From Candidatus Latescibacterota bacterium (GTDB lineage: Bacteria; JAAXHH01): a stretch of 64,000 nucleotides of DNA. Location: the NCBI GenBank assembly GCA_022822725.1, contig JAJEAN010000001.1:248001-312000 (forward strand), given 5' to 3'. The notes beneath the pieces were generated by a model. The model was not told the DNA's origin. It saw only the letters and a list, made by a program, of their open reading frames with translations, and ran no database searches. Numbering within the stretch: the first letter of the stretch is position 1; each line of letters opens with the position of its first letter. The position numbers were made by a program, and so were the translations under genes. Shown in pieces: positions 1-64,000 of this stretch.

Positions 1-13
1 TCCCCCATTCGAT

Positions 14-571
14 GTGATCGCCCGGTCCATCCTGGACGAACTCCGGCGAACGGTGAACCAGATCTCATACGATGAAGTCGAAGCGCTGGTAAGGGAAGTC
101 ACTGGGGCCCAGCGGATTTTCGTTGCCGGTGCGGGACGCTCCGGGCTGGTCATGCGCGGTTTCGCCATGCGGCTTGCGCAGCTCGGCCTGTCGGCCCACG
201 TGGTGGGCGAAACGACCTCGACCGCGGTCCGACGGGGAGATCTGCTGCTGATCGGATCGGGATCGGGCGAGACGGACCGCCTGGTCCACTATGCCGGGAA
301 AGCGGCCGAGGCCGGCGCACGCGTTGCGGCGGCGACCGCCGACCCGGATTCTCCCGCGGCCAGGCTGGCGGACGTTGTCGTCGTCATACCCGCGCCCACG
401 CCGAAGTCATCGAAAGAATCCGGCGGTCCGGCACACCGGTCGCGCCAGCCGATGGGCACGCTCTTCGAACAGAGTCTCGGGGTGATGCTCGATGCCTGCG
501 TCATGCTGCTCATGGCGCGGCTCGAAGAAACCGGGCGGAGCATGTTCGCAAGGCACGCCAACCTGGAGTAG
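14..571 (+). CDS. hxlB: SIS-domain 6-phospho-3-hexuloisomerase-like protein
   Basis: This 185-residue single SIS-domain protein matches the usual length of 6-phospho-3-hexuloisomerases, which interconvert arabino-3-hexulose 6-phosphate and fructose 6-phosphate in the cytoplasm. GAGRSG lies at residues 39-44, the phosphate-binding SGSGET at 82-87, and PMGTLFEQS at 146-154, a stretch typical of this family. The chosen start is a GTG. The frame stays open to the left edge, so the true start could lie outside the window. A 3-hexulose-6-phosphate synthase partner (hxlA) is not visible and may lie upstream. Assignment to the SIS family is secure; the exact sugar phosphate is inferred from the family. 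Confidence 0.8.
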   Translation: MIARSILDELRRTVNQISYDEVEALVREVTGAQRIFVAGAGRSGLVMRGFAMRLAQLGLSAHVVGETTSTAVRRGDLLLIGSGSGETDRLVHYAGKAAEAGARVAAATADPDSPAARLADVVVVIPAPTPKSSKESGGPAHRSRQPMGTLFEQSLGVMLDACVMLLMARLEETGRSMFARHANLE

Positions 572-646
572 GCGCCCGTCGTTCCCGTGGGCGCCGGTTG
601 TTCCTGTAAGCGCCGATCGTTCCCTTAGGCGCCGGTCGTTCCGGCG
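571..646. repeat. Four tandem degenerate 19-bp repeats
   Basis: Four consecutive 19-base units (571-589, 590-608, 609-627, 628-646) share the pattern GGCGCCGGTCGTTCC plus four variable bases. They start directly after the stop of the SIS-domain gene and lie between convergent genes. I see no clear hairpin with a T-tract, so this is a short tandem array rather than an obvious terminator. Confidence 0.75.
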
Positions 647-672
647 TTTGCTGCGGACCTGGACCGCGGACG

Positions 673-2292
673 CTATGCCTTCGACAAGCGCTTGAGGACT
701 TCCCGGTTCAGGACGGCCTTCAGGAATTCACGCCAGTGGCCGTTGCGGTCTCTATCCGCGGACCGATAGGGATCGGTGCCCATATAAATCGCGCCGCCGG
801 CCTTGTGCGGCTTCAGGATCACCGCGGCCGAACCGTCGCCCCACCGTCCGATGACGCGCACGTCGTCGTCGATTTCCGCCAGTCTCATCCGCCAGTGGTG
901 CGCTTCGAGCGCGGCACCTTCGGGCAGGTCGGGCCAGCCGGCGGTCAGCAGGATCCGGTCCGGATCGTTGAGGACGGACTCCGCCTGTATGCCGAACAGG
1001 CGTGCTCGCGCGTCGCCGTGACGCATCCCCTCGTCCAGGCTGAAGTCGTCGGCCGACCCCACGATCCATCCGCCTGCCCGCATGAAGCGGATCAGACGGT
1101 CGACGACCGCGTCTCTGACCGTTGGGCAGGGCGTGCAGCACAACCATTCACACCCGGAAAGCCGGTCTCCGTCCGATATCTGGTGATCGGACGCGTAGCC
1201 CACTTCTTGCCCTGTGCTTTCTTCGAGGATGCCGTGGGGCGTCCATACGTCCAGTGCGGGCACGCGGCTGGCGAAGGAATCGTACGAAAGCAGGCATCGG
1301 TATTCCGCGGACGAAGCATTCGGACGTTCCATCTCCGTCACCGATCGACTGAGCGCGGAAATCGCCGTCCATTGCTCCGCGTTCGATTCCGACAGGGACC
1401 TGCCCCTTATGGGCCTGTCTTCCCACCAAGCGGAATCGTCCCAGTTATGCCAGCCGACGGCCGACACCCCCGGCGCGCAGGCCGCGGCCGTCCACTCCCG
1501 CAGCTCCCGCAGCGTGGCCTGGTACCTGCCCCGCATCATCTGCGAGCCGACGACCATCCAGACGTCCGCTTCCGCCAGAGACCCGGCAGCGCGCGCCGCC
1601 CATCGGATCAGGCGGCCGGCATCCGTCGCGGACTGCACCCGCGGGGATCCCGGATCGATGATGACGAAGTCCAGTGCACGGGCCGTCTGCTGAAAGTGGA
1701 CCAGCGTCTCAGCCGGCAGGAGGGCGTCGAGATGGAAAGCCATCGTCGTCTTCAGGTTCGATTTCACCTTCTTCACGGACTGGGCCACCTCCGCCGCGAA
1801 CAGCGCATACTGTTCCATCTGCCAGATCCTGCGTCCGTGCAGGTACCCGTCTTCGGTCATTTCCATGGTCAACAGGCGGCCTTCGACGGACTCCATCACC
1901 TGTTGCCAGCGGTCCTCGGGGTACTCGCTGCCTCCCGTGGGTGCGTCCTCCAGTTGCAACGCGTACAAACCCTTGCAGGAACCGAATACTTCCGACACGC
2001 GCCGCACATAGTCGAGGCGCCACGCCCGGGTGTCGGGCAACAGGTACAGGGCCTTCGGGTTGCCGATGTGCAGGATGGACCGGATTCCCGCGTCCGCCGC
2101 GGCGTCGATCATTTCTTTCACCCGGTCCGTCTGGTCTTCCGAGGCCAGCTGGTTTCTCAGATCGAATCCGTCTCTGAAGACAACGAATTGAAATCCGCCG
2201 GCCTTGAGCTCGGCGAAGTCGTCGCGCCACCGGTCCGCGCGGTCAAAATCGTTATAGTACGTGAAGGCCTGCAGTTTTGTTTTGGCGAACAT
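673..2292 (-). CDS. Glycosidase-like protein of unknown specificity
   Basis: A 539-residue protein without an evident signal peptide. Residues 1 to about 320 look like a TIM barrel of the glycosyl-hydrolase type: an N-terminal strand with FTYYND, LQLEDAP at 112-118 (possible acidic residues at a strand end), and GWHNWDDSAWW near 283-293. The remaining 200 residues resemble the flavodoxin-like trimerisation domain of GH42-type enzymes and end in a GTDPYR-containing strand. I cannot assign a substrate or a named GH family. It is the last gene of a minus-strand run behind the Omp85 gene, separated by a short repeat-bearing gap. A purine-rich GGGAG sits close upstream of the ATG. Confidence 0.6.
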   Translation of the reverse strand: MFAKTKLQAFTYYNDFDRADRWRDDFAELKAGGFQFVVFRDGFDLRNQLASEDQTDRVKEMIDAAADAGIRSILHIGNPKALYLLPDTRAWRLDYVRRVSEVFGSCKGLYALQLEDAPTGGSEYPEDRWQQVMESVEGRLLTMEMTEDGYLHGRRIWQMEQYALFAAEVAQSVKKVKSNLKTTMAFHLDALLPAETLVHFQQTARALDFVIIDPGSPRVQSATDAGRLIRWAARAAGSLAEADVWMVVGSQMMRGRYQATLRELREWTAAACAPGVSAVGWHNWDDSAWWEDRPIRGRSLSESNAEQWTAISALSRSVTEMERPNASSAEYRCLLSYDSFASRVPALDVWTPHGILEESTGQEVGYASDHQISDGDRLSGCEWLCCTPCPTVRDAVVDRLIRFMRAGGWIVGSADDFSLDEGMRHGDARARLFGIQAESVLNDPDRILLTAGWPDLPEGAALEAHHWRMRLAEIDDDVRVIGRWGDGSAAVILKPHKAGGAIYMGTDPYRSADRDRNGHWREFLKAVLNREVLKRLSKA

Positions 2293-2324
2293 GTCTCCCT
2301 GCCCGATATGAATCCGTGATTGGT

Positions 2325-2370
2325 TCCGTGGATGGTCCGTGGTTGTATCCGTGGATGGTCCGTGGTTGTA
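2325..2370. repeat. Perfect 23-bp tandem duplication
   Basis: Two identical adjacent 23-base copies (2325-2347 and 2348-2370), each itself containing the near-duplicate words TCCGTGGATGG and TCCGTGGTTG. They lie in the gap upstream of the glycosidase-like gene. No gene is seen between 2293 and 2467. Confidence 0.85.
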
Positions 2371-2467
2371 ATCGCGACTGAAATCGCCGCTGAAGTCGCG
2401 TCGGTCAATGGGTGAATAGGTAAATGGGTTAATGAAGGTAAGGCGGATAGGCGCCGTCCGGTCAGCT

Positions 2468-4357
2468 TCAAAACGCCTGTCCGAGACCGAAGTAGAAGAA
2501 GGTCCGGTCGTACTTCCTCGAATTGGGCGGGTCGATCTTGCTTTGATTGTGAAAGCCCACGTCGCCCCGTATCAGCCCGATGGGCGAATTCACCCGGACG
2601 CCCGCCCCGTAACCAAGCAGGAGATCTCCGAAACCGAAAGAACCCACCGTCTTTCCTACCCCGCCCCAGTCCGCGAATACGGCCAGGTCAAACCGGGAGA
2701 AGGGTATCTGCATTTCATGCTGTGCGCTGATGGCGATCAGTCCGCCGTCGGGCTGGCCGATCCGGTTTATGCCGAAACCCCGCACCGATCGGTCGCCTCC
2801 GATGAACAGTCTGCTGTCGAGAGGTACGCGGTTCTCATTCAGCGCCCTCACGTAGGCAAACGAGACAGCGGTTGAAAAATCCGGCGCGTTGGGAAAGGAC
2901 AGGTATTTACGGGCTATGGCCCTCACCGTAAGTATCGAGCTCCGGTTGAGCGTGGAACTGCCGAGCAGAGGGCTGGCCACGCTGCTCTGGAATTGACCGA
3001 AGAATCCCGTCTTCGGGTTCAGGATATCATCCCGCGTGTCGTACGTCACAAGCCCGGTCAGACTGCCTTCGCGCCTGGACCGGAGGCTGTCGACTTCCGA
3101 ACCGCTTCGCAGGAGTTCGGCCAGTTCGTCGCTGAGCGACGATACCTCGATGTTCTTCAGCGTATAGGTCAGTTGGCTTCGGTAGGTGCGGGAGAGTTCG
3201 CGGTTGACCGCCACGGACACGCCCGCTTCCTGCTCGGTATGGCTGATGCGGTCCTCGCGCCGGAAGAACGCGCGCAGGATGCCTGTCGTCCTGGTCCGGA
3301 ACAACCACGGCTGCGTGACCCCCGACTCGACGTGCTGGAAGAGCGAACTGATCTGACCGTTTGCGCCGATGGTGATCCCCCGTCCCAGCCAGTTCCGGTA
3401 GGCGACGCTGAAGCTGCCTCTGAAGCGTTCCGCCGTGGCGAACCCGGCGCCGAAGCTCACCTCGCCCCCGGGCAGTTCGGTGACCTCCACCACCAGGTCC
3501 CGCACCGTAGCGGAGGTGTCGCTCCTCAGGGGAGACAGGCGCACGCTGCGGAACAGGCCTGTCTGGAAGAGCCGGGTCTGGCTCAAGGATATCTTCGCGT
3601 TGTCGTAGAGCTCTCCCGGTTGGATCTCCAGTTCGCGGATCACTACGTTTCTGTGGGTCTTCCGCAGACCTCGGACCTGTATCGCGCCCACGCTGACGGG
3701 ATGCCCTTCGACAACCCGGAAGTTTACGGTAACGGAGTGGTCCTCCACGTGCAGCACGATGTTCGAGTCCACCACCACGTCCAGCAGCGCCCGGCGATCG
3801 GCGAGACGTTGGATGTAACGTTTGTCCCTCGCGGCGGACAAACGGAAGAAAACCTGGCCTTCCCGCGTGATCAGGTTCTGCCGCACCTCGTCTTCGGACA
3901 GGTATCCGAAGCCGTTCAGATTAACCGCGCGCACGGTGTACCGAGGGCCTTCGTCGATGACGATCCTGAGCGCGACCCGATCCGTGTCAATCTCTTCGCG
4001 AACGGACCGGACCCTTGCATCAAGAAAACCGCTGTTCCTGTAGAAACTCTCTATCGCCGACAGGTCGGTCCGCCAGGTGGCGTTGTTTATTCGTCTGCGT
4101 TGCCAGAATCTGGGCCTTAGAAAACTGTCCGTTCTGGTTTCGATCAGACTGAGAATGCGGTCCTCCGCGATGGACGCGTTGCCATCGACGACGATGCGCT
4201 CGACGATATGGGTCTGCTGGGCGTTGGTGGGGAAAGCGTACAGGATCGCCAGAAGAAACAGCGTCCGGATCGTACCGGGATACCACATCCGGGATGAACC
4301 GGTACGACCCGATTCGGCAACGGTTGGCTTCGAGGGAAGCCTCATTCCCTTAACCAT
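2468..4357 (-). CDS. Omp85-family outer membrane protein (TamA/BamA type)
   Basis: An outer-membrane insertase or translocase. After a signal-like hydrophobic stretch (TLFLLAILYAF) there are three recognisable POTRA modules (starting near IVERIVVDGN, YTVRAVNLNG and VSVGAIQVRG), then a C-terminal barrel with the family hallmark RSVRGFG and a terminal aromatic residue (GLGQAF). Three POTRA-like modules and about 630 residues fit TamA better than the five-POTRA BamA. It lies directly downstream of a TamB-like gene on the same strand, which supports a TamA-TamB translocation module. The start is uncertain: ATG at 4357 avoids a long overlap with tamB, while ATG at 4288 would begin immediately before the signal sequence. 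Confidence 0.85.
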   Translation of the reverse strand: MVKGMRLPSKPTVAESGRTGSSRMWYPGTIRTLFLLAILYAFPTNAQQTHIVERIVVDGNASIAEDRILSLIETRTDSFLRPRFWQRRRINNATWRTDLSAIESFYRNSGFLDARVRSVREEIDTDRVALRIVIDEGPRYTVRAVNLNGFGYLSEDEVRQNLITREGQVFFRLSAARDKRYIQRLADRRALLDVVVDSNIVLHVEDHSVTVNFRVVEGHPVSVGAIQVRGLRKTHRNVVIRELEIQPGELYDNAKISLSQTRLFQTGLFRSVRLSPLRSDTSATVRDLVVEVTELPGGEVSFGAGFATAERFRGSFSVAYRNWLGRGITIGANGQISSLFQHVESGVTQPWLFRTRTTGILRAFFRREDRISHTEQEAGVSVAVNRELSRTYRSQLTYTLKNIEVSSLSDELAELLRSGSEVDSLRSRREGSLTGLVTYDTRDDILNPKTGFFGQFQSSVASPLLGSSTLNRSSILTVRAIARKYLSFPNAPDFSTAVSFAYVRALNENRVPLDSRLFIGGDRSVRGFGINRIGQPDGGLIAISAQHEMQIPFSRFDLAVFADWGGVGKTVGSFGFGDLLLGYGAGVRVNSPIGLIRGDVGFHNQSKIDPPNSRKYDRTFFYFGLGQAF

Positions 4358-4412
4358 GTGTATTGCCTGACCGTTTGGTCCCGTGACGTCCTTACATGCA
4401 AAGGCGCTCAGC

Positions 4413-7400
4413 TTACCGAAACCGGAATTTGACCCGGAGGTCGATTCCATTCTGGGGAAGTTCGCCCGATTGATCGGAAAACGTCTCGATATACAGGAAA
4501 TCGGTCAGTTGGTAACCGACCCGCAGCGAGTAATCCGAAGATTGAAACAACCGGGTAAAGCTGACCCGGGCGCGCCGGTTGATCCGCTTGCTGAGGGTAA
4601 GTTGAACCGGCGATCCGGCTTGAATGGCGCTGTTCATCGAGAAAGGATCACCCTCGACCTGGACTTCGTCGAGATTCAACAAGGCCTCTGCGAGTGCCTC
4701 TCCGGTCATCAAAAAGGCCCTGTTTCTCATGCCGGCGTATTCATCGGGCGTACCCAGGCTGGTGAGTCCGGCCGTGCCGAAAGTCAGCAGGGAGACGACC
4801 TCGGGACCGTAGATTACCTCGGGACCGGCAAGCGACCGGGAACCCGAAGCCAGAATCTCGGTCGCGTTATCGTCGCGCGGCGCCGCACGCAACTGGGGTG
4901 TCACCGTCGACACCGGTCCGGATGCGAGCAGTTCCACTTCGTAATAAGTATCGTGAATGTCGCGAACGCGGGGCGCCCAGGCCTGTATGTTCAGGACCGG
5001 GTCGAGCTGCGCCACCGGGTACTCGATCAATGCGGTGAAGCTCTCCAACGGTACGCGCCTGGTCAGGTCGATCCGACCGGTTTCCAGTTCGAAGGTTGCG
5101 CCCAGGTACCTGATCACGCCTTCTTCCTCGGCGACGGCGTTTCCGGTCACCAGGGGATTCTGCACCGTATTGCCGAGGGCCACTCCGCCCTCGACGGTCA
5201 GTTGGGCGATATTGTTCTCGACGTCCAGGTCGGTCACGTCCACGGCTACGTCCAGCGCGATGCTCTCCAGGAACGGGTCCGGCGTGTCCTGCGGACGTAT
5301 GATCGCGTTGTCGAGAAGCAATTCGCCTATATCCAGCGAATGCGTGACCACTCCGGTCACGACGATCGGATCGGCTACATTGTAAATCCGCGAAAGGTCC
5401 CTGTTGCCGGTCCAGGCAAGCGTTCCGTCGATTACAAGCATGGCCGAACCGAGTCGTTCCACTTCAGCCTGGCTGAAATCGGCATAGGCTTCGATTTCGG
5501 CGAAGGACAGGTTGTCTGTCAAGAGGTCGCCAGAAACCCGGACCGTGCCGTCCCCGGCGCGGAACGTCACGGGCTTTAGCGCGAAGGCGCCTCCGTCGAC
5601 GTCGACCTGGAGTACGTCTGCCCGGAACATCGGTTCGAACTCACGGAACCGCACCGCCGCGTCCCGAACGGTGACCTGGCCGACCGACCGGGGAGAAGCG
5701 GGTGTTCCTCCGATGGACATGCGGATGTCGGCCTTCCCCTCGATGCGTTCGAGATCGTACACGATACCACTAAGGAAAGACAGGTCGATGTCGTCTCCTT
5801 CGACGGTCAGGGCGATATCCTCCACACCGGTCGCATCGCCGGTCCACTCGGTACGGGCCGGGTCATAGGGTATGGTTCCGTGGGCGGTTATGGTATCGCC
5901 GCCTTTGCTGATCCGCAGGTCCCGGACGGCGATTTCCCCGCCGCCATACACCAGGTGGACGGAGAGGCTGTCCAGGGAGGCTTGATTGTATCTCGGTTGA
6001 TCCAAGGCAGCACGGGCGTCTATGACCCGGGCGGAGGCCGGACCGGTGACTTCGATCCGGGTATTCACGTTGCCACCCAGGGGAAGATCGAGATTGGCCA
6101 GCGCCATCAGGGCGTCCATTCTGATCTGCTCACCCAGGATGACGAGGTCGGACGCACCCGCCTCGGTTCCGCCATCGACGTATGCCAGGCGGCCGCGCAT
6201 CGTAAGCCGGCCCCGCTCGTCATCGGGTTGATTGATTCGGCGGATCGTGGCGGACATGGAATCCATATGGATGTGGGCCCCGTCGAAGTGCAGCCTGACG
6301 GGTTCCGTGTTCACCAGCTCGTTCTGAAGTCCGAAAAGTTTCAGTGAATCCAGCGCCATGACCCCGTTGACGTCGCCGCGGTCCCGGACCGAACCGTTCA
6401 CGTCGATCCTGCCCCGGATGTACCCGTCCAGATCGGCGGGAACCACCTCGAAGAACTCCCGCAGGGGCGCCACGGCCAGGTTGTCCACGACCAGGGACGC
6501 CGTGTATCTTTCGCCGGCCGGAAGCGACTCCGGCTGGACGTCCGGGGCCCATCGGAGATCGACCGGATAGACAAGATCGATCTCCGACCGTCCCAACGGG
6601 CTGTCCACGGATAGCATGGGAACCCGAAGCAAACGGTCTTCATAAAGCGCCGAGGCGGTCACCGTGCCAAGCAGGTTGGTTCTGATTCCCCTCGCATAAC
6701 TCACGTTCGAAACGGTCAGCTGGCCGTCGATGCTGGGATCGCCCGGGGTTCCTCCCAGGGAGATCGCCCCGTCCATGGCGCCGCTGAACATGCCGTCCGA
6801 CACCAGAAATGGCGAGAAGAGCTCCAGCTGCACGCCTTCCAGGACGGTCTCGAGGTCGACCGGTCCGTCCGCGGCGAGACTCGCCGTGCCGTCGACCGTT
6901 ACGCGGCCGAAATCGCCTGCCAGTCTGAATTCGTCCACGGTAATGACCTGGTTTTCCAACTTCATGGTGGAAGGGGCCTCGGAATGGAGTATCCGGTCGT
7001 TCATCAATACATCCAGCGAATCGAGGGAGACCGTTATGGTGGACAAGTCCGGATACCCGGCCAGTCCCACGGCGTGTACGCTCCCGCTGAACGTGCCGGT
7101 GCCGCCTTCGATCGGTCTCTTGGAGAGTATGGAGAGCAGCGGAGACAGTGAAGTCTGCAGCAGATCGACCCGCAGGTCGTAGGGGTACTGCCCGGTCAGC
7201 TCGAGGGATCCTTCCGCGTGCACGGTGGGACCCGGCACCCGGGTCATGGTGAAGTCCAGGCGGTCCGTGCTGATCGTCATTTCCAGGTCGGTGTCTCCCA
7301 GGTCTTCGTTTTGAATCGACAGGTTTTGGACGGTGCCCTTCCCCGTTACGGTGGGCTGTTGAAGGGTACCGGCAATATCGCCCCGCATGCGAAGGATGGC

Positions 7401-9188
7401 GTCCAGCCCCCACCAGGATTCACTGCTGAGGTAATCTCCGAGCCTGAGGTCATGCACGTTGAAGTATCCTGAAACCGACCGGTCGCCGGCCAGGTTCGTC
7501 CTGGCCCGGAGCTCAAGTCTGTCCAGCACGGCGTTGATCGTCAGGTTGCGTCTTTCGTCCAGAAAACCTTCGATTTTCGTCTCGCCGAGGAGGACATCGC
7601 CATAGGCCAGGCCGCTGACCCAGCCTCCCAGCCGCACGGTCGGCCGCCGAAGCGTGCCCAGAAGGTAGAGATCCAGGTCGCCCGAACCGCGGAGTTCTGC
7701 GAAATCCAGCGGCGGCGGCAGCGTTCCGACGTCTTGCGCGACGACCGATCCGGTCAGCTGGATATTCCCGTCCGTACCGAGATGGCCTTCGGTGACGGCC
7801 CGGAAAGACGATTCCTGGAGTTCGGCCCTGAGCAGGCCACGCCGGTACGCGGCCGTCGCCGTTACCTCCCGCAACGGCACACCGCTTATGCTCACCAGGG
7901 CGGAAGTAGCGCTCAGATCGGCCCTGCGGGGCGCGTCGTCGAAGCCGCCGCCTTCCATTTCGAAGGCCAGTCCCACCTCACCCGCCAGCTCGCTATCGTC
8001 GCCGACGAGGACCGCTGGCAGCGCGGAGAGTGCGATCCCGGGCGACTCGAGCTGCAGGCGGTATCCGGTAGATTCGTTACTGAAATCGAGCCGGCCCCGT
8101 CCCGATATCAGGCCGGCCTCATGCCTGCCCCTGAAACGGCTGACCGTGAGCACGTCCCGCGCATAGGACAAGTCCACCGAGGCCTGGTTGAACGCGCCGT
8201 ACGCCGATCGCACCACAGGCGACGTGAACCTGGCCTCGACGACCGGATCGGACAGGCCGTTGCGCAGCGACCCGGTCATGCTGAAGATGCCCGGCATGGT
8301 GTTTTCGAAACCGATGATCCGCAGTATGGCGCCTACCTGCCCGTTCGCGGCGAAGTCCAGCGTGGCCGGGTTCCCGTCCGTGGTCGAGATTTCGCCGCCG
8401 ACGTGAAACCTCATCGGGGGACCGTGGGCGGATTCCATGGTCAGGTCGTGAATCGTAAGGTCGTCCCCTTCGAAGTACACTTCCGCGCGCATGTCCGTTG
8501 CCGCGTCCTCGAATCCTCCAATACGGTAAGCCACGTGCCCCGCTTCGATCTCGCCTTCCGCCGTGAACGGCCCGATGAGGGAGCCGCTGAAACCGACTTC
8601 CCCTGCGCTGACTGCCGTGGAATCCGATGGATCGAAATAGCGGAACGTGCCGTTCCTTATCCGCAGGTCGCGCAGATCGAAGGGCAGACCGGAGGTTTCT
8701 CCTTCCGATGCCCCGGCCACTTCACCGTCCTGCGCCGGATCCTGGCTGCCGGCCGCTTCCCCGTCCTGCGCCGGCCCCACAAGCAGCAGGTCCAGGGAGT
8801 TCATCCCGCTGCCTGCGGCGTCTTCGAGGTAGGCCATGCGGAATCCGTCGATATCGACGCTGTAGAGCGGTGCGTCCCCCACCACGGCGTCCCAGACGTT
8901 GAAGTCTATCCTGATTTCGTCCGCGCCCGCGACTTCCATACCGCCCTGGACATCCGCCAGGCTTAAGGACACGCCCCGTATCGCCAGGTGCGTGCGCAAG
9001 CCGGTTTCGACGCCTTCGATCGTTACCTGGCCGTTGAGCCGGTCCTGGACGGTCCGCACCACGGCGCGGCGGACCTGGTCATTGCCCCAGCCGGTACCCA
9101 GCAGGACGAGGACGGCCAGGCTCGCTGCCAGCGTCAATGAGGCGAGCAGGCCCAGTCCTGCGGTCCATATGTTCAGCCGTAGTTTCAT
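4413..9188 (-). CDS. tamB: TamB-like translocation and assembly module protein
   Basis: A 1591-residue envelope protein with one N-terminal membrane anchor (residues about 9-33) followed by AsmA/TamB-type repetitive beta structure. The C-terminal 350 residues match the TamB (DUF490) domain, with words such as EEGVIRYLGATFELETGRI and a final FSDQSGELPQNGIDLRVKFRF. TamB-family proteins bridge inner and outer membranes, and in E. coli TamB works with TamA. Here the Omp85 gene follows immediately. Residues about 140-165 carry a duplicated PAQDGE segment of low complexity. The family is clear; whether it moves autotransporters or lipids in this organism is not visible. Confidence 0.9.
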   Translation of the reverse strand: MKLRLNIWTAGLGLLASLTLAASLAVLVLLGTGWGNDQVRRAVVRTVQDRLNGQVTIEGVETGLRTHLAIRGVSLSLADVQGGMEVAGADEIRIDFNVWDAVVGDAPLYSVDIDGFRMAYLEDAAGSGMNSLDLLLVGPAQDGEAAGSQDPAQDGEVAGASEGETSGLPFDLRDLRIRNGTFRYFDPSDSTAVSAGEVGFSGSLIGPFTAEGEIEAGHVAYRIGGFEDAATDMRAEVYFEGDDLTIHDLTMESAHGPPMRFHVGGEISTTDGNPATLDFAANGQVGAILRIIGFENTMPGIFSMTGSLRNGLSDPVVEARFTSPVVRSAYGAFNQASVDLSYARDVLTVSRFRGRHEAGLISGRGRLDFSNESTGYRLQLESPGIALSALPAVLVGDDSELAGEVGLAFEMEGGGFDDAPRRADLSATSALVSISGVPLREVTATAAYRRGLLRAELQESSFRAVTEGHLGTDGNIQLTGSVVAQDVGTLPPPLDFAELRGSGDLDLYLLGTLRRPTVRLGGWVSGLAYGDVLLGETKIEGFLDERRNLTINAVLDRLELRARTNLAGDRSVSGYFNVHDLRLGDYLSSESWWGLDAILRMRGDIAGTLQQPTVTGKGTVQNLSIQNEDLGDTDLEMTISTDRLDFTMTRVPGPTVHAEGSLELTGQYPYDLRVDLLQTSLSPLLSILSKRPIEGGTGTFSGSVHAVGLAGYPDLSTITVSLDSLDVLMNDRILHSEAPSTMKLENQVITVDEFRLAGDFGRVTVDGTASLAADGPVDLETVLEGVQLELFSPFLVSDGMFSGAMDGAISLGGTPGDPSIDGQLTVSNVSYARGIRTNLLGTVTASALYEDRLLRVPMLSVDSPLGRSEIDLVYPVDLRWAPDVQPESLPAGERYTASLVVDNLAVAPLREFFEVVPADLDGYIRGRIDVNGSVRDRGDVNGVMALDSLKLFGLQNELVNTEPVRLHFDGAHIHMDSMSATIRRINQPDDERGRLTMRGRLAYVDGGTEAGASDLVILGEQIRMDALMALANLDLPLGGNVNTRIEVTGPASARVIDARAALDQPRYNQASLDSLSVHLVYGGGEIAVRDLRISKGGDTITAHGTIPYDPARTEWTGDATGVEDIALTVEGDDIDLSFLSGIVYDLERIEGKADIRMSIGGTPASPRSVGQVTVRDAAVRFREFEPMFRADVLQVDVDGGAFALKPVTFRAGDGTVRVSGDLLTDNLSFAEIEAYADFSQAEVERLGSAMLVIDGTLAWTGNRDLSRIYNVADPIVVTGVVTHSLDIGELLLDNAIIRPQDTPDPFLESIALDVAVDVTDLDVENNIAQLTVEGGVALGNTVQNPLVTGNAVAEEEGVIRYLGATFELETGRIDLTRRVPLESFTALIEYPVAQLDPVLNIQAWAPRVRDIHDTYYEVELLASGPVSTVTPQLRAAPRDDNATEILASGSRSLAGPEVIYGPEVVSLLTFGTAGLTSLGTPDEYAGMRNRAFLMTGEALAEALLNLDEVQVEGDPFSMNSAIQAGSPVQLTLSKRINRRARVSFTRLFQSSDYSLRVGYQLTDFLYIETFSDQSGELPQNGIDLRVKFRFR

Positions 9189-9219
9189 CGTGCCATACCG
9201 TGAGTGATGACTGGAGCCG

Positions 9220-11550
9220 TCAATCGAGCAGCTTGTGGACGAATCGGGTCCTCAGCGCCCTGGCCGCCCATTCCATGTTCCGTTCGATGTCCCGCCGCAG
9301 CTGTTCGCCAGGCCCCGCGCCGTCTCCCTCCTCGTATCCCAGTCGGCGGGCAAGGAACATGAACTCCTGGGAGGACCAATCCGGAAGGACGAGGTCCCGG
9401 GCGTTGCCGCGAACCATGCGCAGGCCGTTGATCAGCCTGACGAGGAACCGGTATGCACGGTCCAGCATGACACGCTCTTCATCTGAAAGGAATCCGGCCC
9501 CGTTGAGCGCTTCCATGGCCTCCAGCGTGTTCGGTCCGCGAACGGTGTCGTTCCGCGCGCCGTAGAGGATCTGCAGATCCTGCACGAAATACTCAATGTC
9601 GATCAGGCCGCCGTAACTGTATTTGACGTTGATGGCGCCGGATTCGACCAGTTCATCGTTCTGCCGCTCGCGGAGATGGGTCCACGACCTGCCGTCCACC
9701 GGGGCTTCATGGTACACGAAGGCGTCGCGGGCGGCCTCGACGTCCCCGCCCAGGACCGGATCGCCCCCGATGGCGCGCAGCTTGATCAGCGCATGGCGCT
9801 CGTAGGGCAGGGCGCCGCCCTTTTCGTTGAAATATGCGTTGAACTTCTCCAGGGACGAGGCCAGGGCGCCTTTTTCGCCGTAGGGCCGGAGCCGGAGGTC
9901 GATCTCGAACAGGCCCTCTCTCCGGGATTCGATGGTGCTGCTGATCATGCGCACGAGCCGTTCGTAGTACTCCGAATTCAACACGTCGTGGGGACCGCTC
10001 GTACGCCCCTGACCGGCATAGACGAACATCAGTTCGATGTCCGAGGCCCAGCCCAGTTCCCGGCCGCCGCATTTCCCCAGCGCGCAGATGCTGAAGACGC
10101 AGGGTTTGCCGGAGGGCAGCGTGGGATCGCCGTACTGCCGGCGCTGCTCCTGGTCGCAGATGTCGTACGCGGATTCGAGGACCACCTCCGCCAGCGTGGT
10201 GAGTTCGCGGGAAAAGGCCTGGATGTCCTGTTTCTTCTCCAGGATCTGGCGCATGCTGATCCGGAGCATCTCCTTGTCCTTGTACCGGTTCAGCAACTCC
10301 TTGCGGCGGGCGTAACTTCCTACCTTCGACAACCGCGCGGCCAGTTCGCCTTCCATCTGCTCCCGAGACCTTACGATACCGACCACCCTGATGTCCTGCA
10401 GCACGGGGAACAGGTTCTTGTACTGCATCCTGAGAAAGTCCTTCCACAGGAAATCGCTCGTGCCGAAGAAGGTTGCCATCGCGCTGATCACTTCCTGCTT
10501 CTCCAGCTGGTCGAACATCTCCTCCATCGCCCGTCCGGGCGGTACGTTGGCCAGGACCTGGTCGATCAACTGGTTGAAATGTTCCAGGGCCTGGGCGGGG
10601 TTCGGCGCACGGGTCAGCAGATGGGTAAACTGCTTGATGAGGGTGATCACAAACCGCAGTTCATGGAGTTTCCCCGGATCGGTTATTTTACCTCCGCGCC
10701 GGTCGGTCACCTCGAGCGTGTCCTGCACCTCGGCCCCGGCGGCCGCGATATCGATCCTTCGTATGTTGATGTCGCGCAGTGCCAGCGCAGTCGAAAGGGC
10801 ATACAGAAACGCGGGAGTGTCCTGGCCCGTGATGTCGAGGCGGGTCGCCCCGGTCCCGGTGTCGTTGTCGATCGCCACGCGCACCGGGAACATAGATGAG
10901 CGCTCCGCATCCTTCTCGTGACGGAGGAAGTCCACGACGCGCCCGTTGATCGTTCGCTGCAACGCCCCCGCACTGTTCATCCGCAGGCTGTGCATGGCAT
11001 CCTTTATTTCCTTCGTAATGACTGGCCAGTCCGGCGACTTTTCCGACGACGCGCGCACACGGAAGACATCCACGATTTTCCGCTGCGTCCTCAGCGACGT
11101 CGAGGTGATGCCCGGCGGAACGGCCGGCGTGCCCGGACGTGCGCGGCGGCGCCGTCTCGGCCGCAGGGACCGTTTGCGCCTAACGACCGCCGGTGACGCA
11201 TCGGCATAGGTGAATACGTCTCCCCGACGGATGCTCAGTCCATTAGACGCCAGAAGGCCCGAAAGGATCGAGATTACCGACAGGTTGTCGAAAGCCACGA
11301 CGGTAAGACGCCACGTGGAATCGTCCTGGGGCTCCACGTCGATCTCCGCGGCGTTGTCCGGTCCCAGCCGGTTGATCATTTCGATATGTCGCCGGATCAC
11401 TCCGGGATCGTAACGCTCGAAGTAGGCCGGCTCCATTCGGTCAAGATGGTCCCGGATCAGCGTATCCGGCAGATCGCTGCCCTTGAGCTTCTCCGAAAGT
11501 TCCGTGATAGGGATCGTATTCGTCATGCCGAGGTCCGGGGTTATGGTCAT
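9220..11550 (-). CDS. ACT-domain GlnE/GlnD-type nucleotidyltransferase
   Basis: About 776 residues. The C-terminal half is a GlnE-type nucleotidyltransferase. It has the signature ALGKCGGRELGWASDIELMF (glycine turn and acidic metal ligands), FEIDLRLRPYGEKGALASS, and the following helical region with GGLIDIEYFVQ. The N-terminal part carries two ACT-like segments (around LTVVAFDNLSVISILSGL and LDITGQDTPAFLYALSTAL), which is a GlnD feature. It may therefore modify glutamine synthetase or PII in response to a small ligand; this is inference. ATG at 11550 is chosen because AGGAG lies 10 bases upstream and a promoter sits just before it. A longer open frame to 11793 would run through that promoter. 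Confidence 0.8.
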   Translation of the reverse strand: MTITPDLGMTNTIPITELSEKLKGSDLPDTLIRDHLDRMEPAYFERYDPGVIRRHIEMINRLGPDNAAEIDVEPQDDSTWRLTVVAFDNLSVISILSGLLASNGLSIRRGDVFTYADASPAVVRRKRSLRPRRRRRARPGTPAVPPGITSTSLRTQRKIVDVFRVRASSEKSPDWPVITKEIKDAMHSLRMNSAGALQRTINGRVVDFLRHEKDAERSSMFPVRVAIDNDTGTGATRLDITGQDTPAFLYALSTALALRDINIRRIDIAAAGAEVQDTLEVTDRRGGKITDPGKLHELRFVITLIKQFTHLLTRAPNPAQALEHFNQLIDQVLANVPPGRAMEEMFDQLEKQEVISAMATFFGTSDFLWKDFLRMQYKNLFPVLQDIRVVGIVRSREQMEGELAARLSKVGSYARRKELLNRYKDKEMLRISMRQILEKKQDIQAFSRELTTLAEVVLESAYDICDQEQRRQYGDPTLPSGKPCVFSICALGKCGGRELGWASDIELMFVYAGQGRTSGPHDVLNSEYYERLVRMISSTIESRREGLFEIDLRLRPYGEKGALASSLEKFNAYFNEKGGALPYERHALIKLRAIGGDPVLGGDVEAARDAFVYHEAPVDGRSWTHLRERQNDELVESGAINVKYSYGGLIDIEYFVQDLQILYGARNDTVRGPNTLEAMEALNGAGFLSDEERVMLDRAYRFLVRLINGLRMVRGNARDLVLPDWSSQEFMFLARRLGYEEGDGAGPGEQLRRDIERNMEWAARALRTRFVHKLLD

Positions 11551-11572
11551 TGGCGCAGATCTCCTATCATAC

Positions 11573-11601
11573 ATAATACATCCAACCTTCCGTAAACACA
11601 A
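11573..11601 (-). promoter_or_regulatory. Sigma70-type promoter of the GlnE-like gene
   Basis: On the minus strand TTGTGT (11596-11601), 17 bases, then TATTAT (11573-11578). The predicted start near 11566 leaves a leader of only about 16 bases before the ATG at 11550, with the AGGAG ribosome site inside it. Confidence 0.55.
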
Positions 11602-11817
11602 CCAAGGAACACATTTAGGTACACGCGCCCGTGTGCGCGCGGGCGTCGTACGAGGCCGTGCGGGAACGGGTGCGGGCGCGTGGGAGATACGGTTTGGCCA
11701 GGAGCCGTCAGGCGGGACCAGGCGGGCGACGCGGCATGGTGGGAAAGGGTGCGGCAAGGTGCGGGCAGACCGGACCAGGCGGGACCACAACAATCTTGCG
11801 GATAATCCACTTTTTTC
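11602..11817. other. GC-rich divergent intergenic region
   Basis: Between the two divergent promoters lies a stretch dominated by degenerate GC-rich words (for example GCGGGACCAGGCGGG-like motifs at 11711 and 11776). I see no gene or RNA signature in it. Confidence 0.4.
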
Positions 11818-11845
11818 TTGACAGCCCCACGAAAGGTTTTATTAT
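11818..11845 (+). promoter_or_regulatory. Strong sigma70 promoter of the dtxR-family gene
   Basis: TTGACA (11818-11823), 16 bases, TATTAT (11840-11845). This is a full-consensus -35 and a 5/6 -10 on the plus strand, facing the metalloregulator gene. A longer open frame that begins at this TTG cannot be the real coding start because it overlaps the -35. Confidence 0.75.
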
Positions 11846-11849
11846 TCGA

Positions 11850-11868
11850 TGGCATATTTGATAAGCCA
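11850..11868. promoter_or_regulatory. Imperfect 19-bp palindrome, probable DtxR-family operator
   Basis: TGGCATATTTGATAAGCCA is an inverted repeat with outer arms TGGC/GCCA and inner TAT/ATA. It sits just downstream of the -10, over the expected transcription start. Size and placement match DtxR/IdeR/MntR-type operators, which are about 19 bp and overlap the promoter, and suggest autoregulation by the adjacent gene. The sequence itself differs from the diphtheria tox box. Confidence 0.6.
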
Positions 11869-11922
11869 AACTTTTTATTGCGCCGGCAACACGATGGTTG
11901 CCACAACGAATCGGACAGTGCA

Positions 11923-12453
11923 ATGGATGTCTGGAGAGAGTTTGAGCACAACGAGATCACGCACAGCGGAGCGCACTACCTGATGACGGTCCAGCAGTTG
12001 ATCGAGGACCAGGGATACGCCCGCGTATCGGATGTCGCCCGGGAGATGCACATCACACCCGGCAGCGCGTCGATCATGATCAAGTCGCTCCGGGAGAAGG
12101 GATACCTCGAGGAGGACCGGAACCGGTTCCTCAAGATGTCGGAAGAGGGAAACCGGCTGGCGCAGTCCGTATGGTCACACCGGCAGATTCTCATCGCCTT
12201 TCTCAAGAGTGTCCTGCATATCGACGCGGAACAGGCAGAAATCGACGCGTGCAAGATCGAGCACCTGATCAGTACGAAGACGGGGGAACGGTTGTTGCTG
12301 TTCCTGCAGTTCCTTCTGTCGGACGATCCCCACGGCAAGGCGTTCCTCAAGTCCTACTGGGACGCCAACGTGCTGTCGATCTGCGATTTGGAGTCCTGCG
12401 CGGTATGCGAGGAAGTGGGCGAATGCCTGGTAATCCGATCGGAGTCGGCGTGA
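11923..12453 (+). CDS. DtxR-family iron-dependent repressor with Cys-rich tail
   Basis: This 176-residue metalloregulator has a winged helix (about 25-75, ARVSDVAREMHITPGSASIM), a dimerisation region with His86, and the metal-site motif C110-x2-E113-H114. DtxR and IdeR use Cys at this position while MntR uses Glu, so an iron sensor is indicated. There is no C-terminal SH3 domain. Instead the tail has four cysteines, C154-x4-C159-x2-C162-x5-C168, which is unusual for the family. ATG at 11923 is chosen because homology begins there and the promoter and operator precede it. It lies upstream of feoA, PepSY and feoB, so it probably controls ferrous-iron uptake. Confidence 0.85.
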   Translation: MDVWREFEHNEITHSGAHYLMTVQQLIEDQGYARVSDVAREMHITPGSASIMIKSLREKGYLEEDRNRFLKMSEEGNRLAQSVWSHRQILIAFLKSVLHIDAEQAEIDACKIEHLISTKTGERLLLFLQFLLSDDPHGKAFLKSYWDANVLSICDLESCAVCEEVGECLVIRSESA

Positions 12454-12475
12454 GGGAAGCCGAAGCATTCATCGG

Positions 12476-12502
12476 TCCGGCGGCGGAGTATCCGCGGCCG
12501 GA
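12476..12502 (+). terminator. GC-rich hairpin after the regulator gene
   Basis: Arms 12476-12487 and 12491-12502 pair at 11 of 12 positions around a three-base loop. No T-tract follows on the plus strand, so it may act as an RNA-end structure or a weak terminator rather than a classical intrinsic terminator. Confidence 0.35.
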
Positions 12503-12507
12503 TGGCA

Positions 12508-12614
12508 AGAAAAAGGGACTATCGCACCATGGCCCGGCAAGCCCGGCGATAGTCCCTGGGCAGGACAGGTATAACTGTCCCTGAGGGCGATACGGAGGTA
12601 CGCGGCCCTCTAAT
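12508..12614 (-). ncRNA. Candidate small RNA 1 (about 105 nt), opposite strand before feoA
   Basis: A minus-strand unit bounded by a sigma70 promoter (TTGACC-17-TATACT, 12620-12648) and an intrinsic terminator whose 11-12 bp stem ends in five T. Two further stems lie inside: GAGGGC/GCCCTC and GGACAG/CTGTCC with a six-base loop. A second unit with the same architecture lies at 13045-13142. The two share CCAGGGACTATCG and the 3' arm CGATAGTCC. The pair next to the loop is C-G here and G-C in the other copy, a compensatory change. No convincing protein frame explains it. I recognise no known RNA family. Confidence 0.55.
12510..12557 (-). terminator. Intrinsic terminator of candidate small RNA 1
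   Basis: Read on the minus strand, arm GGGACTATCGC pairs with GCGATAGTCCC (plus an A-T pair), followed by TTTTT. The T-tract exists only in the minus-strand reading, which sets the orientation of the unit. Confidence 0.65.
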
Positions 12615-12619
12615 GCTAT

Positions 12620-12648
12620 AGTATACGGAAATCGCCATGGAAGGTCAA
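12620..12648 (-). promoter_or_regulatory. Sigma70 promoter of candidate small RNA 1
   Basis: On the minus strand TTGACC (12643-12648), exactly 17 bases, then TATACT (12620-12625). It points away from feoA. The expected start is about 12614. Confidence 0.6.
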
Positions 12649-12760
12649 TACCACAAAGAAATCGTTTTGAATCCAGCGAAAGGGGATACTGCCTATACGT
12701 AAAACACCTTTCAGTTCCGTGGCAAGTTCCGGCATCAGACCATCTGACGCGAGATAACCC

Positions 12761-13024
12761 ATGCATTCCGAACTCTTTACCAGCACGCAAGCACAGACGA
12801 TTCGCCTGGATGAACTAAAGCCCGGCGAAAAAGGAACGATTCGACAAATCAAGGGCACGGCGGGGGAAGAAGTGCACCTGATGGAACTGGGATTGCTTCC
12901 CGGCACAACCGTCGAATTGATTAAACGCGCCCCCATGGGCGATCCGATCGAGATACGCGTTCGGAGCTACCACCTGTCCATTCGTTGTGCCGAGGCCCGT
13001 TCGGTCGTGGTGGAAAGAAATTGA
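12761..13024 (+). CDS. feoA: Ferrous iron transport protein A
   Basis: An 87-residue cytoplasmic SH3-like protein that assists FeoB. The FeoA pattern is clear: KPGEKGTIRQIKG, then LMELGLLPGTTVELIKRAPMGDPIEIRV and a final strand with the SIRCAEA variant. The domain starts about 15 residues in, so this is a stand-alone FeoA and not a FeoA-FeoB fusion. It sits between the DtxR-family regulator and the PepSY gene, about 1.9 kb before feoB. Both flanking gaps carry an opposite-strand candidate small RNA. The ribosome site before the ATG is weak. Confidence 0.9.
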   Translation: MHSELFTSTQAQTIRLDELKPGEKGTIRQIKGTAGEEVHLMELGLLPGTTVELIKRAPMGDPIEIRVRSYHLSIRCAEARSVVVERN

Positions 13025-13044
13025 GCTTAAGAGGGATGTAACAT

Positions 13045-13090
13045 AAAAAAGGACTATCGGTTCGGCTGGCCGGCTCTCCCCGATAGTCCC
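13045..13090 (-). terminator. Intrinsic terminator of candidate small RNA 2
   Basis: On the minus strand GGACTATCGG pairs with CCGATAGTCC (extended by a G-U and an A-U pair) and is followed by TTTTTT. It has the same geometry as the copy at 12510-12557. Confidence 0.65.
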
Positions 13091-13142
13091 TGGACCAGGG
13101 GGATTCGTACACGTTGCGGGTACTATCCGATCCCGGCCTGTA
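13045..13142 (-). ncRNA. Candidate small RNA 2 (about 97 nt), opposite strand after feoA
   Basis: Second copy of the unit seen at 12508-12614. It has a sigma70 promoter TTGACA-17-TATATT (13148-13176) and a terminator stem of 10 bp or more followed by six T, with the same CCAGGGACTATCG block. The 5' half differs from copy 1. An upstream segment GATAGTACCC could pair with the terminator 5' arm (one bulge), and CCCTG-GTC-CAGGG can form a competing hairpin, so alternative folds are possible. Function unknown; proximity to iron genes suggests an iron-linked regulator. Confidence 0.55.
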
Positions 13143-13147
13143 TTTTG

Positions 13148-13176
13148 AATATACGCCCCCTGGCAACCGCTGTCAA
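13148..13176 (-). promoter_or_regulatory. Sigma70 promoter of candidate small RNA 2
   Basis: On the minus strand TTGACA (13171-13176), 17 bases, TATATT (13148-13153). Spacing is identical to the promoter of small RNA 1. The -35 lies about 27 bases before the start of the plus-strand PepSY gene. Confidence 0.65.
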
Positions 13177-13202
13177 TTCCATCGGTTTACCATGGGGCTT
13201 AC

Positions 13203-14168
13203 ATGATTCGAAAAACCATCTTCTGGATCCACCTCTCGTCGGGCGTCGTCGCCGGCATCGTCATCCTCATCATGTCCGTGACCGGCGTGCTGCTCACCTT
13301 CCAGAGCCAGATCGTCGACTACGCCAACCGGGCATATTCCACGGTCCATCCTCCCCATCCCGGCGCCGCGCGCATGGATCTCGACGCGGTGCTCGCGGCG
13401 GTCCGAAGTGCCGAGACCGAAGCGGAGCCCACCTCCGTTACCATACGTCCCGATCCGGCCGAGGCGTACGTCGTACGATTCGGCCGCGCGAAAACCGTCT
13501 TTGTCGATCCCTATACCGGGGATGTCCGGGGCGAAGGCAACATCGCCGTCCGCGATTTCCTTCGGGAGATCGTCTACTGGCACAGATGGTTCGGCGCGGA
13601 GGGTGATAACCGGACGGTCGCCCGGGCGGTTACGGGCGCCTGCAACCTGGCGTTCTTCCTGCTGACCATCACGGGGCTGTACATCTGGTGGCCCCGAAAA
13701 TGGACCTTTGCGGCCTTCAAGTCGGTCTTTGTGCCAAATCTCAAAGTCAAGGGGAAGGCCAGGGACTTCAACTGGCACAATTCCATCGGCATCTGGTGCC
13801 TTCCCGCCCTTTTCCTGATCTCGTTGAGCGGCGTGGTCATATCCTATAGGTGGGCAGGCGACCTGGTCTATACGCTTACAGGCACGGAACCGCCTCAAGG
13901 AGCCGCGCAGTCCGCGTCAAAACCGGAAAACCCCGGGGAAGAACCCGCACCGCTGCCGGTCGCGCCCTCCGAATCCTTTCTGGACGCGGCGCGAAGGCAG
14001 GTCCCGGAGTGGGCGTACATCACGCTGAACCTGCCCCAGGAAGGTGCGGAAACCGCCACGCTGACGGTATCTGAAATGGATAACCGCATTCCGCTGACCC
14101 GTTCGACCCTCACGGTTTCCACATCGGACGCGGGGGGTAGTCGAATGGGTACCGTTCACCAGTCTTAA
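13203..14168 (+). CDS. PepSY-associated membrane protein, N-terminal part (frameshifted)
   Basis: An inner-membrane protein of the PepSY-TM (iron-regulated membrane protein) family, often found with siderophore or iron uptake genes. There is a first membrane helix at about residues 8-32, a periplasmic PepSY-like segment, WHRWFG, a second helix (NLAFFLLTITGLYIWWPRKW), and a third with NSIGIWCLPALFLISLSGVV. The frame ends at 14168 in sequence that no longer fits the family. One base out of frame, from the G-run at 14132-14137, it continues as VEWVPFTSLNMGRQL into the next open frame. The gene is thus broken by a single-base indel at a six-G run, real or technical. Total intact length would be about 402 residues. 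Confidence 0.8.
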   Translation: MIRKTIFWIHLSSGVVAGIVILIMSVTGVLLTFQSQIVDYANRAYSTVHPPHPGAARMDLDAVLAAVRSAETEAEPTSVTIRPDPAEAYVVRFGRAKTVFVDPYTGDVRGEGNIAVRDFLREIVYWHRWFGAEGDNRTVARAVTGACNLAFFLLTITGLYIWWPRKWTFAAFKSVFVPNLKVKGKARDFNWHNSIGIWCLPALFLISLSGVVISYRWAGDLVYTLTGTEPPQGAAQSASKPENPGEEPAPLPVAPSESFLDAARRQVPEWAYITLNLPQEGAETATLTVSEMDNRIPLTRSTLTVSTSDAGGSRMGTVHQS

Positions 14169-14169
14169 C

Positions 14170-14409
14170 ATGGGTCGGCAACTGCGCACCTGGCTACGCT
14201 GGATTCATACGGGCGAAGCGGCCGGTTGGTTCGGCCAGCTCATCGCGGGCGTGGCGTCGGCCGGCGCGGTGGTTCTCGTTTGGACGGGACTCTCGCTGGC
14301 ATGGAGACGTTTCCGCAGGTTCAACAAAACCCGGCAGAACACGGAATTGGCTACGAATCAAGTACCAGGAGAATCCGATGAAGAACCACACCTTGCTCGC
14401 ACAGGATGA
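14170..14409 (+). pseudogene. PepSY-associated membrane protein, C-terminal fragment
   Basis: The C-terminal end of the preceding gene in the next frame. It carries the conserved RQLRTWLRWIHTGEAAGWFG segment and the last membrane helix (LIAGVASAGAVVLVWTGLSL) with a basic WRRFRRF end. Ending at this basic segment plus a short tail is normal for the family. It has no credible ribosome site of its own, so it is expressed only if the frame is restored at 14132-14137. Confidence 0.7.
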
Positions 14410-14779
14410 AGAAAACCAGACCCGGGTGTATTCGTGCCAGGCCGGACATATACACGTCATCTACCGGCGCACCAACATCGCCCTGTCGACGGGTGAGTTC
14501 CGCGAACTGCTCAGCTGCGTCGTACAGACCTATGAATACATCGAGCAGCAAAGTCAGGAGAGCATGGAATCGAAACACATCGACGTTATGTTCGACGACA
14601 CGGTCGTGAAAATGCCCCTGCCCGGTTTCAGGACGTTCGTGCGGGTCCTCAAACGGGCCATGATCAGTTTCCAGAGGTTATCGGATATTCACAACAAGCC
14701 CTCCGAAGTAGAAGTGGAATACGAAGCCAGTGGCAAGCTCATTCCATTTACGCCCTTCAAGTACAACCAGTTGAATTAA
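14378..14779 (+). CDS. Small conserved protein of the feo locus, unknown function
   Basis: A 133-residue soluble protein I do not recognise. It is well supported as a gene: AGGAG lies 8 bases before the ATG, and the start overlaps the end of the PepSY reading frame by 32 bases, as in translationally coupled genes. It has two cysteines in the N-terminal third (YSCQAGH, LLSCVV) and an acidic, helical middle part. Position between PepSY and feoB suggests a role in iron handling. That is context only. Confidence 0.6.
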   Translation: MKNHTLLAQDEENQTRVYSCQAGHIHVIYRRTNIALSTGEFRELLSCVVQTYEYIEQQSQESMESKHIDVMFDDTVVKMPLPGFRTFVRVLKRAMISFQRLSDIHNKPSEVEVEYEASGKLIPFTPFKYNQLN

Positions 14780-14924
14780 GCGGCCAGCCTGGTCAGCCTG
14801 GTCAGCCTGCGCGCTTTGCTTTTTATTCCCTTTTTAGCCGTTCAGCGTTATATTGACCTGGTCTGGACGTGACGGTTTTTCCAACCCGATCGTGAACCGT
14901 TTCATTCTGAACCAATCCTTGGAC

Positions 14925-17171
14925 ATGGCCGAAACCACCGAAACATTCGCGGCACGTGAATCCGTGGTCGACGTGCTGCTCGTCGGCAACCCGAATACCG
15001 GCAAGACGTCCGTATTCAATTCCCTGACCGGGCTTCGCCAGAAAACGGGCAACTACCCCGGCGTGACCGTGGAGAAGAAGACAGGCATCGTGACGGGTCC
15101 GGACGGCGCCACGCTGCGTCTGCACGACATGCCCGGCATGTACAGCCTTACTCCGAAGTCCCTCGACGATTCCATCGCCCGTGAGGTACTGATCGGTGAA
15201 GCGGACGAGGACCTGGACGTCCGGCTCATCGTGGTCGTGGCCGATGCATCAAACCTCAACCGGAACCTCTACCTGGTCACCCAGCTCATCGACCTCGGTA
15301 TCCCCGTTGCCATCGCCATGAACATGATGGACAACGCCGTCAGCAGCGGCGTGCACATCGACCTGGACGCGCTCTCCGATCGCCTCAAGGTTCCGATCGT
15401 ACCTGTAGTCGCATCCCGTCAGCGGGGCATAGACGAATTGCGGAAGATGATGTTCGACCAGGTGGGACCGGCCCCGTCGGCTCCCGGATCGGCCGGAGAT
15501 ACCGGGGGCGAATCGATCGGAGATACCGAGGTGGGGCCGGCCCCGCCATCGCCCACGGTTTCCTTCGCCGAAAGGTTTCCGCGCAGGCGGCTGCTGGGCG
15601 GCCTCCTCGACGAAGCGCTCGCCCCCGCTGCGGCCTGGTTCGGAGAACATACGAACCTGAACGAGGTGGCGCAGACCTCGGAAGCGCTGCGCGTGACTTC
15701 GAGCGACCAGGCGCTGCAGACCTGGATGGAAGGTCGTCAGGATCCCTCTTGCAAGGAAGACCTGAAACGCATCGTGGAGCAGACGCGGGGCAGGCTGGAC
15801 GAATTGCAGGTCCCGTGGCATATGCTGGAGACCATCCTGCGGTATGACCAGATCGACGATCTCTATTCAAGGGTCGTGCGGGAGGACCGGGAAGCGCAGG
15901 CCAGCCTGAGTGTCCGGCTGGACCGCGCGTTCACCCACCGGATAGCCGGTCCGGTCATCGTCCTGGCCGTGTTCGCGCTGGTCTTCCAGTCCATATTCTC
16001 CTGGGCCGAAGCGCCCATGACGCTCATCGAGGACGGGATCGGCGCCCTGGGGGCCTTCGTCTACCAGTTCCTGCCGGAAGGCCTGGTGCGCGACCTGCTC
16101 GTAGACGGCGTCATCGCCGGCGTGGGCGCTGTGCTGGTCTTCCTCCCCCAGATCCTCTTTCTCTTCTTCTTCCTGGCTCTGCTTGAAGACACGGGTTACA
16201 TGGCCCGCGTCGCCTTCATCATGGACCGTTTCATGAAGAGCATGGGACTGTCCGGCCATTCGGTCATGCCGTTGCTGTCGTCTTTTGCCTGCGCCATACC
16301 TGGCATCATGGCGACCCGGACGATCTCGAGTTGGAAGGACCGTCTCATCACGATCATGATCGCGCCGCTGATGAGCTGCAGCGCCCGCCTGCCCGTGTAC
16401 ATCCTGCTGATCGGTGCGTTCTTTCCGTCCATGACGATATTAGGCGTATTCACGCTGCAGGGACTGATGCTGTTCACCATGTACATATTCGGGATCATCG
16501 TCGCCATAGGCGCCGCGCTGGTGTTCAAACAGTTGTTCATGAAGGATGCCGTGTCCACGAGTTTCGTCATGGAACTGCCGCCCTACCGGCTGCCTTCCCT
16601 CAAGTGGGTCCTGCTGCAGATGTTCGAACGGGCGAAGGTCTTCGTGACGGAGGCGGGCCAGATCATCCTCGCCATATCGGTCGTCCTCTGGTTCCTTGCC
16701 TCCTACCCGCAACCCGACGACTACGATTCCATGACGTCCAGGTCGCGCATACAGCAGAGTTACGCCGGCCAACTCGGCCAGTTGATCGAACCGGCCATCG
16801 AGCCGCTCGGATTCGACTGGAAAGTGGGCATCGGCCTGATCACTTCCTTCGTCGCACGGGAAGTGCTGGTCAGCACCATGGCCACGATCTATAACGTGGA
16901 GGAGGCCGACGAGACTTCGGTCGATCTCAGGTCGGCCCTGCAGGACGAGACGGACCCGGAAACGGGCGAGCGGGTATACACGCCGCTGGTCGCGGTGGCC
17001 CTCATGGTATTCTTCGCCCTGGCCTGCCAGTGCATGGCCACGGTCGCCATCGTGAAGCGGGAGACCAACGGCTGGAAATGGCCCATCGTCATGGTCCTGT
17101 ACATGACGGCCCTGGCCTACGTGGGGTCTTTCGTCGTCTACCAGGGGGGACGGCTCCTGGGATTCGTATAA
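14925..17171 (+). CDS. feoB: Ferrous iron transport GTPase-permease FeoB
   Basis: An inner-membrane Fe(II) transporter of about 748 residues. The N-terminal G domain shows G1 GNPNTGKT (21-28), G2 NYPGVT (43-48), G3 DMPG (68-71), G4 NMMD and G5 VASRQRG. Two Gate domains with the FeoB core follow (LEDTGYMARVAFIMDRFM, GHSVMPLLSSFACAIPGIMA, LMSCSARLPVY). ATG at 14925 places G1 near residue 21 as in other FeoB proteins; an in-frame TTG at 14853 would add 24 residues. A low-complexity linker with repeated SAGDTGGESIGDT-like words separates the G5 region from the helical domain. Confidence 0.95.
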   Translation: MAETTETFAARESVVDVLLVGNPNTGKTSVFNSLTGLRQKTGNYPGVTVEKKTGIVTGPDGATLRLHDMPGMYSLTPKSLDDSIAREVLIGEADEDLDVRLIVVVADASNLNRNLYLVTQLIDLGIPVAIAMNMMDNAVSSGVHIDLDALSDRLKVPIVPVVASRQRGIDELRKMMFDQVGPAPSAPGSAGDTGGESIGDTEVGPAPPSPTVSFAERFPRRRLLGGLLDEALAPAAAWFGEHTNLNEVAQTSEALRVTSSDQALQTWMEGRQDPSCKEDLKRIVEQTRGRLDELQVPWHMLETILRYDQIDDLYSRVVREDREAQASLSVRLDRAFTHRIAGPVIVLAVFALVFQSIFSWAEAPMTLIEDGIGALGAFVYQFLPEGLVRDLLVDGVIAGVGAVLVFLPQILFLFFFLALLEDTGYMARVAFIMDRFMKSMGLSGHSVMPLLSSFACAIPGIMATRTISSWKDRLITIMIAPLMSCSARLPVYILLIGAFFPSMTILGVFTLQGLMLFTMYIFGIIVAIGAALVFKQLFMKDAVSTSFVMELPPYRLPSLKWVLLQMFERAKVFVTEAGQIILAISVVLWFLASYPQPDDYDSMTSRSRIQQSYAGQLGQLIEPAIEPLGFDWKVGIGLITSFVAREVLVSTMATIYNVEEADETSVDLRSALQDETDPETGERVYTPLVAVALMVFFALACQCMATVAIVKRETNGWKWPIVMVLYMTALAYVGSFVVYQGGRLLGFV

Positions 17172-17231
17172 CCGCCGTCGGAACGCCTGGCAGCCGTCGG
17201 ACCGCCTGGCCGTCGTCGGACTGCTTGGCAT
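17172..17231. repeat. Degenerate tandem repeat after feoB
   Basis: Three adjacent units of about 20 bases built on CCGTCGGA-CGCCTGGC. They fill the gap between feoB and the Cys-rich gene. No hairpin with a T-tract is seen. Confidence 0.65.
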
Positions 17232-17259
17232 CTGACCCGTCCACCATTATCTTGCTATC

Positions 17260-17541
17260 ATGGACCTTCAAACCCTGATCGTCGCCCTAATCGTGGGCAT
17301 CGCGGCCGCATTCGTCATCCGAACCTTCACGCGGCAGTTCAACTCGCGGGACCGGAAGGGATGCGGGAGCTGCAGTCACGGCGGCACCGGGCTGGCAAGG
17401 CTGTCCGGGCCGGCCAGGCAGGCAGGGCAGGCCAGGCTGGCTGGCACATCGCGGGCCGAGGAGTTGATCCAGGTGGAGCTGATCCAGGTGGAGCCGATCC
17501 AGGTGGAGCCGATCCAGGTAAAGGAGTCCGTCCGGAAATAG
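17260..17541 (+). CDS. FeoB-associated Cys-rich membrane protein
   Basis: A 93-residue protein with a single N-terminal membrane helix (residues 4-22), a basic stretch, then C35-G-S-C38. This is the layout of the FeoB-associated Cys-rich family, small proteins usually encoded just after feoB and thought to help iron transfer. The C-terminal third is unlike the family. It is a low-complexity Gly/Ala-rich part followed by IQVE-L/P repeats coded by 15-bp tandem repeats, so the original C-terminus may have been overwritten by repeat expansion. Confidence 0.75.
   Translation: MDLQTLIVALIVGIAAAFVIRTFTRQFNSRDRKGCGSCSHGGTGLARLSGPARQAGQARLAGTSRAEELIQVELIQVEPIQVEPIQVKESVRK
17464..17520. repeat. 15-bp tandem repeats inside the Cys-rich gene
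   Basis: Near-identical copies of TGATCCAGGTGGAGC repeat with a 15-base period and encode the pentapeptide IQVE plus L or P. Being a multiple of three, copy changes keep the frame. Confidence 0.85.
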
Positions 17542-17576
17542 CTTGCGTCGAGAGGCACCGGCCGAAAAACAACCAC

Positions 17577-18143
17577 ATGTCCGTATTCGATACGATCCGG
17601 AACAGAAGGTCGATTTACGATTTCGAGCCGGAACCGGTCCCCCGGGAAGTGATCGCCCGTGTGCTGGAAACGGCCGTGTGGGCGCCGAACCACAAGCTGA
17701 CGGAACCCTGGCGCTTCCTGGTCGTCACCGGGAAGACCAAGGAGACCCTGGCGGGCATCTACCGCAGGATCCAGCGCGAAAAGACGAAATCGGACGATCC
17801 CGGCATCCAGCGGAAGTCCGCGGAGAAGGGCTATGCCAAAATCATGTCCAAGCCCGTGATCATCGTCGTGGTCTGCAAGAAGGACGCCGACGCCTTTCGT
17901 GCGCGGGAGGACTACGCGGCAACCTGCTGCGCCATACACAATATCACCCTGGCCGCCTGGGAAGAGGGCATCGGCATGCAGTGGAGCACGGGAGGACTGA
18001 CACGGGATCCCGATACGCTGGAACTGCTGAAGATCGACGCCCGGGAAGAGGAGATCGTCGGGTTCCTTTACGCCGGCTATCCCGCGCAGGTCCCCGCCCA
18101 GAAGAGAGTGCCCGCCGCCGAACGGACCGAATGGTTCGCGTGA
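17577..18143 (+). CDS. Nitroreductase family protein
   Basis: A 188-residue FMN-dependent nitroreductase-fold oxidoreductase. The start motif DTIRNRRSIYDFEPEPV, the segment AVWAPNHKLTEPWRFLVV and the C-terminal GFLYAGYP are typical of the family, which reduces nitro compounds, quinones or enones with NAD(P)H. ATG at 17577 opens directly before the family signature. The longer open frame upstream overlaps the preceding Cys-rich gene and is low-complexity. The substrate cannot be told from sequence. Confidence 0.88.
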   Translation: MSVFDTIRNRRSIYDFEPEPVPREVIARVLETAVWAPNHKLTEPWRFLVVTGKTKETLAGIYRRIQREKTKSDDPGIQRKSAEKGYAKIMSKPVIIVVVCKKDADAFRAREDYAATCCAIHNITLAAWEEGIGMQWSTGGLTRDPDTLELLKIDAREEEIVGFLYAGYPAQVPAQKRVPAAERTEWFA

Positions 18144-18225
18144 TCGTCCCGTCAGCCCGACCGGCGACCCATCGACCCGTCCCGTCAACCTGTCCAAGTC
18201 AACCTCGAAACAGCCTGGAGACCCC

Positions 18226-18753
18226 ATGTCCGTAGTTTCCGAAGAACGGTTCGCCTCGGGATTCCTGTGGGACGACTACATGCGGAACAGCGAGAAGAAT
18301 CTCGAGCGATTCAATGACAATTACGACAAGTTCAAACTGAAAGAAGAAGACGCCGGTTTCTTCGCCGCGGTGGAAACGCCCCTGAAGGTGCTGATCCTCG
18401 CGGAGGACTGGTGCGGCGACGTGGTGCAGAGCCTTCCCCCCATTGTCCGCATGCTGGAGGCTTGTCCATCCGTTTCGTACCGCATCTTTCGTCGGGACGA
18501 GAACCTCGACATCATGGACCGGTATCTCACCGACGGTTCGAAGGCCATACCCTACCTGGTCTTCATGGACGCCGGCCTGAACGAACTGGCACGGTGGGGA
18601 CCGCGGCCCGAGGCATGCCAGGCGATCATGCGGGACAACAAGGGCAGGATCCCGATGGAAGACATCTACCCGCGTATCCGAACCTGGTATCGGCAGAACG
18701 GAAACGGTCCCCTCGTCACGGAGATCCGGGACGTGCTCGAACGCATCGCGTAG
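18226..18753 (+). CDS. Thioredoxin-like protein with a single active-site Cys
   Basis: A 175-residue cytoplasmic thioredoxin-fold protein. The active-site region reads AEDWCGDVVQSLPP with C63 only; the second Cys of CxxC is Asp-Val, as in the thioredoxin-9 group. Other fold marks are the cis-proline segment AIPYLVFMDA and the GPRP turn. It probably acts as a monothiol redox partner or thiol-binding protein. It is spaced about 80 bases from the nitroreductase and close to the DUF402 gene. GGAGA lies before the ATG. Confidence 0.8.
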   Translation: MSVVSEERFASGFLWDDYMRNSEKNLERFNDNYDKFKLKEEDAGFFAAVETPLKVLILAEDWCGDVVQSLPPIVRMLEACPSVSYRIFRRDENLDIMDRYLTDGSKAIPYLVFMDAGLNELARWGPRPEACQAIMRDNKGRIPMEDIYPRIRTWYRQNGNGPLVTEIRDVLERIA

Positions 18754-18779
18754 CCCTTCCCGGATCGCGTAGCCCTTCC

Positions 18780-19286
18780 ATGGCCGCCACCATCACGGAA
18801 ATCAAGCACAACCCGGGCAAGCCCGACCAGTCCTTCCAGTGCGGACTGCTGCACCACGGCGGCAGTTGCATGGTCATCTCCTACCGGTCCGACAGGCCGT
18901 ACAGCCTGGGCGACATCCGGATCCCTTCCGGCACGCTGACCCTGGCGTACTACGAGGAGGGGCTTCCGTACGTCCTCTGGAAGATGATCGGACCCGGCGG
19001 ACGCCTCGTCGGGCATTACGTGCACCTGTGCGACCGGGTGCGGATCGGACCGGACCGCGTGGAATACGACGACCTGTTGCTGGACCTGTGGTTCTACCCG
19101 GACGGCGGCTGCCGCGTGCTGGACGAGGACGAGTTGATACAGGCCCGCGACGAAGGACTGATCGACGGCCAGACAGCGGATCGCATCCGGACGTCCGCCG
19201 CGGAAGTCCGGTGCGGAATACACCGGATCAAGGGGGATTTCGACGCACTGCTCGCCGACCTTGGGGTCGTAGCGAATTCCGGCTGA
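18780..19286 (+). CDS. DUF402 family protein
   Basis: A 168-residue protein of the DUF402/FomD-like fold. Family members studied so far are nucleotide phosphohydrolases that use conserved acidic residues. The segment DLLLDLWFYPDGGCRVLDEDEL carries the characteristic acidic and aromatic residues, followed by a helix with LIDGQTADRI. It starts only 27 bases after the thioredoxin-like gene, so it is probably co-transcribed. The preceding TAGCCCTTCC is a short direct duplication. The biochemical role here is unknown. Confidence 0.75.
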   Translation: MAATITEIKHNPGKPDQSFQCGLLHHGGSCMVISYRSDRPYSLGDIRIPSGTLTLAYYEEGLPYVLWKMIGPGGRLVGHYVHLCDRVRIGPDRVEYDDLLLDLWFYPDGGCRVLDEDELIQARDEGLIDGQTADRIRTSAAEVRCGIHRIKGDFDALLADLGVVANSG

Positions 19287-19327
19287 CCCCGGCGCATGCG
19301 GCCGCGAAGGCAGCATTCGGAATAGGC

Positions 19328-19356
19328 TTGACAGGGGCCGGCTTTAGCCTTAGATT
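19328..19356 (+). promoter_or_regulatory. Sigma70-type promoter of the phoH-ybeY-corC operon
   Basis: TTGACA (19328-19333), 17 bases, TAGATT (19351-19356), about 90 bases before the phoH start. Confidence 0.55.
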
Positions 19357-19448
19357 TTACTTACGGGAAACGTGGCGAAACCGTTGGCTGTCCGTACAAG
19401 TCGAACAGGCTGGCGCATCGCACCGTACACGCATCGACCTTCCAATAT

Positions 19449-20441
19449 ATGCCATCATTGAAAAACACGGTTACGCAACGTCTGTCGGCCAAGGGCATCG
19501 ATCCCCTCGCGCTCTACGGCCAGTATGACTCCAGGCTGCGTGCCATAGAAAGCGAATTCGACGCCAAAATCACCGCCCGGGGCGAAGAGGTCGTGATCAC
19601 GGGCAAGGCGGAAGAGGTAAGGCAGATCACCAGCGTGCTGCGCGAAATGATAAAATCCGTCCAGCAGGGCCGGACGAAGGAAGTGGACGACATCATTCGG
19701 GCCACGCGAACCGGGCGGACCGAACGGACTGGAGGGACCGGGACGAAAAGCAGCGAAGAACAGGGATCGGGTCACGGTGAATCCATCGACGTGCTCTCCC
19801 GGCGGGAACGGATCCGGGCACGGAGTCCCAATCAGCAGAATTACGTGGACCAGGTACGCAAGTGCGATATCGTCTTCTCCATCGGCCCCGCGGGTACGGG
19901 GAAGACCTACCTGGCCGTGGCGATGGCCATCTCGGCCCTTCGCCACGGGGAAGTCGACCGGATCGTGCTGGCGCGGCCGGCCGTTGAAGCGGGAGAGAGT
20001 CTCGGTTTTCTTCCCGGCGACCCGCGGGAGAAAGTGGACCCGTACCTGAAGCCGCTCTACGACGCGCTGCACGACATGATCCCGAACCACAAGGCCGGGC
20101 GCCTCATCGAGGACGGGACCATCGAAATCATCGCCATGGCGTACATGCGCGGCCGTACGCTGAACAACGCCTTCGTCATACTCGACGAGGCCCAGAACAC
20201 GACAACGGCGCAGATGAAGATGTTCCTGACACGCCTGGGCGCGAACTCCAAGGCGATCATCACGGGGGACATCACCCAGATCGATCTGCCCGATGAAAAG
20301 GTTTCCGGACTGGTGCACGTGCAGGATGTGCTCGCGGACATCCGCGGGATATCCTTCGTATACCTGACGGAAACGGACGTGGTCAGGCATCGGCTCGTCC
20401 AGGACATCATCAAGGCCTATGAACGCCATGAAAATCCGTAG
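19449..20441 (+). CDS. phoH: PhoH-like ATPase
   Basis: A 330-residue cytoplasmic ATPase. Residues about 20-75 resemble a KH/R3H-like RNA-binding part. The ATPase core has Walker A GPAGTGKT (146-153), VLARPAVEAGE, and Walker B FVILDEAQNT, plus ITGDITQIDLP. The PhoH family is linked to RNA and ribosome quality control and is typically encoded next to ybeY, as here. A low-complexity RTGRTERTGGTGTK linker (88-100) separates the two parts. Confidence 0.93.
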   Translation: MPSLKNTVTQRLSAKGIDPLALYGQYDSRLRAIESEFDAKITARGEEVVITGKAEEVRQITSVLREMIKSVQQGRTKEVDDIIRATRTGRTERTGGTGTKSSEEQGSGHGESIDVLSRRERIRARSPNQQNYVDQVRKCDIVFSIGPAGTGKTYLAVAMAISALRHGEVDRIVLARPAVEAGESLGFLPGDPREKVDPYLKPLYDALHDMIPNHKAGRLIEDGTIEIIAMAYMRGRTLNNAFVILDEAQNTTTAQMKMFLTRLGANSKAIITGDITQIDLPDEKVSGLVHVQDVLADIRGISFVYLTETDVVRHRLVQDIIKAYERHENP

Positions 20442-20459
20442 TTTCACCCGCGACGACGC

Positions 20460-20948
20460 TTGAATATCGAGATTGAGACCGTCCTGCCCGCGCCGGATAT
20501 TCCGCGCGAGGCGCTGTGGACCGCAGTCTGCCGGGTACTCCGGGGCGAAGGCCGGGACCATGCGGCCGTGACCGTAGTACTGGTCGATGACCCCTTTATC
20601 CGGAAGTTGAATCACAAGTACCGCCATCTGGATCGCGCGACGGACGTGCTGTCGTTCGGAATGGGCGACGAACCCGGATCCGAAGGAGAGACCCTGGGCG
20701 ACGTATACGTATCCGTCGACCGGGCCCGGGACCAGGCCGAACGCTATCACGTGTCCCTGGACGAAGAGCTGCAACGGCTCGTGGTCCATGGGTGCCTGCA
20801 CCTGCTGGGATATGACCACCAGAACGCTTCGCAACGCAAAGTAATGCGGGAGAAGGAGCGGGTCTATTCGGCGGATGCGGCCGGCCACGCCAACCTTAAC
20901 GTACGCGGGATTACGGAAGGTCAAGTGGGAGAAAAGTGTTGTGGATGA
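20460..20948 (+). CDS. ybeY: Endoribonuclease YbeY
   Basis: A 162-residue single-strand-specific RNase involved in 16S rRNA 3' maturation and ribosome quality control. The zinc site H110-G-C-L-H114-L-L-G-Y-D-H120 is complete and preceded by the family segment RATDVLSFGMGDE and LGDVYVS. The start is a TTG 18 bases after the phoH stop; an in-frame stop upstream leaves no earlier choice. The end overlaps the next gene by 8 bases. Confidence 0.93.
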   Translation: MNIEIETVLPAPDIPREALWTAVCRVLRGEGRDHAAVTVVLVDDPFIRKLNHKYRHLDRATDVLSFGMGDEPGSEGETLGDVYVSVDRARDQAERYHVSLDEELQRLVVHGCLHLLGYDHQNASQRKVMREKERVYSADAAGHANLNVRGITEGQVGEKCCG

Positions 20949-22263
20949 CGACATTCCCCTATTGGTCGAATGGCTTGTCCTCATTGGAAGCACCCTCTAC
21001 GCCATGCTCCTGACCGGAGCGGAATCCGCGTTTTCCAGCCTGCCCAAAAACACGCTCCAGGAACTCAAGGCCGCCCACGAGGGCGGACAGTCCAACCGCG
21101 TTACCCGTTGGCTGGACAACCAGGAACGCCTGTTCACCACCCTGCTGATCGGGAAGATCATCACCACGGCCGGCGTCGTGATCTCCGTGGTGGCGCTGTT
21201 CCTGACCCCGCCGATCACCGACTCGTTCGGCTCGACCCTGACCCTGACCCTTTCCGGGCTGTTCGCCATCGGGCTTCTGCTGATGCTCATCGAATGGCTG
21301 CCGAGACTGCTCGTGTTGCACTACTCCGACCCGACCGTCCGCGTCTCCGCCGTACTCGTACTCGTCAGCTATTGGCTGTTCTGGCCGCTGATCACGCCGC
21401 TGCTGCTGCTCAACCGGCGCATGGCGCGCGAAGGCCTTTTCAGCAGCGGACGCAATCCGTACTGGCTCGACGACGAACTGCACCGGGTGCTCGAACTGGA
21501 AGAAACCCATGAGCTGAAGCCCGACGACAAGGAGATGATCAGCAGCATCATCGAAATGCACGATACCAGCGTGCGCGAAGTGATGGTCCCGAGAGTGGAC
21601 ATGGTGTGCTCCGAAAGGTCCAGGCCCATACCGGAACTGTTGGAGCTCATCCGCGAGATGGGGCACTCCCGGATCCCGATCTACGGCGATTCCGTCGATG
21701 ACATCGTGGGCGTCGTCTACGCCAAGGACCTGCTCCAGCTGAGTGAAGACCCCGAGGAAGAGAAGGACCTGGACGCGTTGTTGCGCCCGCCCTACGTCGT
21801 GCCGGAGACCAAGAAAGCCGCCGAGTTGCTGAAGGAGTTCCAGCAGGAGAAGATCCATCTGGCCATCGTCGTGGATGAGCACGGGACCACGGCCGGCCTG
21901 GTGACCATGGAGGACCTGCTCGAGGAGATCGTCGGCGAGATTCAGGACGAATACGACGACGAGGATCCCATGTACGAGGCGACGCCCGACGGCTCGTACA
22001 TCGTCCACGCCCGGCTCAACATCGATACGCTGAACGACATCCTGGACCTCGACATCACGCCGGACGGCTTCGAGACCGTCGGCGGGCTGATCTTCAATGA
22101 ACTCGGCCGGGTGCCCGAACCCGGAGAGGAAGTGCCGTTCCGTAACGCCCGGATCGTGGTGCAGGAAGTCGAAGGGCAACGCATCATCAAGGCGGAGGTG
22201 ACCCGGCTGCATCCCCGGTCCGACGCGGACGGCGACGGCGAGATGGAGGACCGCGTTGCCTGA
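20941..22263 (+). CDS. CNNM/CorC-HlyC family membrane protein with CBS pair
   Basis: About 440 residues. An N-terminal DUF21/CNNM membrane domain (ESAFSSLPKNTLQEL, several helices to about residue 150) is followed by a CBS pair (VREVMVPRVDMVCSE; LAIVVDEHGTTAGLVTMED) and a C-terminal CorC/HlyC domain ending in IIKAEV. Family members are linked to Mg or Co efflux. GTG at 20941 with GGGAGA about 10 bases upstream is preferred. It overlaps the ybeY stop, indicating coupling in the classic phoH-ybeY-corC order. Confidence 0.88.
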   Translation: MDDDIPLLVEWLVLIGSTLYAMLLTGAESAFSSLPKNTLQELKAAHEGGQSNRVTRWLDNQERLFTTLLIGKIITTAGVVISVVALFLTPPITDSFGSTLTLTLSGLFAIGLLLMLIEWLPRLLVLHYSDPTVRVSAVLVLVSYWLFWPLITPLLLLNRRMAREGLFSSGRNPYWLDDELHRVLELEETHELKPDDKEMISSIIEMHDTSVREVMVPRVDMVCSERSRPIPELLELIREMGHSRIPIYGDSVDDIVGVVYAKDLLQLSEDPEEEKDLDALLRPPYVVPETKKAAELLKEFQQEKIHLAIVVDEHGTTAGLVTMEDLLEEIVGEIQDEYDDEDPMYEATPDGSYIVHARLNIDTLNDILDLDITPDGFETVGGLIFNELGRVPEPGEEVPFRNARIVVQEVEGQRIIKAEVTRLHPRSDADGDGEMEDRVA

Positions 22264-23752
22264 CCCGGACCGCCCCAACATCATCCTCATCATGACGGAC
22301 CAGCAGCGCATCGATACGATCCGCGGCTGGGACAACGCGCACATGACCACGCCGGCCCACGACCGGCTGGTCGCCGATGGGGTTTCCTTCCGGCAGGCCT
22401 ACTGTCCGGGCGCCACCTGCGTGGCCTCGCGGGCCGCCGTCTTCACGGGCATGTACCCCCACAACACGGGCGTCTACAGCTTCCAGCCCTGGGGACGCCA
22501 CCGCAACTGGGTGCAGGACCTCGCGGAGAGCGGGTACTGGTGCGCCAGCATCGGCAAGATGCACTTCATGCCCCGGGACATCCCCGGCGGTTTCCACGAA
22601 AGGGTCGTCGTCGAGAACCCGACCAACACGAACCTGGCCGGCGGCGGCGCGGACGACGACTGGGGCCGCTACATGACCTTCCACGGCGTGGAACGGCCCA
22701 ACGACCGCCACCTGACGGACCCCGACTGGTGGACGAAGCTCCAGGGCGTGGCCTGGCACGAGGAGGAACGCTTCCACAGCGACGTCTTCATCGGAAACTC
22801 GGCGCTGAACTGGATCCGCAGCCACCGCGGCGACAAGCCCTTCTTCCTTGAGATCGGATTTACCGGTCCCCACGAACCCTGGGACCCGCTGCCCCGTCAC
22901 CTGAGCCTGTACGACGATGTCGAGATACCCCGTCCGGTGACCCGGGAGAACGAACTGGCGGAGAAACCTCCCCAGCACGAAGCGCTCAAGAAGATGTTCT
23001 CCACGGCCGGCCACGAATCGGGCATCAACATGTACCTGGCCAACGACGCACGCATCGACCGCATGCGCCGGCATTACTACGCCAAAGTGACCACGGTGGA
23101 CGAGAAGATGGGAGAGATCCTGGACGCCCTGGAAGAGCGGGGCTACCTGGACAACACCCTGGTCGTATTCTGCTCGGACCACGGCGAGAACCTGGGCGAC
23201 CACGCCATGGCCTACAAGTGGCTCATGTACGACACCATCACTCACATCCCGCTCATCATCCGCTACCCGGACCGCCGGCGACGTGGAGACCACGTGAGCG
23301 ATCTCGTTTCCCTGATGGACCTGGGTCCCACTATCCTCGAAGCGGCGGGCGTGACGATCCCCACCTACCTGGAAGGGCGTTCGCTCATGCCCTACGCCGA
23401 CCCTGACGCACCGGTCGTCCCCCGTGATTACGTCTTCTGCGAGGACAACTACCAGATCATGATGCGCAGCCCGATCCACAAGATGGTCTACTACATCGGG
23501 CAGGATGAAGGCGAGCTGTACGACCTGGAAGCCGATCCCGGAGAACTGTGGAACCGGTGGGACGACGATGCGTATGCAGGGACCAAGGCAAAGATGAAGG
23601 AAGACCTGCTGGAATGGCTGGCGGCCAGCAACTACTGGCACGCCGGGTACAAGCGGGACCGCTCCTCACAATACGCCGTGCGCTGGCCCACCGGGGACAA
23701 CGTCAACCTGCAGGGCCCGGCTGCTGAGGACGCGGAGAAGCCGGGGTTATAG
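22256..23752 (+). CDS. Sulfatase family hydrolase
   Basis: A 498-residue type I sulfatase-fold hydrolase. N-terminal metal ligands are in ILIMTDQQR. The formylglycine motif is C55-V-A-S-R59, that is C-x-A-x-R rather than C-x-P-x-R, a variant accepted by anaerobic maturases. Other metal and sulfate-site segments are GYWCASIGKMH, FCSDHGENLGDH and YKWLMYD. No signal peptide is visible, so it may be cytoplasmic. The TTG start overlaps the previous stop and has GGAGGA upstream. Substrate unknown. Confidence 0.88.
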   Translation: MPDPDRPNIILIMTDQQRIDTIRGWDNAHMTTPAHDRLVADGVSFRQAYCPGATCVASRAAVFTGMYPHNTGVYSFQPWGRHRNWVQDLAESGYWCASIGKMHFMPRDIPGGFHERVVVENPTNTNLAGGGADDDWGRYMTFHGVERPNDRHLTDPDWWTKLQGVAWHEEERFHSDVFIGNSALNWIRSHRGDKPFFLEIGFTGPHEPWDPLPRHLSLYDDVEIPRPVTRENELAEKPPQHEALKKMFSTAGHESGINMYLANDARIDRMRRHYYAKVTTVDEKMGEILDALEERGYLDNTLVVFCSDHGENLGDHAMAYKWLMYDTITHIPLIIRYPDRRRRGDHVSDLVSLMDLGPTILEAAGVTIPTYLEGRSLMPYADPDAPVVPRDYVFCEDNYQIMMRSPIHKMVYYIGQDEGELYDLEADPGELWNRWDDDAYAGTKAKMKEDLLEWLAASNYWHAGYKRDRSSQYAVRWPTGDNVNLQGPAAEDAEKPGL

Positions 23753-23758
23753 GCCCCT

Positions 23759-26179
23759 TCAGCCTTCGACCACTACGAAATCGACCGTCTTCACGTCCTT
23801 CTGGCCGGTATGGAGATCCGTGACGGTCAGCGTCATGGTATAGGTCCCTGGTTCCAGGTCCGCCGTATCGATCGAGGTGTATTTGAAATCGTCCGAAGAC
23901 GTGCCGCTGTCCTCGAAGGTGACGTAGGCCGTCTGATCGTCGGACCGTTGGCTGACCATGCGCCCCAGGGCGGTGAGGAATCTGAGGACGACATTGCGCC
24001 TGGGTTCCCTGGCGGCTATCTCCAGCTCCGTACGAAAGCCCGTCCGGCCGTCGGCATCCTGCGCCAGGTTGTAGATCTCGTAGTAGATGAACACCGGCGT
24101 CGCGGGGGAGTACAGGCGCGCGGGGTGAGGCGTGATAAACAGCCCGTTGCGAACGAGCAGTCCCGCCGCGTCGGTGGGCACGATAGACGCGGCGAGCTTT
24201 ACATCGCTCAGCAGCATTCGGTCCGCGCTGTAATCCGAGATCTGGAGCGGTGCGGTAAAGATCCCGTACTTCTGCGAAAGTGAATCCCGCATTGAAACCG
24301 CGGACCGGTAAGTCCCGGGCTGCGCACTGAACCGGAAGGCGCCGGTACTGAGCTGCAGATTGTCCTGTGCCGACCCCGGGCGGCGAAGCGGTCCCATCTT
24401 GAAGGGCATAGCCTGCACGTAGTTGAAGTCCTTGTCCTGCAGGGCGATCCGGCCGGACAGCCAGGTCCTTTCACCAAGCCCGTCTTCCACATTGCCCAGT
24501 TGAGCCGCGGGCAGGCTGTAAGCCACTTCCACGTCGGCCCGGCCGCCATCGCCCTTGAAGGAGGCCAGCTGGTATACGAACGAGAGCGGCTCGCCGCCGT
24601 AGTCGTGCCGGTGGAATTCGGGTACTTTCCGGATGAGTTCCTCGGCCTGTTTCCTCGGCGTGTTCAGGAAGTTGTACGCGAGCCGGTCCGTCCTTCCGAA
24701 GTTGGTCGACTGGTCGGGCAGATCGATCACCTGAAGCGGGTAGTCGAACGCTTTCGAATTCCGCTGGTCCGTGAAGAAGATCTCCAGGCCGAAGGGGACG
24801 TAGACCCAGCTCTCCGTCGGGAACGCGACCGACTTGGTTTCGCGCGCGGCCCGTTCGCTGAAGATGCCGATGCCCTGGTTCGGCGCACCCGTGCTGACCT
24901 GCATATCGAATCGCTGCCGGCTGGTTTCGCGGATCATGTCCACGTCCCGCATCCCGGTCGGGTAAATCGCGTTGACCACGTCCTCCCCGGATTTGAGGAT
25001 GAACTGCTGACGGTCGTCCGGATGACCGAAACGGACATAGATCTCGCCGCGGCGGTCCCACGGCTCCTTGCCCGTTGAAAAATGCAGCCTTGAGTAGATC
25101 ACCCGCCGGTAATGTTCGACCAGCCGTTCGTTGATCCGCGTCGTGGGATCGGGGTCGCGGGCCGCCCAGTAGGTACGCCACAACTCCGCCCTTTCCTGTT
25201 CCGGCGCTTCGAGAAAGGCATCGGCTTCCTTCGAGGAGGCTACGATGGAGAGATCCCTGTACAGGGCGACTTTATCGGGGTCGATTTCCGACAGGACCGA
25301 GAGGTATCGCCCCATGGCCCGGTATGCGCGCCCGTGCTGGTCCAGGGTATGGTACCGGTAGGCTTCGAGTTGTGCCGCCAGGGCCTCAACCAGGGGATTG
25401 ACGGCCGATTCCTGGGCCGCTGCGACCTGCTGAAGTTGCGCGTAACCCTTCTGGTATGCTCCCAACTCGATGGCGCAGGCGGCCAGGCGATAGACCGCTT
25501 CATCGTGCGCCGGGTTCACGGATGCCTGCCTGGCATACCAGTCCATCGCGGATTCCGGATCGTCCTGGATCTCCTCGACGACATATCCCAGTTGAAAGAA
25601 GGCATCGGGATGGTCTGGATTCAGCGCGATGGCGCGCCGGTAGGACGCGTCCTGGATCTTGTATTCCCGCTCGGCCGTGCGGGGCCGGAACCGCGCCATC
25701 CGGATCTTTCCGTACGTGCGGCCGCGGTAGTAAAATATGTCCGCGGTATCCGGCGCCAGTTTCTCGGCCTCATCCAGGACCTCTCTCGCATCCTTCTTCT
25801 TGTCCTTGAGGATATAGACCCGCGCCAGTTGTACGAGGGTTTCCGGGGATGCGCTTTCGATCTCAAGCGCTTCCTTCGCGGCGCGCTCGGCCTCGTCATA
25901 CCTTCCCAGCCGGTCCAGCGCGCGGCTCAGCCACAGGTGGGCCGCCGCCGATCCGGGCTGCTGTTCGAGCAGTCTTCTCAGCGTGGACTCCGCCCCTTGG
26001 TATTCGCCTTCGTCGTACTGTGCCCTGGCGCGATCCAGGAGGGACGCCGCCTCCTGTGCGGCGAGGAATTCTGCTTCCTGGGGAACTGGGAATTCCGCTT
26101 CCTGGGCAGCGGCGGGTGGCAGCCAGGCGAAGTGCATCAGCAGGACGGCCAGTGCGGGGAGTATGCTCAGGTTCGACAT
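23759..26179 (-). CDS. TPR and GWxTD domain protein, copy 1
   Basis: An 806-residue exported protein. It has a signal-like N-terminus (LSILPALAVLLMHFAWLPPA), then tetratricopeptide repeats (about 40-300, including AAHLWLSRALDRLGRYDEAE). The GWxTD module is recognised from LWRTYWAARDPDPTTRINE and RRGEIYVRFGHPDD, and a beta-rich C-terminus ends in TMTLTVTDLHTGQ. GWxTD proteins occur in Acidobacteria, Gemmatimonadetes and FCB-type bacteria; function unknown. The next upstream gene is a full-length paralogue 38 bases away. AAGGA precedes the ATG. Confidence 0.82.
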   Translation of the reverse strand: MSNLSILPALAVLLMHFAWLPPAAAQEAEFPVPQEAEFLAAQEAASLLDRARAQYDEGEYQGAESTLRRLLEQQPGSAAAHLWLSRALDRLGRYDEAERAAKEALEIESASPETLVQLARVYILKDKKKDAREVLDEAEKLAPDTADIFYYRGRTYGKIRMARFRPRTAEREYKIQDASYRRAIALNPDHPDAFFQLGYVVEEIQDDPESAMDWYARQASVNPAHDEAVYRLAACAIELGAYQKGYAQLQQVAAAQESAVNPLVEALAAQLEAYRYHTLDQHGRAYRAMGRYLSVLSEIDPDKVALYRDLSIVASSKEADAFLEAPEQERAELWRTYWAARDPDPTTRINERLVEHYRRVIYSRLHFSTGKEPWDRRGEIYVRFGHPDDRQQFILKSGEDVVNAIYPTGMRDVDMIRETSRQRFDMQVSTGAPNQGIGIFSERAARETKSVAFPTESWVYVPFGLEIFFTDQRNSKAFDYPLQVIDLPDQSTNFGRTDRLAYNFLNTPRKQAEELIRKVPEFHRHDYGGEPLSFVYQLASFKGDGGRADVEVAYSLPAAQLGNVEDGLGERTWLSGRIALQDKDFNYVQAMPFKMGPLRRPGSAQDNLQLSTGAFRFSAQPGTYRSAVSMRDSLSQKYGIFTAPLQISDYSADRMLLSDVKLAASIVPTDAAGLLVRNGLFITPHPARLYSPATPVFIYYEIYNLAQDADGRTGFRTELEIAAREPRRNVVLRFLTALGRMVSQRSDDQTAYVTFEDSGTSSDDFKYTSIDTADLEPGTYTMTLTVTDLHTGQKDVKTVDFVVVEG

Positions 26180-26217
26180 ATTGCGCCGTCCTTCAGCGCG
26201 CGGGTGTAAGCGGGATG

Positions 26218-28836
26218 TTATTCCGAGTCCGTCCTGAAATCCGCGACCCGGTCATTGGTCACGACGAATATCTTCTGCCGCGTGGCGGTTTGTCCGGAAT
26301 GCAGGTCCGTGACGCGAACCGTCATCTCGTAGGCGCCGGTGGGCGTGGCGCCCGTGTCGAATGAAGTGTAACTGTGCTCGTCCGAACGGTTTCCTTCGTT
26401 TTCGAATACCATGAGTACGGACTGTTCGTTGTCCGTACGCCGTACCAGCCGGTCTATTCCCTTGAGAATGCGCCAGAAGAGGTTCTGCGGCCGGTCCTTG
26501 TTCTTCACTTCCAGTTCCACCCGGTAAGCGGTTCTACCGGACTCCGACCGGTCGAGGTTGTAGATCTCGTAGTAGAAGTGAACCGGGTCGGTGCGCTGGT
26601 ACAGGCGCGCCGGATTAGGTATGATTTGCAGTCCGTTGCGGACGAAGGGGCCGTGGATTGAATCGGCCGGCGCGATGGATACCGCCAGCTTGATATCGCT
26701 TAACGCCAGCGCGTCGCCGGCGTAATCGGGAACGGCATAGTCCTGTTCGTATATGCCGATGCGCCGGGTGGTCTCGTCCTGGACTTCTATGGCCGCGCGG
26801 TAACTGCCGGGCGGCGCTTCCATCTCCATCATGCCCGTATGAAGTTCGATGCCCGGGTCGTTCCCGGATACCGGTACAAGCGGCCGGTCGATGGGTCCGA
26901 TACGCCTGGACGTCTGGGCTACGCGGTTGTAGTCGTCATCATGAAACACCATGTGGCCGTCTAACCACGTGCGCAGTCCCTGTCCGTCCTTCACCGTCGC
27001 CAGTTGTTCGGCCGGGACCACGTAGGCGGTTTCCACTTCGGCCAGGCCGTCCCGGCCCTTGTAGGACACGATGTCGTACATGAACCGCAGAGGACCTCCA
27101 CCGTAGTCGAACTCGAAGGACTCTGGAGTCTCCTCGATCAGCGCGGCCGCGATGCGCCTGGGATGATACTCGTCCTGGACGACGGCTTCGGTGATGTTCG
27201 TTTCATGCACCTGCAGCGGATAGTCGAACTTGCCGACCCCGACCTGGTCGACGAAGAACAACTCCAGGTCGTGCTCGAGGTATACCCAGCTTTCTGCGAG
27301 GAAGCCCAGCGATTGTGCCCTGGAGGAGAAGGCCGGAGAGGAGCCTATATCGGTGATCCCCTTTCCCGTTACCGCGGACGAAACGATATTTGAATAGTCA
27401 TCCTGCTGTGTTGCCAATTCCTGCAGATAGTCTCCTGCATCGGGATCGCGGGTGCCGCGCGTTGTCGGGTCGCTCCACGTCGTGCCGGAGTTATCGACCT
27501 TCAGGCGGTACCGCAATATGAAGTTGCGCTCCCGGATCGCATCGATGCGGGCGTCACCGGTGGGCTGGTAGTTCTTCAAGGCGTTCTCGCCGGTCTGCAT
27601 GATGAAATGCTGCAGATCGTCGGGTTCGCCGTACCGGATATAGATCCCACCGCGGCGATCCCATGGCTGCTGGCCCCTGGAGAAATGCTCCCGGGCGTGC
27701 GTGACTCGCCTGTAGTGTTCCACGAGCCGCTCGTTCACGGCGGTGGCCGGCTTCGGATCGCGGGCCGCCCAGAACCTCCGTCTGAATTCCGCTTTCGCTT
27801 CTTCCGCTTCCAGCGCCTGATACTGCCGGTATTCCTCTTCCGACGTCACGTAGGCCAGGTCCATGTAGTACGCGCGTTCCTCGGGCGCCGCACCGGCCAG
27901 GAATTCCCCGTAGGCCTGGTCCGCTTCGGCGTATCGACTCTGGGATTGCAACGACGTGGCCTTGAGCTTGTTGATCAAAGTATGCACGTAGTCCGGCACG
28001 GCGTCCCCGTGCACATCGACCACCTGCGTCAGAAGGTCGATGCCGTCCTGGAACTGCTTGAGCATGTAACTGCATCGCTCCAGGTGGTAAAGCGCATCCC
28101 GGTGATCCGGTTTTACCATCAACTGGCGGTAGAAAAGAGCCAGCGCCTTCTTGTAATCTCGAGAGGGGTTTTCGTAGGACAGCCCCAGCTGGTAGTAGGC
28201 GTCCTGATGCAGCGGATTCGCCGACGCCGCCCTGCCGAAGGATCTCCGGGCCTGCATCACGTAGAGCGGCGCCGCGGGATCTCTCTTGCTCTGCGCCATG
28301 TACGCGATGCCGAGGTAGTAGTGCACTTCGGAGTGTGCCGGATCGTACCGGAGGGCCTGTTTGAGGCTCTTGCGCGCGTCGACCATGCGGTTCTTCATGC
28401 GCATGTACGTCCGGCCCAGGGCGAGGTGCGCATCCGGGTTCTTCCGGTCGTGCCGTACGGCGATACGAAGTTGCTTCGCCGCTTCCCGGTATTCGCCGAT
28501 TTCATAGAGGCTGATACCCAGCCAGTAGCGGGCTTCCCCGGACCTGGAATGGAGGCGGACGGCTTCCTCGAAGATCGTCTTCGCTTCCTCGAATTTCTGC
28601 TGATCCAGGAGGGATATGCCTTCCGACAGCAGGGTGTCCAGCGAATTGGCCGGTTTGGCTGGTGCGGCTGGACCGGCAGGACCGGCAGGACCGGCAGACC
28701 CGGTAGGCCCGGCTGGCCATGGTTCGGGCCGTGTGTTCGATGCCTTCGCGACTGCGATAGGACACATCAGGCAGCAGGTCAGCAGGAACCCGGCTATTGT
28801 ACGACAAAGGAGCGGTCGTGGAGACTGGATGGACAT
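26218..28836 (-). CDS. TPR and GWxTD domain protein, copy 2
   Basis: About 872 residues with the same layout as its downstream neighbour. A signal sequence (TIAGFLLTCCLMCPIAVA) is followed by a Gly/Pro/Ala low-complexity segment, TPRs (HLALGRTYMRMKNRMVDA; LHQDAYYQLGLSYENP), the GWxTD core (RRFWAARDPKPATAVNE, GGIYIRYGEPDDLQ) and the C-terminal YEMTVRVTDLHSGQTA. Matching motifs along the full length show a tandem duplication followed by divergence. ATG at 28836 is preferred because the signal sequence follows it; the frame is open to a GTG at 28881. Confidence 0.82.
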   Translation of the reverse strand: MSIQSPRPLLCRTIAGFLLTCCLMCPIAVAKASNTRPEPWPAGPTGSAGPAGPAGPAAPAKPANSLDTLLSEGISLLDQQKFEEAKTIFEEAVRLHSRSGEARYWLGISLYEIGEYREAAKQLRIAVRHDRKNPDAHLALGRTYMRMKNRMVDARKSLKQALRYDPAHSEVHYYLGIAYMAQSKRDPAAPLYVMQARRSFGRAASANPLHQDAYYQLGLSYENPSRDYKKALALFYRQLMVKPDHRDALYHLERCSYMLKQFQDGIDLLTQVVDVHGDAVPDYVHTLINKLKATSLQSQSRYAEADQAYGEFLAGAAPEERAYYMDLAYVTSEEEYRQYQALEAEEAKAEFRRRFWAARDPKPATAVNERLVEHYRRVTHAREHFSRGQQPWDRRGGIYIRYGEPDDLQHFIMQTGENALKNYQPTGDARIDAIRERNFILRYRLKVDNSGTTWSDPTTRGTRDPDAGDYLQELATQQDDYSNIVSSAVTGKGITDIGSSPAFSSRAQSLGFLAESWVYLEHDLELFFVDQVGVGKFDYPLQVHETNITEAVVQDEYHPRRIAAALIEETPESFEFDYGGGPLRFMYDIVSYKGRDGLAEVETAYVVPAEQLATVKDGQGLRTWLDGHMVFHDDDYNRVAQTSRRIGPIDRPLVPVSGNDPGIELHTGMMEMEAPPGSYRAAIEVQDETTRRIGIYEQDYAVPDYAGDALALSDIKLAVSIAPADSIHGPFVRNGLQIIPNPARLYQRTDPVHFYYEIYNLDRSESGRTAYRVELEVKNKDRPQNLFWRILKGIDRLVRRTDNEQSVLMVFENEGNRSDEHSYTSFDTGATPTGAYEMTVRVTDLHSGQTATRQKIFVVTNDRVADFRTDSE

Positions 28837-28950
28837 AGGATCAGCAGGGGAAGCGTATGGGTTGGGCGACAAGCCGTTCACGACCGAGCGGGATTCGGAA
28901 GGCTTGTCCAGACCTGCTTCAATATCCCGGATTCAGGGTAAGGTGTCAAG

Positions 28951-29604
28951 TCAAATCCGGGGTTCAGACGCGGGGCGGGCGACGGCCTGGACGACCCGCA
29001 ACATGCGCGCATACGGGGAGTCACCGGAAGATCCAGCGGTCCCCGCCGGCGTCGGATCGGACCGGGCCGGGGCCGGAGCGGTCCCTTGTTCGGCGCCGTT
29101 TCCTTCCTCGTCATGGTTTTCCACAAGCAGGACCCGCACGTTGAACACAGACCCGCGTTGCGGATCGTCCAGACACAGGCGTATCCTCGCACCGATTCTC
29201 CGGCAAAGTACGGCAGGCAGCAGTTCCGCGCTTGGATTCAGGTCGACGGCCAGGTTGAGGCCCGCTTCCGTCAACCGGTCGACGATCCCGAAGGAAGGCA
29301 GGCCGAACCACCATCGGGCGCTCCGGTCCAACGGCACCACGGTGATGCGCGCATCCGCCGGGTCGCAGAACTCGACGGAACGCGGTTCTCCGACCACGAA
29401 AACGACCTCCGCGTCCAGACACGCGACCAGTTCGGGGATGATCTCGGCCGCTTTACGGGCTTCTTCGGGACTGGAAGGGAGGCAGATCAGAAGCCGAACG
29501 GGCCGCCTGTGGATTTCGGACAGGTTGAACGACGCGTCGCCGAATCGGCCCCACCAGGCATACAAGCCCAAAATCCAGCGGTCTCTGCGAGACATCCCTG
29601 CCAT
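28951..29604 (-). CDS. Conserved hypothetical protein, unknown function
   Basis: 217 residues. The N-terminus has aromatic and basic residues (RDRWILGLYAWWGRFG) that may lie at the membrane face. The core is alternating strand-helix (VRLLICLPSSPEEARKAAEI; DAEVVFVVGEP; GIVDRLTEAGLNLAVDLN), suggesting a Rossmann or GT-B-half fold like that of heptosyltransferase relatives. The C-terminal 50 residues are low-complexity (EEGNGAEQGTAPAPARSD). No catalytic motif is visible and I assign no function. It is on the same strand as the GWxTD pair. Confidence 0.55.
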   Translation of the reverse strand: MAGMSRRDRWILGLYAWWGRFGDASFNLSEIHRRPVRLLICLPSSPEEARKAAEIIPELVACLDAEVVFVVGEPRSVEFCDPADARITVVPLDRSARWWFGLPSFGIVDRLTEAGLNLAVDLNPSAELLPAVLCRRIGARIRLCLDDPQRGSVFNVRVLLVENHDEEGNGAEQGTAPAPARSDPTPAGTAGSSGDSPYARMLRVVQAVARPASEPRI

Positions 29605-29677
29605 AGATGGTTACCCGGGTTGACGCAAGTGCTTCCGACGTGAATCCAACCGGCGCGGCCGCTGCACGGCTCCGGCG

Positions 29678-30307
29678 CTATTCCCGCTCTTCGCCCATCT
29701 TGCGGATGTCGTAATTGCCGTACATCTGACGGACCATGTCGTCGCTCAGGTTTACCACGGCACTTTCGACCGATGCGGCATATTCTCTCTGGCCTCTGCT
29801 GAAGAACCCGATTCGCTCAGAAGCGATGCCGATGCCGGACGCCATGACGGACGTGAACTGGATCATCTTCGCGTCATAGAACATCAGTTCGACCGTGATC
29901 GCCGTATTCCCCCGGGCGTCGTCCTGAAACGGACCTTCCTCCTTGTCCAGCGTGACCATGGCCGCGGTCACCCTGGGGATCATGACGAGGTCGAGCGCGC
30001 TTTCCTCGATCACTTCGCCCGTAGGTTGCGCATCCAGTATCGTTACCCGCGCGAAAACACGGTTCGCCGACTTCGTGATGACCGATTCGAGGGATTCACC
30101 GATTTCAAAGATGTATTTATCCAGATCCGACCTGTCATCGATGACGAACTGGCTGACATCCTCGGGTATGTACAGCCCGACGCGCAAATCCACGGGTCTG
30201 GCGATATTGGCCGAAGGGCCGATGTTGGGATTCAGCGTGATGCTGTGGGTGCATCCCGCCAGAAGGACGATCGCCAACAGTCCAGCCGCTGTTTTCAGTA
30301 CATGCAT
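29678..30307 (-). CDS. Lipoprotein of unknown function
   Basis: A 209-residue protein with a textbook lipoprotein signal: basic start, hydrophobic core and lipobox LLAGC, so it is likely lipid-anchored in the envelope. The mature part is mixed alpha/beta with VITKSANRVFARVTILD and a region ending in LSDDMVRQMYG. The layout resembles lipoproteins that collect periplasmic partners, but I do not recognise the family. AGGGAGGA lies upstream of the ATG. Confidence 0.6.
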   Translation of the reverse strand: MHVLKTAAGLLAIVLLAGCTHSITLNPNIGPSANIARPVDLRVGLYIPEDVSQFVIDDRSDLDKYIFEIGESLESVITKSANRVFARVTILDAQPTGEVIEESALDLVMIPRVTAAMVTLDKEEGPFQDDARGNTAITVELMFYDAKMIQFTSVMASGIGIASERIGFFSRGQREYAASVESAVVNLSDDMVRQMYGNYDIRKMGEERE

Positions 30308-30492
30308 GTGCCGTTCCTCCCTGGTACGTCCATCCGCTCCGGGTCGGTCCGCACCCCTGGCAACGCCTCGAAAGCGAGCTCGTGCATACCTTGGTTCAAG
30401 TTACCTGAAAACTACGGATTCCCGAACGGAAAGTCAAGCGTCGACGGCGTATATTCATCGGATGCGCAAGCGCTGGGAAACCCCGATAACAC

Positions 30493-30521
30493 TTGACATT
30501 TCAATGGATTATCTCTAGTTT
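30493..30521 (+). promoter_or_regulatory. Sigma70-type promoter of the nifS-iscU-mnmA run
   Basis: TTGACA (30493-30498), 17 bases, TAGTTT (30516-30521). The region 30308-30492 between the divergent genes shows no gene. Confidence 0.5.
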
Positions 30522-30621
30522 CAAAGACCGTTGAGGCGGCGTAAGAGGCCGTTTCCAGAACGTCTTGAATGAAGGATGAACGGGGTTGGATTCCACCCCT
30601 TTCCCGGAGACCGCGCTCCCC

Positions 30622-31794
30622 ATGGCGAGCACCTACCTGGATCATAACGCGACCACGCCCGTCAGGTCCGAAGTTTTCGATGCGATGGAACCCTTCTTCC
30701 GAGACCGGTTCGGCAACGCATCGAGCATCCACCGGTTCGGACAGGATGCGCGCGCGGCCGTGGAAGAGGCGCGGGCCCAAGTGGCCGGCCTGGTAAACGC
30801 ACGGCCCGGAGAGATCTATTTCACCAGCGGCGGTACCGAGTCCGACAATCTGGCGATCAAGGGCACTGCCTGCGCACGCAAGGCTGACGGACGGCACATC
30901 ATCACGACGAACATCGAACACTCGGCCGTGATGAACAGCTGCGCTTTTCTCGAGCGGGAAGGCTTTGAAGTAACCTACCTTCTCGTGGACGAAAACGGCA
31001 GGATCGATCCCGGCCAGGTGGAGGACGCCCTGACCGACCGGACGATCCTGGTCAGCATCATGCACTCGAACAACGAGATCGGCACGGTCCAGCCCGTGGG
31101 CGAGATAGGCGGGATCGTCCGGGCACGCGGCGTGTGCTTCCACACCGACGCGGTGCAGTCCGCCGGCAAGCTGGCGGTGGACGTGGAGGCGATGGGCGCG
31201 GACCTCCTTTCGCTTTCGGGCCACAAGATCTACGGTCCCAAGGGGGTCGGGGCCATCTACATCCGCAAGGGCGTCGAGATCGAACCCACGGCACACGGCG
31301 GCCATCACGAAAACGACGTGCGGTCCGGTACGGAGAATACCGTGGGCATCGTGGGCATGGGCATGGCCGCCGAGTTGGCGGCTGAAGAACGGGAAAGCGA
31401 ATTCCGTCACCTGTCCGAAATGCGCGATGCCCTGGAAGCGCGCATCCGGGTCGAGATCGAGGGCGTGCGAGTGAATGGGCATCCGCAGCGGCGCCTGCCC
31501 GGTACGTTGAACGTGTCCTTCCCCGGCGCGGAAGGCGAGTCGCTGATCATGAGCCTGGATCTCGCGGGCATTGCCGTGTCCACCGGCTCGGCCTGCACAT
31601 CGGGCGCCATCGAACCTTCCCACGTGTTGCTGGCGCTGGGCAGGGACCCGCGCACCGCACTCGGTTCGGTCCGGTTCAGTTTCGGTCGCGACAACACCAT
31701 GGGGGACGTGGATTACGTCATGAGCAGGCTGCCCGGCATCGTGTCCCGCCTGCGGGAAGTTTCCGCCGCGTCCGCCGGGCAGGTACCCGTTTAG
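30622..31794 (+). CDS. Cysteine desulfurase (NifS/IscS family)
   Basis: About 390 residues; PLP-dependent removal of sulfur from cysteine. It opens with the family signature YLDHNATTPV and has ASSIHRFGQDAR, TSGGTESDNLA, the PLP-lysine loop LSLSGHKIYGPKG, and the catalytic-Cys loop STGSACTSGAIEPSHVL. Short spacing to iscU and mnmA indicates it feeds sulfur for tRNA 2-thiouridine and perhaps Fe-S clusters. ATG at 30622 fits the family start; a TTG at 30586 with AAGGA upstream would add 12 residues. Confidence 0.93.
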   Translation: MASTYLDHNATTPVRSEVFDAMEPFFRDRFGNASSIHRFGQDARAAVEEARAQVAGLVNARPGEIYFTSGGTESDNLAIKGTACARKADGRHIITTNIEHSAVMNSCAFLEREGFEVTYLLVDENGRIDPGQVEDALTDRTILVSIMHSNNEIGTVQPVGEIGGIVRARGVCFHTDAVQSAGKLAVDVEAMGADLLSLSGHKIYGPKGVGAIYIRKGVEIEPTAHGGHHENDVRSGTENTVGIVGMGMAAELAAEERESEFRHLSEMRDALEARIRVEIEGVRVNGHPQRRLPGTLNVSFPGAEGESLIMSLDLAGIAVSTGSACTSGAIEPSHVLLALGRDPRTALGSVRFSFGRDNTMGDVDYVMSRLPGIVSRLREVSAASAGQVPV

Positions 31795-31804
31795 GGCGCG
31801 TATC

Positions 31805-32188
31805 ATGTACTCATCCACCGTAATGGACCATTTTCACGCGCCCCGGAACGTGGGGGATCTTCCCGATGCGGACGGTGTGGGCAACGCGGGGAACCCCATC
31901 AGCGGGAATACCATCGCGCTGCATTTGAAGATCGCGGACGGGACCGTCACGGACGCGAAGTTCAGGACCTTCGGCTGCGCAGCGTCCATCGCGGCGAGCA
32001 GCATGGTCACCGAATGGGTGATCGGCAGGACGGCCGACGAGGCCGCGTCCATCGAAAACGACACGATCGCGGAGGCCCTGGGCGGTCTTCCGCCTACCAA
32101 GATGCACTGCTCCGCCATGGCGGCGGACGGCGTGCGGGCGGCGATCAAGGACTACCGGTCCCGCCACGGCACGGTCCGGAAAGACTGA
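31805..32188 (+). CDS. IscU/NifU-like scaffold lacking the first cluster Cys
   Basis: A 127-residue IscU-fold protein aligned by YSSTVMDHFHAPRNVGDLP, FGCAASIAASSMVTEWV and KMHCS. E. coli IscU builds its cluster with Cys37, Cys63 and Cys106, plus Asp39. Here the second and third cysteines remain (C58, C102), but the first motif reads GNPISGN with Ser33 and Asn35 replacing Cys and Asp. A normal 2Fe-2S scaffold function is therefore doubtful. It may act as a sulfur-relay or stable-cluster variant. It lies between the desulfurase and mnmA with almost no gap. Confidence 0.85.
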   Translation: MYSSTVMDHFHAPRNVGDLPDADGVGNAGNPISGNTIALHLKIADGTVTDAKFRTFGCAASIAASSMVTEWVIGRTADEAASIENDTIAEALGGLPPTKMHCSAMAADGVRAAIKDYRSRHGTVRKD

Positions 32189-32189
32189 T

Positions 32190-33509
32190 ATGATGTCGGC
32201 GTTAACTCATCCTTCCATCCGGGGCGGAGACGCCACGGCTTCCGCTTTCGATCCTACCGTCAACCGGTTGCCGCCGGCAGGATCGAAGGTCGTCGTGGCC
32301 ATGAGCGGCGGCGTGGACAGCTCGGTGGCCGCCGCGATGCTCAAGGAAGCGGACTGCGAGGTCATCGGCGTCACTATGCACCTGTGGGACTACGACCGCG
32401 TGGGCGGCAATGCGCAATTCGAACACGGCTGCTGCACGGTCGAGGACCGCAACGACGCCCGGGTCGTGGCAGGCAGGCTCGGCATCCCCTACTACGTGGT
32501 GGATTTCCGCGAGGAGTTCGAGGCGGGCGTCATCTCCAATTTCGTCTCCGAATACATGCAGGGGCGCACACCCAATCCCTGCGTAGCCTGCAACAGCCGG
32601 GTCAAGTTCGGCGTGCTGCTCGACCGGGCCCGTGAACTCGGCGCCGATTACGTGGCGACCGGACACTACGCCCGGGTGGCGCTGGACGAAATCGCGGGCG
32701 AGGCGGGTCGGATCGGCCAGGCGGACCAGGCCGACACCGCGGGCGAGGCGGGCGAGGCGGGCCAGGCGGGCGAGGCGGACCAGGCGGGCGATGCGGACCG
32801 GGCAGGTCGCCTGGTCTTGAAGCGGGGCGTCGACGGAAACAAGGACCAGTCCTACGCCCTGTGGGAAATGACCCAGGACGAGCTGGCGCGAACCGTCTTC
32901 CCCGTCGGCATGCTCACCAAGGCGGAGACGCGGGAAATCGCCGAAAGGCTCGCGCCGCGGGTGGCCGCCAAAAAGGACAGCTACGAGATCTGCTTCATCC
33001 AGGACCGGGGCCATGAAAGGTTTTTGAAGGAGTGGACGGAGCATCACCCCGTGAATACGGACGAAGGGCTGCTGGACATAGGAGCGCCCATACGGCCGGG
33101 ACCGATCGTGGACGCGAGCGGCCATATCCTGGGCGAACACCGGGGCCATCCCCTCTACACGATCGGGCAGCGGAAGGGACTAGGCCTGGCCGCGGGACGA
33201 CCGGTGTACGTGGTCGATATCCTGCCCGATACGAACACGATCGTGGTGGGCGACGACGAGGATCTCCTCAGCGACCGGCTCATGGCGGACAGGGTCAACT
33301 GGCATTTAGCCGACGTGCCGACGGGAGAGGTACGCGGCCAGGCCAAGATACGGTACCGGCAGGAAGCGACGCCCGCGGTCATCACGCCCTGCGGACCCGG
33401 CGCCGCGCGGGTCGACTTCGAGCATCCCCAAAGGGCTATCACGCCGGGGCAGTCCGTCGTCTTCTATGACGGCGAGACCGTCCTGGGAGGCGGCATCATA
33501 CGCGAATGA
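32190..33509 (+). CDS. mnmA: tRNA-specific 2-thiouridylase MnmA
   Basis: A 439-residue enzyme that adds the 2-thio group to wobble uridine of Lys, Glu and Gln tRNAs using ATP and persulfide sulfur. It has PP-loop SGGVDSS (39-45), the Cys pair expected for catalysis at NPCVAC (C134) and SYEICFIQD (C268), GHYARV and the C-terminal barrel with GQRKGLGLAAG. An Ala/Gly/Glu-rich insert of about 38 residues (169-206) lies right after ATGHYARV in a surface loop. ATG follows the iscU stop at once, so the sulfur donor and the enzyme are co-expressed. Confidence 0.95.
   Translation: MMSALTHPSIRGGDATASAFDPTVNRLPPAGSKVVVAMSGGVDSSVAAAMLKEADCEVIGVTMHLWDYDRVGGNAQFEHGCCTVEDRNDARVVAGRLGIPYYVVDFREEFEAGVISNFVSEYMQGRTPNPCVACNSRVKFGVLLDRARELGADYVATGHYARVALDEIAGEAGRIGQADQADTAGEAGEAGQAGEADQAGDADRAGRLVLKRGVDGNKDQSYALWEMTQDELARTVFPVGMLTKAETREIAERLAPRVAAKKDSYEICFIQDRGHERFLKEWTEHHPVNTDEGLLDIGAPIRPGPIVDASGHILGEHRGHPLYTIGQRKGLGLAAGRPVYVVDILPDTNTIVVGDDEDLLSDRLMADRVNWHLADVPTGEVRGQAKIRYRQEATPAVITPCGPGAARVDFEHPQRAITPGQSVVFYDGETVLGGGIIRE
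32697..32812. repeat. Degenerate GC-rich repeat insert inside mnmA
   Basis: Overlapping units of GCGGGCGAG / GCGGGCCAG / GCGGACCAG repeat with a mostly 9-base period, coding AGE-AGQ-ADQ triplets. The insertion is in-frame and absent from typical MnmA proteins. Confidence 0.8.
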
Positions 33510-33516
33510 GGTCGTT

Positions 33517-34530
33517 ATGCGCTTCGGTAGGGCGCCTGCGCGGGTTTTCAGCTGTCTTCGTTCCTGGTGTCTCGGAATGGCCTGCAGCGTGTTTATGCTG
33601 CTGCCGGCCGCCTTGGCAGGCGCGGAAGAATCCGTAAGAACCGAACATGGCGTTCGAGTGACCTTCGAACCCGCCGACGCCCCCTTCGTGGAACATGTGC
33701 TGGACATCGTGCGCGACGCGTCGCCTGACCTGCGCGCCACGCTGGGCCTGCCCTCCGCCGATATCATCCACATTCATATAGCCCCTACGCAGGAAGCCTT
33801 CCTGACCTATACACCCGGCGCCATTCCCGACTGGGGCGCGGGCTACGCCGTGCCGCACCGAAGGCTCGTGGTGCTCAGATCACCCCGGATTACCGGTACG
33901 TATGACGGTTCCGAAGAACTCGTGGTGCACGAACTGGCCCACGTGATGCTGCACAGCGCGCTTCGCGGCGCCGATATCCCCCGCTGGCTGGACGAGGGTT
34001 TCGCAATGCACATGGCGCGGGACTGGGGGTTCTGGGACCGGGCGTCCCTGGTGGTCGCCGTCGTTTCTGGAAACCTGGTCCCCCTGGGCGGTATCCAGGG
34101 CGTGAACCGGTTTCCCGAACACCGGGCCCAACTGGCCTATCAGCAGAGCGCCCTCGCCGTCCAGTATATCATCCGGCAGTACGGAGAAGCGGGACTGCAC
34201 GCCCTGTTCGACAGCCTGCGGCGGACCGGCTCCATCGACCAGGCCTGTTTCGACACCTTCGGCAAGAGTGTCGTGGCGTTCGAACGGGACTGGCTGGCTT
34301 ATATGGAACAAAATTACGGCTGGCGCATGTTGCTTGGCGAAAGCCTGTCCCTCGTGATCGCGCCCCTGTTCGGCGTGCTTTGCCTGCTCGCGTTCCTGCA
34401 GATCCGGAGGCGGAGGAGAGCCACGCTGCGCCGCTGGGCGGACGAGGAAGTCGACGACTGGCGCACGGACGAAGATGACTGGCGAAGGAAGAACGAAGAA
34501 TGGGTCATGTCCAGGGAGCGGGATGACTGA
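33517..34530 (+). CDS. Peptidase MA-like zinc metalloprotease, membrane anchored
   Basis: About 337 residues. A signal sequence (LGMACSVFMLLPAALAGA) precedes a gluzincin-type domain with HELAH at 138-142 and the third-ligand segment WLDEGFAMH (E160). A helix near residues 286-306 (LVIAPLFGVLCLLAFL) would anchor the C-terminus, followed by a charged cytoplasmic tail. The HExxH and downstream Glu fit the peptidase MA family; substrates are unknown. ATG at 33517 is chosen because the signal peptide follows; it lies 8 bases after the mnmA stop. Confidence 0.8.
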   Translation: MRFGRAPARVFSCLRSWCLGMACSVFMLLPAALAGAEESVRTEHGVRVTFEPADAPFVEHVLDIVRDASPDLRATLGLPSADIIHIHIAPTQEAFLTYTPGAIPDWGAGYAVPHRRLVVLRSPRITGTYDGSEELVVHELAHVMLHSALRGADIPRWLDEGFAMHMARDWGFWDRASLVVAVVSGNLVPLGGIQGVNRFPEHRAQLAYQQSALAVQYIIRQYGEAGLHALFDSLRRTGSIDQACFDTFGKSVVAFERDWLAYMEQNYGWRMLLGESLSLVIAPLFGVLCLLAFLQIRRRRRATLRRWADEEVDDWRTDEDDWRRKNEEWVMSRERDD

Positions 34531-34557
34531 CGACGCGAGAAAGAAAGCCCGTTTCGA

Positions 34558-35463
34558 ATGAAGCTGTCGCACCGGCTCGAATACGCGGGACTTCGGGTGT
34601 TGATGTCGCTGACCGGGCGGCTTTCTCCTGGCCGGGCAGAGCGCGTGGGTGATATACTGGGCGCACTGGTCTTTCACGTGACCGGCATGAGAAAGAAACT
34701 GGTCATGGAGCACATGGCCCGGGTCTTTTGTGAAACCGAAGGTCCGGAGAAGCTGCGGGCCATGTCCCGGTCGGTCTACCGGCAGTTGGGGCGGACCGCC
34801 GTGGAACACGCGCGGTTGCTTGCAGGCAGGACGTCGGATCTCCGGGAACGGATCACCGTCTCGGGAGAAGAACATATCGCCCATGCCCGCAAAGGGGGCC
34901 GCGGGGTCATTCTGGTCACCGGTCATTTCGGCTACTGGGAACTGCTTGGCGCGACGGTCGCCTTGCTCGATTATCCCATCACCGTGGTCGCGAAAAAGCT
35001 GCACAATCCCGCCGTAGACCGCCTGGTGCACGCGGGACGAGAGCGGCTGGGCATGGCGGTGGCCCCCATGGAATCCGCGCCTTCGGCCGTCTTCAGGGCG
35101 CTTCGGCGCAACGAGTGTGTCGGGCTGCTCGCGGACCAGGACGCGGGCGCCGGCGGGGTGTTCATCGATTTCCTGGGAATGAGGGCGTCCACCTACCAGG
35201 GACCGGCGCTTTTCGCGTTGCGCACGGGCGCTCCCATCGTACCGTGTTTCATCATTCGATCCGGCCCGGAACGCCACCGCGTCTGTTTCGAATCCCCGAT
35301 CGAAGCGATACCGACCGGTGACGAACAGGCCGATATCGCACAGACAACGCAGGCCTACACGGACGTACTGGCCCGTTACATCATGGAATATCCCGATCAC
35401 TGGTTCTGGGTACACCGGCGGTGGAAGACCCCGGCGCCCGACGTTTCATATCACGCAAAGTAA
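34558..35463 (+). CDS. LpxL/HtrB-type lysophospholipid acyltransferase
   Basis: A 301-residue inner-membrane acyltransferase. The catalytic HX4E motif is H123-FGYW-E128 within ILVTGHFGYWELLG. GLLADQDAG and the end segment HWFWVHRRWK are typical of late lipid A acyltransferases that add a secondary acyl chain to Kdo-lipid A. A WaaF-like gene lies two genes downstream, supporting LPS assembly. The acyl chain length cannot be predicted. Confidence 0.88.
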   Translation: MKLSHRLEYAGLRVLMSLTGRLSPGRAERVGDILGALVFHVTGMRKKLVMEHMARVFCETEGPEKLRAMSRSVYRQLGRTAVEHARLLAGRTSDLRERITVSGEEHIAHARKGGRGVILVTGHFGYWELLGATVALLDYPITVVAKKLHNPAVDRLVHAGRERLGMAVAPMESAPSAVFRALRRNECVGLLADQDAGAGGVFIDFLGMRASTYQGPALFALRTGAPIVPCFIIRSGPERHRVCFESPIEAIPTGDEQADIAQTTQAYTDVLARYIMEYPDHWFWVHRRWKTPAPDVSYHAK

Positions 35464-35477
35464 AGGAGACCCTTTCC

Positions 35478-36149
35478 ATGCCTCGCTACCCGGTCATCGC
35501 CATTTGCGCCCTGTCGCTGTTCGGTATCTCCGCGGCCTGCGGAAACGGAGGAGAACAGCCCGGTTCACAGTCGCCGGAACCGCCTGGCGACCCTCCGCCG
35601 CTGGTGGCCGCGCCTGCCGTCGCGGAGAGCCCGGGCGCCCCTGGCTCGGCTCCGGTGAACGCCCAGGAGCAAACGACAACGGGTGGCGCCGCGGGGATCG
35701 CGTGGACCGTACCGCCACGTTGGCAGGTGCAGCCACCCCGCACGATGCGCGTGGCGACCTATCTGATCCCGAAGGCCGGCGAGGACGACGAACCGGGCGA
35801 GTGCGCCGTGTTCTATTTCGGCCGTGGGCAGGGAGGCAGCGTCGACCTGAACCTGCAGCGTTGGCGGGACCAGTTCGAGTCGGATTCGGGCGGTCAGCCG
35901 TCTCTGGCCCAGCGGACGTCGACCATCAACGACCTGTCCGTTACCACGGTGTCCCTGGCGGGGACGTACCTCGCCTCCATGGGCCCCATGTTCCAGTCCG
36001 GCGCCGTGAAGAAACCGGGCTACAGGATGCTCGGGGCCATCATCGAGGCGCCGGAGGGCAACGTGTTCGTCAAGCTCACCGGACCGGAACAGACGGTCCT
36101 CAGCGCGGATGACGAGTTCCAGGCCTTCCTGAATTCGCTCAGGAAATAA
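35478..36149 (+). CDS. Lipoprotein of unknown function
   Basis: A 223-residue putative lipoprotein. The signal ends in a lipobox-like ISAAC, and a Pro/Gly/Ser-rich tether (about 25-70) leads to a globular part beginning at IAWTVPPRWQVQPP. The globular part shows FYFGRGQGGSVDLNLQRW and ends in DEFQAFLNSLRK, a layout I have seen in periplasmic hypothetical proteins but cannot name. AGGAGA lies 9 bases before the ATG. It sits between the lipid A acyltransferase and the heptosyltransferase. Confidence 0.65.
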   Translation: MPRYPVIAICALSLFGISAACGNGGEQPGSQSPEPPGDPPPLVAAPAVAESPGAPGSAPVNAQEQTTTGGAAGIAWTVPPRWQVQPPRTMRVATYLIPKAGEDDEPGECAVFYFGRGQGGSVDLNLQRWRDQFESDSGGQPSLAQRTSTINDLSVTTVSLAGTYLASMGPMFQSGAVKKPGYRMLGAIIEAPEGNVFVKLTGPEQTVLSADDEFQAFLNSLRK

Positions 36150-36197
36150 CCGCGCGGGTCCCTTGAGTCCGCGTTCCGACGAGGTATCTTCAGCGGG

Positions 36198-37235
36198 TTG
36201 AGCATACTTGTCATACAAACCGCATTCGTGGGCGACCTCGTGCTGACCACCCCTTTGTTCGAAGCGGCCAGGACGCGGCTGGGCGCCGACCGCGTCGTCG
36301 CCGTCGTGCGTCCCGAAACGGCGAACCTGCTCCGTAACAATCCCCATGTCGACGACATCGTCGTCTACGACAAGAAAGGCGGGCAGAAAGGACCCCTTGA
36401 ACTGCTTCGTCTCGCCCGCCGGCTGCGTGACTTCACTTTCGATGCGGCGTTGATCCCCCACCGATCGTTTCGAAGCGCGCTGCTGGGCTACCTGTCCGGC
36501 GTACCCGTCCGGGTGGGTTTCGACCGGAGTGCGGGCAAGCGGCTGCTGACGGAGCGGGTCCCCTACCGGACCGTCCACGAAGTCGAACGCAACCTGGCGC
36601 TCTTCGCTTCGTGGGAGGTGGATACAAAGGGGATTCATCCCGCCCTTTACCCGGACGATGCGGACCGGAAACGGGTAGACGCGCTGGTGCGGGAGTCGGG
36701 CATTTCGCCGTCCGAACCGCTTTTCGGTGTGAGCCCCGGTTCGGTTTGGGCGACCAAGCGATGGCTGCTCGGCCGTTACGCCGAGCTGATCCGCCGTCTC
36801 GCCGATACATACGGATACCGTTCCGTGCTGTTCGGCGGTTCCGATGACCGTCCGCTTTGCACCGGAATCTCCGCCGAATCCGGCGCAGACCCGGTGAACG
36901 CGGCGGGACGCCTGACCCTGCTGCAATCGGCGGCGCTTGCCGCCCGTTGCGCCGCCGTGGTTTCGAACGACACCGGAATGGGCCACGTGGCCGCCGCCAT
37001 GAACGTTCCCGTCGTGGCCGTCTTCGGACCCACAGTGCCCGCATTCGGCTTCACCCCTTACGGGACTGGCCACCAGGTGGTCGAGACGTCCCTGGACTGC
37101 AGGCCCTGCAGTTCTCATGGCGGAGAACGCTGTCCCATCGGAACCCACGACTGCATGCGCGGAATCGCCGTGGACCGGGTAATCGAAGCCGTGGCCGTGC
37201 AGCTCGGGAAACCTGAACCGCCCCCTGTGGACTGA
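36198..37235 (+). CDS. waaF: ADP-heptose:LPS heptosyltransferase II-like (GT9)
   Basis: A 345-residue GT-B glycosyltransferase of family 9. It begins with ILVIQTAFVGDLVLTTPL, has the acceptor-side segment DAALIPHRSFRSALL, the nucleotide-sugar site GVSPGSVWATKRWL, and the C-terminal SNDTGMGHVAAAMNVPVVA plus CRPCSSHGGERCPIG, all typical of WaaF. It transfers heptose to the LPS inner core at the cytoplasmic membrane face. The start is a TTG at the very front of the conserved strand. Confidence 0.88.
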   Translation: MSILVIQTAFVGDLVLTTPLFEAARTRLGADRVVAVVRPETANLLRNNPHVDDIVVYDKKGGQKGPLELLRLARRLRDFTFDAALIPHRSFRSALLGYLSGVPVRVGFDRSAGKRLLTERVPYRTVHEVERNLALFASWEVDTKGIHPALYPDDADRKRVDALVRESGISPSEPLFGVSPGSVWATKRWLLGRYAELIRRLADTYGYRSVLFGGSDDRPLCTGISAESGADPVNAAGRLTLLQSAALAARCAAVVSNDTGMGHVAAAMNVPVVAVFGPTVPAFGFTPYGTGHQVVETSLDCRPCSSHGGERCPIGTHDCMRGIAVDRVIEAVAVQLGKPEPPPVD

Positions 37236-37248
37236 CTTCGGAACAGAC

Positions 37249-38301
37249 ATGCGCATCGGCATCATCGGCCTCATCAACCACGACACCATCTTCATGGCCG
37301 GCGGCCGCCGGATTCAAGACCTCGGCGGCATCCTGTACAACACCACCGTGATGGCCGATCTCGTCGGCGTGGGCGACGAACTGTTTCCCATCAGCCGCAT
37401 CGGCGCGGACTGCTACGACGCCATGCGCGCCATCCTGGACCCGCGTCCCGCCGTAAACACCCGCGGAATCTCCCTTTCCCCAACGGGGACCAGCCGGAAC
37501 CGGATCCGTTACGACGAAGACCTGGAAAAAATCGAGCAACTGACCAACCACGTGGGCGCCATTTCTCTCGAACAGATCGAACCTTTCCTGGACCTCGACG
37601 CCCTGCTGGTAAACTTCATCGTCGGCGACGATATTTCCCTGGAGACCATGAAGGCCGTACGGGGCAGTGCCTCCGGGTTGCTTTACCTGGATGTGCACAA
37701 CCTCTGCCTGGGCATCGACGCGGAGGGCTACCGGCGAAGACGGGCGCCCGGAGACTGGCAGCGATGGATCGAGATGTTCGACGTCGTACAGATGAACGAA
37801 GTGGAGGCCCGTCTGCTGGCCGGATCGGATCACGAAGCGGCAGCTGACGAACCGGGCGGAGCGGGCGGAACGGGCGGACCAGGCGCAGCAGGTAGGCCGG
37901 ACGAGTCGTATGGAACGGATCGGCCAGGCGCGGCAGGCGGGCCAGCGGCCCCAGGCGGACCAGGCGGACCGTTGGAAACCGAAGATGATTTCATCGCCTT
38001 CGGAAGGTCCGTGATATCACTCGGCCCTTCGGTATGCGTAATCACCCGGGGGCCCCTCGGTCCCGTCACGGTCTACCGGAAGGACCGCGAAGCAAAGACC
38101 TTTGCGATCCCTTCGGAGCCGGTCCGGGACGTGATCGACACCACCGGCTGCGGGGACGCGTTCGCCGCCGGTTTCGTCACTGAATTCGCAGCCTCCAGAG
38201 ATCCGGTCGGCGCGACCCGTCTCGCGAATCGCGTCGCAAGCGTGAACTGCACCGTGGCGGGGCTGCCGGAGAGAGGAACCTTCGACGATGTCCGCATCTG
38301 A
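37249..38301 (+). CDS. PfkB-family carbohydrate kinase with low-complexity insert
   Basis: A 350-residue ribokinase-fold sugar kinase. The ATP and anion-hole signature is DTTGCGDAFAAGF, with Cys in place of the usual Ala. NEVEARLL and VCVITRGPLGPVTVY support the family. Between them, residues about 202-244 are a Gly/Pro/Ala-rich insert coded by GGCGGA-type repeats. It begins 13 bases after waaF, so a role in supplying an LPS sugar is possible, but HldE-specific features are not clear. The last 14 bases overlap the next gene. Confidence 0.8.
   Translation: MRIGIIGLINHDTIFMAGGRRIQDLGGILYNTTVMADLVGVGDELFPISRIGADCYDAMRAILDPRPAVNTRGISLSPTGTSRNRIRYDEDLEKIEQLTNHVGAISLEQIEPFLDLDALLVNFIVGDDISLETMKAVRGSASGLLYLDVHNLCLGIDAEGYRRRRAPGDWQRWIEMFDVVQMNEVEARLLAGSDHEAAADEPGGAGGTGGPGAAGRPDESYGTDRPGAAGGPAAPGGPGGPLETEDDFIAFGRSVISLGPSVCVITRGPLGPVTVYRKDREAKTFAIPSEPVRDVIDTTGCGDAFAAGFVTEFAASRDPVGATRLANRVASVNCTVAGLPERGTFDDVRI
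37852..37975. repeat. Degenerate GGCGGA-type repeat insert inside the PfkB gene
   Basis: Repeated GGCGGACCA / GGCGGAGCG-like 9-base words code a Gly/Ala/Pro-rich loop that typical PfkB kinases lack. The reading frame is kept. Confidence 0.7.
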
Positions 38302-39022
38302 CGAATCCGTCGTCATTCTTTTCCGTGGCGGACGCTTGCCTGAGTGGCATCGTCTCGACCAGGCCCGTCGGGCCGACTACGAGCGCCAGCACGTCGACCT
38401 GATGCTGTCGGTTGCCAGCTGCCATGGCCTGATCGGCATCCACGGTTACCGGCTGATGGGACCCCGTGGAAGCTGGGAGCGGTTCTGGACCATCGAATTC
38501 CCGGATCTCGCCGGCGCGGAGGACTGGATGTCGGCGGAAGCGGAACCGCCATACGGACGCTACGGTTTCTACGACTATACCCTCGCGCGAAGATGGCAAC
38601 CAGAGTGGCTTAACTGGCTGCCGCGCAAGGCCGAACCACAAGTAACCCCCGGTACCGACCCACATATCATCCCGGTCCTTTCGGCCGATCCATCGTCGAT
38701 CGCCCTGCTGGCCTTCGGCGGCCGACACCGGGGCGCGGACGCGGACGATTCCGTAGAGCAAGACGAAGAAAGATGGCGGCGCATGCGGAAGGTGAGCCGA
38801 GAACACGGCCTCATCCACGGCGAGGTCTTCCGGCTGTTGGGCGCCAGCGACCACGGCGACTACGCCTGGATCCTGGAATTCCCAGGCCTTGCCGGTATCG
38901 ATGCCTGGATCGACGCCGAGACGGCACCGCCGCTGGCGGCCTGCCAGCGGCATGATTTCCACGTCGCAAGACGCTGGGCACCCGAGTACTTCGCCACCTG
39001 GGCGGCGGGTAGCGATAGGTGA
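38288..39022 (+). CDS. Tandem-duplicated alpha/beta-barrel-like protein, unknown function
   Basis: A 244-residue protein made of two related halves. FWTIEFPDLAGAEDWMSAEA plus ARRWQPEWL in the first half matches AWILEFPGLAGIDAWIDAET plus ARRWAPEYF in the second. The length and the strand-helix order of each half resemble dimeric alpha/beta-barrel (EthD or NIPSNAP-like) domains, so the protein may form such a dimer within one chain. No catalytic motif stands out. It overlaps the PfkB gene by 14 bases, so co-expression is likely. Confidence 0.65.
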   Translation: MSASDESVVILFRGGRLPEWHRLDQARRADYERQHVDLMLSVASCHGLIGIHGYRLMGPRGSWERFWTIEFPDLAGAEDWMSAEAEPPYGRYGFYDYTLARRWQPEWLNWLPRKAEPQVTPGTDPHIIPVLSADPSSIALLAFGGRHRGADADDSVEQDEERWRRMRKVSREHGLIHGEVFRLLGASDHGDYAWILEFPGLAGIDAWIDAETAPPLAACQRHDFHVARRWAPEYFATWAAGSDR

Positions 39023-39143
39023 TGGGGGGATACTAAAACGAACCTTCTCGGCAATCAACACGGACCATCGGTAAGACGCGCCTTCCATGAAAAGCGCCAT
39101 TCCGTTGGTAATCCGGCTCGATCATACCATGCTGATGCCGATT

Positions 39144-39854
39144 CTACGGCTGATGCCTTACGAATATTACCGCATTTAGCGTATCATCTTCCATGTCCTT
39201 AGGATGATGTATCGGCATAATGTATTCAATCGCGAACTCATCTACTTCAGGAGATCCCGATGATTCGACAACCCATGCCGTATCGGTCAACGCTTCTACC
39301 ACATGAAACTTCGCCCGAACATCTCCTTCGTGCTTGAGGTCGCTGTCTGGCGGAATCGCAGCCAGAAAAGAAAACGTGCCCAATTCCGCCGTATCCAATT
39401 CGGGGAATGACTCTACTTGACCGTCATTGTCAGTCGGAACTCGTACGTTGAATTGCATCTTTAACGGCGGATCCCCCCAGCCAATCTTCGGTGCCTGAGG
39501 CCGCTTCAGTACTTGATTCAACGCGAACTCGTCCACCTCCGGGAATCCTGACGACGCAACCACCCAGGCTGTATCGATTAAGGCATTGACTGTCCGTACT
39601 TCCAACCAAACTATTCCTTCGTTCTCTATTCCACTTTCAGGTGATACAGTAGCGGATCTCCCAACTATACCAGAAAAACTAATTTTACCACTCATAACTT
39701 CATTTTTTAGAAGAGATACAAACTCATTATGGGTAAGGTATGGACCATCCGCCATTTCTGTAGTTTCGGGAGTTTCATCTTCAGGCACGTTGTCGTTTCC
39801 GCCACAGGCGACTACCGTCAAAGAAAGAAAAGCCAGAAGTGAAATTAACCGCAT
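39144..39854 (-). CDS. Lipoprotein with two TonB-C-like repeats
   Basis: A 236-residue putative lipoprotein with signal LLAFLSLTVVAC and a short acidic tether. The mature part holds two similar segments: VNALIDTAWVVASSGFPEVD and VEALTDTAWVVESSGSPEVD, each followed by EFAL/EFAI helices and a final strand. The pattern 'WVV-SSG-PEVDEFA' is like the TonB C-terminal fold, in which a secreted pair of domains could bind envelope partners. No TonB membrane anchor is present. The gene is more AT-rich than its neighbours. AAGGAGAAA precedes the ATG. Confidence 0.65.
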   Translation of the reverse strand: MRLISLLAFLSLTVVACGGNDNVPEDETPETTEMADGPYLTHNEFVSLLKNEVMSGKISFSGIVGRSATVSPESGIENEGIVWLEVRTVNALIDTAWVVASSGFPEVDEFALNQVLKRPQAPKIGWGDPPLKMQFNVRVPTDNDGQVESFPELDTAELGTFSFLAAIPPDSDLKHEGDVRAKFHVVEALTDTAWVVESSGSPEVDEFAIEYIMPIHHPKDMEDDTLNAVIFVRHQP

Positions 39855-40110
39855 CAGACTTTCTCCTTGTCAAAACGTACTCCGTGCACGCTGGAGAACC
39901 GGTATCGAATCATTCTCAGGGACGGCTTGCGATGTAAATCTGAAGAAGAGAGAACTTCCAGGGAGTACTAACCAACGGTACCGGTTGCTGCATACGTTGT
40001 CAATCGATTAACCCACCGCATAATTCCCTTGGACGCGGCGTCCGGAATCGTCATTTTACATCGTCGAGCACCCCGACACCTGATCGTCCATCATTACTGT
40101 CCAGGCCAAC

Positions 40111-40407
40111 ATGTCTTCAACCCCGAACTCCAGCGTCAGGCAGCGGCTGCTGTACCTGCACGCGCGGACGCCCAGCGTCTTCTCCGAGATCCTGGGATAT
40201 ACCCCCGTCGAGCCTGTCAGGGACTACCGGGCGGAAATTACGGCCGATGTCCCCGATTGGCCCTACCAGACCGTGCACGACGCACTCGTCGACGGCTGGC
40301 AGATCGTGCAGTTTCCCCATCAGCAAGCGCCGATCGACGACAGGGACCTGGACGTCGTGGGGTACGAGTTCATCTTGCAGAAACTGGAGGAGGTTCAGGA
40401 TGGATAG
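40111..40407 (+). CDS. Small hypothetical protein upstream of the oxygenase
   Basis: 98 residues, soluble, no recognised domain. RQRLLYLHARTPSVFSEILGY and WQIVQFPHQQAPIDD are the most structured parts. It overlaps the oxygenase gene start by 8 bases, which argues for a real, translationally coupled gene. Its role is unknown; it opens the catabolic run. The 256 bases before it, back to 39855, show no gene. Confidence 0.55.
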   Translation: MSSTPNSSVRQRLLYLHARTPSVFSEILGYTPVEPVRDYRAEITADVPDWPYQTVHDALVDGWQIVQFPHQQAPIDDRDLDVVGYEFILQKLEEVQDG

Positions 40408-41278
40408 GAACCCGCCTGCCGCGGAAACCGCCGCGGAAACCCTCGTGGAACCCGGTGCGGTAAACGGCGAAGTACAGCCTGGCGCGAGCAGGGACATGTC
40501 CCATCTGCTCACGGATCTGGAGATGGCCGGCTTTATCGTAAACGGCTATCACCTGCTCGAACCCGATCTCCCTGAAGGACTCAACGAGCGCATTGCCGGC
40601 CGGCTGGACGGGCTGGGCTACAACCCCGGCGACGCCATCGCGGAGGTGGTGCCCGAACTGTGGCAGGTCATCGAACATCCCGCCGTGAAGGGGGCCCTGG
40701 TCAGCCTGCTCGGCGAGGACTTCGAAGTGATGGGCCACCGCCACTGGCACTGCAAGCAACCGCACACCGGCCACATGTCCTGGCACCAGGACAGCACCAA
40801 CAACCGGGATTACCGTATCGACCGGCTCCTCGGGCTGTTCTATCCCACCGACATCACCCCGGAGATGGGGCCGACGGTCATCGTACCGGGCACGCAGTTC
40901 CGCAACGCGCCTACAGACCGCATGGCCACCTACTCCAACATCCATGGTCAGGTGCCGATGGTCGTCAAGGCCGGGACCTTTGCCCTGACCCACTACGACC
41001 TCTGGCACGGCACCGCGGCCAATCGCACGGCGGTCAAACGCCACATGATCAAGTTCCTGTTCAGGCGGGTGCGGGACAACAAGGCGCCGACCTGGAACCA
41101 CGACCCCGATGTCATGGACGTACCCACCGCCTGGGGCGGGAAACGGGACGATCCCAAGAACGTCCTGTCCTTCGGCAACCCCATCGGCGTCGGGCAGAGC
41201 GATCATTACAAGGAGCGGCAGATAAGGTGGAAATGCTGGAACAACCTGCTGGGGGCCGACGATGCGCTTGACGATTAG
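40400..41278 (+). CDS. Phytanoyl-CoA dioxygenase family protein
   Basis: About 292 residues; an Fe(II)/2-oxoglutarate-dependent oxygenase fold. The iron-binding HxD is in SWHQDSTNN, and the distal His and 2-oxoglutarate Arg are in LTHYDLWHGTAANRTAVKRH. The family hydroxylates varied small molecules; the substrate is unknown. ATG at 40400 has GGAGG upstream and overlaps the previous stop. The 3' end overlaps the isomerase start by 17 bases. Confidence 0.85.
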   Translation: MDRNPPAAETAAETLVEPGAVNGEVQPGASRDMSHLLTDLEMAGFIVNGYHLLEPDLPEGLNERIAGRLDGLGYNPGDAIAEVVPELWQVIEHPAVKGALVSLLGEDFEVMGHRHWHCKQPHTGHMSWHQDSTNNRDYRIDRLLGLFYPTDITPEMGPTVIVPGTQFRNAPTDRMATYSNIHGQVPMVVKAGTFALTHYDLWHGTAANRTAVKRHMIKFLFRRVRDNKAPTWNHDPDVMDVPTAWGGKRDDPKNVLSFGNPIGVGQSDHYKERQIRWKCWNNLLGADDALDD

Positions 41279-42104
41279 CAACCATTCCTTCGAATACCTG
41301 GACCTGGAAGGCACGCTGGCGCTGGCCCGGGCCATCGGGTTCAAGGGGGTGGACATCGCCGGATTCCACGACCGGGGCCGATGCAGCCTGGAACCGGACG
41401 AAGTGGGCGCCGACCCGCTGTGCCACGCGAACCGCGTCAACCGCCTGCTGGCGAAATACGAACTGGAGGCCGTCGATTTCTTTCCCCAGTTCGGCGCATC
41501 CCTCGAAGAGCGGTCCTTCAATGCCCCGGACCCGGCCGTGCGGAAGCTGAACAGGACTTCGTTCGAGGGGATCATACGATTCTGCGAAGCCGTCGGCATA
41601 CCGGGATTCACCATCAGTCCGGGCATGCACCACCCGGACCGTTCCTTCGAAGAAAACCTCGCGACGGCCGCCGAAGCCTTGAACGAATTGACCGACATGG
41701 CGGGCGAACGGGACATCACGGTCCGCTTCGAACCCCACGTCCAGTCCGTCGTCGACACACCGGAACGGGCGCTGGCCCTGCTGGAGCTGGCACCGCGGGC
41801 CACGGTCACCCTGGATTACTCGCACTTCGTCATGCAGTACATCCCCGAGGAACGGATCCATCCGCTCCTCGCCCGTACGGACCACTTCCACATCCGTGCG
41901 GCCCGGCCCGGTAAGCTGCAGTCCAGGCTCGACGAGAACACCATCGATTTCGTGGACATCGCCCGGCGGCTCGAAGGACTGGGCTACCGCGGCTGCCTGT
42001 CCATCGAATTCGTATACATGACCTGGTTCGACTGCAACCGGGTCGACTGCCTGACGGAGACCATCTTCACCAAAGACCTCATGCAGCCGCACGTGCCGGT
42101 GTAA
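41262..42104 (+). CDS. Sugar phosphate isomerase/epimerase family protein
   Basis: A 280-residue TIM barrel of the AP-endonuclease-2/xylose-isomerase-like superfamily. Likely metal-binding residues lie in VRFEPHVQSVVD, VTLDYSHFVMQYI, DHFHIRAARPG and LSIEFVYM (Glu, Asp/His, His, Glu at successive strand ends). Such enzymes isomerise or epimerise sugars, inositols or keto acids. Overlapping genes on both sides place it in a catabolic operon with the oxygenase. Confidence 0.82.
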   Translation: MRLTISNHSFEYLDLEGTLALARAIGFKGVDIAGFHDRGRCSLEPDEVGADPLCHANRVNRLLAKYELEAVDFFPQFGASLEERSFNAPDPAVRKLNRTSFEGIIRFCEAVGIPGFTISPGMHHPDRSFEENLATAAEALNELTDMAGERDITVRFEPHVQSVVDTPERALALLELAPRATVTLDYSHFVMQYIPEERIHPLLARTDHFHIRAARPGKLQSRLDENTIDFVDIARRLEGLGYRGCLSIEFVYMTWFDCNRVDCLTETIFTKDLMQPHVPV

Positions 42105-42143
42105 CGTCGAGACAGGTTTCAGCCTGATCGGAGCATCATCACT

Positions 42144-43583
42144 TTGCCTGACCTTTTCGCCGGTGCCGCCCGGCGCGTGATCAATCCTCCCCTGGGCATC
42201 CGGACCTTCGGCTTCAGTTCGCGGGAAGGGCTCGTCCAGGCGATCGAAAGCGACCTGTCGGCCACGGCGCTGGTCCTGTCGGACGGCGAGGGCAGGGTGG
42301 TGATCGTCGCGACCGACACGGGGTGGATGGACCTGCCCGTGATGAACGGGCTGCGGGCACGCGTTGCCGACGCGGTCGGGACCGCCCCCTCCCACGTCAT
42401 GGTCAACCTGAACCACACCCACAGTTCGCCCGCCATGCCGGAGTGGTTCCCCGATGAACCCGGACAGATCGCCCTGCAGTCCCGCTACCAGGAAGACCTT
42501 TGCGGCTGGATCGTGGAGGCGGCGCGGGAGGCGGACGACCGTATGGTTGCGGCGCGCATCGGCGCGGGCCGGGGCGAATGCCCCATCGGGGTATATCGCC
42601 GTGAGACCGATCCCGACGGCGAGATCTTCCTCGGCGAAGTACCCGGCCATCCGACCGATCCGGCCGTGGGGGTCCTGCGCGTGGACGACCTGGACGGCCG
42701 TCCCATCGCCACCCTGTTCTCCTACGGCTGCCACCCGGTGACCATCGGACCCCGGTCCATGGTGGCGTCGCCTGATTTCCCGGGCGCGGCAAGGGCCCTG
42801 GTCGAAAACGCAATCGGGGGTTTGTCGCTGTTTCTCCAGGGGTGCGGCGGGAACATCATGCCGCGGGGCGGCCTGAGCATGGAGACCGACTGCAGGGACG
42901 AAAAAGACCGCATCGGATCCACGCTGGGTGCCGAAGCCGTCAAGGCCGCCGCGGCGATCCACACCCACAGGAAGCGCGGGGAGCGGCGGCGCATGGGATC
43001 GCTTTCCCGCATATCCGTCTGGCCCTGGAAGCCGGTCACCGGTCCGTCGTGCACCTGCCTGTCCGCCGCGGACGAGACCCTTACGCTCCGGTTCATCGAC
43101 CTGCCTCCGCTCGACGAAGCCCGGGCCATCAGGGCGGAATGCCACGATGCCCGGGAAACGGTCGCCGGCCGGGGCGGCGAAGCGTGGGAATACCTCGTCA
43201 CCACGAGATTCGCGGACTGGAGCGACCGGCTCGTCGAAGCCGTCGAGACCGGCGGCGCCTCGATCGACGTGGTGGTCCAGGCCATACGTATCAACGATAT
43301 CATCCTGGCCGCGAACAGCACGGAGACCTTTTTCGAAACCGGCCTGGCCATCAAGGCCCGGTCGCCGTTCCCCCACACCCTGGCGCTGGGCTACACCAAC
43401 GGATGCGTGTGCTACCTGCCCAGGGCGGAGAATTACCCGGAGGGCGGCTGGGACATCCGCAAGCGCTGGTACGGCGTGCCCGACCTGTTATTCCAGGCCT
43501 ACAGCATGCCGACGGCCATCCACCCGGAGTCGGAGCGGCGGGTCGTTGATCGCACGCTGGCGCTGATCGAAGGGTTGCGTTGA
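42144..43583 (+). CDS. Neutral/alkaline ceramidase-like hydrolase
   Basis: A 479-residue protein similar to the N-terminal domain of neutral ceramidases. It begins with AGAARRVINPPLGI and has the zinc-site NLNHTHSSPAMP, then FSYGCHPVTIGPRSMVASPD and LFLQGCGGNIMPRG. The C-terminal immunoglobulin-like part of true ceramidases is missing, and there is no signal peptide. It is probably an intracellular amidase or a sugar-amide hydrolase of the operon. The start is a TTG with GGAG about 10 bases upstream. Confidence 0.75.
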   Translation: MPDLFAGAARRVINPPLGIRTFGFSSREGLVQAIESDLSATALVLSDGEGRVVIVATDTGWMDLPVMNGLRARVADAVGTAPSHVMVNLNHTHSSPAMPEWFPDEPGQIALQSRYQEDLCGWIVEAAREADDRMVAARIGAGRGECPIGVYRRETDPDGEIFLGEVPGHPTDPAVGVLRVDDLDGRPIATLFSYGCHPVTIGPRSMVASPDFPGAARALVENAIGGLSLFLQGCGGNIMPRGGLSMETDCRDEKDRIGSTLGAEAVKAAAAIHTHRKRGERRRMGSLSRISVWPWKPVTGPSCTCLSAADETLTLRFIDLPPLDEARAIRAECHDARETVAGRGGEAWEYLVTTRFADWSDRLVEAVETGGASIDVVVQAIRINDIILAANSTETFFETGLAIKARSPFPHTLALGYTNGCVCYLPRAENYPEGGWDIRKRWYGVPDLLFQAYSMPTAIHPESERRVVDRTLALIEGLR

Positions 43584-43660
43584 GCGAGGGCTGGCACGGA
43601 CCGCGCAGGCGAAGCGTTACCTGCCGCATCGAGGCCTTGCGGCGCAAGATAGGATCGCAC

Positions 43661-45079
43661 ATGGTCGATGAATCGTACGAAGCGCAGAGGAATTCCCGCA
43701 CCAGGACCGCGGGCGAGTCCCGCTCCAGGGCCGCCGAGAAGTCCCGTTCCAGGGCCGAGGAACTGTATGCGTGCGCGCTGGAATCGCTGGCCGGCGGGGT
43801 AGGTCACGACCTGCGCAGGGGCCATCCCCTGCCGTTGTACATTTCCCGTGCGGCGGGCTCACGCAAATGGGACGAGGACGGCCGGGAATTCATCGACTAC
43901 GGCATGGGCAATGCTGCGCTGCTGCTGGGGCACGCACCGCCCGAAGTCTGCCGGGCCATGCGCGACGTCCTCGATCTGGGCTTTCATTTCGGCAATGACC
44001 ATCCGATGCAGCTGGAATGGGCCGAACTGATCCGGAAACTGGTCCCCTGCGCAGAGCGCGTGCGCTTCGTGAACTCGGGGTCCGAGGGCAGCATGCTCGC
44101 GCTCCGTGTCGCGCGGGCCTTCACCGGCCGGAACAGGGTGCTGCGCTTCGAGGGACACTTCAGCGGTTGGCACGACGGCGTGGGCAAGGGGGCCATGATC
44201 CCCTTCGACGAGCCCGTATCGGCGGGCATTCCTACGGCCGTCCTCGATACGATCGAAGTCATCCCGGCGGACCTGGACCGCGTCGCCGACGTCCTGGAGA
44301 AGGACCGGGACATCGCCGCCGTCATGCTGGAGCCGTCCGGCGCGTCCTGGGGTACCGGCCCCCTTACCGTGGCCTTCAACGAGGGGCTTCGCGATCTGAC
44401 CCGGAACCACGGCGTGCTCCTGGTCTACGACGAGGTCATTACGGGATTCCGCTACGCGCCGGGCGGGTACCAGGAATACGCCGGGATCACGCCGGACATG
44501 AGCTTCCACGGAAAGATCGTGGCGGGCGGCATGCCCGGCGGCGTGCTCACGGGCCGCGCCGACATCATGGAAGTGTTCGACTACACTGGCGACGCCCACC
44601 GGGACCGGTACGAACGGGTGCATCACCTGGGGACCTTCAACGCCAACCCGGTCTCCACCGCGGCCGGCATCGCCACTTTGAAACGCGTAGCCACGGGTCT
44701 GCCCCAGGGACGGGCGAATCAGTCGGCCGATCAGTTGCGACAGGGCCTGGACGGCATCCTCCGCGAAGAAGGCGTGTCGGGATACGTCTACGGCGACGTT
44801 TCCATCTTCCACGTCTACCTGGAGGCGTTCCCGGGAAGCGGCGCCACCGACCGTGAACAACTGGTCACCGGCGACGTGAACGTCCTCAAGGGGATCCCGG
44901 CGCCCGTGGTCTCCGCCTTCCAGAAGATGCTGCTCGCGCGCGGCATCGACCTGGTCTCCTACACGGGCGGCGTCACCTCCTCCGCCCATACCGACGAGGA
45001 TATCGCGCTTACGCTCGACGCCTTCGCAGAGATCATACGGTCCCTGGTCCGCGACCGCGTGATCGCGACACTCAAGTAA
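43661..45079 (+). CDS. Class III aminotransferase (glutamate-1-semialdehyde aminomutase-like)
   Basis: About 472 residues, PLP-dependent fold type I. VRFVNSGSEGSMLALRVARA, the Asp pocket VYDEVITGFRYAPGG and the PLP-lysine in FHGKIVAGGMPGG match the hemL-like group. No other tetrapyrrole genes are near, and the catabolic context suggests an amino-sugar or amino-acid aminomutase rather than true HemL. ATG at 43661 with AGGA upstream is preferred; a TTG at 43580 overlapping the previous stop would add 27 basic residues. The N-terminus holds RTRTAGESRSRAAEKSRSRA, a low-complexity repeat. Confidence 0.85.
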   Translation: MVDESYEAQRNSRTRTAGESRSRAAEKSRSRAEELYACALESLAGGVGHDLRRGHPLPLYISRAAGSRKWDEDGREFIDYGMGNAALLLGHAPPEVCRAMRDVLDLGFHFGNDHPMQLEWAELIRKLVPCAERVRFVNSGSEGSMLALRVARAFTGRNRVLRFEGHFSGWHDGVGKGAMIPFDEPVSAGIPTAVLDTIEVIPADLDRVADVLEKDRDIAAVMLEPSGASWGTGPLTVAFNEGLRDLTRNHGVLLVYDEVITGFRYAPGGYQEYAGITPDMSFHGKIVAGGMPGGVLTGRADIMEVFDYTGDAHRDRYERVHHLGTFNANPVSTAAGIATLKRVATGLPQGRANQSADQLRQGLDGILREEGVSGYVYGDVSIFHVYLEAFPGSGATDREQLVTGDVNVLKGIPAPVVSAFQKMLLARGIDLVSYTGGVTSSAHTDEDIALTLDAFAEIIRSLVRDRVIATLK

Positions 45080-45164
45080 CCGGAAGCCGGGAGCGCGGGC
45101 CGGGGGCGCGCGAGTCTCCCGGCTGTGAAATGTGCGACGTGCAAAACAGGTTCAACGCAACAAC

Positions 45165-45204
45165 ATAACCAGTTAACCAGTTAACCAGATAACCAGTTAA
45201 CCAG
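45165..45204. repeat. Five tandem copies of an 8-bp unit
   Basis: Units of the form (A/T)TAACCAG repeat five times without interruption, just upstream of the DUF6807 gene. The last unit runs directly into the purine-rich CCAGGAGCG ribosome-site region, so copy changes would alter the leader length. Confidence 0.9.
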
Positions 45205-45218
45205 GAGCGACCGGTCAC

Positions 45219-46364
45219 ATGAAACTCACCCTGACTTCGCCGCGGTCCAGGGCAGCACAACTGGCTGCCATCCCGGCACCGGATGGATGTAAGGCACAGG
45301 TACTTCGTCTGACGGGAAGCGGCGGTACTACCCTTCTGGCCGAACGGGATCCCCTGTCCGCCATATACCACGCCATCCTGCCGTCCATGGAATCGGGCGA
45401 GGCGGCAACCTGGGACGCGGCCGCCGCCGACGGTACGTCACCTCACTGCGGCATCGAACACGCATGCCGTGAAGACCGGGTGGAGGTGTCGCTGAGTGGC
45501 GCGCCGTTCATGACCTTCCACCACGGTACCGCATATCCCAAACCCTTCATCAATCCCATCCTCACGCCGGGCGGCCTCAACATGCTGCGGGAGCCCATGC
45601 CGGCTTACGGCGAAGGAGAGCACCCCTGGCAGCGGGGACTCACCCTGATGCAGGGCGCCATCAACGGCGTGGATTGCTGGGGTGAGTTCGACCGGCCCGG
45701 GTTCGGACGCACCGTCCAGGATAACATGTCCATCCACCGGGGACCGTTGTCGCTCACGATCTCCACGGGCAATACATGGTACGAGGGGGACCGGCCCCTC
45801 ATGTCCGACCGCCGGTGGTACCGCCTCTTCGACACCGGCCGCGACGCCGTGATACTGGACGTGCTCTTCACGCTCATCACCGACCACGGTCCCGTGACGA
45901 TCGGGTCCACGAAGGAGGGCGGGTTCCTGAGCATCCGCGTCAATCCCACCATGAACGCTTCAGGAGACGGCCGGATGCACAATGCCTACGGCGCGGGCGA
46001 CGAGACCGGTTGCTGGTCCCGTCGGGCGCACTGGATGGACTACTGCGGTCCGGTGGGTGCCCAGACGGGCGAAGCCGGTGAGACCGGCGAGGTCGGGCCG
46101 TCCAGGCTGACCGCGGGCTTCGCCGTCTTCGACCACCCTGACAACCTGCGCTATCCCACGGCCTGGCACGTAAGAGGCTATGGCCTTTTCGCCGCGAACT
46201 GCTGGATGGTCTGGGACGACCACCACTGCGAAGCGGATACGGAGACTACCTTCCGATGGCGCGTCGTCATACACACCGGCGATACGCGCGAAGCGGCCAT
46301 CGCGGACCGTTTTCTGGATTATGTGGACGGACCGCGGGTGCAGTGGGAACAGCCCGAGGCTTGA
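45219..46364 (+). CDS. DUF6807 (PmoA-like) family protein
   Basis: A 381-residue protein of the DUF6807 family (earlier called PmoA-like), found in carbohydrate and aromatic catabolic operons of Planctomycetes and related bacteria. Recognisable segments are FHHGTAYPKPFINPILTPGG, GEGEHPWQRGLTLMQG and the C-terminal WRVVIHTGDTREAAIADRF. No biochemical role is established. A short TGEAGETGEVG low-complexity loop is present. AGGAG lies upstream of the ATG after the 8-bp repeats. Confidence 0.75.
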   Translation: MKLTLTSPRSRAAQLAAIPAPDGCKAQVLRLTGSGGTTLLAERDPLSAIYHAILPSMESGEAATWDAAAADGTSPHCGIEHACREDRVEVSLSGAPFMTFHHGTAYPKPFINPILTPGGLNMLREPMPAYGEGEHPWQRGLTLMQGAINGVDCWGEFDRPGFGRTVQDNMSIHRGPLSLTISTGNTWYEGDRPLMSDRRWYRLFDTGRDAVILDVLFTLITDHGPVTIGSTKEGGFLSIRVNPTMNASGDGRMHNAYGAGDETGCWSRRAHWMDYCGPVGAQTGEAGETGEVGPSRLTAGFAVFDHPDNLRYPTAWHVRGYGLFAANCWMVWDDHHCEADTETTFRWRVVIHTGDTREAAIADRFLDYVDGPRVQWEQPEA

Positions 46365-46508
46365 CGGGACACCAGTTTCGGTGATCCCTGCTCGGTATCC
46401 GATGACGCAAAGATTTCCGCTATGCACGAGAAAACCACCATGTCGCCGACTAATCCTGTGAGAGGCACGTTTTTGATCCCATATAAACAGCGCTCACAGG
46501 AGGCGTCC

Positions 46509-46886
46509 ATGTCGACCAACGGAGAATTAAACAAGCGGTTCAATGTACTTGAGAAAAACATGACCGAGCGGATGAATTTGTTTGAGGAAGACATGATCAA
46601 CAAATTCAACCTCTTTGCCAGGGAAGTAACGAGGAAGATCAGCGCACTACACGGGTGCGTGGAACAACGGTTCGAGGCCGTTGATCAGCGGTTCGAGGCC
46701 GTTGACCAGCGGTTCGAGGCCATGGATCAGCGCCTTGGGGCCGTTGAGAAGCGACTCGATGCCGTGGAACAGCGGCTCGATGCCGTGGAACAGCGACTCG
46801 ATGCCGTGGAACAGCGGTTGGAACGGATTGAAACGGACGTGGCGGAGATCAAGGACCTACTGGTCAAAGTACTTGCGAAATTGTAG
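46509..46886 (+). CDS. Heptad-repeat coiled-coil protein
   Basis: A 125-residue protein that is almost entirely coiled coil. Residues about 53-105 are seven-residue repeats of the pattern AV-D/E-QRF/L-E/D, coded by tandem 21-bp DNA repeats. It has no membrane segment or enzyme motif. It resembles small DUF1640- or t-SNARE-like coiled-coil proteins found next to many systems. ATG is preceded by an ideal AGGAGG. Function unknown; it might be a scaffold or oligomerisation factor. Confidence 0.7.
   Translation: MSTNGELNKRFNVLEKNMTERMNLFEEDMINKFNLFAREVTRKISALHGCVEQRFEAVDQRFEAVDQRFEAMDQRLGAVEKRLDAVEQRLDAVEQRLDAVEQRLERIETDVAEIKDLLVKVLAKL
46667..46820. repeat. 21-bp tandem repeats coding heptads
   Basis: About seven copies of a 21-base unit (CGGTTCGAGGCCGTTGACCAG-like, then a second variant with CTCGATGCCGTGGAA). 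The unit encodes exactly one coiled-coil heptad, so expansion keeps the frame and the heptad phase. Confidence 0.88.
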
Positions 46887-46939
46887 TTCGAGTCTACCTG
46901 GAATGCGGTTAAGGAGACCCCGCCTGACGCTTAAACTCC

Positions 46940-46969
46940 TTGAAAGCCCTTCCGATCTTCCTGTATCTT
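46940..46969 (+). promoter_or_regulatory. Possible sigma70 promoter before moxR
   Basis: TTGAAA (46940-46945), 18 bases, TATCTT (46964-46969). It lies about 150 bases before the moxR start. Confidence 0.35.
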
Positions 46970-47117
46970 GTCAGGCCGTATCTTCACGGCATCGGCGTGC
47001 TGACGGGAAGGGTCGCCGAAGACTGCAGGATCGGGCCGGGCTTACGGTTCTGGCTGACATCGAGTACCGATGTCGCGCGGCGATGGAATCGGACAAGCAT
47101 ATTCGAAGGAAGTGCCA

Positions 47118-48122
47118 ATGAATGAAGAACAGCAGCACGACGATCTGGAAATCGTCGAGGAATTGAAAGAGGCGGGAGATCGCATTCGGACTGAAATCGC
47201 CAAAGTCATCATCGGCCAGCAGGACGTGATCCAGCAGCTTCTGACCGTCCTCCTGGCAAACGGCCACGCCCTGCTTATCGGCGTTCCGGGGCTGGCAAAA
47301 ACCCTTTTGATCAACACGCTTTCCAGGACGCTCGATCTCAAGTTCAGCCGCATTCAGTTCACGCCGGACCTGATGCCGTCCGATATCACGGGAACGGAAA
47401 TACTGGAAGAGGACCGGACGACCGGCCACCGGGAGTTCAAGTTCATCCGCGGACCGATTTTCGCGAACGTGATCCTGGCCGACGAGGTCAACCGTACGCC
47501 GCCCAAGACCCAGGCGGCGCTTCTGCAGGCGATGCAGGAACACGAAGTGACGGCCGCGGGGGAGTCCATGAAGCTCGACGAACCGTTTTTCGTCCTGGCG
47601 ACGCAAAACCCCATCGAGCAGGAAGGCACCTATCCGCTGCCCGAGGCCCAGCTGGACCGTTTCATGTTCAGTATCTACATGGACTATCCGTCCCGAAATG
47701 AAGAGATCGAAATCGCACGAAGCACGACGAGTGCTCTGGAGGCCGAGCCGGAACATATCCTGACGGGGAGCGACGTTAAGAAACTGCAGCAGTTGATCCG
47801 CAGAGTGCCCGTGGCGGACCATGTAGTCGAATACGCCGTCTCACTGGCGCGCATGACCCGTCCGAACGAGGCGGACGCCCCGCCATTCATCCGCGACAGG
47901 GTCAGTTGGGGCGCAGGCCCGCGGGCTTCCCAGTACCTGATCCTGGGCGCAAAGGCCCGGTCGGTGCTCATGGGGAACTATACGCCCACGCCGGAAGACG
48001 TGCGGGCCCTGGCGCTGCCCGTGCTAAGGCACCGCATCGTGACCAATTTCAATGCCGACGCCGACGGGGTCACCGCCGATGACATCATTACGCAACTGAT
48101 GGATGAAACGAAAGACGCCTGA
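47118..48122 (+). CDS. MoxR-family AAA+ ATPase
   Basis: A 334-residue AAA+ chaperone-like ATPase. Walker A is the MoxR variant LIGVPGLAKT. Walker B lies in FANVILADEVNRTPPKTQAAL. Sensor 1 reads LATQNPIEQEGTYPLPEAQLDRF, a near-perfect MoxR signature. MoxR proteins act with DUF58 and VWA partners in maturing or activating enzymes. The DUF58 gene follows after 26 bases. ATG at 47118 has AAGGAAG upstream. Confidence 0.93.
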   Translation: MNEEQQHDDLEIVEELKEAGDRIRTEIAKVIIGQQDVIQQLLTVLLANGHALLIGVPGLAKTLLINTLSRTLDLKFSRIQFTPDLMPSDITGTEILEEDRTTGHREFKFIRGPIFANVILADEVNRTPPKTQAALLQAMQEHEVTAAGESMKLDEPFFVLATQNPIEQEGTYPLPEAQLDRFMFSIYMDYPSRNEEIEIARSTTSALEAEPEHILTGSDVKKLQQLIRRVPVADHVVEYAVSLARMTRPNEADAPPFIRDRVSWGAGPRASQYLILGAKARSVLMGNYTPTPEDVRALALPVLRHRIVTNFNADADGVTADDIITQLMDETKDA

Positions 48123-48148
48123 TCCTCCCGCATGCTCGGCAGCAAACC

Positions 48149-49048
48149 ATGAATAAGGCCGAATACCGCAAATACCTCGATCCGATGACCGTGTCCCGGC
48201 TCGCCCGGCTGGATCTCAAGGCGCGGCTGGTCGTGGAAGGGTTCATCGCCGGGTTGCACAGCAGTCCCTACCACGGGTTCAGCGTCGAATACGCGGAACA
48301 CCGGCAGTACATGCCGGGCGATCCCATCAAGCATATCGACTGGAAGGTCTTCGCCAAGTCGGACCGGTTCTACATCAAGGAATACGAAGAAGAAACCAAC
48401 CTGAAGTCCTATATCTTCCTGGACGTCAGCGCGTCGATGGAATACGCGTCTGAAGGGATAAGCAAGCTGGAGTACGGGAGATACCTGGCGGCCGCGCTCA
48501 CCTACCTCATGCTGAGCCAGCAGGACTCCGTGGGCCTGGTACTGTACGACGAGCGGATCAGGCAGTACGTTCCCCCGCGGTCGGTCCGCAACCATCTGCA
48601 CATCATTCTGCAACGGCTGCACGCCGCGGCGCCCGGTTCAGGAACGCGAAGCCGGGCGACGTTTCACTCGCTGGCGGAACGGATCAAGCGGCGTGGGCTG
48701 ATCATCATCATCTCCGATCTGTTCGACGAACCGGGGGACATCGTCGACAGCATCCGGCATTTCCGCCATCGGAAACATGAAGTGATCGTTTTTCGCCTGC
48801 TCGATCCCGCCGAGAAGGACTTCGGATTCCGCCATCCCGCCCGTTTCCGCGACATGGAGACCGGGGAAGAAGTATACACCCACCCACATGTTATCCGTGA
48901 ATCCTACCTGGGGGACCTGAAGGAACAGGACGAACTGTACACCCGTGTCTGCCGGGAGCACGCCGCGGACTATCTCAGCCTGGACACCGGCACGTCCTTC
49001 GATCAGGCCCTGTTGACCTTCCTCGCCAAGCGCGCCCACCTGGGCTGA
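48149..49048 (+). CDS. DUF58 domain protein, MoxR partner
   Basis: A 299-residue protein with the DUF58 core HSSPYHGFSVEYAEHRQYMPGD and the DPIKHIDWKVFAK signature. A VWA-like segment follows, with the MIDAS-type DVSASMEYAS and the later IIIISDLFDE. It contains no membrane helix, consistent with a short cytosolic DUF58 form. In many bacteria the operon continues with BatA/VWA membrane proteins; here it ends, and a minus-strand gene follows. Confidence 0.88.
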   Translation: MNKAEYRKYLDPMTVSRLARLDLKARLVVEGFIAGLHSSPYHGFSVEYAEHRQYMPGDPIKHIDWKVFAKSDRFYIKEYEEETNLKSYIFLDVSASMEYASEGISKLEYGRYLAAALTYLMLSQQDSVGLVLYDERIRQYVPPRSVRNHLHIILQRLHAAAPGSGTRSRATFHSLAERIKRRGLIIIISDLFDEPGDIVDSIRHFRHRKHEVIVFRLLDPAEKDFGFRHPARFRDMETGEEVYTHPHVIRESYLGDLKEQDELYTRVCREHAADYLSLDTGTSFDQALLTFLAKRAHLG

Positions 49049-49130
49049 CCAACGGCGGCCTCCGGGTTGACGCTCAGCGCCCACCTGGGCTGACGTACGG
49101 CCCCCACCGGGTTGACGCTCAGCGCCCACC
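49032..49130. repeat. 45-bp direct repeat spanning the DUF58 stop
   Basis: About 2.2 copies of a 45-base unit. The first contains the last codons and stop of the DUF58 gene (GCGCCCACCTGGGCTGAC); the second and a partial third follow downstream. They carry GGGTTGACGCTCAGC in each copy. The array fills the gap between two convergent genes. Confidence 0.8.
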
Positions 49131-49132
49131 GG

Positions 49133-50233
49133 TCAAACGATCGCCACCTCATCGTCCCTGGAGAAGAAGTGGGCCCGGGCCATGTTCACGAGGAGCGGCA
49201 TTTCCGTGTTTATGCCGGGGTCCACGAAGGCGTCTACTTTGGCAATGAACGGATACCGTCCGGTGGTCAGGTACAGGAAAGTCTCGCTTCCCATGGGTTC
49301 CACCACCTCGACGGTGGCCTTGATCTGACGGGCTTCTTTCCAGTCCTTGTTCGTATCCGTGGAAGTGATGTCTTCCGGCCGGATGCCGAACGTGACTTCC
49401 CTGTCCCGCCAGGGCGCCAGGGCGTCCCGCATATGGTCCGGGATGGGGAGACGCAGGCTGCCTTCGTCGAATTCCGCATGCCCGTTGTCGAATACGACCC
49501 TGCCCTCCAGGAAGTTCATGCCCGGACTGCCGATGAATCCCGCGACGAAGCGGTTCGCCGGTTTCTCGTAAAGCTCGAGGGGCGCGGCGACCTGCTGCAC
49601 CTCGCCGTCTTTCATGACGGCAATGCGGTCGCCCATGGTCATGGCTTCGACCTGGTCGTGGGTGACGTAGATGATGGTCGCTTCGAGGCTGTTGTGTAGC
49701 TTGCTGATCTCCGTCCGCATCTGCACGCGCAGCTTGGCGTCGAGGTTCGAAAGAGGTTCGTCGAAGAGAAACACCTTGGGCTTGCGCACGATGGCGCGGC
49801 CCACCGCCACGCGCTGACGCTCGCCGCCCGATAGCGCCTTCGGCTTGCGGGCGAGCAAATGGCCGATGCCCAGGATGCCGGCGGTCTCGTTGACCCTCGC
49901 CTCGATCTCGGAGCGCGGATACTTGCGCAGCTTGAGCCCGAAGGCCATGTTCTCGTAGACCGTCATGTGGGGGTACAGCGCGTAATTCTGGAACACCATG
50001 GCGATGTCCCGGTCCTTCGGCGGGACGTCGTTCACGCGCTTCCCATCGATGTGGATCTCGCCGGAAGTCACTTCTTCCAGGCCGGCGATCATGCGCAGCG
50101 TGGTGGACTTGCCGCAACCGGAGGGTCCGACGAGGACCACGAACTCCCGGTCCCTGATTTCCAGGTTGACGTTACGGACCACGGTGTTCTTGTCGAACCG
50201 CTTGTCCACGTTCTTCAGGACCACATCGGCCAT
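49133..50233 (-). CDS. UgpC/MalK-type ABC transporter ATP-binding protein
   Basis: A 366-residue ATPase for carbohydrate or polyol importers. It has Walker A GPSGCGKST, Q-loop VFQNYALYPHM, signature LSGGERQRVAVGRAI, Walker B VFLFDEPLSNLDAKLR, the H-loop in THDQ, and the C-terminal TOBE/MalK regulatory region with FGIRPEDI. No permease or binding-protein genes are adjacent, so it may serve several distant transporters, as shared MsmK/UgpC-type ATPases do. Confidence 0.93.
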   Translation of the reverse strand: MADVVLKNVDKRFDKNTVVRNVNLEIRDREFVVLVGPSGCGKSTTLRMIAGLEEVTSGEIHIDGKRVNDVPPKDRDIAMVFQNYALYPHMTVYENMAFGLKLRKYPRSEIEARVNETAGILGIGHLLARKPKALSGGERQRVAVGRAIVRKPKVFLFDEPLSNLDAKLRVQMRTEISKLHNSLEATIIYVTHDQVEAMTMGDRIAVMKDGEVQQVAAPLELYEKPANRFVAGFIGSPGMNFLEGRVVFDNGHAEFDEGSLRLPIPDHMRDALAPWRDREVTFGIRPEDITSTDTNKDWKEARQIKATVEVVEPMGSETFLYLTTGRYPFIAKVDAFVDPGINTEMPLLVNMARAHFFSRDDEVAIV

Positions 50234-50280
50234 GAAATCACTCCTCCGGAACTCCGCCGGCAGGTCTGCGAGACTCCCGT

Positions 50281-50309
50281 ATTGTGTGACACGCCGGGGG
50301 TTTTGTCAA
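50281..50309 (-). promoter_or_regulatory. Sigma70-type promoter of the ABC ATPase gene
   Basis: On the minus strand TTGACA (50304-50309), 17 bases, CACAAT (50281-50286). Confidence 0.5.
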
Positions 50310-50331
50310 TACAATAACCGCGCGGTTTTAT

Positions 50332-50360
50332 TTGACTTCGCACGGTAAAATCGTTATTTT
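50332..50360 (+). promoter_or_regulatory. Sigma70-type promoter of the PLP-enzyme operon
   Basis: TTGACT (50332-50337), 17 bases, TATTTT (50355-50360), about 88 bases before the first gene of the plus-strand operon. The two promoters are divergent and their -35 boxes are only 22 bases apart. Confidence 0.5.
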
Positions 50361-50447
50361 GTCTGCTCATTTTTCGGTAAACAATCCACTTGTCTGTTGC
50401 GCCGTGCGCAGACCCCAGATGACCGGACTGCCGGGAGGAGAATTACC

Positions 50448-51395
50448 ATGCCGCTTATCGTCGAGCTGGACCGCATCAAGGAAGCCGTAGAGGGCATTGA
50501 CGTCATTCAGGATATAGAAGACGGTTTCGTCGCCTATTCGCAGGGGAAGGTGCAGGTTCCGCCGGTCGGCGAGATGCACTTCGAGGATCCTCCCGGGAAC
50601 GTGCACATCAAGTACGGCGCGATCAACGACGACGACTATTACGTCATCAAGCTGGCGTCCGGGTTCAACGACAACCCGACGGTCGGACTGCCTCGCGTCC
50701 AGGGCATGATGCTGATCTTCAACCAGCGGACGGGCCAGCCCGTGGCCTTTCTGCTCGACCAGGGCTACCTCACCAACGTGCGCACGGCCGCCATGGGGCC
50801 GGTCGTGGCCAAGGCCCTCGCGCCGAAGAACGTCAGTCGCATCGGCGTGTTCGGCACGGGTCTCCAGGCGCGCATGCAGGTCGAGTACCTCAAGGGCGTC
50901 GTAGACTGCACGGACGTGATCGCCTGGGGCCGTTCCGTTGAGAGCAAGGCCGCCTACAAGAACGAAATGGAATCCCAGGGATACACCGTGGAGATCACGG
51001 ACGACGCCGGCGCCGTGGCGGCGACATGCAATCTCATCATCATGTCCACGCCGTCCCTGTCACCGCTGCTGACCGCCGACCAGGTGCGTCCCGGTACGCA
51101 CATCACCGCGATGGGTTCCGACACGCCGGACAAGATCGAGCTCGATCCCGGCGTACTCGCGAAGGCCGACGTGGTCGTGGCGGACAGCATTCCGCAGTGC
51201 CGGCTGCGCGGCGAGATCGCACAGGCGATGAAGGCGGGCGCCATTACCGAGGACAAGGTGGTCGAACTCGGAAACGTGATCCAGGATCCGTCCCTGGGCC
51301 GCACTTCCGACGATCAGATCTCGATCGCCGACTCAACCGGCGTCGCCGTGCAGGACATCCAGATTTCCAAGGCCGTCTATCACGCCGTAAAGTAG
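50448..51395 (+). CDS. Ornithine cyclodeaminase/mu-crystallin family protein
   Basis: A 315-residue NAD(P)-dependent enzyme. It has a substrate-side IKLASGF (Lys), LTNVRTAAMGPVVAKALA, the dinucleotide fold RIGVFGTGLQARMQ and ITAMGSDTPDKIELD with the catalytic Asp. The family includes ornithine cyclodeaminases, ketimine reductases and enzymes making diamino acids. GGAGGAG lies upstream of the ATG, among the best ribosome sites in the window. It is the first gene of a four-gene run. Confidence 0.88.
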   Translation: MPLIVELDRIKEAVEGIDVIQDIEDGFVAYSQGKVQVPPVGEMHFEDPPGNVHIKYGAINDDDYYVIKLASGFNDNPTVGLPRVQGMMLIFNQRTGQPVAFLLDQGYLTNVRTAAMGPVVAKALAPKNVSRIGVFGTGLQARMQVEYLKGVVDCTDVIAWGRSVESKAAYKNEMESQGYTVEITDDAGAVAATCNLIIMSTPSLSPLLTADQVRPGTHITAMGSDTPDKIELDPGVLAKADVVVADSIPQCRLRGEIAQAMKAGAITEDKVVELGNVIQDPSLGRTSDDQISIADSTGVAVQDIQISKAVYHAVK

Positions 51396-51443
51396 CGCGG
51401 CGCCTTGCCGGCTGACCCGCGCAACGAACCAAGGAGCAAACAC

Positions 51444-52622
51444 ATGGCAGCGGCTTTCCAGCCTTTCGAACTGGAACGCATCATGTCGGACTGGGAGCAG
51501 GTCGTGGAGTACAACCTGTCCGAGAGCGGCGCGCACCCCGTTAAAGTCAGGGAACTGATCGAACACGATCCGGACATCCTGGACCGTATGCTGGACACTG
51601 AACTGGGCTACGGATACGCCAACGGCTCGCCGGAACTGAGGGAGGCCATCGCCCAGTACTACCCTGGCGCGACCGCCGAAAACGTCCTGGTGACCATCGG
51701 GTGCATCGAGGCCAATTTCATCACGTTCCAGACGTTGCTGGAAGGCGGTGGCGAGGTGGCGGTCGAGGTGCCCTGCTATCTCCAGAGCTGGGGTCTCGCG
51801 CACAACCTGGGCGCCGTCCGGCGGACGTTCAACCTCGATCCCGACCGCGGCTGGGCGCTCAATACGGACAGCCTCGAAGCCGCCGTCTCGGATAAAACGA
51901 AACTGATCTCCATCTGCAATCCGAACAATCCGTCCGGACAGATCCTGACGGAGTCCGAAATGGACGCCGTCGTCCGCGTGGCCGAACGCAGCGGCGCCTA
52001 CCTGCTCGCCGACGAGATCTACGCCGGGTCCGAACGGGAACGCGAGGACGTGTCGCCCACCTTCTACGGCCGGTACGACCGGGTCATCGCGGCGGGCAGC
52101 ATGTCCAAGTCCTTCGCCATGCCCGGCCTGCGGATCGGCTGGCTCGTCGGTTCCCGGGACCTGATCAGGAAGCTCTGGATGCGACACGAGTACCTGGCGC
52201 TGAGCACGGCCAAGCTGTCCAACCACTTCCTCGCGCCGCTGGCGCTGCGCCCGGATGTGCGGAAGGCCATCTTCGAAAGGACGCGGGGCTATATACGGCG
52301 CGGATGGGACAACTACCAGACCTGGATCGGCGAAAACGCGGACATCCTGAGTCTCGTGCCGCCCCAGGCGACGGCTATTTCCTTCGTCCGGTACAACCTG
52401 AAGACCGATTCCGCGACGCTCGCGAACCGGTTGATCCAGGAGAAGTCGGTGCTGATCGGCCCCGGCGACTACTTCGGCGTGCCCAACCATCTCCGCATCA
52501 GCTACGGCCTGCCGCCCGACTACCTGAACGAGGGACTGCGCCGTATATCCAGCCTGCTCCGCCAGATCGCCGAGGAAGAGGCAGCCGGATCCGAAAACGA
52601 GCGCGGTGCGGCCGCCGGCTGA
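51444..52622 (+). CDS. Class I/II aminotransferase (capreomycidine-synthase-like)
   Basis: A 392-residue PLP enzyme of fold type I. It has TIGCIEANFITFQTLLEGG, ISICNPNNPSGQILTE, LADEIYAGSER and the PLP-lysine in AGSMSKSFAMPGLRIGW. The gene order (cyclodeaminase, then this) and sequence style resemble aminotransferases of arginine- or ornithine-derived amino acids, such as VioD-type capreomycidine synthase; that is inference. AAGGAG precedes the ATG. Confidence 0.85.
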   Translation: MAAAFQPFELERIMSDWEQVVEYNLSESGAHPVKVRELIEHDPDILDRMLDTELGYGYANGSPELREAIAQYYPGATAENVLVTIGCIEANFITFQTLLEGGGEVAVEVPCYLQSWGLAHNLGAVRRTFNLDPDRGWALNTDSLEAAVSDKTKLISICNPNNPSGQILTESEMDAVVRVAERSGAYLLADEIYAGSEREREDVSPTFYGRYDRVIAAGSMSKSFAMPGLRIGWLVGSRDLIRKLWMRHEYLALSTAKLSNHFLAPLALRPDVRKAIFERTRGYIRRGWDNYQTWIGENADILSLVPPQATAISFVRYNLKTDSATLANRLIQEKSVLIGPGDYFGVPNHLRISYGLPPDYLNEGLRRISSLLRQIAEEEAAGSENERGAAAG

Positions 52623-52640
52623 TCACGGGAAGGGCCTGCC

Positions 52641-53792
52641 ATGCCAACGTCCCTCGATCCGCTGGTACCGGTCGACGAGTTCCCCGTAGCGCAGACCTGC
52701 ACGTACATCAACGCGGCCAACGTGACGCCTATGTACCGTCCGGCGGCCGCGGCGATCACTGACTGGTACCGGGACGTCGCCGAGCACGGCAGCAACCACT
52801 TCGACGAAGAAGCCGAGGCCACGGTCTTCGACGAACTCCACCTGCAGGCGGCCCGGCTCTTCAACGCGTCCCCAACCGACATCGCCGCCGGTTCCAGCAC
52901 CACGGAACTCCTGAGTTCCCTGGCCTGGGCGGTCATGCCCGGCGCGGAGACCAACGTCGTCAGCACCGACGTTTCCTTCCCTGCCTCGGTATATCCCTGG
53001 CGGCGCGTCGCCAACCACACGGGTTGCGAGATCCGGCTGGCGCACGCGCGGGGAGACACCGTCGACCCCGATCGCGTCAGGGACCTCGTGGACGACAACA
53101 CCGCGGTGGTGGCCCTGTCCCACGTGGAGTTCCGCAGCGGCCAGCGCTGGGACCTGGCCGCCTTCGCGGACATCGCACACCAACACGGCGCCCTGCTGGT
53201 CGTGGACGCGACCCAGTCGGCCGGGGCGGTGCCCATCGACGCGCCCGGCATGGGCGTGGACGCCGTGGCCGCCGGGGCGTACAAGTGGCTGTGCGGCCCT
53301 TTCGGCGTGGCCGTCATGTACCTCGCGCCGCACCTGGCCACGCGTCTCGAACCCGGCCTGGTGGGCTTCAGAAGCCAAAAAGACATCTGGGATATCCGTA
53401 CCGATCCGCCGGACTACCCGGAGGACGCGTCCCGTTTCGAGTTCAGTACCATGGCTTACGGGTTGGCCGGCGGGTTCGCGAAATCGATCGGGTTCCTCGT
53501 GGACACGGATATCGACCGGATCTTCGCCCACAACCAGGTGCTGGCCGACCACCTCATCGACGGCCTGACCGCGATGGGCGCCGAGGTCACCTCCCCCCGG
53601 AACGCCGACGAGCGTTCGGCCATCGTCACCGCCCGCTTCCCCGGCCGCGACATCTCCGACGTGGCGCAACACCTGAAACAGGCGGGCGTCATGGTCGCCC
53701 TGCGCGGCCCCGTGATCCGGTTCTCGCCCCACCTGTACAACCGGATGGCCGACGTGGAACGGGCGCTTGAAGTGATTTCCGGCATGGATTGA
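52641..53792 (+). CDS. Class V aminotransferase-like PLP enzyme
   Basis: A 383-residue PLP enzyme related to cysteine desulfurases and isopenicillin-N-epimerase-like proteins. It has SSTTELLSSLAWAVMPG, VVDATQSAGAVPID with the PLP Asp, and the Lys site in AAGAYKWLCGPFGVAV. No desulfurase Cys loop is seen, so lyase, epimerase or kynureninase-like chemistry is more likely. It follows the class I enzyme by 18 bases. Confidence 0.85.
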   Translation: MPTSLDPLVPVDEFPVAQTCTYINAANVTPMYRPAAAAITDWYRDVAEHGSNHFDEEAEATVFDELHLQAARLFNASPTDIAAGSSTTELLSSLAWAVMPGAETNVVSTDVSFPASVYPWRRVANHTGCEIRLAHARGDTVDPDRVRDLVDDNTAVVALSHVEFRSGQRWDLAAFADIAHQHGALLVVDATQSAGAVPIDAPGMGVDAVAAGAYKWLCGPFGVAVMYLAPHLATRLEPGLVGFRSQKDIWDIRTDPPDYPEDASRFEFSTMAYGLAGGFAKSIGFLVDTDIDRIFAHNQVLADHLIDGLTAMGAEVTSPRNADERSAIVTARFPGRDISDVAQHLKQAGVMVALRGPVIRFSPHLYNRMADVERALEVISGMD

Positions 53793-53810
53793 TCCGAAAC
53801 GGAACCTGCC

Positions 53811-55271
53811 ATGTATAAGTTTCAGTGGTACCAGTCGATCTACGACAGCTTCCCGAAAATCGCCGAAGAAGCCCGGAAATACGGCGAAGAGATCGGCACG
53901 CAGAAGCTGAAGCAGGACATCGGCCTGTACGCCGGCAGCTCGGCGCGGCCCGGCAACCTGCCCGATTACGTACTCGACGCGATCGTGGAAGCCAACCGGG
54001 GCGGCAAGACCTACCCGGTCCGGGTGATCGAAGACGAACTGCGTGAAGTCGTCAAGGACGTCTACGGCGACGCGTACGACGCGGTGGCCGCCAATACATG
54101 CGAAGCGCTGCTGCGCCTCACGCTCGAGACCCTGTGCGCGCCGCCCTCCATGCGCCACGGCGACATCTACCGCGGCCGGCTGCTCATGCCCTACGGGGAG
54201 GACTACGAGTGGATCGGCGGATACGGCCGGGCCTTCCCGCCGCGGTACAAGAACCTCCTCGTGGACCGGACCATCGCCGGCGGCGAACTGGGCATCGAGA
54301 ACAAGAGCCTTGCGAACCTGGAGTCGCTCTACGTCCGCATGGCCGGCGCGAAGTACGATCCCCACGGCATCCGGTACAATCCCACCTCGCTGCTCACCGC
54401 CGTCGACGTGGATGGCACCATCGAAAACGTGAAGAAAGCCGCCGAAAGAAACGCTTCGCTGCTCACGGGCATCGCCACGGTGGGTTACGACACCCCCAGC
54501 TACGGGCTCGGTGAGCAGGACGAGAAAGGCGCGCCTGTCCTTCTAAAGAAACTGGCCGGCGTGGCCCGGGACTACGATGTACCATACATCGTCGACACAG
54601 GGGGCTCGATTCCCATCGTTGGCATGGACCCCCGGGACATCGGCTGCGACATCATCACCTACAGCATGGACAAGCCCGGCCGCGCACCGGCATCGGGGCT
54701 GCTGATCGGCAAAGAGGAGATCATCAACCCGATCCGCAAGGGTATGGGCCTCGGCGGCCAACGCTACGGTGAGCTATCCTCCCACGGAAAGGCGGTCTAC
54801 ACCTTCAGCGATCCGGGTCGGGACACGCTGGTCGGCCTGACCGCCTACCTGAAGGTCCTGCGCGACCGGCCCCGCCTGGTCACGGACCCCGTGGACCGGT
54901 TCCACGAGATCATCGTGGAGGAGTTCGCGCAGATGAAGCCCGCGCGCTTCCGCGACGACCTGATCTTCACGAAGACCTATCAACTCGGCGGCACCGAACT
55001 CAACTACGAACGCACCTGGAAGGACGGCGCCTTCGGCATCCCGATCTTCAACCTCGAAGACCTGTGGGCCAACACCAACCCCATCGTGCTCGCCCAGGAG
55101 CACATGGGCGTCGAACCCGCCACGATTTACAGCGGAAAGATGTTCCTTGGACCCGGCCTGGGGACGCTGGACCAGGAGGGCAACCTGATCGAGGAATACG
55201 CGGTCCTCGGCGCGAAGACCCTCGTCAAGGCCGTGGAAATCGTCTGCCGGTATGCGGGGCTGGGGGATTGA
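53811..55271 (+). CDS. Fold-type-I PLP enzyme of unknown specificity
   Basis: A 486-residue PLP enzyme distinct from the two before it. Landmarks are AANTCEALLRLTLETL (cofactor phosphate side), VPYIVDTGGSIPIVG (Asp) and the likely PLP-lysine in ITYSMDKPGRAPASGLLIG, as in SelA- or tyrosine-phenol-lyase-like folds. I cannot give a named activity. It closes the operon; the AT-rich island begins 30 bases after its stop. Confidence 0.75.
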   Translation: MYKFQWYQSIYDSFPKIAEEARKYGEEIGTQKLKQDIGLYAGSSARPGNLPDYVLDAIVEANRGGKTYPVRVIEDELREVVKDVYGDAYDAVAANTCEALLRLTLETLCAPPSMRHGDIYRGRLLMPYGEDYEWIGGYGRAFPPRYKNLLVDRTIAGGELGIENKSLANLESLYVRMAGAKYDPHGIRYNPTSLLTAVDVDGTIENVKKAAERNASLLTGIATVGYDTPSYGLGEQDEKGAPVLLKKLAGVARDYDVPYIVDTGGSIPIVGMDPRDIGCDIITYSMDKPGRAPASGLLIGKEEIINPIRKGMGLGGQRYGELSSHGKAVYTFSDPGRDTLVGLTAYLKVLRDRPRLVTDPVDRFHEIIVEEFAQMKPARFRDDLIFTKTYQLGGTELNYERTWKDGAFGIPIFNLEDLWANTNPIVLAQEHMGVEPATIYSGKMFLGPGLGTLDQEGNLIEEYAVLGAKTLVKAVEIVCRYAGLGD

Positions 55272-55301
55272 CGGACCGCTCGCGGTAGCCACAAAACCTT
55301 G

Positions 55302-55330
55302 CATATGATATTATAATGTGATATCATATG
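55302..55330. promoter_or_regulatory. Perfect inverted repeat over the hicAB -10 box, probable HicB operator
   Basis: CATATGATAT (55302-55311) and ATATCATATG (55321-55330) are perfect reverse complements separated by nine bases. The centre contains a consensus TATAAT (55312-55317), and the right arm ends just before the hicA ATG. Autoregulation through palindromic promoter operators is established for HicAB. No good -35 is seen, so an activator or weak promoter is possible. Confidence 0.75.
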
Positions 55331-55332
55331 TC

Positions 55333-55587
55333 ATGAACAGTCGTCAACGAAAGATCCTCGAAGCAGTTTTTACCGACCCCGTATCCTCGAATATAAAATG
55401 GCGACTAATCGAAACACTGCTTGTTTCACTGGGTTGTGAAGTAATTGAAGGTAGTGGTTCCAGGATAGCCTTTAAATTCGGGACGCTTCGAGCCGATTTC
55501 CATCGGCCTCATCCGGGCAAAGAAGCTAAACCATATCAGGTACGCGCAGTACGTGAGTTCCTGATACAGTTGGGGGTTGAGCCATGA
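55333..55587 (+). CDS. hicA: HicA-type mRNA interferase toxin
   Basis: An 84-residue toxin of the HicA family, a dsRBD-like ribonuclease that cleaves mRNA. The characteristic C-terminal part GSGSRIAFKFGTLRADFHRP followed by HPGKEA and VREFLIQLGVEP is present with the catalytic-region His residues. ATG at 55333 starts right after the operator. The stop overlaps the hicB start (ATGA), the normal toxin-first HicAB arrangement. Confidence 0.9.
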   Translation: MNSRQRKILEAVFTDPVSSNIKWRLIETLLVSLGCEVIEGSGSRIAFKFGTLRADFHRPHPGKEAKPYQVRAVREFLIQLGVEP

Positions 55588-55916
55588 AACCCATGCGCTA
55601 CAAAGGATATCCGGCACGCATCGAATACAGTGACGAGGACGGATGTTTCGTCGGCCGTGTGGCTGGTATTCGCGACATCATCACGTTTCATGGAGAAAGC
55701 GTCGGAGAAGTTCGTGAGTCGTTCGAAGAGGCTCTTGATTTCTACCTGGACAGTTGCAACAAACGGAGCGAGCCACCGAACAAGCCCTATTCGGGGAAAC
55801 TCCTGTTGCGAATCGATCCGGAAATCCACGCGGCGGTAGCCGAGGCGGCCGAAGTCAACGGCTTGAGTATAAACCAGTGGGCCGGGGAGAAACTGAGGGA
55901 GGCGAGCCGCGAGTAA
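55584..55916 (+). CDS. hicB: HicB-type antitoxin
   Basis: A 110-residue antitoxin. The N-terminal HicB fold carries YPARIEYSDEDGCFVGRV, GIRDIITFHGESVGEV and FEEALDFYLDSC. The C-terminal DNA-binding part has LLLRIDPEIHAAVAEAAEVN and LSINQWAGEKL, a ribbon-helix-helix pattern. It should neutralise HicA and repress the palindromic operator. Confidence 0.92.
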   Translation: MKPMRYKGYPARIEYSDEDGCFVGRVAGIRDIITFHGESVGEVRESFEEALDFYLDSCNKRSEPPNKPYSGKLLLRIDPEIHAAVAEAAEVNGLSINQWAGEKLREASRE

Positions 55917-56016
55917 CAAGCCCAACGCTAAATATGTAGTTTTTAAAACCGATCAATTTGATTGAGTCGTGACATCTAAGATAGTAACGTACAGAACATA
56001 GGAAAGGCAATACGGA

Positions 56017-57204
56017 GTGAAAACAGCTATACTCTTAGGAGCAGGTTCTTCAATACCGGCAGGCTACCCATGTACGAACGCGATTACGAATCTAGTTCTT
56101 ACGGGAGAGGGGATAACAAGAGCTTCCGATTCGTCTTACTATATTGAGGACAACGCAGAAGAAGCTCGAGATGGTACAACCGAATTAGCAAACAAGATGG
56201 CAAGAAAACTATATTCGGAGATGAAGTCTCACAATGAACATTATGGGATGGATCAGAATCCCAACTACGAGGAAATCGCCTATTTAGCAACTCAAGGATG
56301 TGAACAGTGGTCAGGTGAGATAGATAACCCGGTAATTCTTGAATTCATAAATAGACTTAGAATCGAATTGGCATCGGAGATCTGTAAGTTAAAGGACCAC
56401 AGTCACAAAACCTGTCTCGATAACGCTGGCAACGATGACATGCTTGCATCGTTGTTTGAAGAAACTCGCAATTACATTGCAGACATCGTCTGGCGATGCT
56501 TACTTCGTAGACCAGGTCCACTTAACCATTTGGAAATTATCAAGTATATCTATGAAAAATCCGAACTTACCAGTATTTCCACCCTCTGTCATGATAATCA
56601 TCTCGAGGCATTTCTAAGGAATGAGGGTATTGCTCTCGCCGATGGATTCTCAGACTCGACAGAGGCGGACATCCGGTTCTGGAACAGCAACCTATTTTCG
56701 GATGAAAAGACAACATATCTCAAACTGCACGGCTCTATCGACTGGTTTGAACTCAAACCCCATTCAGGAGATATATACGACTATAGTGTGGGGTTACTCG
56801 CACCACACTTGGACTGTAGACGATTGAAAACCTCAACTGGTGATTGGTTAGACTCCTGTGGCCGACCACTACTTCTAATTGGCACCTTTAATAAAATATC
56901 TGAATACAGTTCAGGCATATTCCGTGATATTCACTGCTGCTTTCGATCTACTGTAAGAAAAGCAGATCTACTTGTTGTGTGTGGTTATAGTTTTGGTGAC
57001 AAAGGGATTAACAGTGAAATTGTGGACTGGATCTGCGGTGATCGAAAGCGACACCTAACCATAATCCACCCCGATAAACAATATCTACTTTCCCACGCAC
57101 GGCCAGCAATCCGAGACAACTGGAATGAATGGGAGAAACACGAATCGGTTTCTGTTATAGATAAAAACCTTGAAGATGTTGGTGTCTCTGACCTCTCATT
57201 ATAA
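56017..57204 (+). CDS. SIR2-like NAD-binding protein, candidate defence effector
   Basis: A 395-residue protein with a SIR2-family fold. The N-terminal NAD-binding GAGSS is at residues 8-12, a helical insert spans about 40-180, and KLHGSIDWF at 236-244 holds the catalytic-type His238. LLVVCGYSFGDKGINSEI and LTIIHPD near the C-terminus are typical of stand-alone SIR2_2 proteins. Several of these are NADase effectors of anti-phage systems. The expected TLNxD motif reads T-L-C191-H-D, with Cys in place of the Asn. The start is a GTG with GGAAAGG upstream. The gene is clearly AT-richer than flanking operons. Confidence 0.8.
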   Translation: MKTAILLGAGSSIPAGYPCTNAITNLVLTGEGITRASDSSYYIEDNAEEARDGTTELANKMARKLYSEMKSHNEHYGMDQNPNYEEIAYLATQGCEQWSGEIDNPVILEFINRLRIELASEICKLKDHSHKTCLDNAGNDDMLASLFEETRNYIADIVWRCLLRRPGPLNHLEIIKYIYEKSELTSISTLCHDNHLEAFLRNEGIALADGFSDSTEADIRFWNSNLFSDEKTTYLKLHGSIDWFELKPHSGDIYDYSVGLLAPHLDCRRLKTSTGDWLDSCGRPLLLIGTFNKISEYSSGIFRDIHCCFRSTVRKADLLVVCGYSFGDKGINSEIVDWICGDRKRHLTIIHPDKQYLLSHARPAIRDNWNEWEKHESVSVIDKNLEDVGVSDLSL

Positions 57205-57289
57205 GTTCAATATAAATGTGTAAAGTTAAGAAATAAATGACCTTGGGTAGTTGTACACATGAACAATCATTGATGAACTTACGAGTATT

Positions 57290-57940
57290 ATGGTCAATTA
57301 TACAGAAAATGAACTAAGGTATATTGACAAGTTAGACGATTATAAGGCTCGGTCGATAGAGGCTTTTGATCGAAACATATTGACATTGTCTGCTGGGTCG
57401 ATTGTTCTCTCAGTAACGTTCGTAAAAACATTCATCAAGAGTTTCCCTGCGGTTTATGATCTCGCACTTGTATTCTCTTGGCTGTCATTCTTGGCAACAA
57501 TCGTCCTGGTGCTCGCATCGTATCTGTTCGGTATCCAGTCGTTTGATAACGAATTCGAGGAAATAAGGGCCAAAAAGATGACGGCAATAAAAAATGAGAA
57601 CTCAGAAACCAATAGGAAAGGAGGAAAGAAACGTAATTACAATCGAACAATAAGAGTGCTTCGTTTTATAAGCGGCATAACTTTTGTATCTGGGCTGTTT
57701 TTATTGATCCTTTTTTCATGTTCAAATCTGAGGGAAATCGAAATGCCAGAGAACGATCGTGTGGAACGTATCGATAATGGAGATAACAGTGAGACTAGAA
57801 GGCAAGACCAGAGTTACACAAAAAGCCTTGAAACACCATTTAACATCCTAGATGACGGGAACGAAGATACCGGCCAGGATAGTCAACAAGGCAATCAAGG
57901 CTCCGAAGAGGACTCCAGTCAAACCAACAATGAACAGTAG
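57290..57940 (+). CDS. Three-helix membrane protein, partner of the SIR2-like gene
   Basis: A 216-residue protein with predicted membrane helices at about 30-49, 56-81 and 122-144, a basic loop between the second and third, and a long acidic, Gln/Asn/Ser-rich tail. DRNILTLSAGSIVLSVTFV near the first helix is a phrase seen in small membrane proteins encoded with defence genes (SLATT-like). I cannot name a family with certainty. It lies 85 bases after the SIR2-like gene in the same AT-rich stretch, so the two may form one system. Confidence 0.6.
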   Translation: MVNYTENELRYIDKLDDYKARSIEAFDRNILTLSAGSIVLSVTFVKTFIKSFPAVYDLALVFSWLSFLATIVLVLASYLFGIQSFDNEFEEIRAKKMTAIKNENSETNRKGGKKRNYNRTIRVLRFISGITFVSGLFLLILFSCSNLREIEMPENDRVERIDNGDNSETRRQDQSYTKSLETPFNILDDGNEDTGQDSQQGNQGSEEDSSQTNNEQ

Positions 57941-58057
57941 GAATGATCTTCTTTACCTCAGCGGCCATATTTCTAAATGTACGATGGGTTATGACCGTTT
58001 GTATATTCTGGATGAGGGGTGTGCACTAGTTGCACGCGCGGTCCCTGCCTCGAATCA

Positions 58058-59449
58058 CTAGAACTCCACGCCTTCCAACACAAGCGACTCCATCACGTCC
58101 CACTGGCCGGAGGGCAGGTCCTCTTCGCACAACTGCGCCAGTTCCTTCTCGAAGAAAAAGGCCTTCTCGCCGAAGGCCGGCTCGAGGTCGTCCAGCCAGA
58201 TGGCTTCTTCATCGTAACGCGCAAAGAACGGCCGCAGGACCCAGTCGGGATTGCGTCCCTGCAGGAATCGCAGGACGATGATCTTCTCGCCGTGGATCTC
58301 GCTGACGCCGAGGACGTGGACCTTCCCGGGATGGGCCGACATGCTGGGTCCGCGCACGGTCCGGCAGATCCCGCTTACCTGCTGGAAGGCATGCTGGAAG
58401 ATCTCCCAGGCCCGGACCAGCGGCACGGCGAAGAAACGCTGCACGCCGGTGTCCCGCACCATGAACATGTAATAGGGTACCATCCCCAGGTCCACCTGTT
58501 TGCGCCACATGGCGGCCCAGGTGTCCGGATCGTCGTTGATATGCCTCAGGATGGGAGACTGCGTGTAGACTTTCGCCCCCGTGCCGCGGATCCGGCTGAC
58601 CGCCATTGACACCGCGTCGGGCTGGAGTTCGGCGGGATGGCTGCAATGGGCCATGACGGCCAGGTGCTTGCCGGCTCGGATGACCCGTTCGAACAGTGCC
58701 AGCACTTCGTCCGCATCGGGATCCGTGAGGTACTTGTAGGGCCAGTAGGCCAGTGATTTCGTCCCGATCCGGATCGTGTGCAGATTGGGGAGGTCCGCCT
58801 TCAGCAACGCGTCGATATACACGCTGAGGTTTTTCGCCCTCATGACCATGGGATCGCCGCCCGTGAAAAGCACGTCGGTGACCTGGGGATTGTCCTCGAG
58901 GTACCTGATGAGGCTTTCGACCTCTCGGCTGGCGAACTTCAATTCGTCGATGCCTACGAACTGGGGCCAGCGAAAGCAGAAGGTGCAGTAGGCGTGGCAG
59001 GTCTGACCCTGGGACGGGAAGAAAAGGACCGTCTCCCGGTACTTGTGCTGCATGCCATCCAGCTTCTCGTTGTCCTCCCTGGGGACATTGTGCTCGAGCT
59101 GGCCCGCGGGCTGTGGGTTCAGATCCCATCGGATCCGGTTCACGGTGCGCGCCATCTCCGCTTCGCCCGCCCCCTTTTTCACCAGGGCCGCCACCTCGTC
59201 GAAGTGGTCCGGCGAAAGCATCTCCTTTTGCGGAAAGGTGAGCTGGAACATGGGGTCGTCCGGGACATGCTCCCATTGGATCAGATGCTCCACCACGTGA
59301 GCATTGGTCCGGAACGGCAAAACCCGTGCCACGACTTCCATTTCGAACTTCAGGTCCTCCGGAAGACGCTTGATCTGTGGTATCTTCCTGAAGTTCCTGA
59401 GATCGTATATCTGCAACCTGGGGGCTTTGCCGTTTATGCTTCTGATCAT
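58058..59449 (-). CDS. KamA-family radical SAM aminomutase
   Basis: A 463-residue radical SAM enzyme. The CxxxCxxC cluster site is in TCHAYCTFCFRWPQF, with GGDP within VLFTGGDPMVM and the PLP-related MVPYYMFMVRDTGVQRFF region of lysine 2,3-aminomutases. Substrate (lysine, glutamate or another amino acid) is not clear. ATG at 59449 with GTAAGGAAGG upstream is preferred; the frame is open to 59563. It does not belong to the island operon, being on the other strand. Confidence 0.85.
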   Translation of the reverse strand: MIRSINGKAPRLQIYDLRNFRKIPQIKRLPEDLKFEMEVVARVLPFRTNAHVVEHLIQWEHVPDDPMFQLTFPQKEMLSPDHFDEVAALVKKGAGEAEMARTVNRIRWDLNPQPAGQLEHNVPREDNEKLDGMQHKYRETVLFFPSQGQTCHAYCTFCFRWPQFVGIDELKFASREVESLIRYLEDNPQVTDVLFTGGDPMVMRAKNLSVYIDALLKADLPNLHTIRIGTKSLAYWPYKYLTDPDADEVLALFERVIRAGKHLAVMAHCSHPAELQPDAVSMAVSRIRGTGAKVYTQSPILRHINDDPDTWAAMWRKQVDLGMVPYYMFMVRDTGVQRFFAVPLVRAWEIFQHAFQQVSGICRTVRGPSMSAHPGKVHVLGVSEIHGEKIIVLRFLQGRNPDWVLRPFFARYDEEAIWLDDLEPAFGEKAFFFEKELAQLCEEDLPSGQWDVMESLVLEGVEF

Positions 59450-60047
59450 GGTACCTTCCTTACTGATTTCGGAGGTCCGGCGTCCGGAGATTGTAACCTG
59501 CTCTGCGTGGTCCTTGCAGCTCGACTCGTTTTCGTGTAACGAGGGGCCGCGGCACGGATCCACACATACATGTACGATCCGCCACGATCCGCACAGGGCA
59601 GGGAGAAAGGCCGCTACAGGATTGGAATCCAGACGGCTTCAAGCAGGGATGCCCGTGCATCGACGAACCGCCATCGCCCCGGGTGGTAAGAACAAGAAGG
59701 CCGTCCGGACCGCAAATGGAGAGAGCCGTTCCGCGTGGATTATCGGAGACGCTAAAGCGAGCGCAAATCCCGAGGGGGGTACGTCTTTGTCGCGCAATTA
59801 CCCGCTGTCGCCGGTTATGTGGGAGACAAGTTTCGGCGGGGGCAACAACCGCGATTGAGCAGGCTACGCAGACACTGCCTCGCGCCGCGGGAGGACGATT
59901 CGTCCACCTGATACCTCCTTTGGGTGAGGGCGTGTTTAGGGGAAAACAGGTACATTCTCAAGATAACCGAAGGCACGCTTCGCTTCAAGTCTTTTCGACC
60001 GACGGCGCGAAGCCCGGCCGTTGCACACCCGCGTTTTCCTGGTGCGC
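59450..60047. other. Non-coding or poorly coding stretch between kamA and murU genes
   Basis: About 600 bases without a convincing gene. On the minus strand a 30-codon frame (59907-59815, GTG start) has a perfect AGGAGG six bases upstream and contains a CC pair. It could be a leader peptide, but no codon or homology evidence supports it. Part of the region is rich in short inverted words (for example around 59880-59910), but I recognise no riboswitch, tRNA or known structured RNA. Confidence 0.4.
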
Positions 60048-60860
60048 TTACCTTGCAATCGGACGAGCCAACTCTGCAAACCAGTCCTTCCCGAACAGAC
60101 GCTCCGCCGCGGCGATGCGGTCTACGCTTCCGAGATCCGCCCACCGGGCTTCTTCGGCCCGAAAGGCCTGAATCGGACCGCCCGAGCTGGCCAGGTCCAG
60201 GAAGAAGTCGATGATCGAAAAGGCACCGGAACCGGTCATCTCGCTCAACGCCGCCGGGGACATGACGTAGACGCCCATGAAGGGCAGGGGGGTAACGGGA
60301 CCCGCCATCGGACGGACCGAGCGCGTCTCTCCCGTAACATCCGAATGCCAGCCGCCCAGCCGTCCCGCCTCGTCGAAAAGCAGGTGACGCGAGCTGTTCC
60401 TTCCCTTCACGGCGACGGTGACCAGGGCGTCCGACGCCATATGGGCATCCGACGCGAGGTGGGCACTCGACGCCGAACCGGTTTCCGACGCGCAGTGGGC
60501 CTTCATCAGCTCGGATAGATCCAGGTCGGTCAACACGTCCACGTTGTGCACCAGGAACGGCTCTTCACGGTCGAAGAAACCCGCGGCCTTCCTAACTCCG
60601 CCGCCCGTGTCCAGGATCTCCTCCTCCACGGAAACGGTCAGCGAGACTCCGGGGCCCTCGTACGCGGCAGCGAAGGCCTCGATCTGCTCCGCGAAGTGGT
60701 GAGTATTGATGATGATGTCGGTGAAACCATGGCGGGCGAGCCGCGCGATCACCCAGTGAATCATGGGCCTTCCGGCCACCGTCACGAGCGCCTTGGGCCG
60801 GTCGTCGGTGAGGGGCCGGAGCCGGGTGCCCAGGCCCGCGGCGAGGATCATGGCCTTCAC
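60048..60860 (-). CDS. murU: MurU-like nucleotidyltransferase
   Basis: A 270-residue sugar-phosphate nucleotidyltransferase. It starts with the Rossmann signature AMILAAGLGTRLRPLTDDRPKA and GRPMIHWVI, has LVHNVDVLTDLDL (metal-binding Asp) and ends in EARWADLGSVDRIAAAERL. GTG at 60860 overlaps the kinase gene stop (GTGA) and has AGGAGG four bases upstream. Pairing with an AmgK-like kinase points to MurNAc-1-phosphate uridylyltransferase of peptidoglycan recycling. GDP-mannose or CDP-type activity cannot be excluded. Confidence 0.82.
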   Translation of the reverse strand: MKAMILAAGLGTRLRPLTDDRPKALVTVAGRPMIHWVIARLARHGFTDIIINTHHFAEQIEAFAAAYEGPGVSLTVSVEEEILDTGGGVRKAAGFFDREEPFLVHNVDVLTDLDLSELMKAHCASETGSASSAHLASDAHMASDALVTVAVKGRNSSRHLLFDEAGRLGGWHSDVTGETRSVRPMAGPVTPLPFMGVYVMSPAALSEMTGSGAFSIIDFFLDLASSGGPIQAFRAEEARWADLGSVDRIAAAERLFGKDWFAELARPIAR

Positions 60861-62293
60861 GCATCCTCCTGTTCCCGGTGCCTGAGTTCCACCACGATCC
60901 CCTGCCGGCCCGCCAGGTGTTCGGCCAGCCGCTCCGCGAAGTACACCGAGCGATGCTGGCCGCCCGTGCACCCGAAGGCGACGGTAAGGTCGCTGAACCC
61001 GCGCCGCTGGTGGTGGCCGACCGCCCGGTCGACCATCGTCTTCGCATCCCCAAGGAAGGATTGCGCCTCCTCGAGCTCATCCAGGAAGGCCGCCACCGGC
61101 GCGTCCTTTCCCGTCAGGGCCGCGTATTCCGGAATTCGCCCTGGGTTCTTCACGATCCGGCAGTCGAAGACGAAACCTCCGCCGTTTCCACTGGGGTCCC
61201 GGGGCAGGCCGAGGTGATAGGAAAAACTCCAGAGGTGGACGGTCAGTCCCTCTCCGGAATCCTCGCCCATGCGCCGAAGTGCCGGGTCGTCGACAATGCG
61301 TGACCAGGCCCGGTCCAGTTCGGGCAGGTTGACGGGCAGGTCGGCCCGCGCCAACAGGCCCTCCTGGTTTCGGACGCCGTGGGAGATGCTGGTGAGGAAG
61401 TGGGACTTGCCTTCGTAGAGCCCCCGGTATCCATAAGCGCCCAGCGCCTGCATGAGTCGGACCAGGGCGTAACCGTAATAATGCGCGAGGAACGTTTCCC
61501 TGCGAATGGGGGCATATTCGCAGGCCGTTTCGACGTAGTAGTCCAGGAGTTCGTCCCGGATCTCCCAGGGGATGTCCGCCTTACCATCCTGAAGCAGGGA
61601 CGCCACGTCGTATTGAAGCGCGCCCTGCCTCCCGCCCTGGTAGTCGATGTAGTGCGGCCGGCCATCCAGTAGCATGATGTTGCGGGACTGGAAATCTCGG
61701 TACAGAAAATAGCGCGTATCCGCTTCCAGGAGGAACGCCGTGAGCCGCTCGAAATCGTTCTCGAGGGCCTGTTCGTCAAAGTCGACAGGTACGAGTTTCA
61801 GGAAGTGGTACTTGAAGTAGTTCAGGTCCCACCGGATGGACTGTGCGTCGAACCGGCTCCTGGGGTAACAGATCGAGAAGTCCAGGTCCTTTGCCGCGAC
61901 AATCTGGAACCGGGGCAGGTCGTCGAGCACCCGCCGGTAGATCGCAGCCAGCCGGTCCGAAAACGTTCCTTCCTCCGCGCGAACGGCGGCCACCCGGTTG
62001 AACAGGGTCTCGTCGCCCAGGTCCTGCTGCAGGTAGACGCCCTGATCCAGGTCCTCTGCGAAGATCTCGGGCACCGGCAGGCCGTGGCGGCGAAAGTGGC
62101 GGGAAAGGGAAAGAAAGGCGACGTTCTCACGGCGGTCGTCGTTTGCCGCGCCGAGGACGGTCTGCTCACCGTCCGCCATGCGGTAGTATCGCCGTTTCGA
62201 GCCGTCCGCACCCAGGGCGGCAATGCGCGCCGGCGCACGGCCGAACGTGCGGCGGAAGAGACGTGCCAGCCTGTCCTGGGCATCTTGCGTCAT
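60857..62293 (-). CDS. AmgK-like sugar kinase fused to a RapZ C-terminal domain
   Basis: About 478 residues in two domains. Residues 1-310 are an aminoglycoside-phosphotransferase fold with YRDFQSRNIMLLDGRPHYID and DYQGGRQGALQYDVASLL, as in the MurNAc/GlcNAc anomeric kinase AmgK. Residues about 345-470 are a RapZ C-terminal domain (FDCRIVKNPGRIPEY, TVAFGCTGGQHRSVYFAERL) without the RapZ N-terminal ATPase part. In E. coli this RapZ domain binds GlcN6P and the GlmY/GlmZ RNAs. Fusion suggests control of amino-sugar salvage by a sensor domain. ATG at 62293 is preferred; the frame is open to 62428. Confidence 0.85.
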   Translation of the reverse strand: MTQDAQDRLARLFRRTFGRAPARIAALGADGSKRRYYRMADGEQTVLGAANDDRRENVAFLSLSRHFRRHGLPVPEIFAEDLDQGVYLQQDLGDETLFNRVAAVRAEEGTFSDRLAAIYRRVLDDLPRFQIVAAKDLDFSICYPRSRFDAQSIRWDLNYFKYHFLKLVPVDFDEQALENDFERLTAFLLEADTRYFLYRDFQSRNIMLLDGRPHYIDYQGGRQGALQYDVASLLQDGKADIPWEIRDELLDYYVETACEYAPIRRETFLAHYYGYALVRLMQALGAYGYRGLYEGKSHFLTSISHGVRNQEGLLARADLPVNLPELDRAWSRIVDDPALRRMGEDSGEGLTVHLWSFSYHLGLPRDPSGNGGGFVFDCRIVKNPGRIPEYAALTGKDAPVAAFLDELEEAQSFLGDAKTMVDRAVGHHQRRGFSDLTVAFGCTGGQHRSVYFAERLAEHLAGRQGIVVELRHREQEDA

Positions 62294-62424
62294 GGTCAGG
62301 CCATCCCTTTTCCAGGCGAAAACGGCCACGCGCTTCATCCGGGGCGCTTCGAGACCCGTCGCGACGGAGTCGGCTCGTACATGACCTGTCGTGACGCGGC
62401 CGGAAGGACGTAACCTCCGAAGCT

Positions 62425-63360
62425 TCACCCGGGCCGCTTCATGATCAGGAGCAAGGGCCGGTAGTCGGTGGGATACATCCTGCGCGCGTCGTTGTTGTTG
62501 TCGAGGATGACGTAGACCCGGTCCTGGTCCATGGCGAGTCCTTCCGCCGTTTTCGCGCCGAACTGCTCGTGCTGATAGAGGTATTCCGGGTCGTTCACGA
62601 TATGGGCGAAGGACCAGAGCGTCGAGGGGCTGTCCACGTCCAGGTACCGGATAGTCTTCCGGATGGTCGCGTCGCTCCGCTGCAGGATGTATACGTTTTC
62701 GGCCTCCCGATGCAGGCCGGTGTAACTGTTCGTCTCTCCATGATTCGCGATCTCCACGATCCTTTGCACCGGGGACATGTCGACCTCGATCAGGCCGCAG
62801 GGCTGCCGCTCCGCGGTGACCAGGAACCGGTCGCGGGCCATCAGGGTGATCCCCTCGAGGTAACCACCGCGCGTCTGGAAGAGCCCCGCCGAAGCGCCCA
62901 CGTCCCGCAGGCTCGTGGTGACCCAGGATGCCTTCTTCCCGTCCGCGTCGACCTTCAGAATGGCGAAGGCCCCTTCGCTGGCGAGATAGAAACTTCCGTC
63001 GTCATCGCGGGTGATGCCCTCCAGGTCCAGCCTGAACACGCCGAAGGGCCTGGGTGGGTCGAACCGGACGTGGGGTACGAATACCGCCGCATCCTCCCGG
63101 AGCTCGATCCGGAAGATGATGTCGTCGTGCTTGTCGGAAACGGTAAACAGGGTGTCGTTGTGGACGAAGAGTCCAGACGGCTGGTTGGATTCGGGACCTT
63201 CCACGGGAAGGACGCTGATCGCTTCGAGGCGGACCGGGCCTTCCTGGGCCGCAGCCGCCCCGGGCCCGGGCAACCAGAGCAAGACTGAAGCGCACAGAGC
63301 GAGCGGCGTAAGGAGGCGGAAACCCCTACTCCCCCGAGGAGCCCTACTCCCCATCTTCAA
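62425..63360 (-). CDS. Esterase-like phytase-fold protein, exported
   Basis: A 311-residue secreted beta-propeller-like protein. The signal sequence (FRLLTPLALCASVLLWLPG) is followed by repeats with QPSGLFVHNDTLFTVSDKHD, GVFRLDLEGITRDDDGSFYL, YLEGITLMARDRFLVTAERQ and KTAEGLAMDQDRVYVILDNN. These match the phytase-like esterase-activity family; enzyme activity for this family is not firmly known. It overlaps the substrate-binding-protein gene by 17 bases. Confidence 0.8.
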   Translation of the reverse strand: MKMGSRAPRGSRGFRLLTPLALCASVLLWLPGPGAAAAQEGPVRLEAISVLPVEGPESNQPSGLFVHNDTLFTVSDKHDDIIFRIELREDAAVFVPHVRFDPPRPFGVFRLDLEGITRDDDGSFYLASEGAFAILKVDADGKKASWVTTSLRDVGASAGLFQTRGGYLEGITLMARDRFLVTAERQPCGLIEVDMSPVQRIVEIANHGETNSYTGLHREAENVYILQRSDATIRKTIRYLDVDSPSTLWSFAHIVNDPEYLYQHEQFGAKTAEGLAMDQDRVYVILDNNNDARRMYPTDYRPLLLIMKRPG

Positions 63361-64000
63361 CCTCGGCGATGTAAAGCTTGTGCCAGCGGAAGGAACCCAC
63401 GGTGCCGTCGTCGTTTACGGCATAGCCCTTCAGCCAGGGTTTCCTGAGTTGCAGGCCCATCCTGTGAAAGAGGAAGGCCGCGGGATAGTCCGCCACCTGA
63501 ATGTCCGCGGCTTCCCGGTATAGTCTGTCCCTGACTTCAGGATCCAGTTCGGCCGCGGCCGAGTCCACGAGGCGGTCGAAAGCCGGATTATGCCAGTCCT
63601 GCCGGCCATGGCCCCGGGGCTGGGAGTGCCAGATCATGTCCAGCATGTTGCGCGGATCGAGGAAATCGGCGCCGAAAGCGATCAGACCGAGGTTCATGTT
63701 CCACTCGTACAGGTGATCCATGTAGGTGTGCAGGTCGGCCGTCCGGATATCCACGTCCACACCGAGATGCTCTTTCAGCATGCTTTGAATCGCCACGCCG
63801 ATGAGACGGTCGGAAGGGGTGGGCGCCCGGAGCCACAGCTCCTGCCGGGGGAAACCCTGGCCCTCGGGATACCCCGCTTCGCGCATCAATTGCCGCGCCC
63901 TTTCCGGGTCGAAACCCTGTGCCGCGACATGGCGGTCGCCTTCGAATTCCTTGAAACCGGGCGGAATCATGGAATAGGCCGGTACGGCTCCGCCGCGCAG
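63344..64000 (-). CDS. ABC transporter substrate-binding protein, family 5 (partial)
   Basis: The C-terminal 213 or so residues of a solute-binding protein of the peptide/nickel (DppA/OppA-like) type; the gene runs past the right edge of the window. RGGAVPAYSMIPPGF, FDPERARQLMREAGYPEGQ and WHNPAFDRLVDSAAAELD are typical. It probably binds oligopeptides or other small ligands in the periplasm. The permease genes are not in the window. Confidence 0.88.
   Translation of the reverse strand: MRGGAVPAYSMIPPGFKEFEGDRHVAAQGFDPERARQLMREAGYPEGQGFPRQELWLRAPTPSDRLIGVAIQSMLKEHLGVDVDIRTADLHTYMDHLYEWNMNLGLIAFGADFLDPRNMLDMIWHSQPRGHGRQDWHNPAFDRLVDSAAAELDPEVRDRLYREAADIQVADYPAAFLFHRMGLQLRKPWLKGYAVNDDGTVGSFRWHKLYIAEVEDGE

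Follow-up and report, generated by a model that had tools for sequence, protein, structure and literature searches.

A sequence-only reading of the window (the whole 64,000-nucleotide stretch of DNA analyzed here, from a Candidatus Latescibacterota bacterium) placed two paralogous small RNA genes on the strand opposite feoA, and suggested that they are iron-linked regulatory RNAs, possibly of an undescribed family. Are these two units genuine RNA genes, how are they related to one another, and how might they act on the ferrous-iron operon in which they lie? From sequence comparisons, we conclude that the two, here termed RNA A and RNA B, are probably a real, undescribed small RNA pair of limited range, whose link to iron is one of location.

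Two minus-strand units flank feoA

The locus comprises the following features.

11818-11845, plus strand: dtxR promoter-like site, TTGACA-16-TATTAT (11/12), conserved in sister species
11857-11871, plus strand: putative DtxR operator TTTGATAAGCCAAAC, conserved, directly after the dtxR -10
11923-12453, plus strand: dtxR-type metal-dependent repressor, 176 aa, two domains (Pfam Fe_dep_repress, Fe_dep_repr_C)
12508-12613, minus strand: RNA A, about 105 nt, predicted start placed from the -10; fold z -4.0; hairpin 1 (12610-12583), hairpin 2 (12581-12562), terminator hairpin (12557-12514), then T run
12620-12648, minus strand: RNA A promoter, TTGACC-17-TATACT (-35 at 12648-12643, -10 at 12625-12620)
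12761-13024, plus strand: feoA (Pfam FeoA, E 9.7e-21)
13044-13141, minus strand: RNA B, about 98 nt, predicted start; fold z -3.1; 5' stem-loop (13138-13093), terminator hairpin (13091-13049), then T run
13148-13176, minus strand: RNA B promoter, TTGACA-17-TATATT (-35 at 13176-13171, -10 at 13153-13148)
13203-14409, plus strand: PepSY_TM gene in two frames (13203-14168, 14170-14409), Pfam PepSY_TM on both parts
14853-17171, plus strand: feoB (Pfam FeoB_N, Gate, FeoB_C)

Both units lie on the minus strand about 530 bp apart and occupy the two long gaps of the cluster, RNA A 3' of dtxR and RNA B between feoA and the PepSY gene. Each has the plan first described for it: a sigma70-type promoter with an exact 17-base spacer, a body of about 100 nt, and a hairpin followed by five or six T. 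Between 11.8 and 17.8 kb we found six promoter-like sites against 1.7 expected, the best of them being the A, B, and dtxR promoters. Both RNAs are compact and highly structured, with little unpaired sequence, and each folds with better energy than 200 of 200 dinucleotide shuffles.

The terminator stems are GGGACTATCGC/GCGATAGTCCC followed by TTTTT in RNA A, and GGACTATCGG/CCGATAGTCC followed by TTTTTT in RNA B; the pair next to the loop is C-G in A and G-C in B, as the earlier reading stated. Since the T run occurs on the minus strand only, we rejected a bidirectional terminator. The paired motif shared by the two hairpins is found at just two sites in the 3.8-Mb genome, those of A and B (a reversed-pattern control found none), and a dispersed repeat was rejected on this basis.

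The term "paralogous" holds for only part of each RNA. The 3' halves of A and B match better than any of 1000 shuffles and contain an identical 13-mer, CCAGGGACTATCG, but the 5' halves are unrelated (460 of 1000 shuffles as good) and the loops show no clear match (119 of 1000). Thus, the two RNAs appear to have a terminator hairpin and an overall plan in common, and the comparison does not support common descent of the whole RNAs.

Neither unit resembles a gene for a protein or for a known RNA family. The claim that no minus-strand protein frame explains the units needs one qualification: mechanical open reading frames do exist across the region (for example, 12921-13166). Among the copies compared, however, closed frames in RNA A never exceed three codons, and a 23-codon frame in RNA B is found in 5 of 11 copies and is missing from the others. 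With indels present and start codons absent or variable among copies, we rejected a minus-strand protein. Searches against Rfam gave no match at the gathering cut-off (the best score was 18.7 bits, with 51.2 needed) and no credible family for either RNA at E<=10, in line with their description as undescribed.

Promoters and hairpins are conserved in related genomes

A loss of promoters and stem from feoA loci of sister genomes would have counted against the RNA genes; we found both conserved, along with the terminators. TTGAC-17-TATAYT is kept in all 20 aligned promoters (10 A and 10 B). The RNA A promoter reads TTGACY-17-TATAYT in 10 of 10 copies from three genera, with a mostly variable spacer, and the RNA B promoter reads TTGACA-17-TATATT in 10 of 10 aligned copies, with CCAGGGG conserved within its spacer. 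In genomes that keep a divergent outer-membrane gene next to RNA A, the A spacer holds (G/A)CCAA, which could be part of the -35 element of that gene. Where the outer-membrane gene is lost, (G/A)CCAA is absent and the A promoter stays. This provides an internal control, indicating selection on the RNA promoter in its own right.

RNA A forms three hairpins in tandem. Across ten copies, 97.8% of cells are paired, in an alignment that was built with the model and is therefore biased toward the structure. Six pairs in three helices vary on both sides, a number matched by none of 500 shuffles, and the covariation signal vanishes when the partners are shifted by one to three columns. Four of these six pairs are already present in a MAFFT alignment of four sequences. 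One change is visible by eye: in the terminator of the G012 copy, A-U is replaced by G-C (GGGGCUAUCG/CGAUAGCCCC). The proposal that compensatory change maintains the stem is thus borne out for RNA A. RNA B is nearly invariant in sequence and has no two-sided changes, and its predicted 5' fold draws its support from folding energy.

In both RNAs, a G+C-rich terminator hairpin and T run are kept, the run being weak in the A copy of G006 (TTTA) and the B copy of G003 (TTTTAA). The terminator loops are strongly conserved, with CUUGCCGG shared by A of two genera and with RNA B kept over almost its whole sequence.

These data bear on a reading in which the hairpins serve the plus strand, as 3'-end or intercistronic stability elements of the dtxR and feoA mRNAs, with the promoters incidental. 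By sequence the stems can form on the plus strand too; yet the T run is exclusive to the minus strand, and minus-strand hexamers at an exact 17-bp spacing are kept in 20 copies with a largely variable spacer. We consider this reading very improbable.

RNA A is family-wide and RNA B is restricted to one genus

Eleven congeners of the window genome share its feoA, giving 12 genus genomes in all. The paired motif recurs in 11 sister species and in a second genus, and among the 16 genomes of our phylum set, RNA A and RNA B are confined to one family. Within the genus, RNA A is present in G000, G001, G002, G003, G006, G007, and G011, with a contig-end fragment in G009. Further copies lie in another named bin (L060) and in G013 and G012, which represent two additional genera. 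RNA A thus spans three genera, always immediately past dtxR even where the next gene differs. A model including the G012 copy found one copy per carrying genome and none in 368 genomes outside the phylum set.

RNA B was found in the genus only. With its model (R3) we detected it in 11 of the 12 genus genomes, where the only strong match lies beside feoA; no B-like RNA was found in other genera of the phylum set, including G012 and G013. The idea of a single family therefore gives way to two undescribed RNAs, A family-wide and B genus-only. At least one of the two is kept in all 12 genus genomes.

Outside the lineage, the hairpins returned by a collection-wide pattern scan were all symmetric or unrelated, and came from Firmicutes, Acinetobacter, and one gammaproteobacterial bin. 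In the named collection, motif-carrying contigs come from metagenome bins that were deposited as Candidatus Latescibacterota or Gemmatimonadetes/Gemmatimonadota, and in the case of G013 as "uncultured bacterium". Judging from isolate names, many of these bins come from sponges, and the lineage is uncultured and marine. As a separate observation, G015, from a sister family, carries a promoter-like TTGACT...GCCAAGGTATAC element downstream of dtxR (L099, around 2150-2190) with no recognisable RNA body.

Sense-strand signals point to a probable transcript across both RNAs

Of the sense promoter-like sites in the cluster, the one before dtxR is the best; the dtxR product has MntR as its nearest NCBIfam model, with a score under the cut-off. 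In the six congeners searched, a degenerate operator motif, TTTGNNWAGCCAAAC, occurs once per genome and always in the dtxR region. We found no good sense promoter in either gap of the window; with the best one at dtxR, a sense RNA running across A and B is likely. The putative operator motif is absent from the A and B promoters. For lack of an operator-like site there, we provisionally rejected direct control of A and B by DtxR, the operator itself being a prediction. The earlier suggestion that the RNAs are iron-linked accordingly stands for their conserved place beside dtxR and feoA, which is its sole basis; neither promoter has the putative operator, and no target was found.

A fuller version of the cluster has the order dtxR, RNA A, outer-membrane protein, apbE, FMN-binding protein, membrane protein, feoA, RNA B, PepSY, small protein, feoB; Pfam matched neither the outer-membrane nor the membrane protein, and both are named from a signal peptide and the look of their sequences. 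The four-gene block between RNA A and feoA (L074 2525-5878) may be a module for flavin-linked reduction or uptake of iron. It has been lost from the window genome and several congeners, and a remnant of its fourth gene appears to form the conserved feoA leader in the window genome. RNA A persists after deletion of this block in G000, G003, and G011. RNA B is missing in G006 and its promoter is lost in G007, two genomes without PepSY here, in which feoB directly follows feoA. The PepSY_TM gene of the window is split near a G run at about 14135, by a frameshift or a sequencing error; G001 has a single 412-aa frame (L074 6285-7523).

Position and synteny tentatively favor an antisense role

RNA A and RNA B very probably exist as RNAs, given their promoters, terminators, and conserved folds. 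By position, both are complementary to the intercistronic region that the presumed sense transcript would cross, and we tentatively favor a cis-antisense mode of action, to which we give somewhat less than even weight. In this model, the sense transcript would begin at dtxR and run across both gaps, co-transcribing the genes. Each RNA of about 100 nt would be made from its own promoter, and its intrinsic terminator would stop synthesis just short of running antisense into dtxR or feoA. Pairing with the complementary intercistronic mRNA could then cause transcription termination or RNase III cleavage in the gap, so that dtxR, feoA, and PepSY-feoB would be expressed at unequal levels.

Several observations favor the antisense reading. 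The position and orientation of the RNAs are constant, A past dtxR in three genera and B past feoA in 11 species; B or its promoter is lost exactly where PepSY is lost (G006, G007); and A outlives deletion of the divergent outer-membrane block. Moreover, Pfam models detected neither Hfq nor CsrA in seven genomes (controls were positive), and no recognisable ProQ was found in the genomes searched, whereas RNase III is present in the genomes searched. This complement fits antisense action better than Hfq-type action in trans, and we rejected both an Hfq- or ProQ-dependent small RNA and a CsrA sponge of the CsrB/RsmY type.

Other observations weaken it. G004, G005, G008, and G010 keep the dtxR-feoA junction without RNA A, and in genomes that carry the outer-membrane gene, including G015, a separate divergent promoter of that gene may overlap that of RNA A. 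Further, cis-antisense pairing would work with any loop sequence; that the terminator loops are conserved hints at a sequence-specific partner, either a target bound in trans or a protein.

Loop conservation beyond what the stem requires leaves room for a second reading, in which A and B act in trans as partly redundant, Hfq-independent small RNAs whose 3'-hairpin loops pair with distant iron mRNAs, much like PrrF1/PrrF2. Retention of RNA A after its neighbors were deleted fits this reading, as does the presence of at least one copy in 12 of 12 genus genomes, though among so few related genomes such retention has no statistical force. Action in trans, however, needs no fixed place beside dtxR or feoA; Hfq and ProQ were not found; and the A and B promoters carry no putative DtxR operator. 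Target prediction over the initiation regions of window genes was uninformative: locus genes were not outstanding, and PepSY ranks high as a target of RNA B only because RNA B overlaps its upstream region. We regard trans action as possible but doubtful.

A third reading takes A and B as protein-binding or scaffold RNAs, such as a sponge or a 6S-like RNA, that lie in the iron cluster by chance. Their compact, highly structured folds would suit such a role; against it stand the missing CsrA, the lack of a match to 6S or any other Rfam family, and synteny with the iron cluster in three genera, and we judge it improbable. Least credible to us is a conditional leader whose 5' domain senses a ligand and sets the choice between a stop at the hairpin and read-through antisense into dtxR or feoA. 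Direct reading shows that pre-terminator sequence can pair with the 5' arm of the terminator (GUCCU/GGGAC in A, CCCUG/CAGGG in B), but this alternative helix is short and seems much less stable than the terminator, and the 5' domain of A bears no relation to that of B. Returning to the antisense reading, an elaborated form of it, a DtxR-controlled feo operon with two dedicated gap antisense RNAs that tune its parts separately, their 5' domains possibly ligand-sensing, strikes us as unlikely.

Comparison with known iron-linked RNAs

We know of no feo operon with an RNA layer of iron uptake control, and of almost no small RNAs from uncultured phyla. IsrR of Synechocystis is a cis-antisense RNA to the iron-stress gene isiA; the proposed role of A and B is alike in this respect, but IsrR lies inside the coding region and A and B lie in gaps.

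The antisense reading is also favored by a precedent in the iron-transport operon fatDCBA-angRT of Vibrio anguillarum, where RNA-beta ends transcription inside the operon, such that upstream genes are expressed above downstream genes (PMC8383071); a further antisense RNA, RNA-alpha, is known from the same operon (PMC5524678). Like RNA-beta, A and B would be antisense RNAs within an iron-transport operon. They differ from it in operon and phylum, in forming a pair within a single cluster, in that both have conserved intrinsic terminators, and in that their mechanism is a predicted one. PrrF1 and PrrF2 of Pseudomonas aeruginosa are likewise two neighboring small RNA genes tied to iron; they are arranged in tandem, expressed in low iron, and target other mRNAs (PMC10597452). 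Unlike them, A and B have different 5' halves, flank feoA about 530 bp apart, and lack a putative DtxR operator, in a host in which Hfq was not found.

RNA A and RNA B have a well-defined anatomy, with covariation in A, and their position within a ferrous-iron operon can be tested; the lineage that carries them is known mostly from sponge samples. Should the antisense model be true, they would add RNA control to feo, and would show how small RNA regulation may run without recognisable Hfq, CsrA, or ProQ.

One further element lies at RNA B: an inverted repeat, CCAGGGGG/CCCCCTGG (window 13092-13099 and 13159-13166), links the RNA with its promoter spacer. The repeat is kept in most of the genus, and could form a hairpin on the sense strand or serve as a pair of operators.
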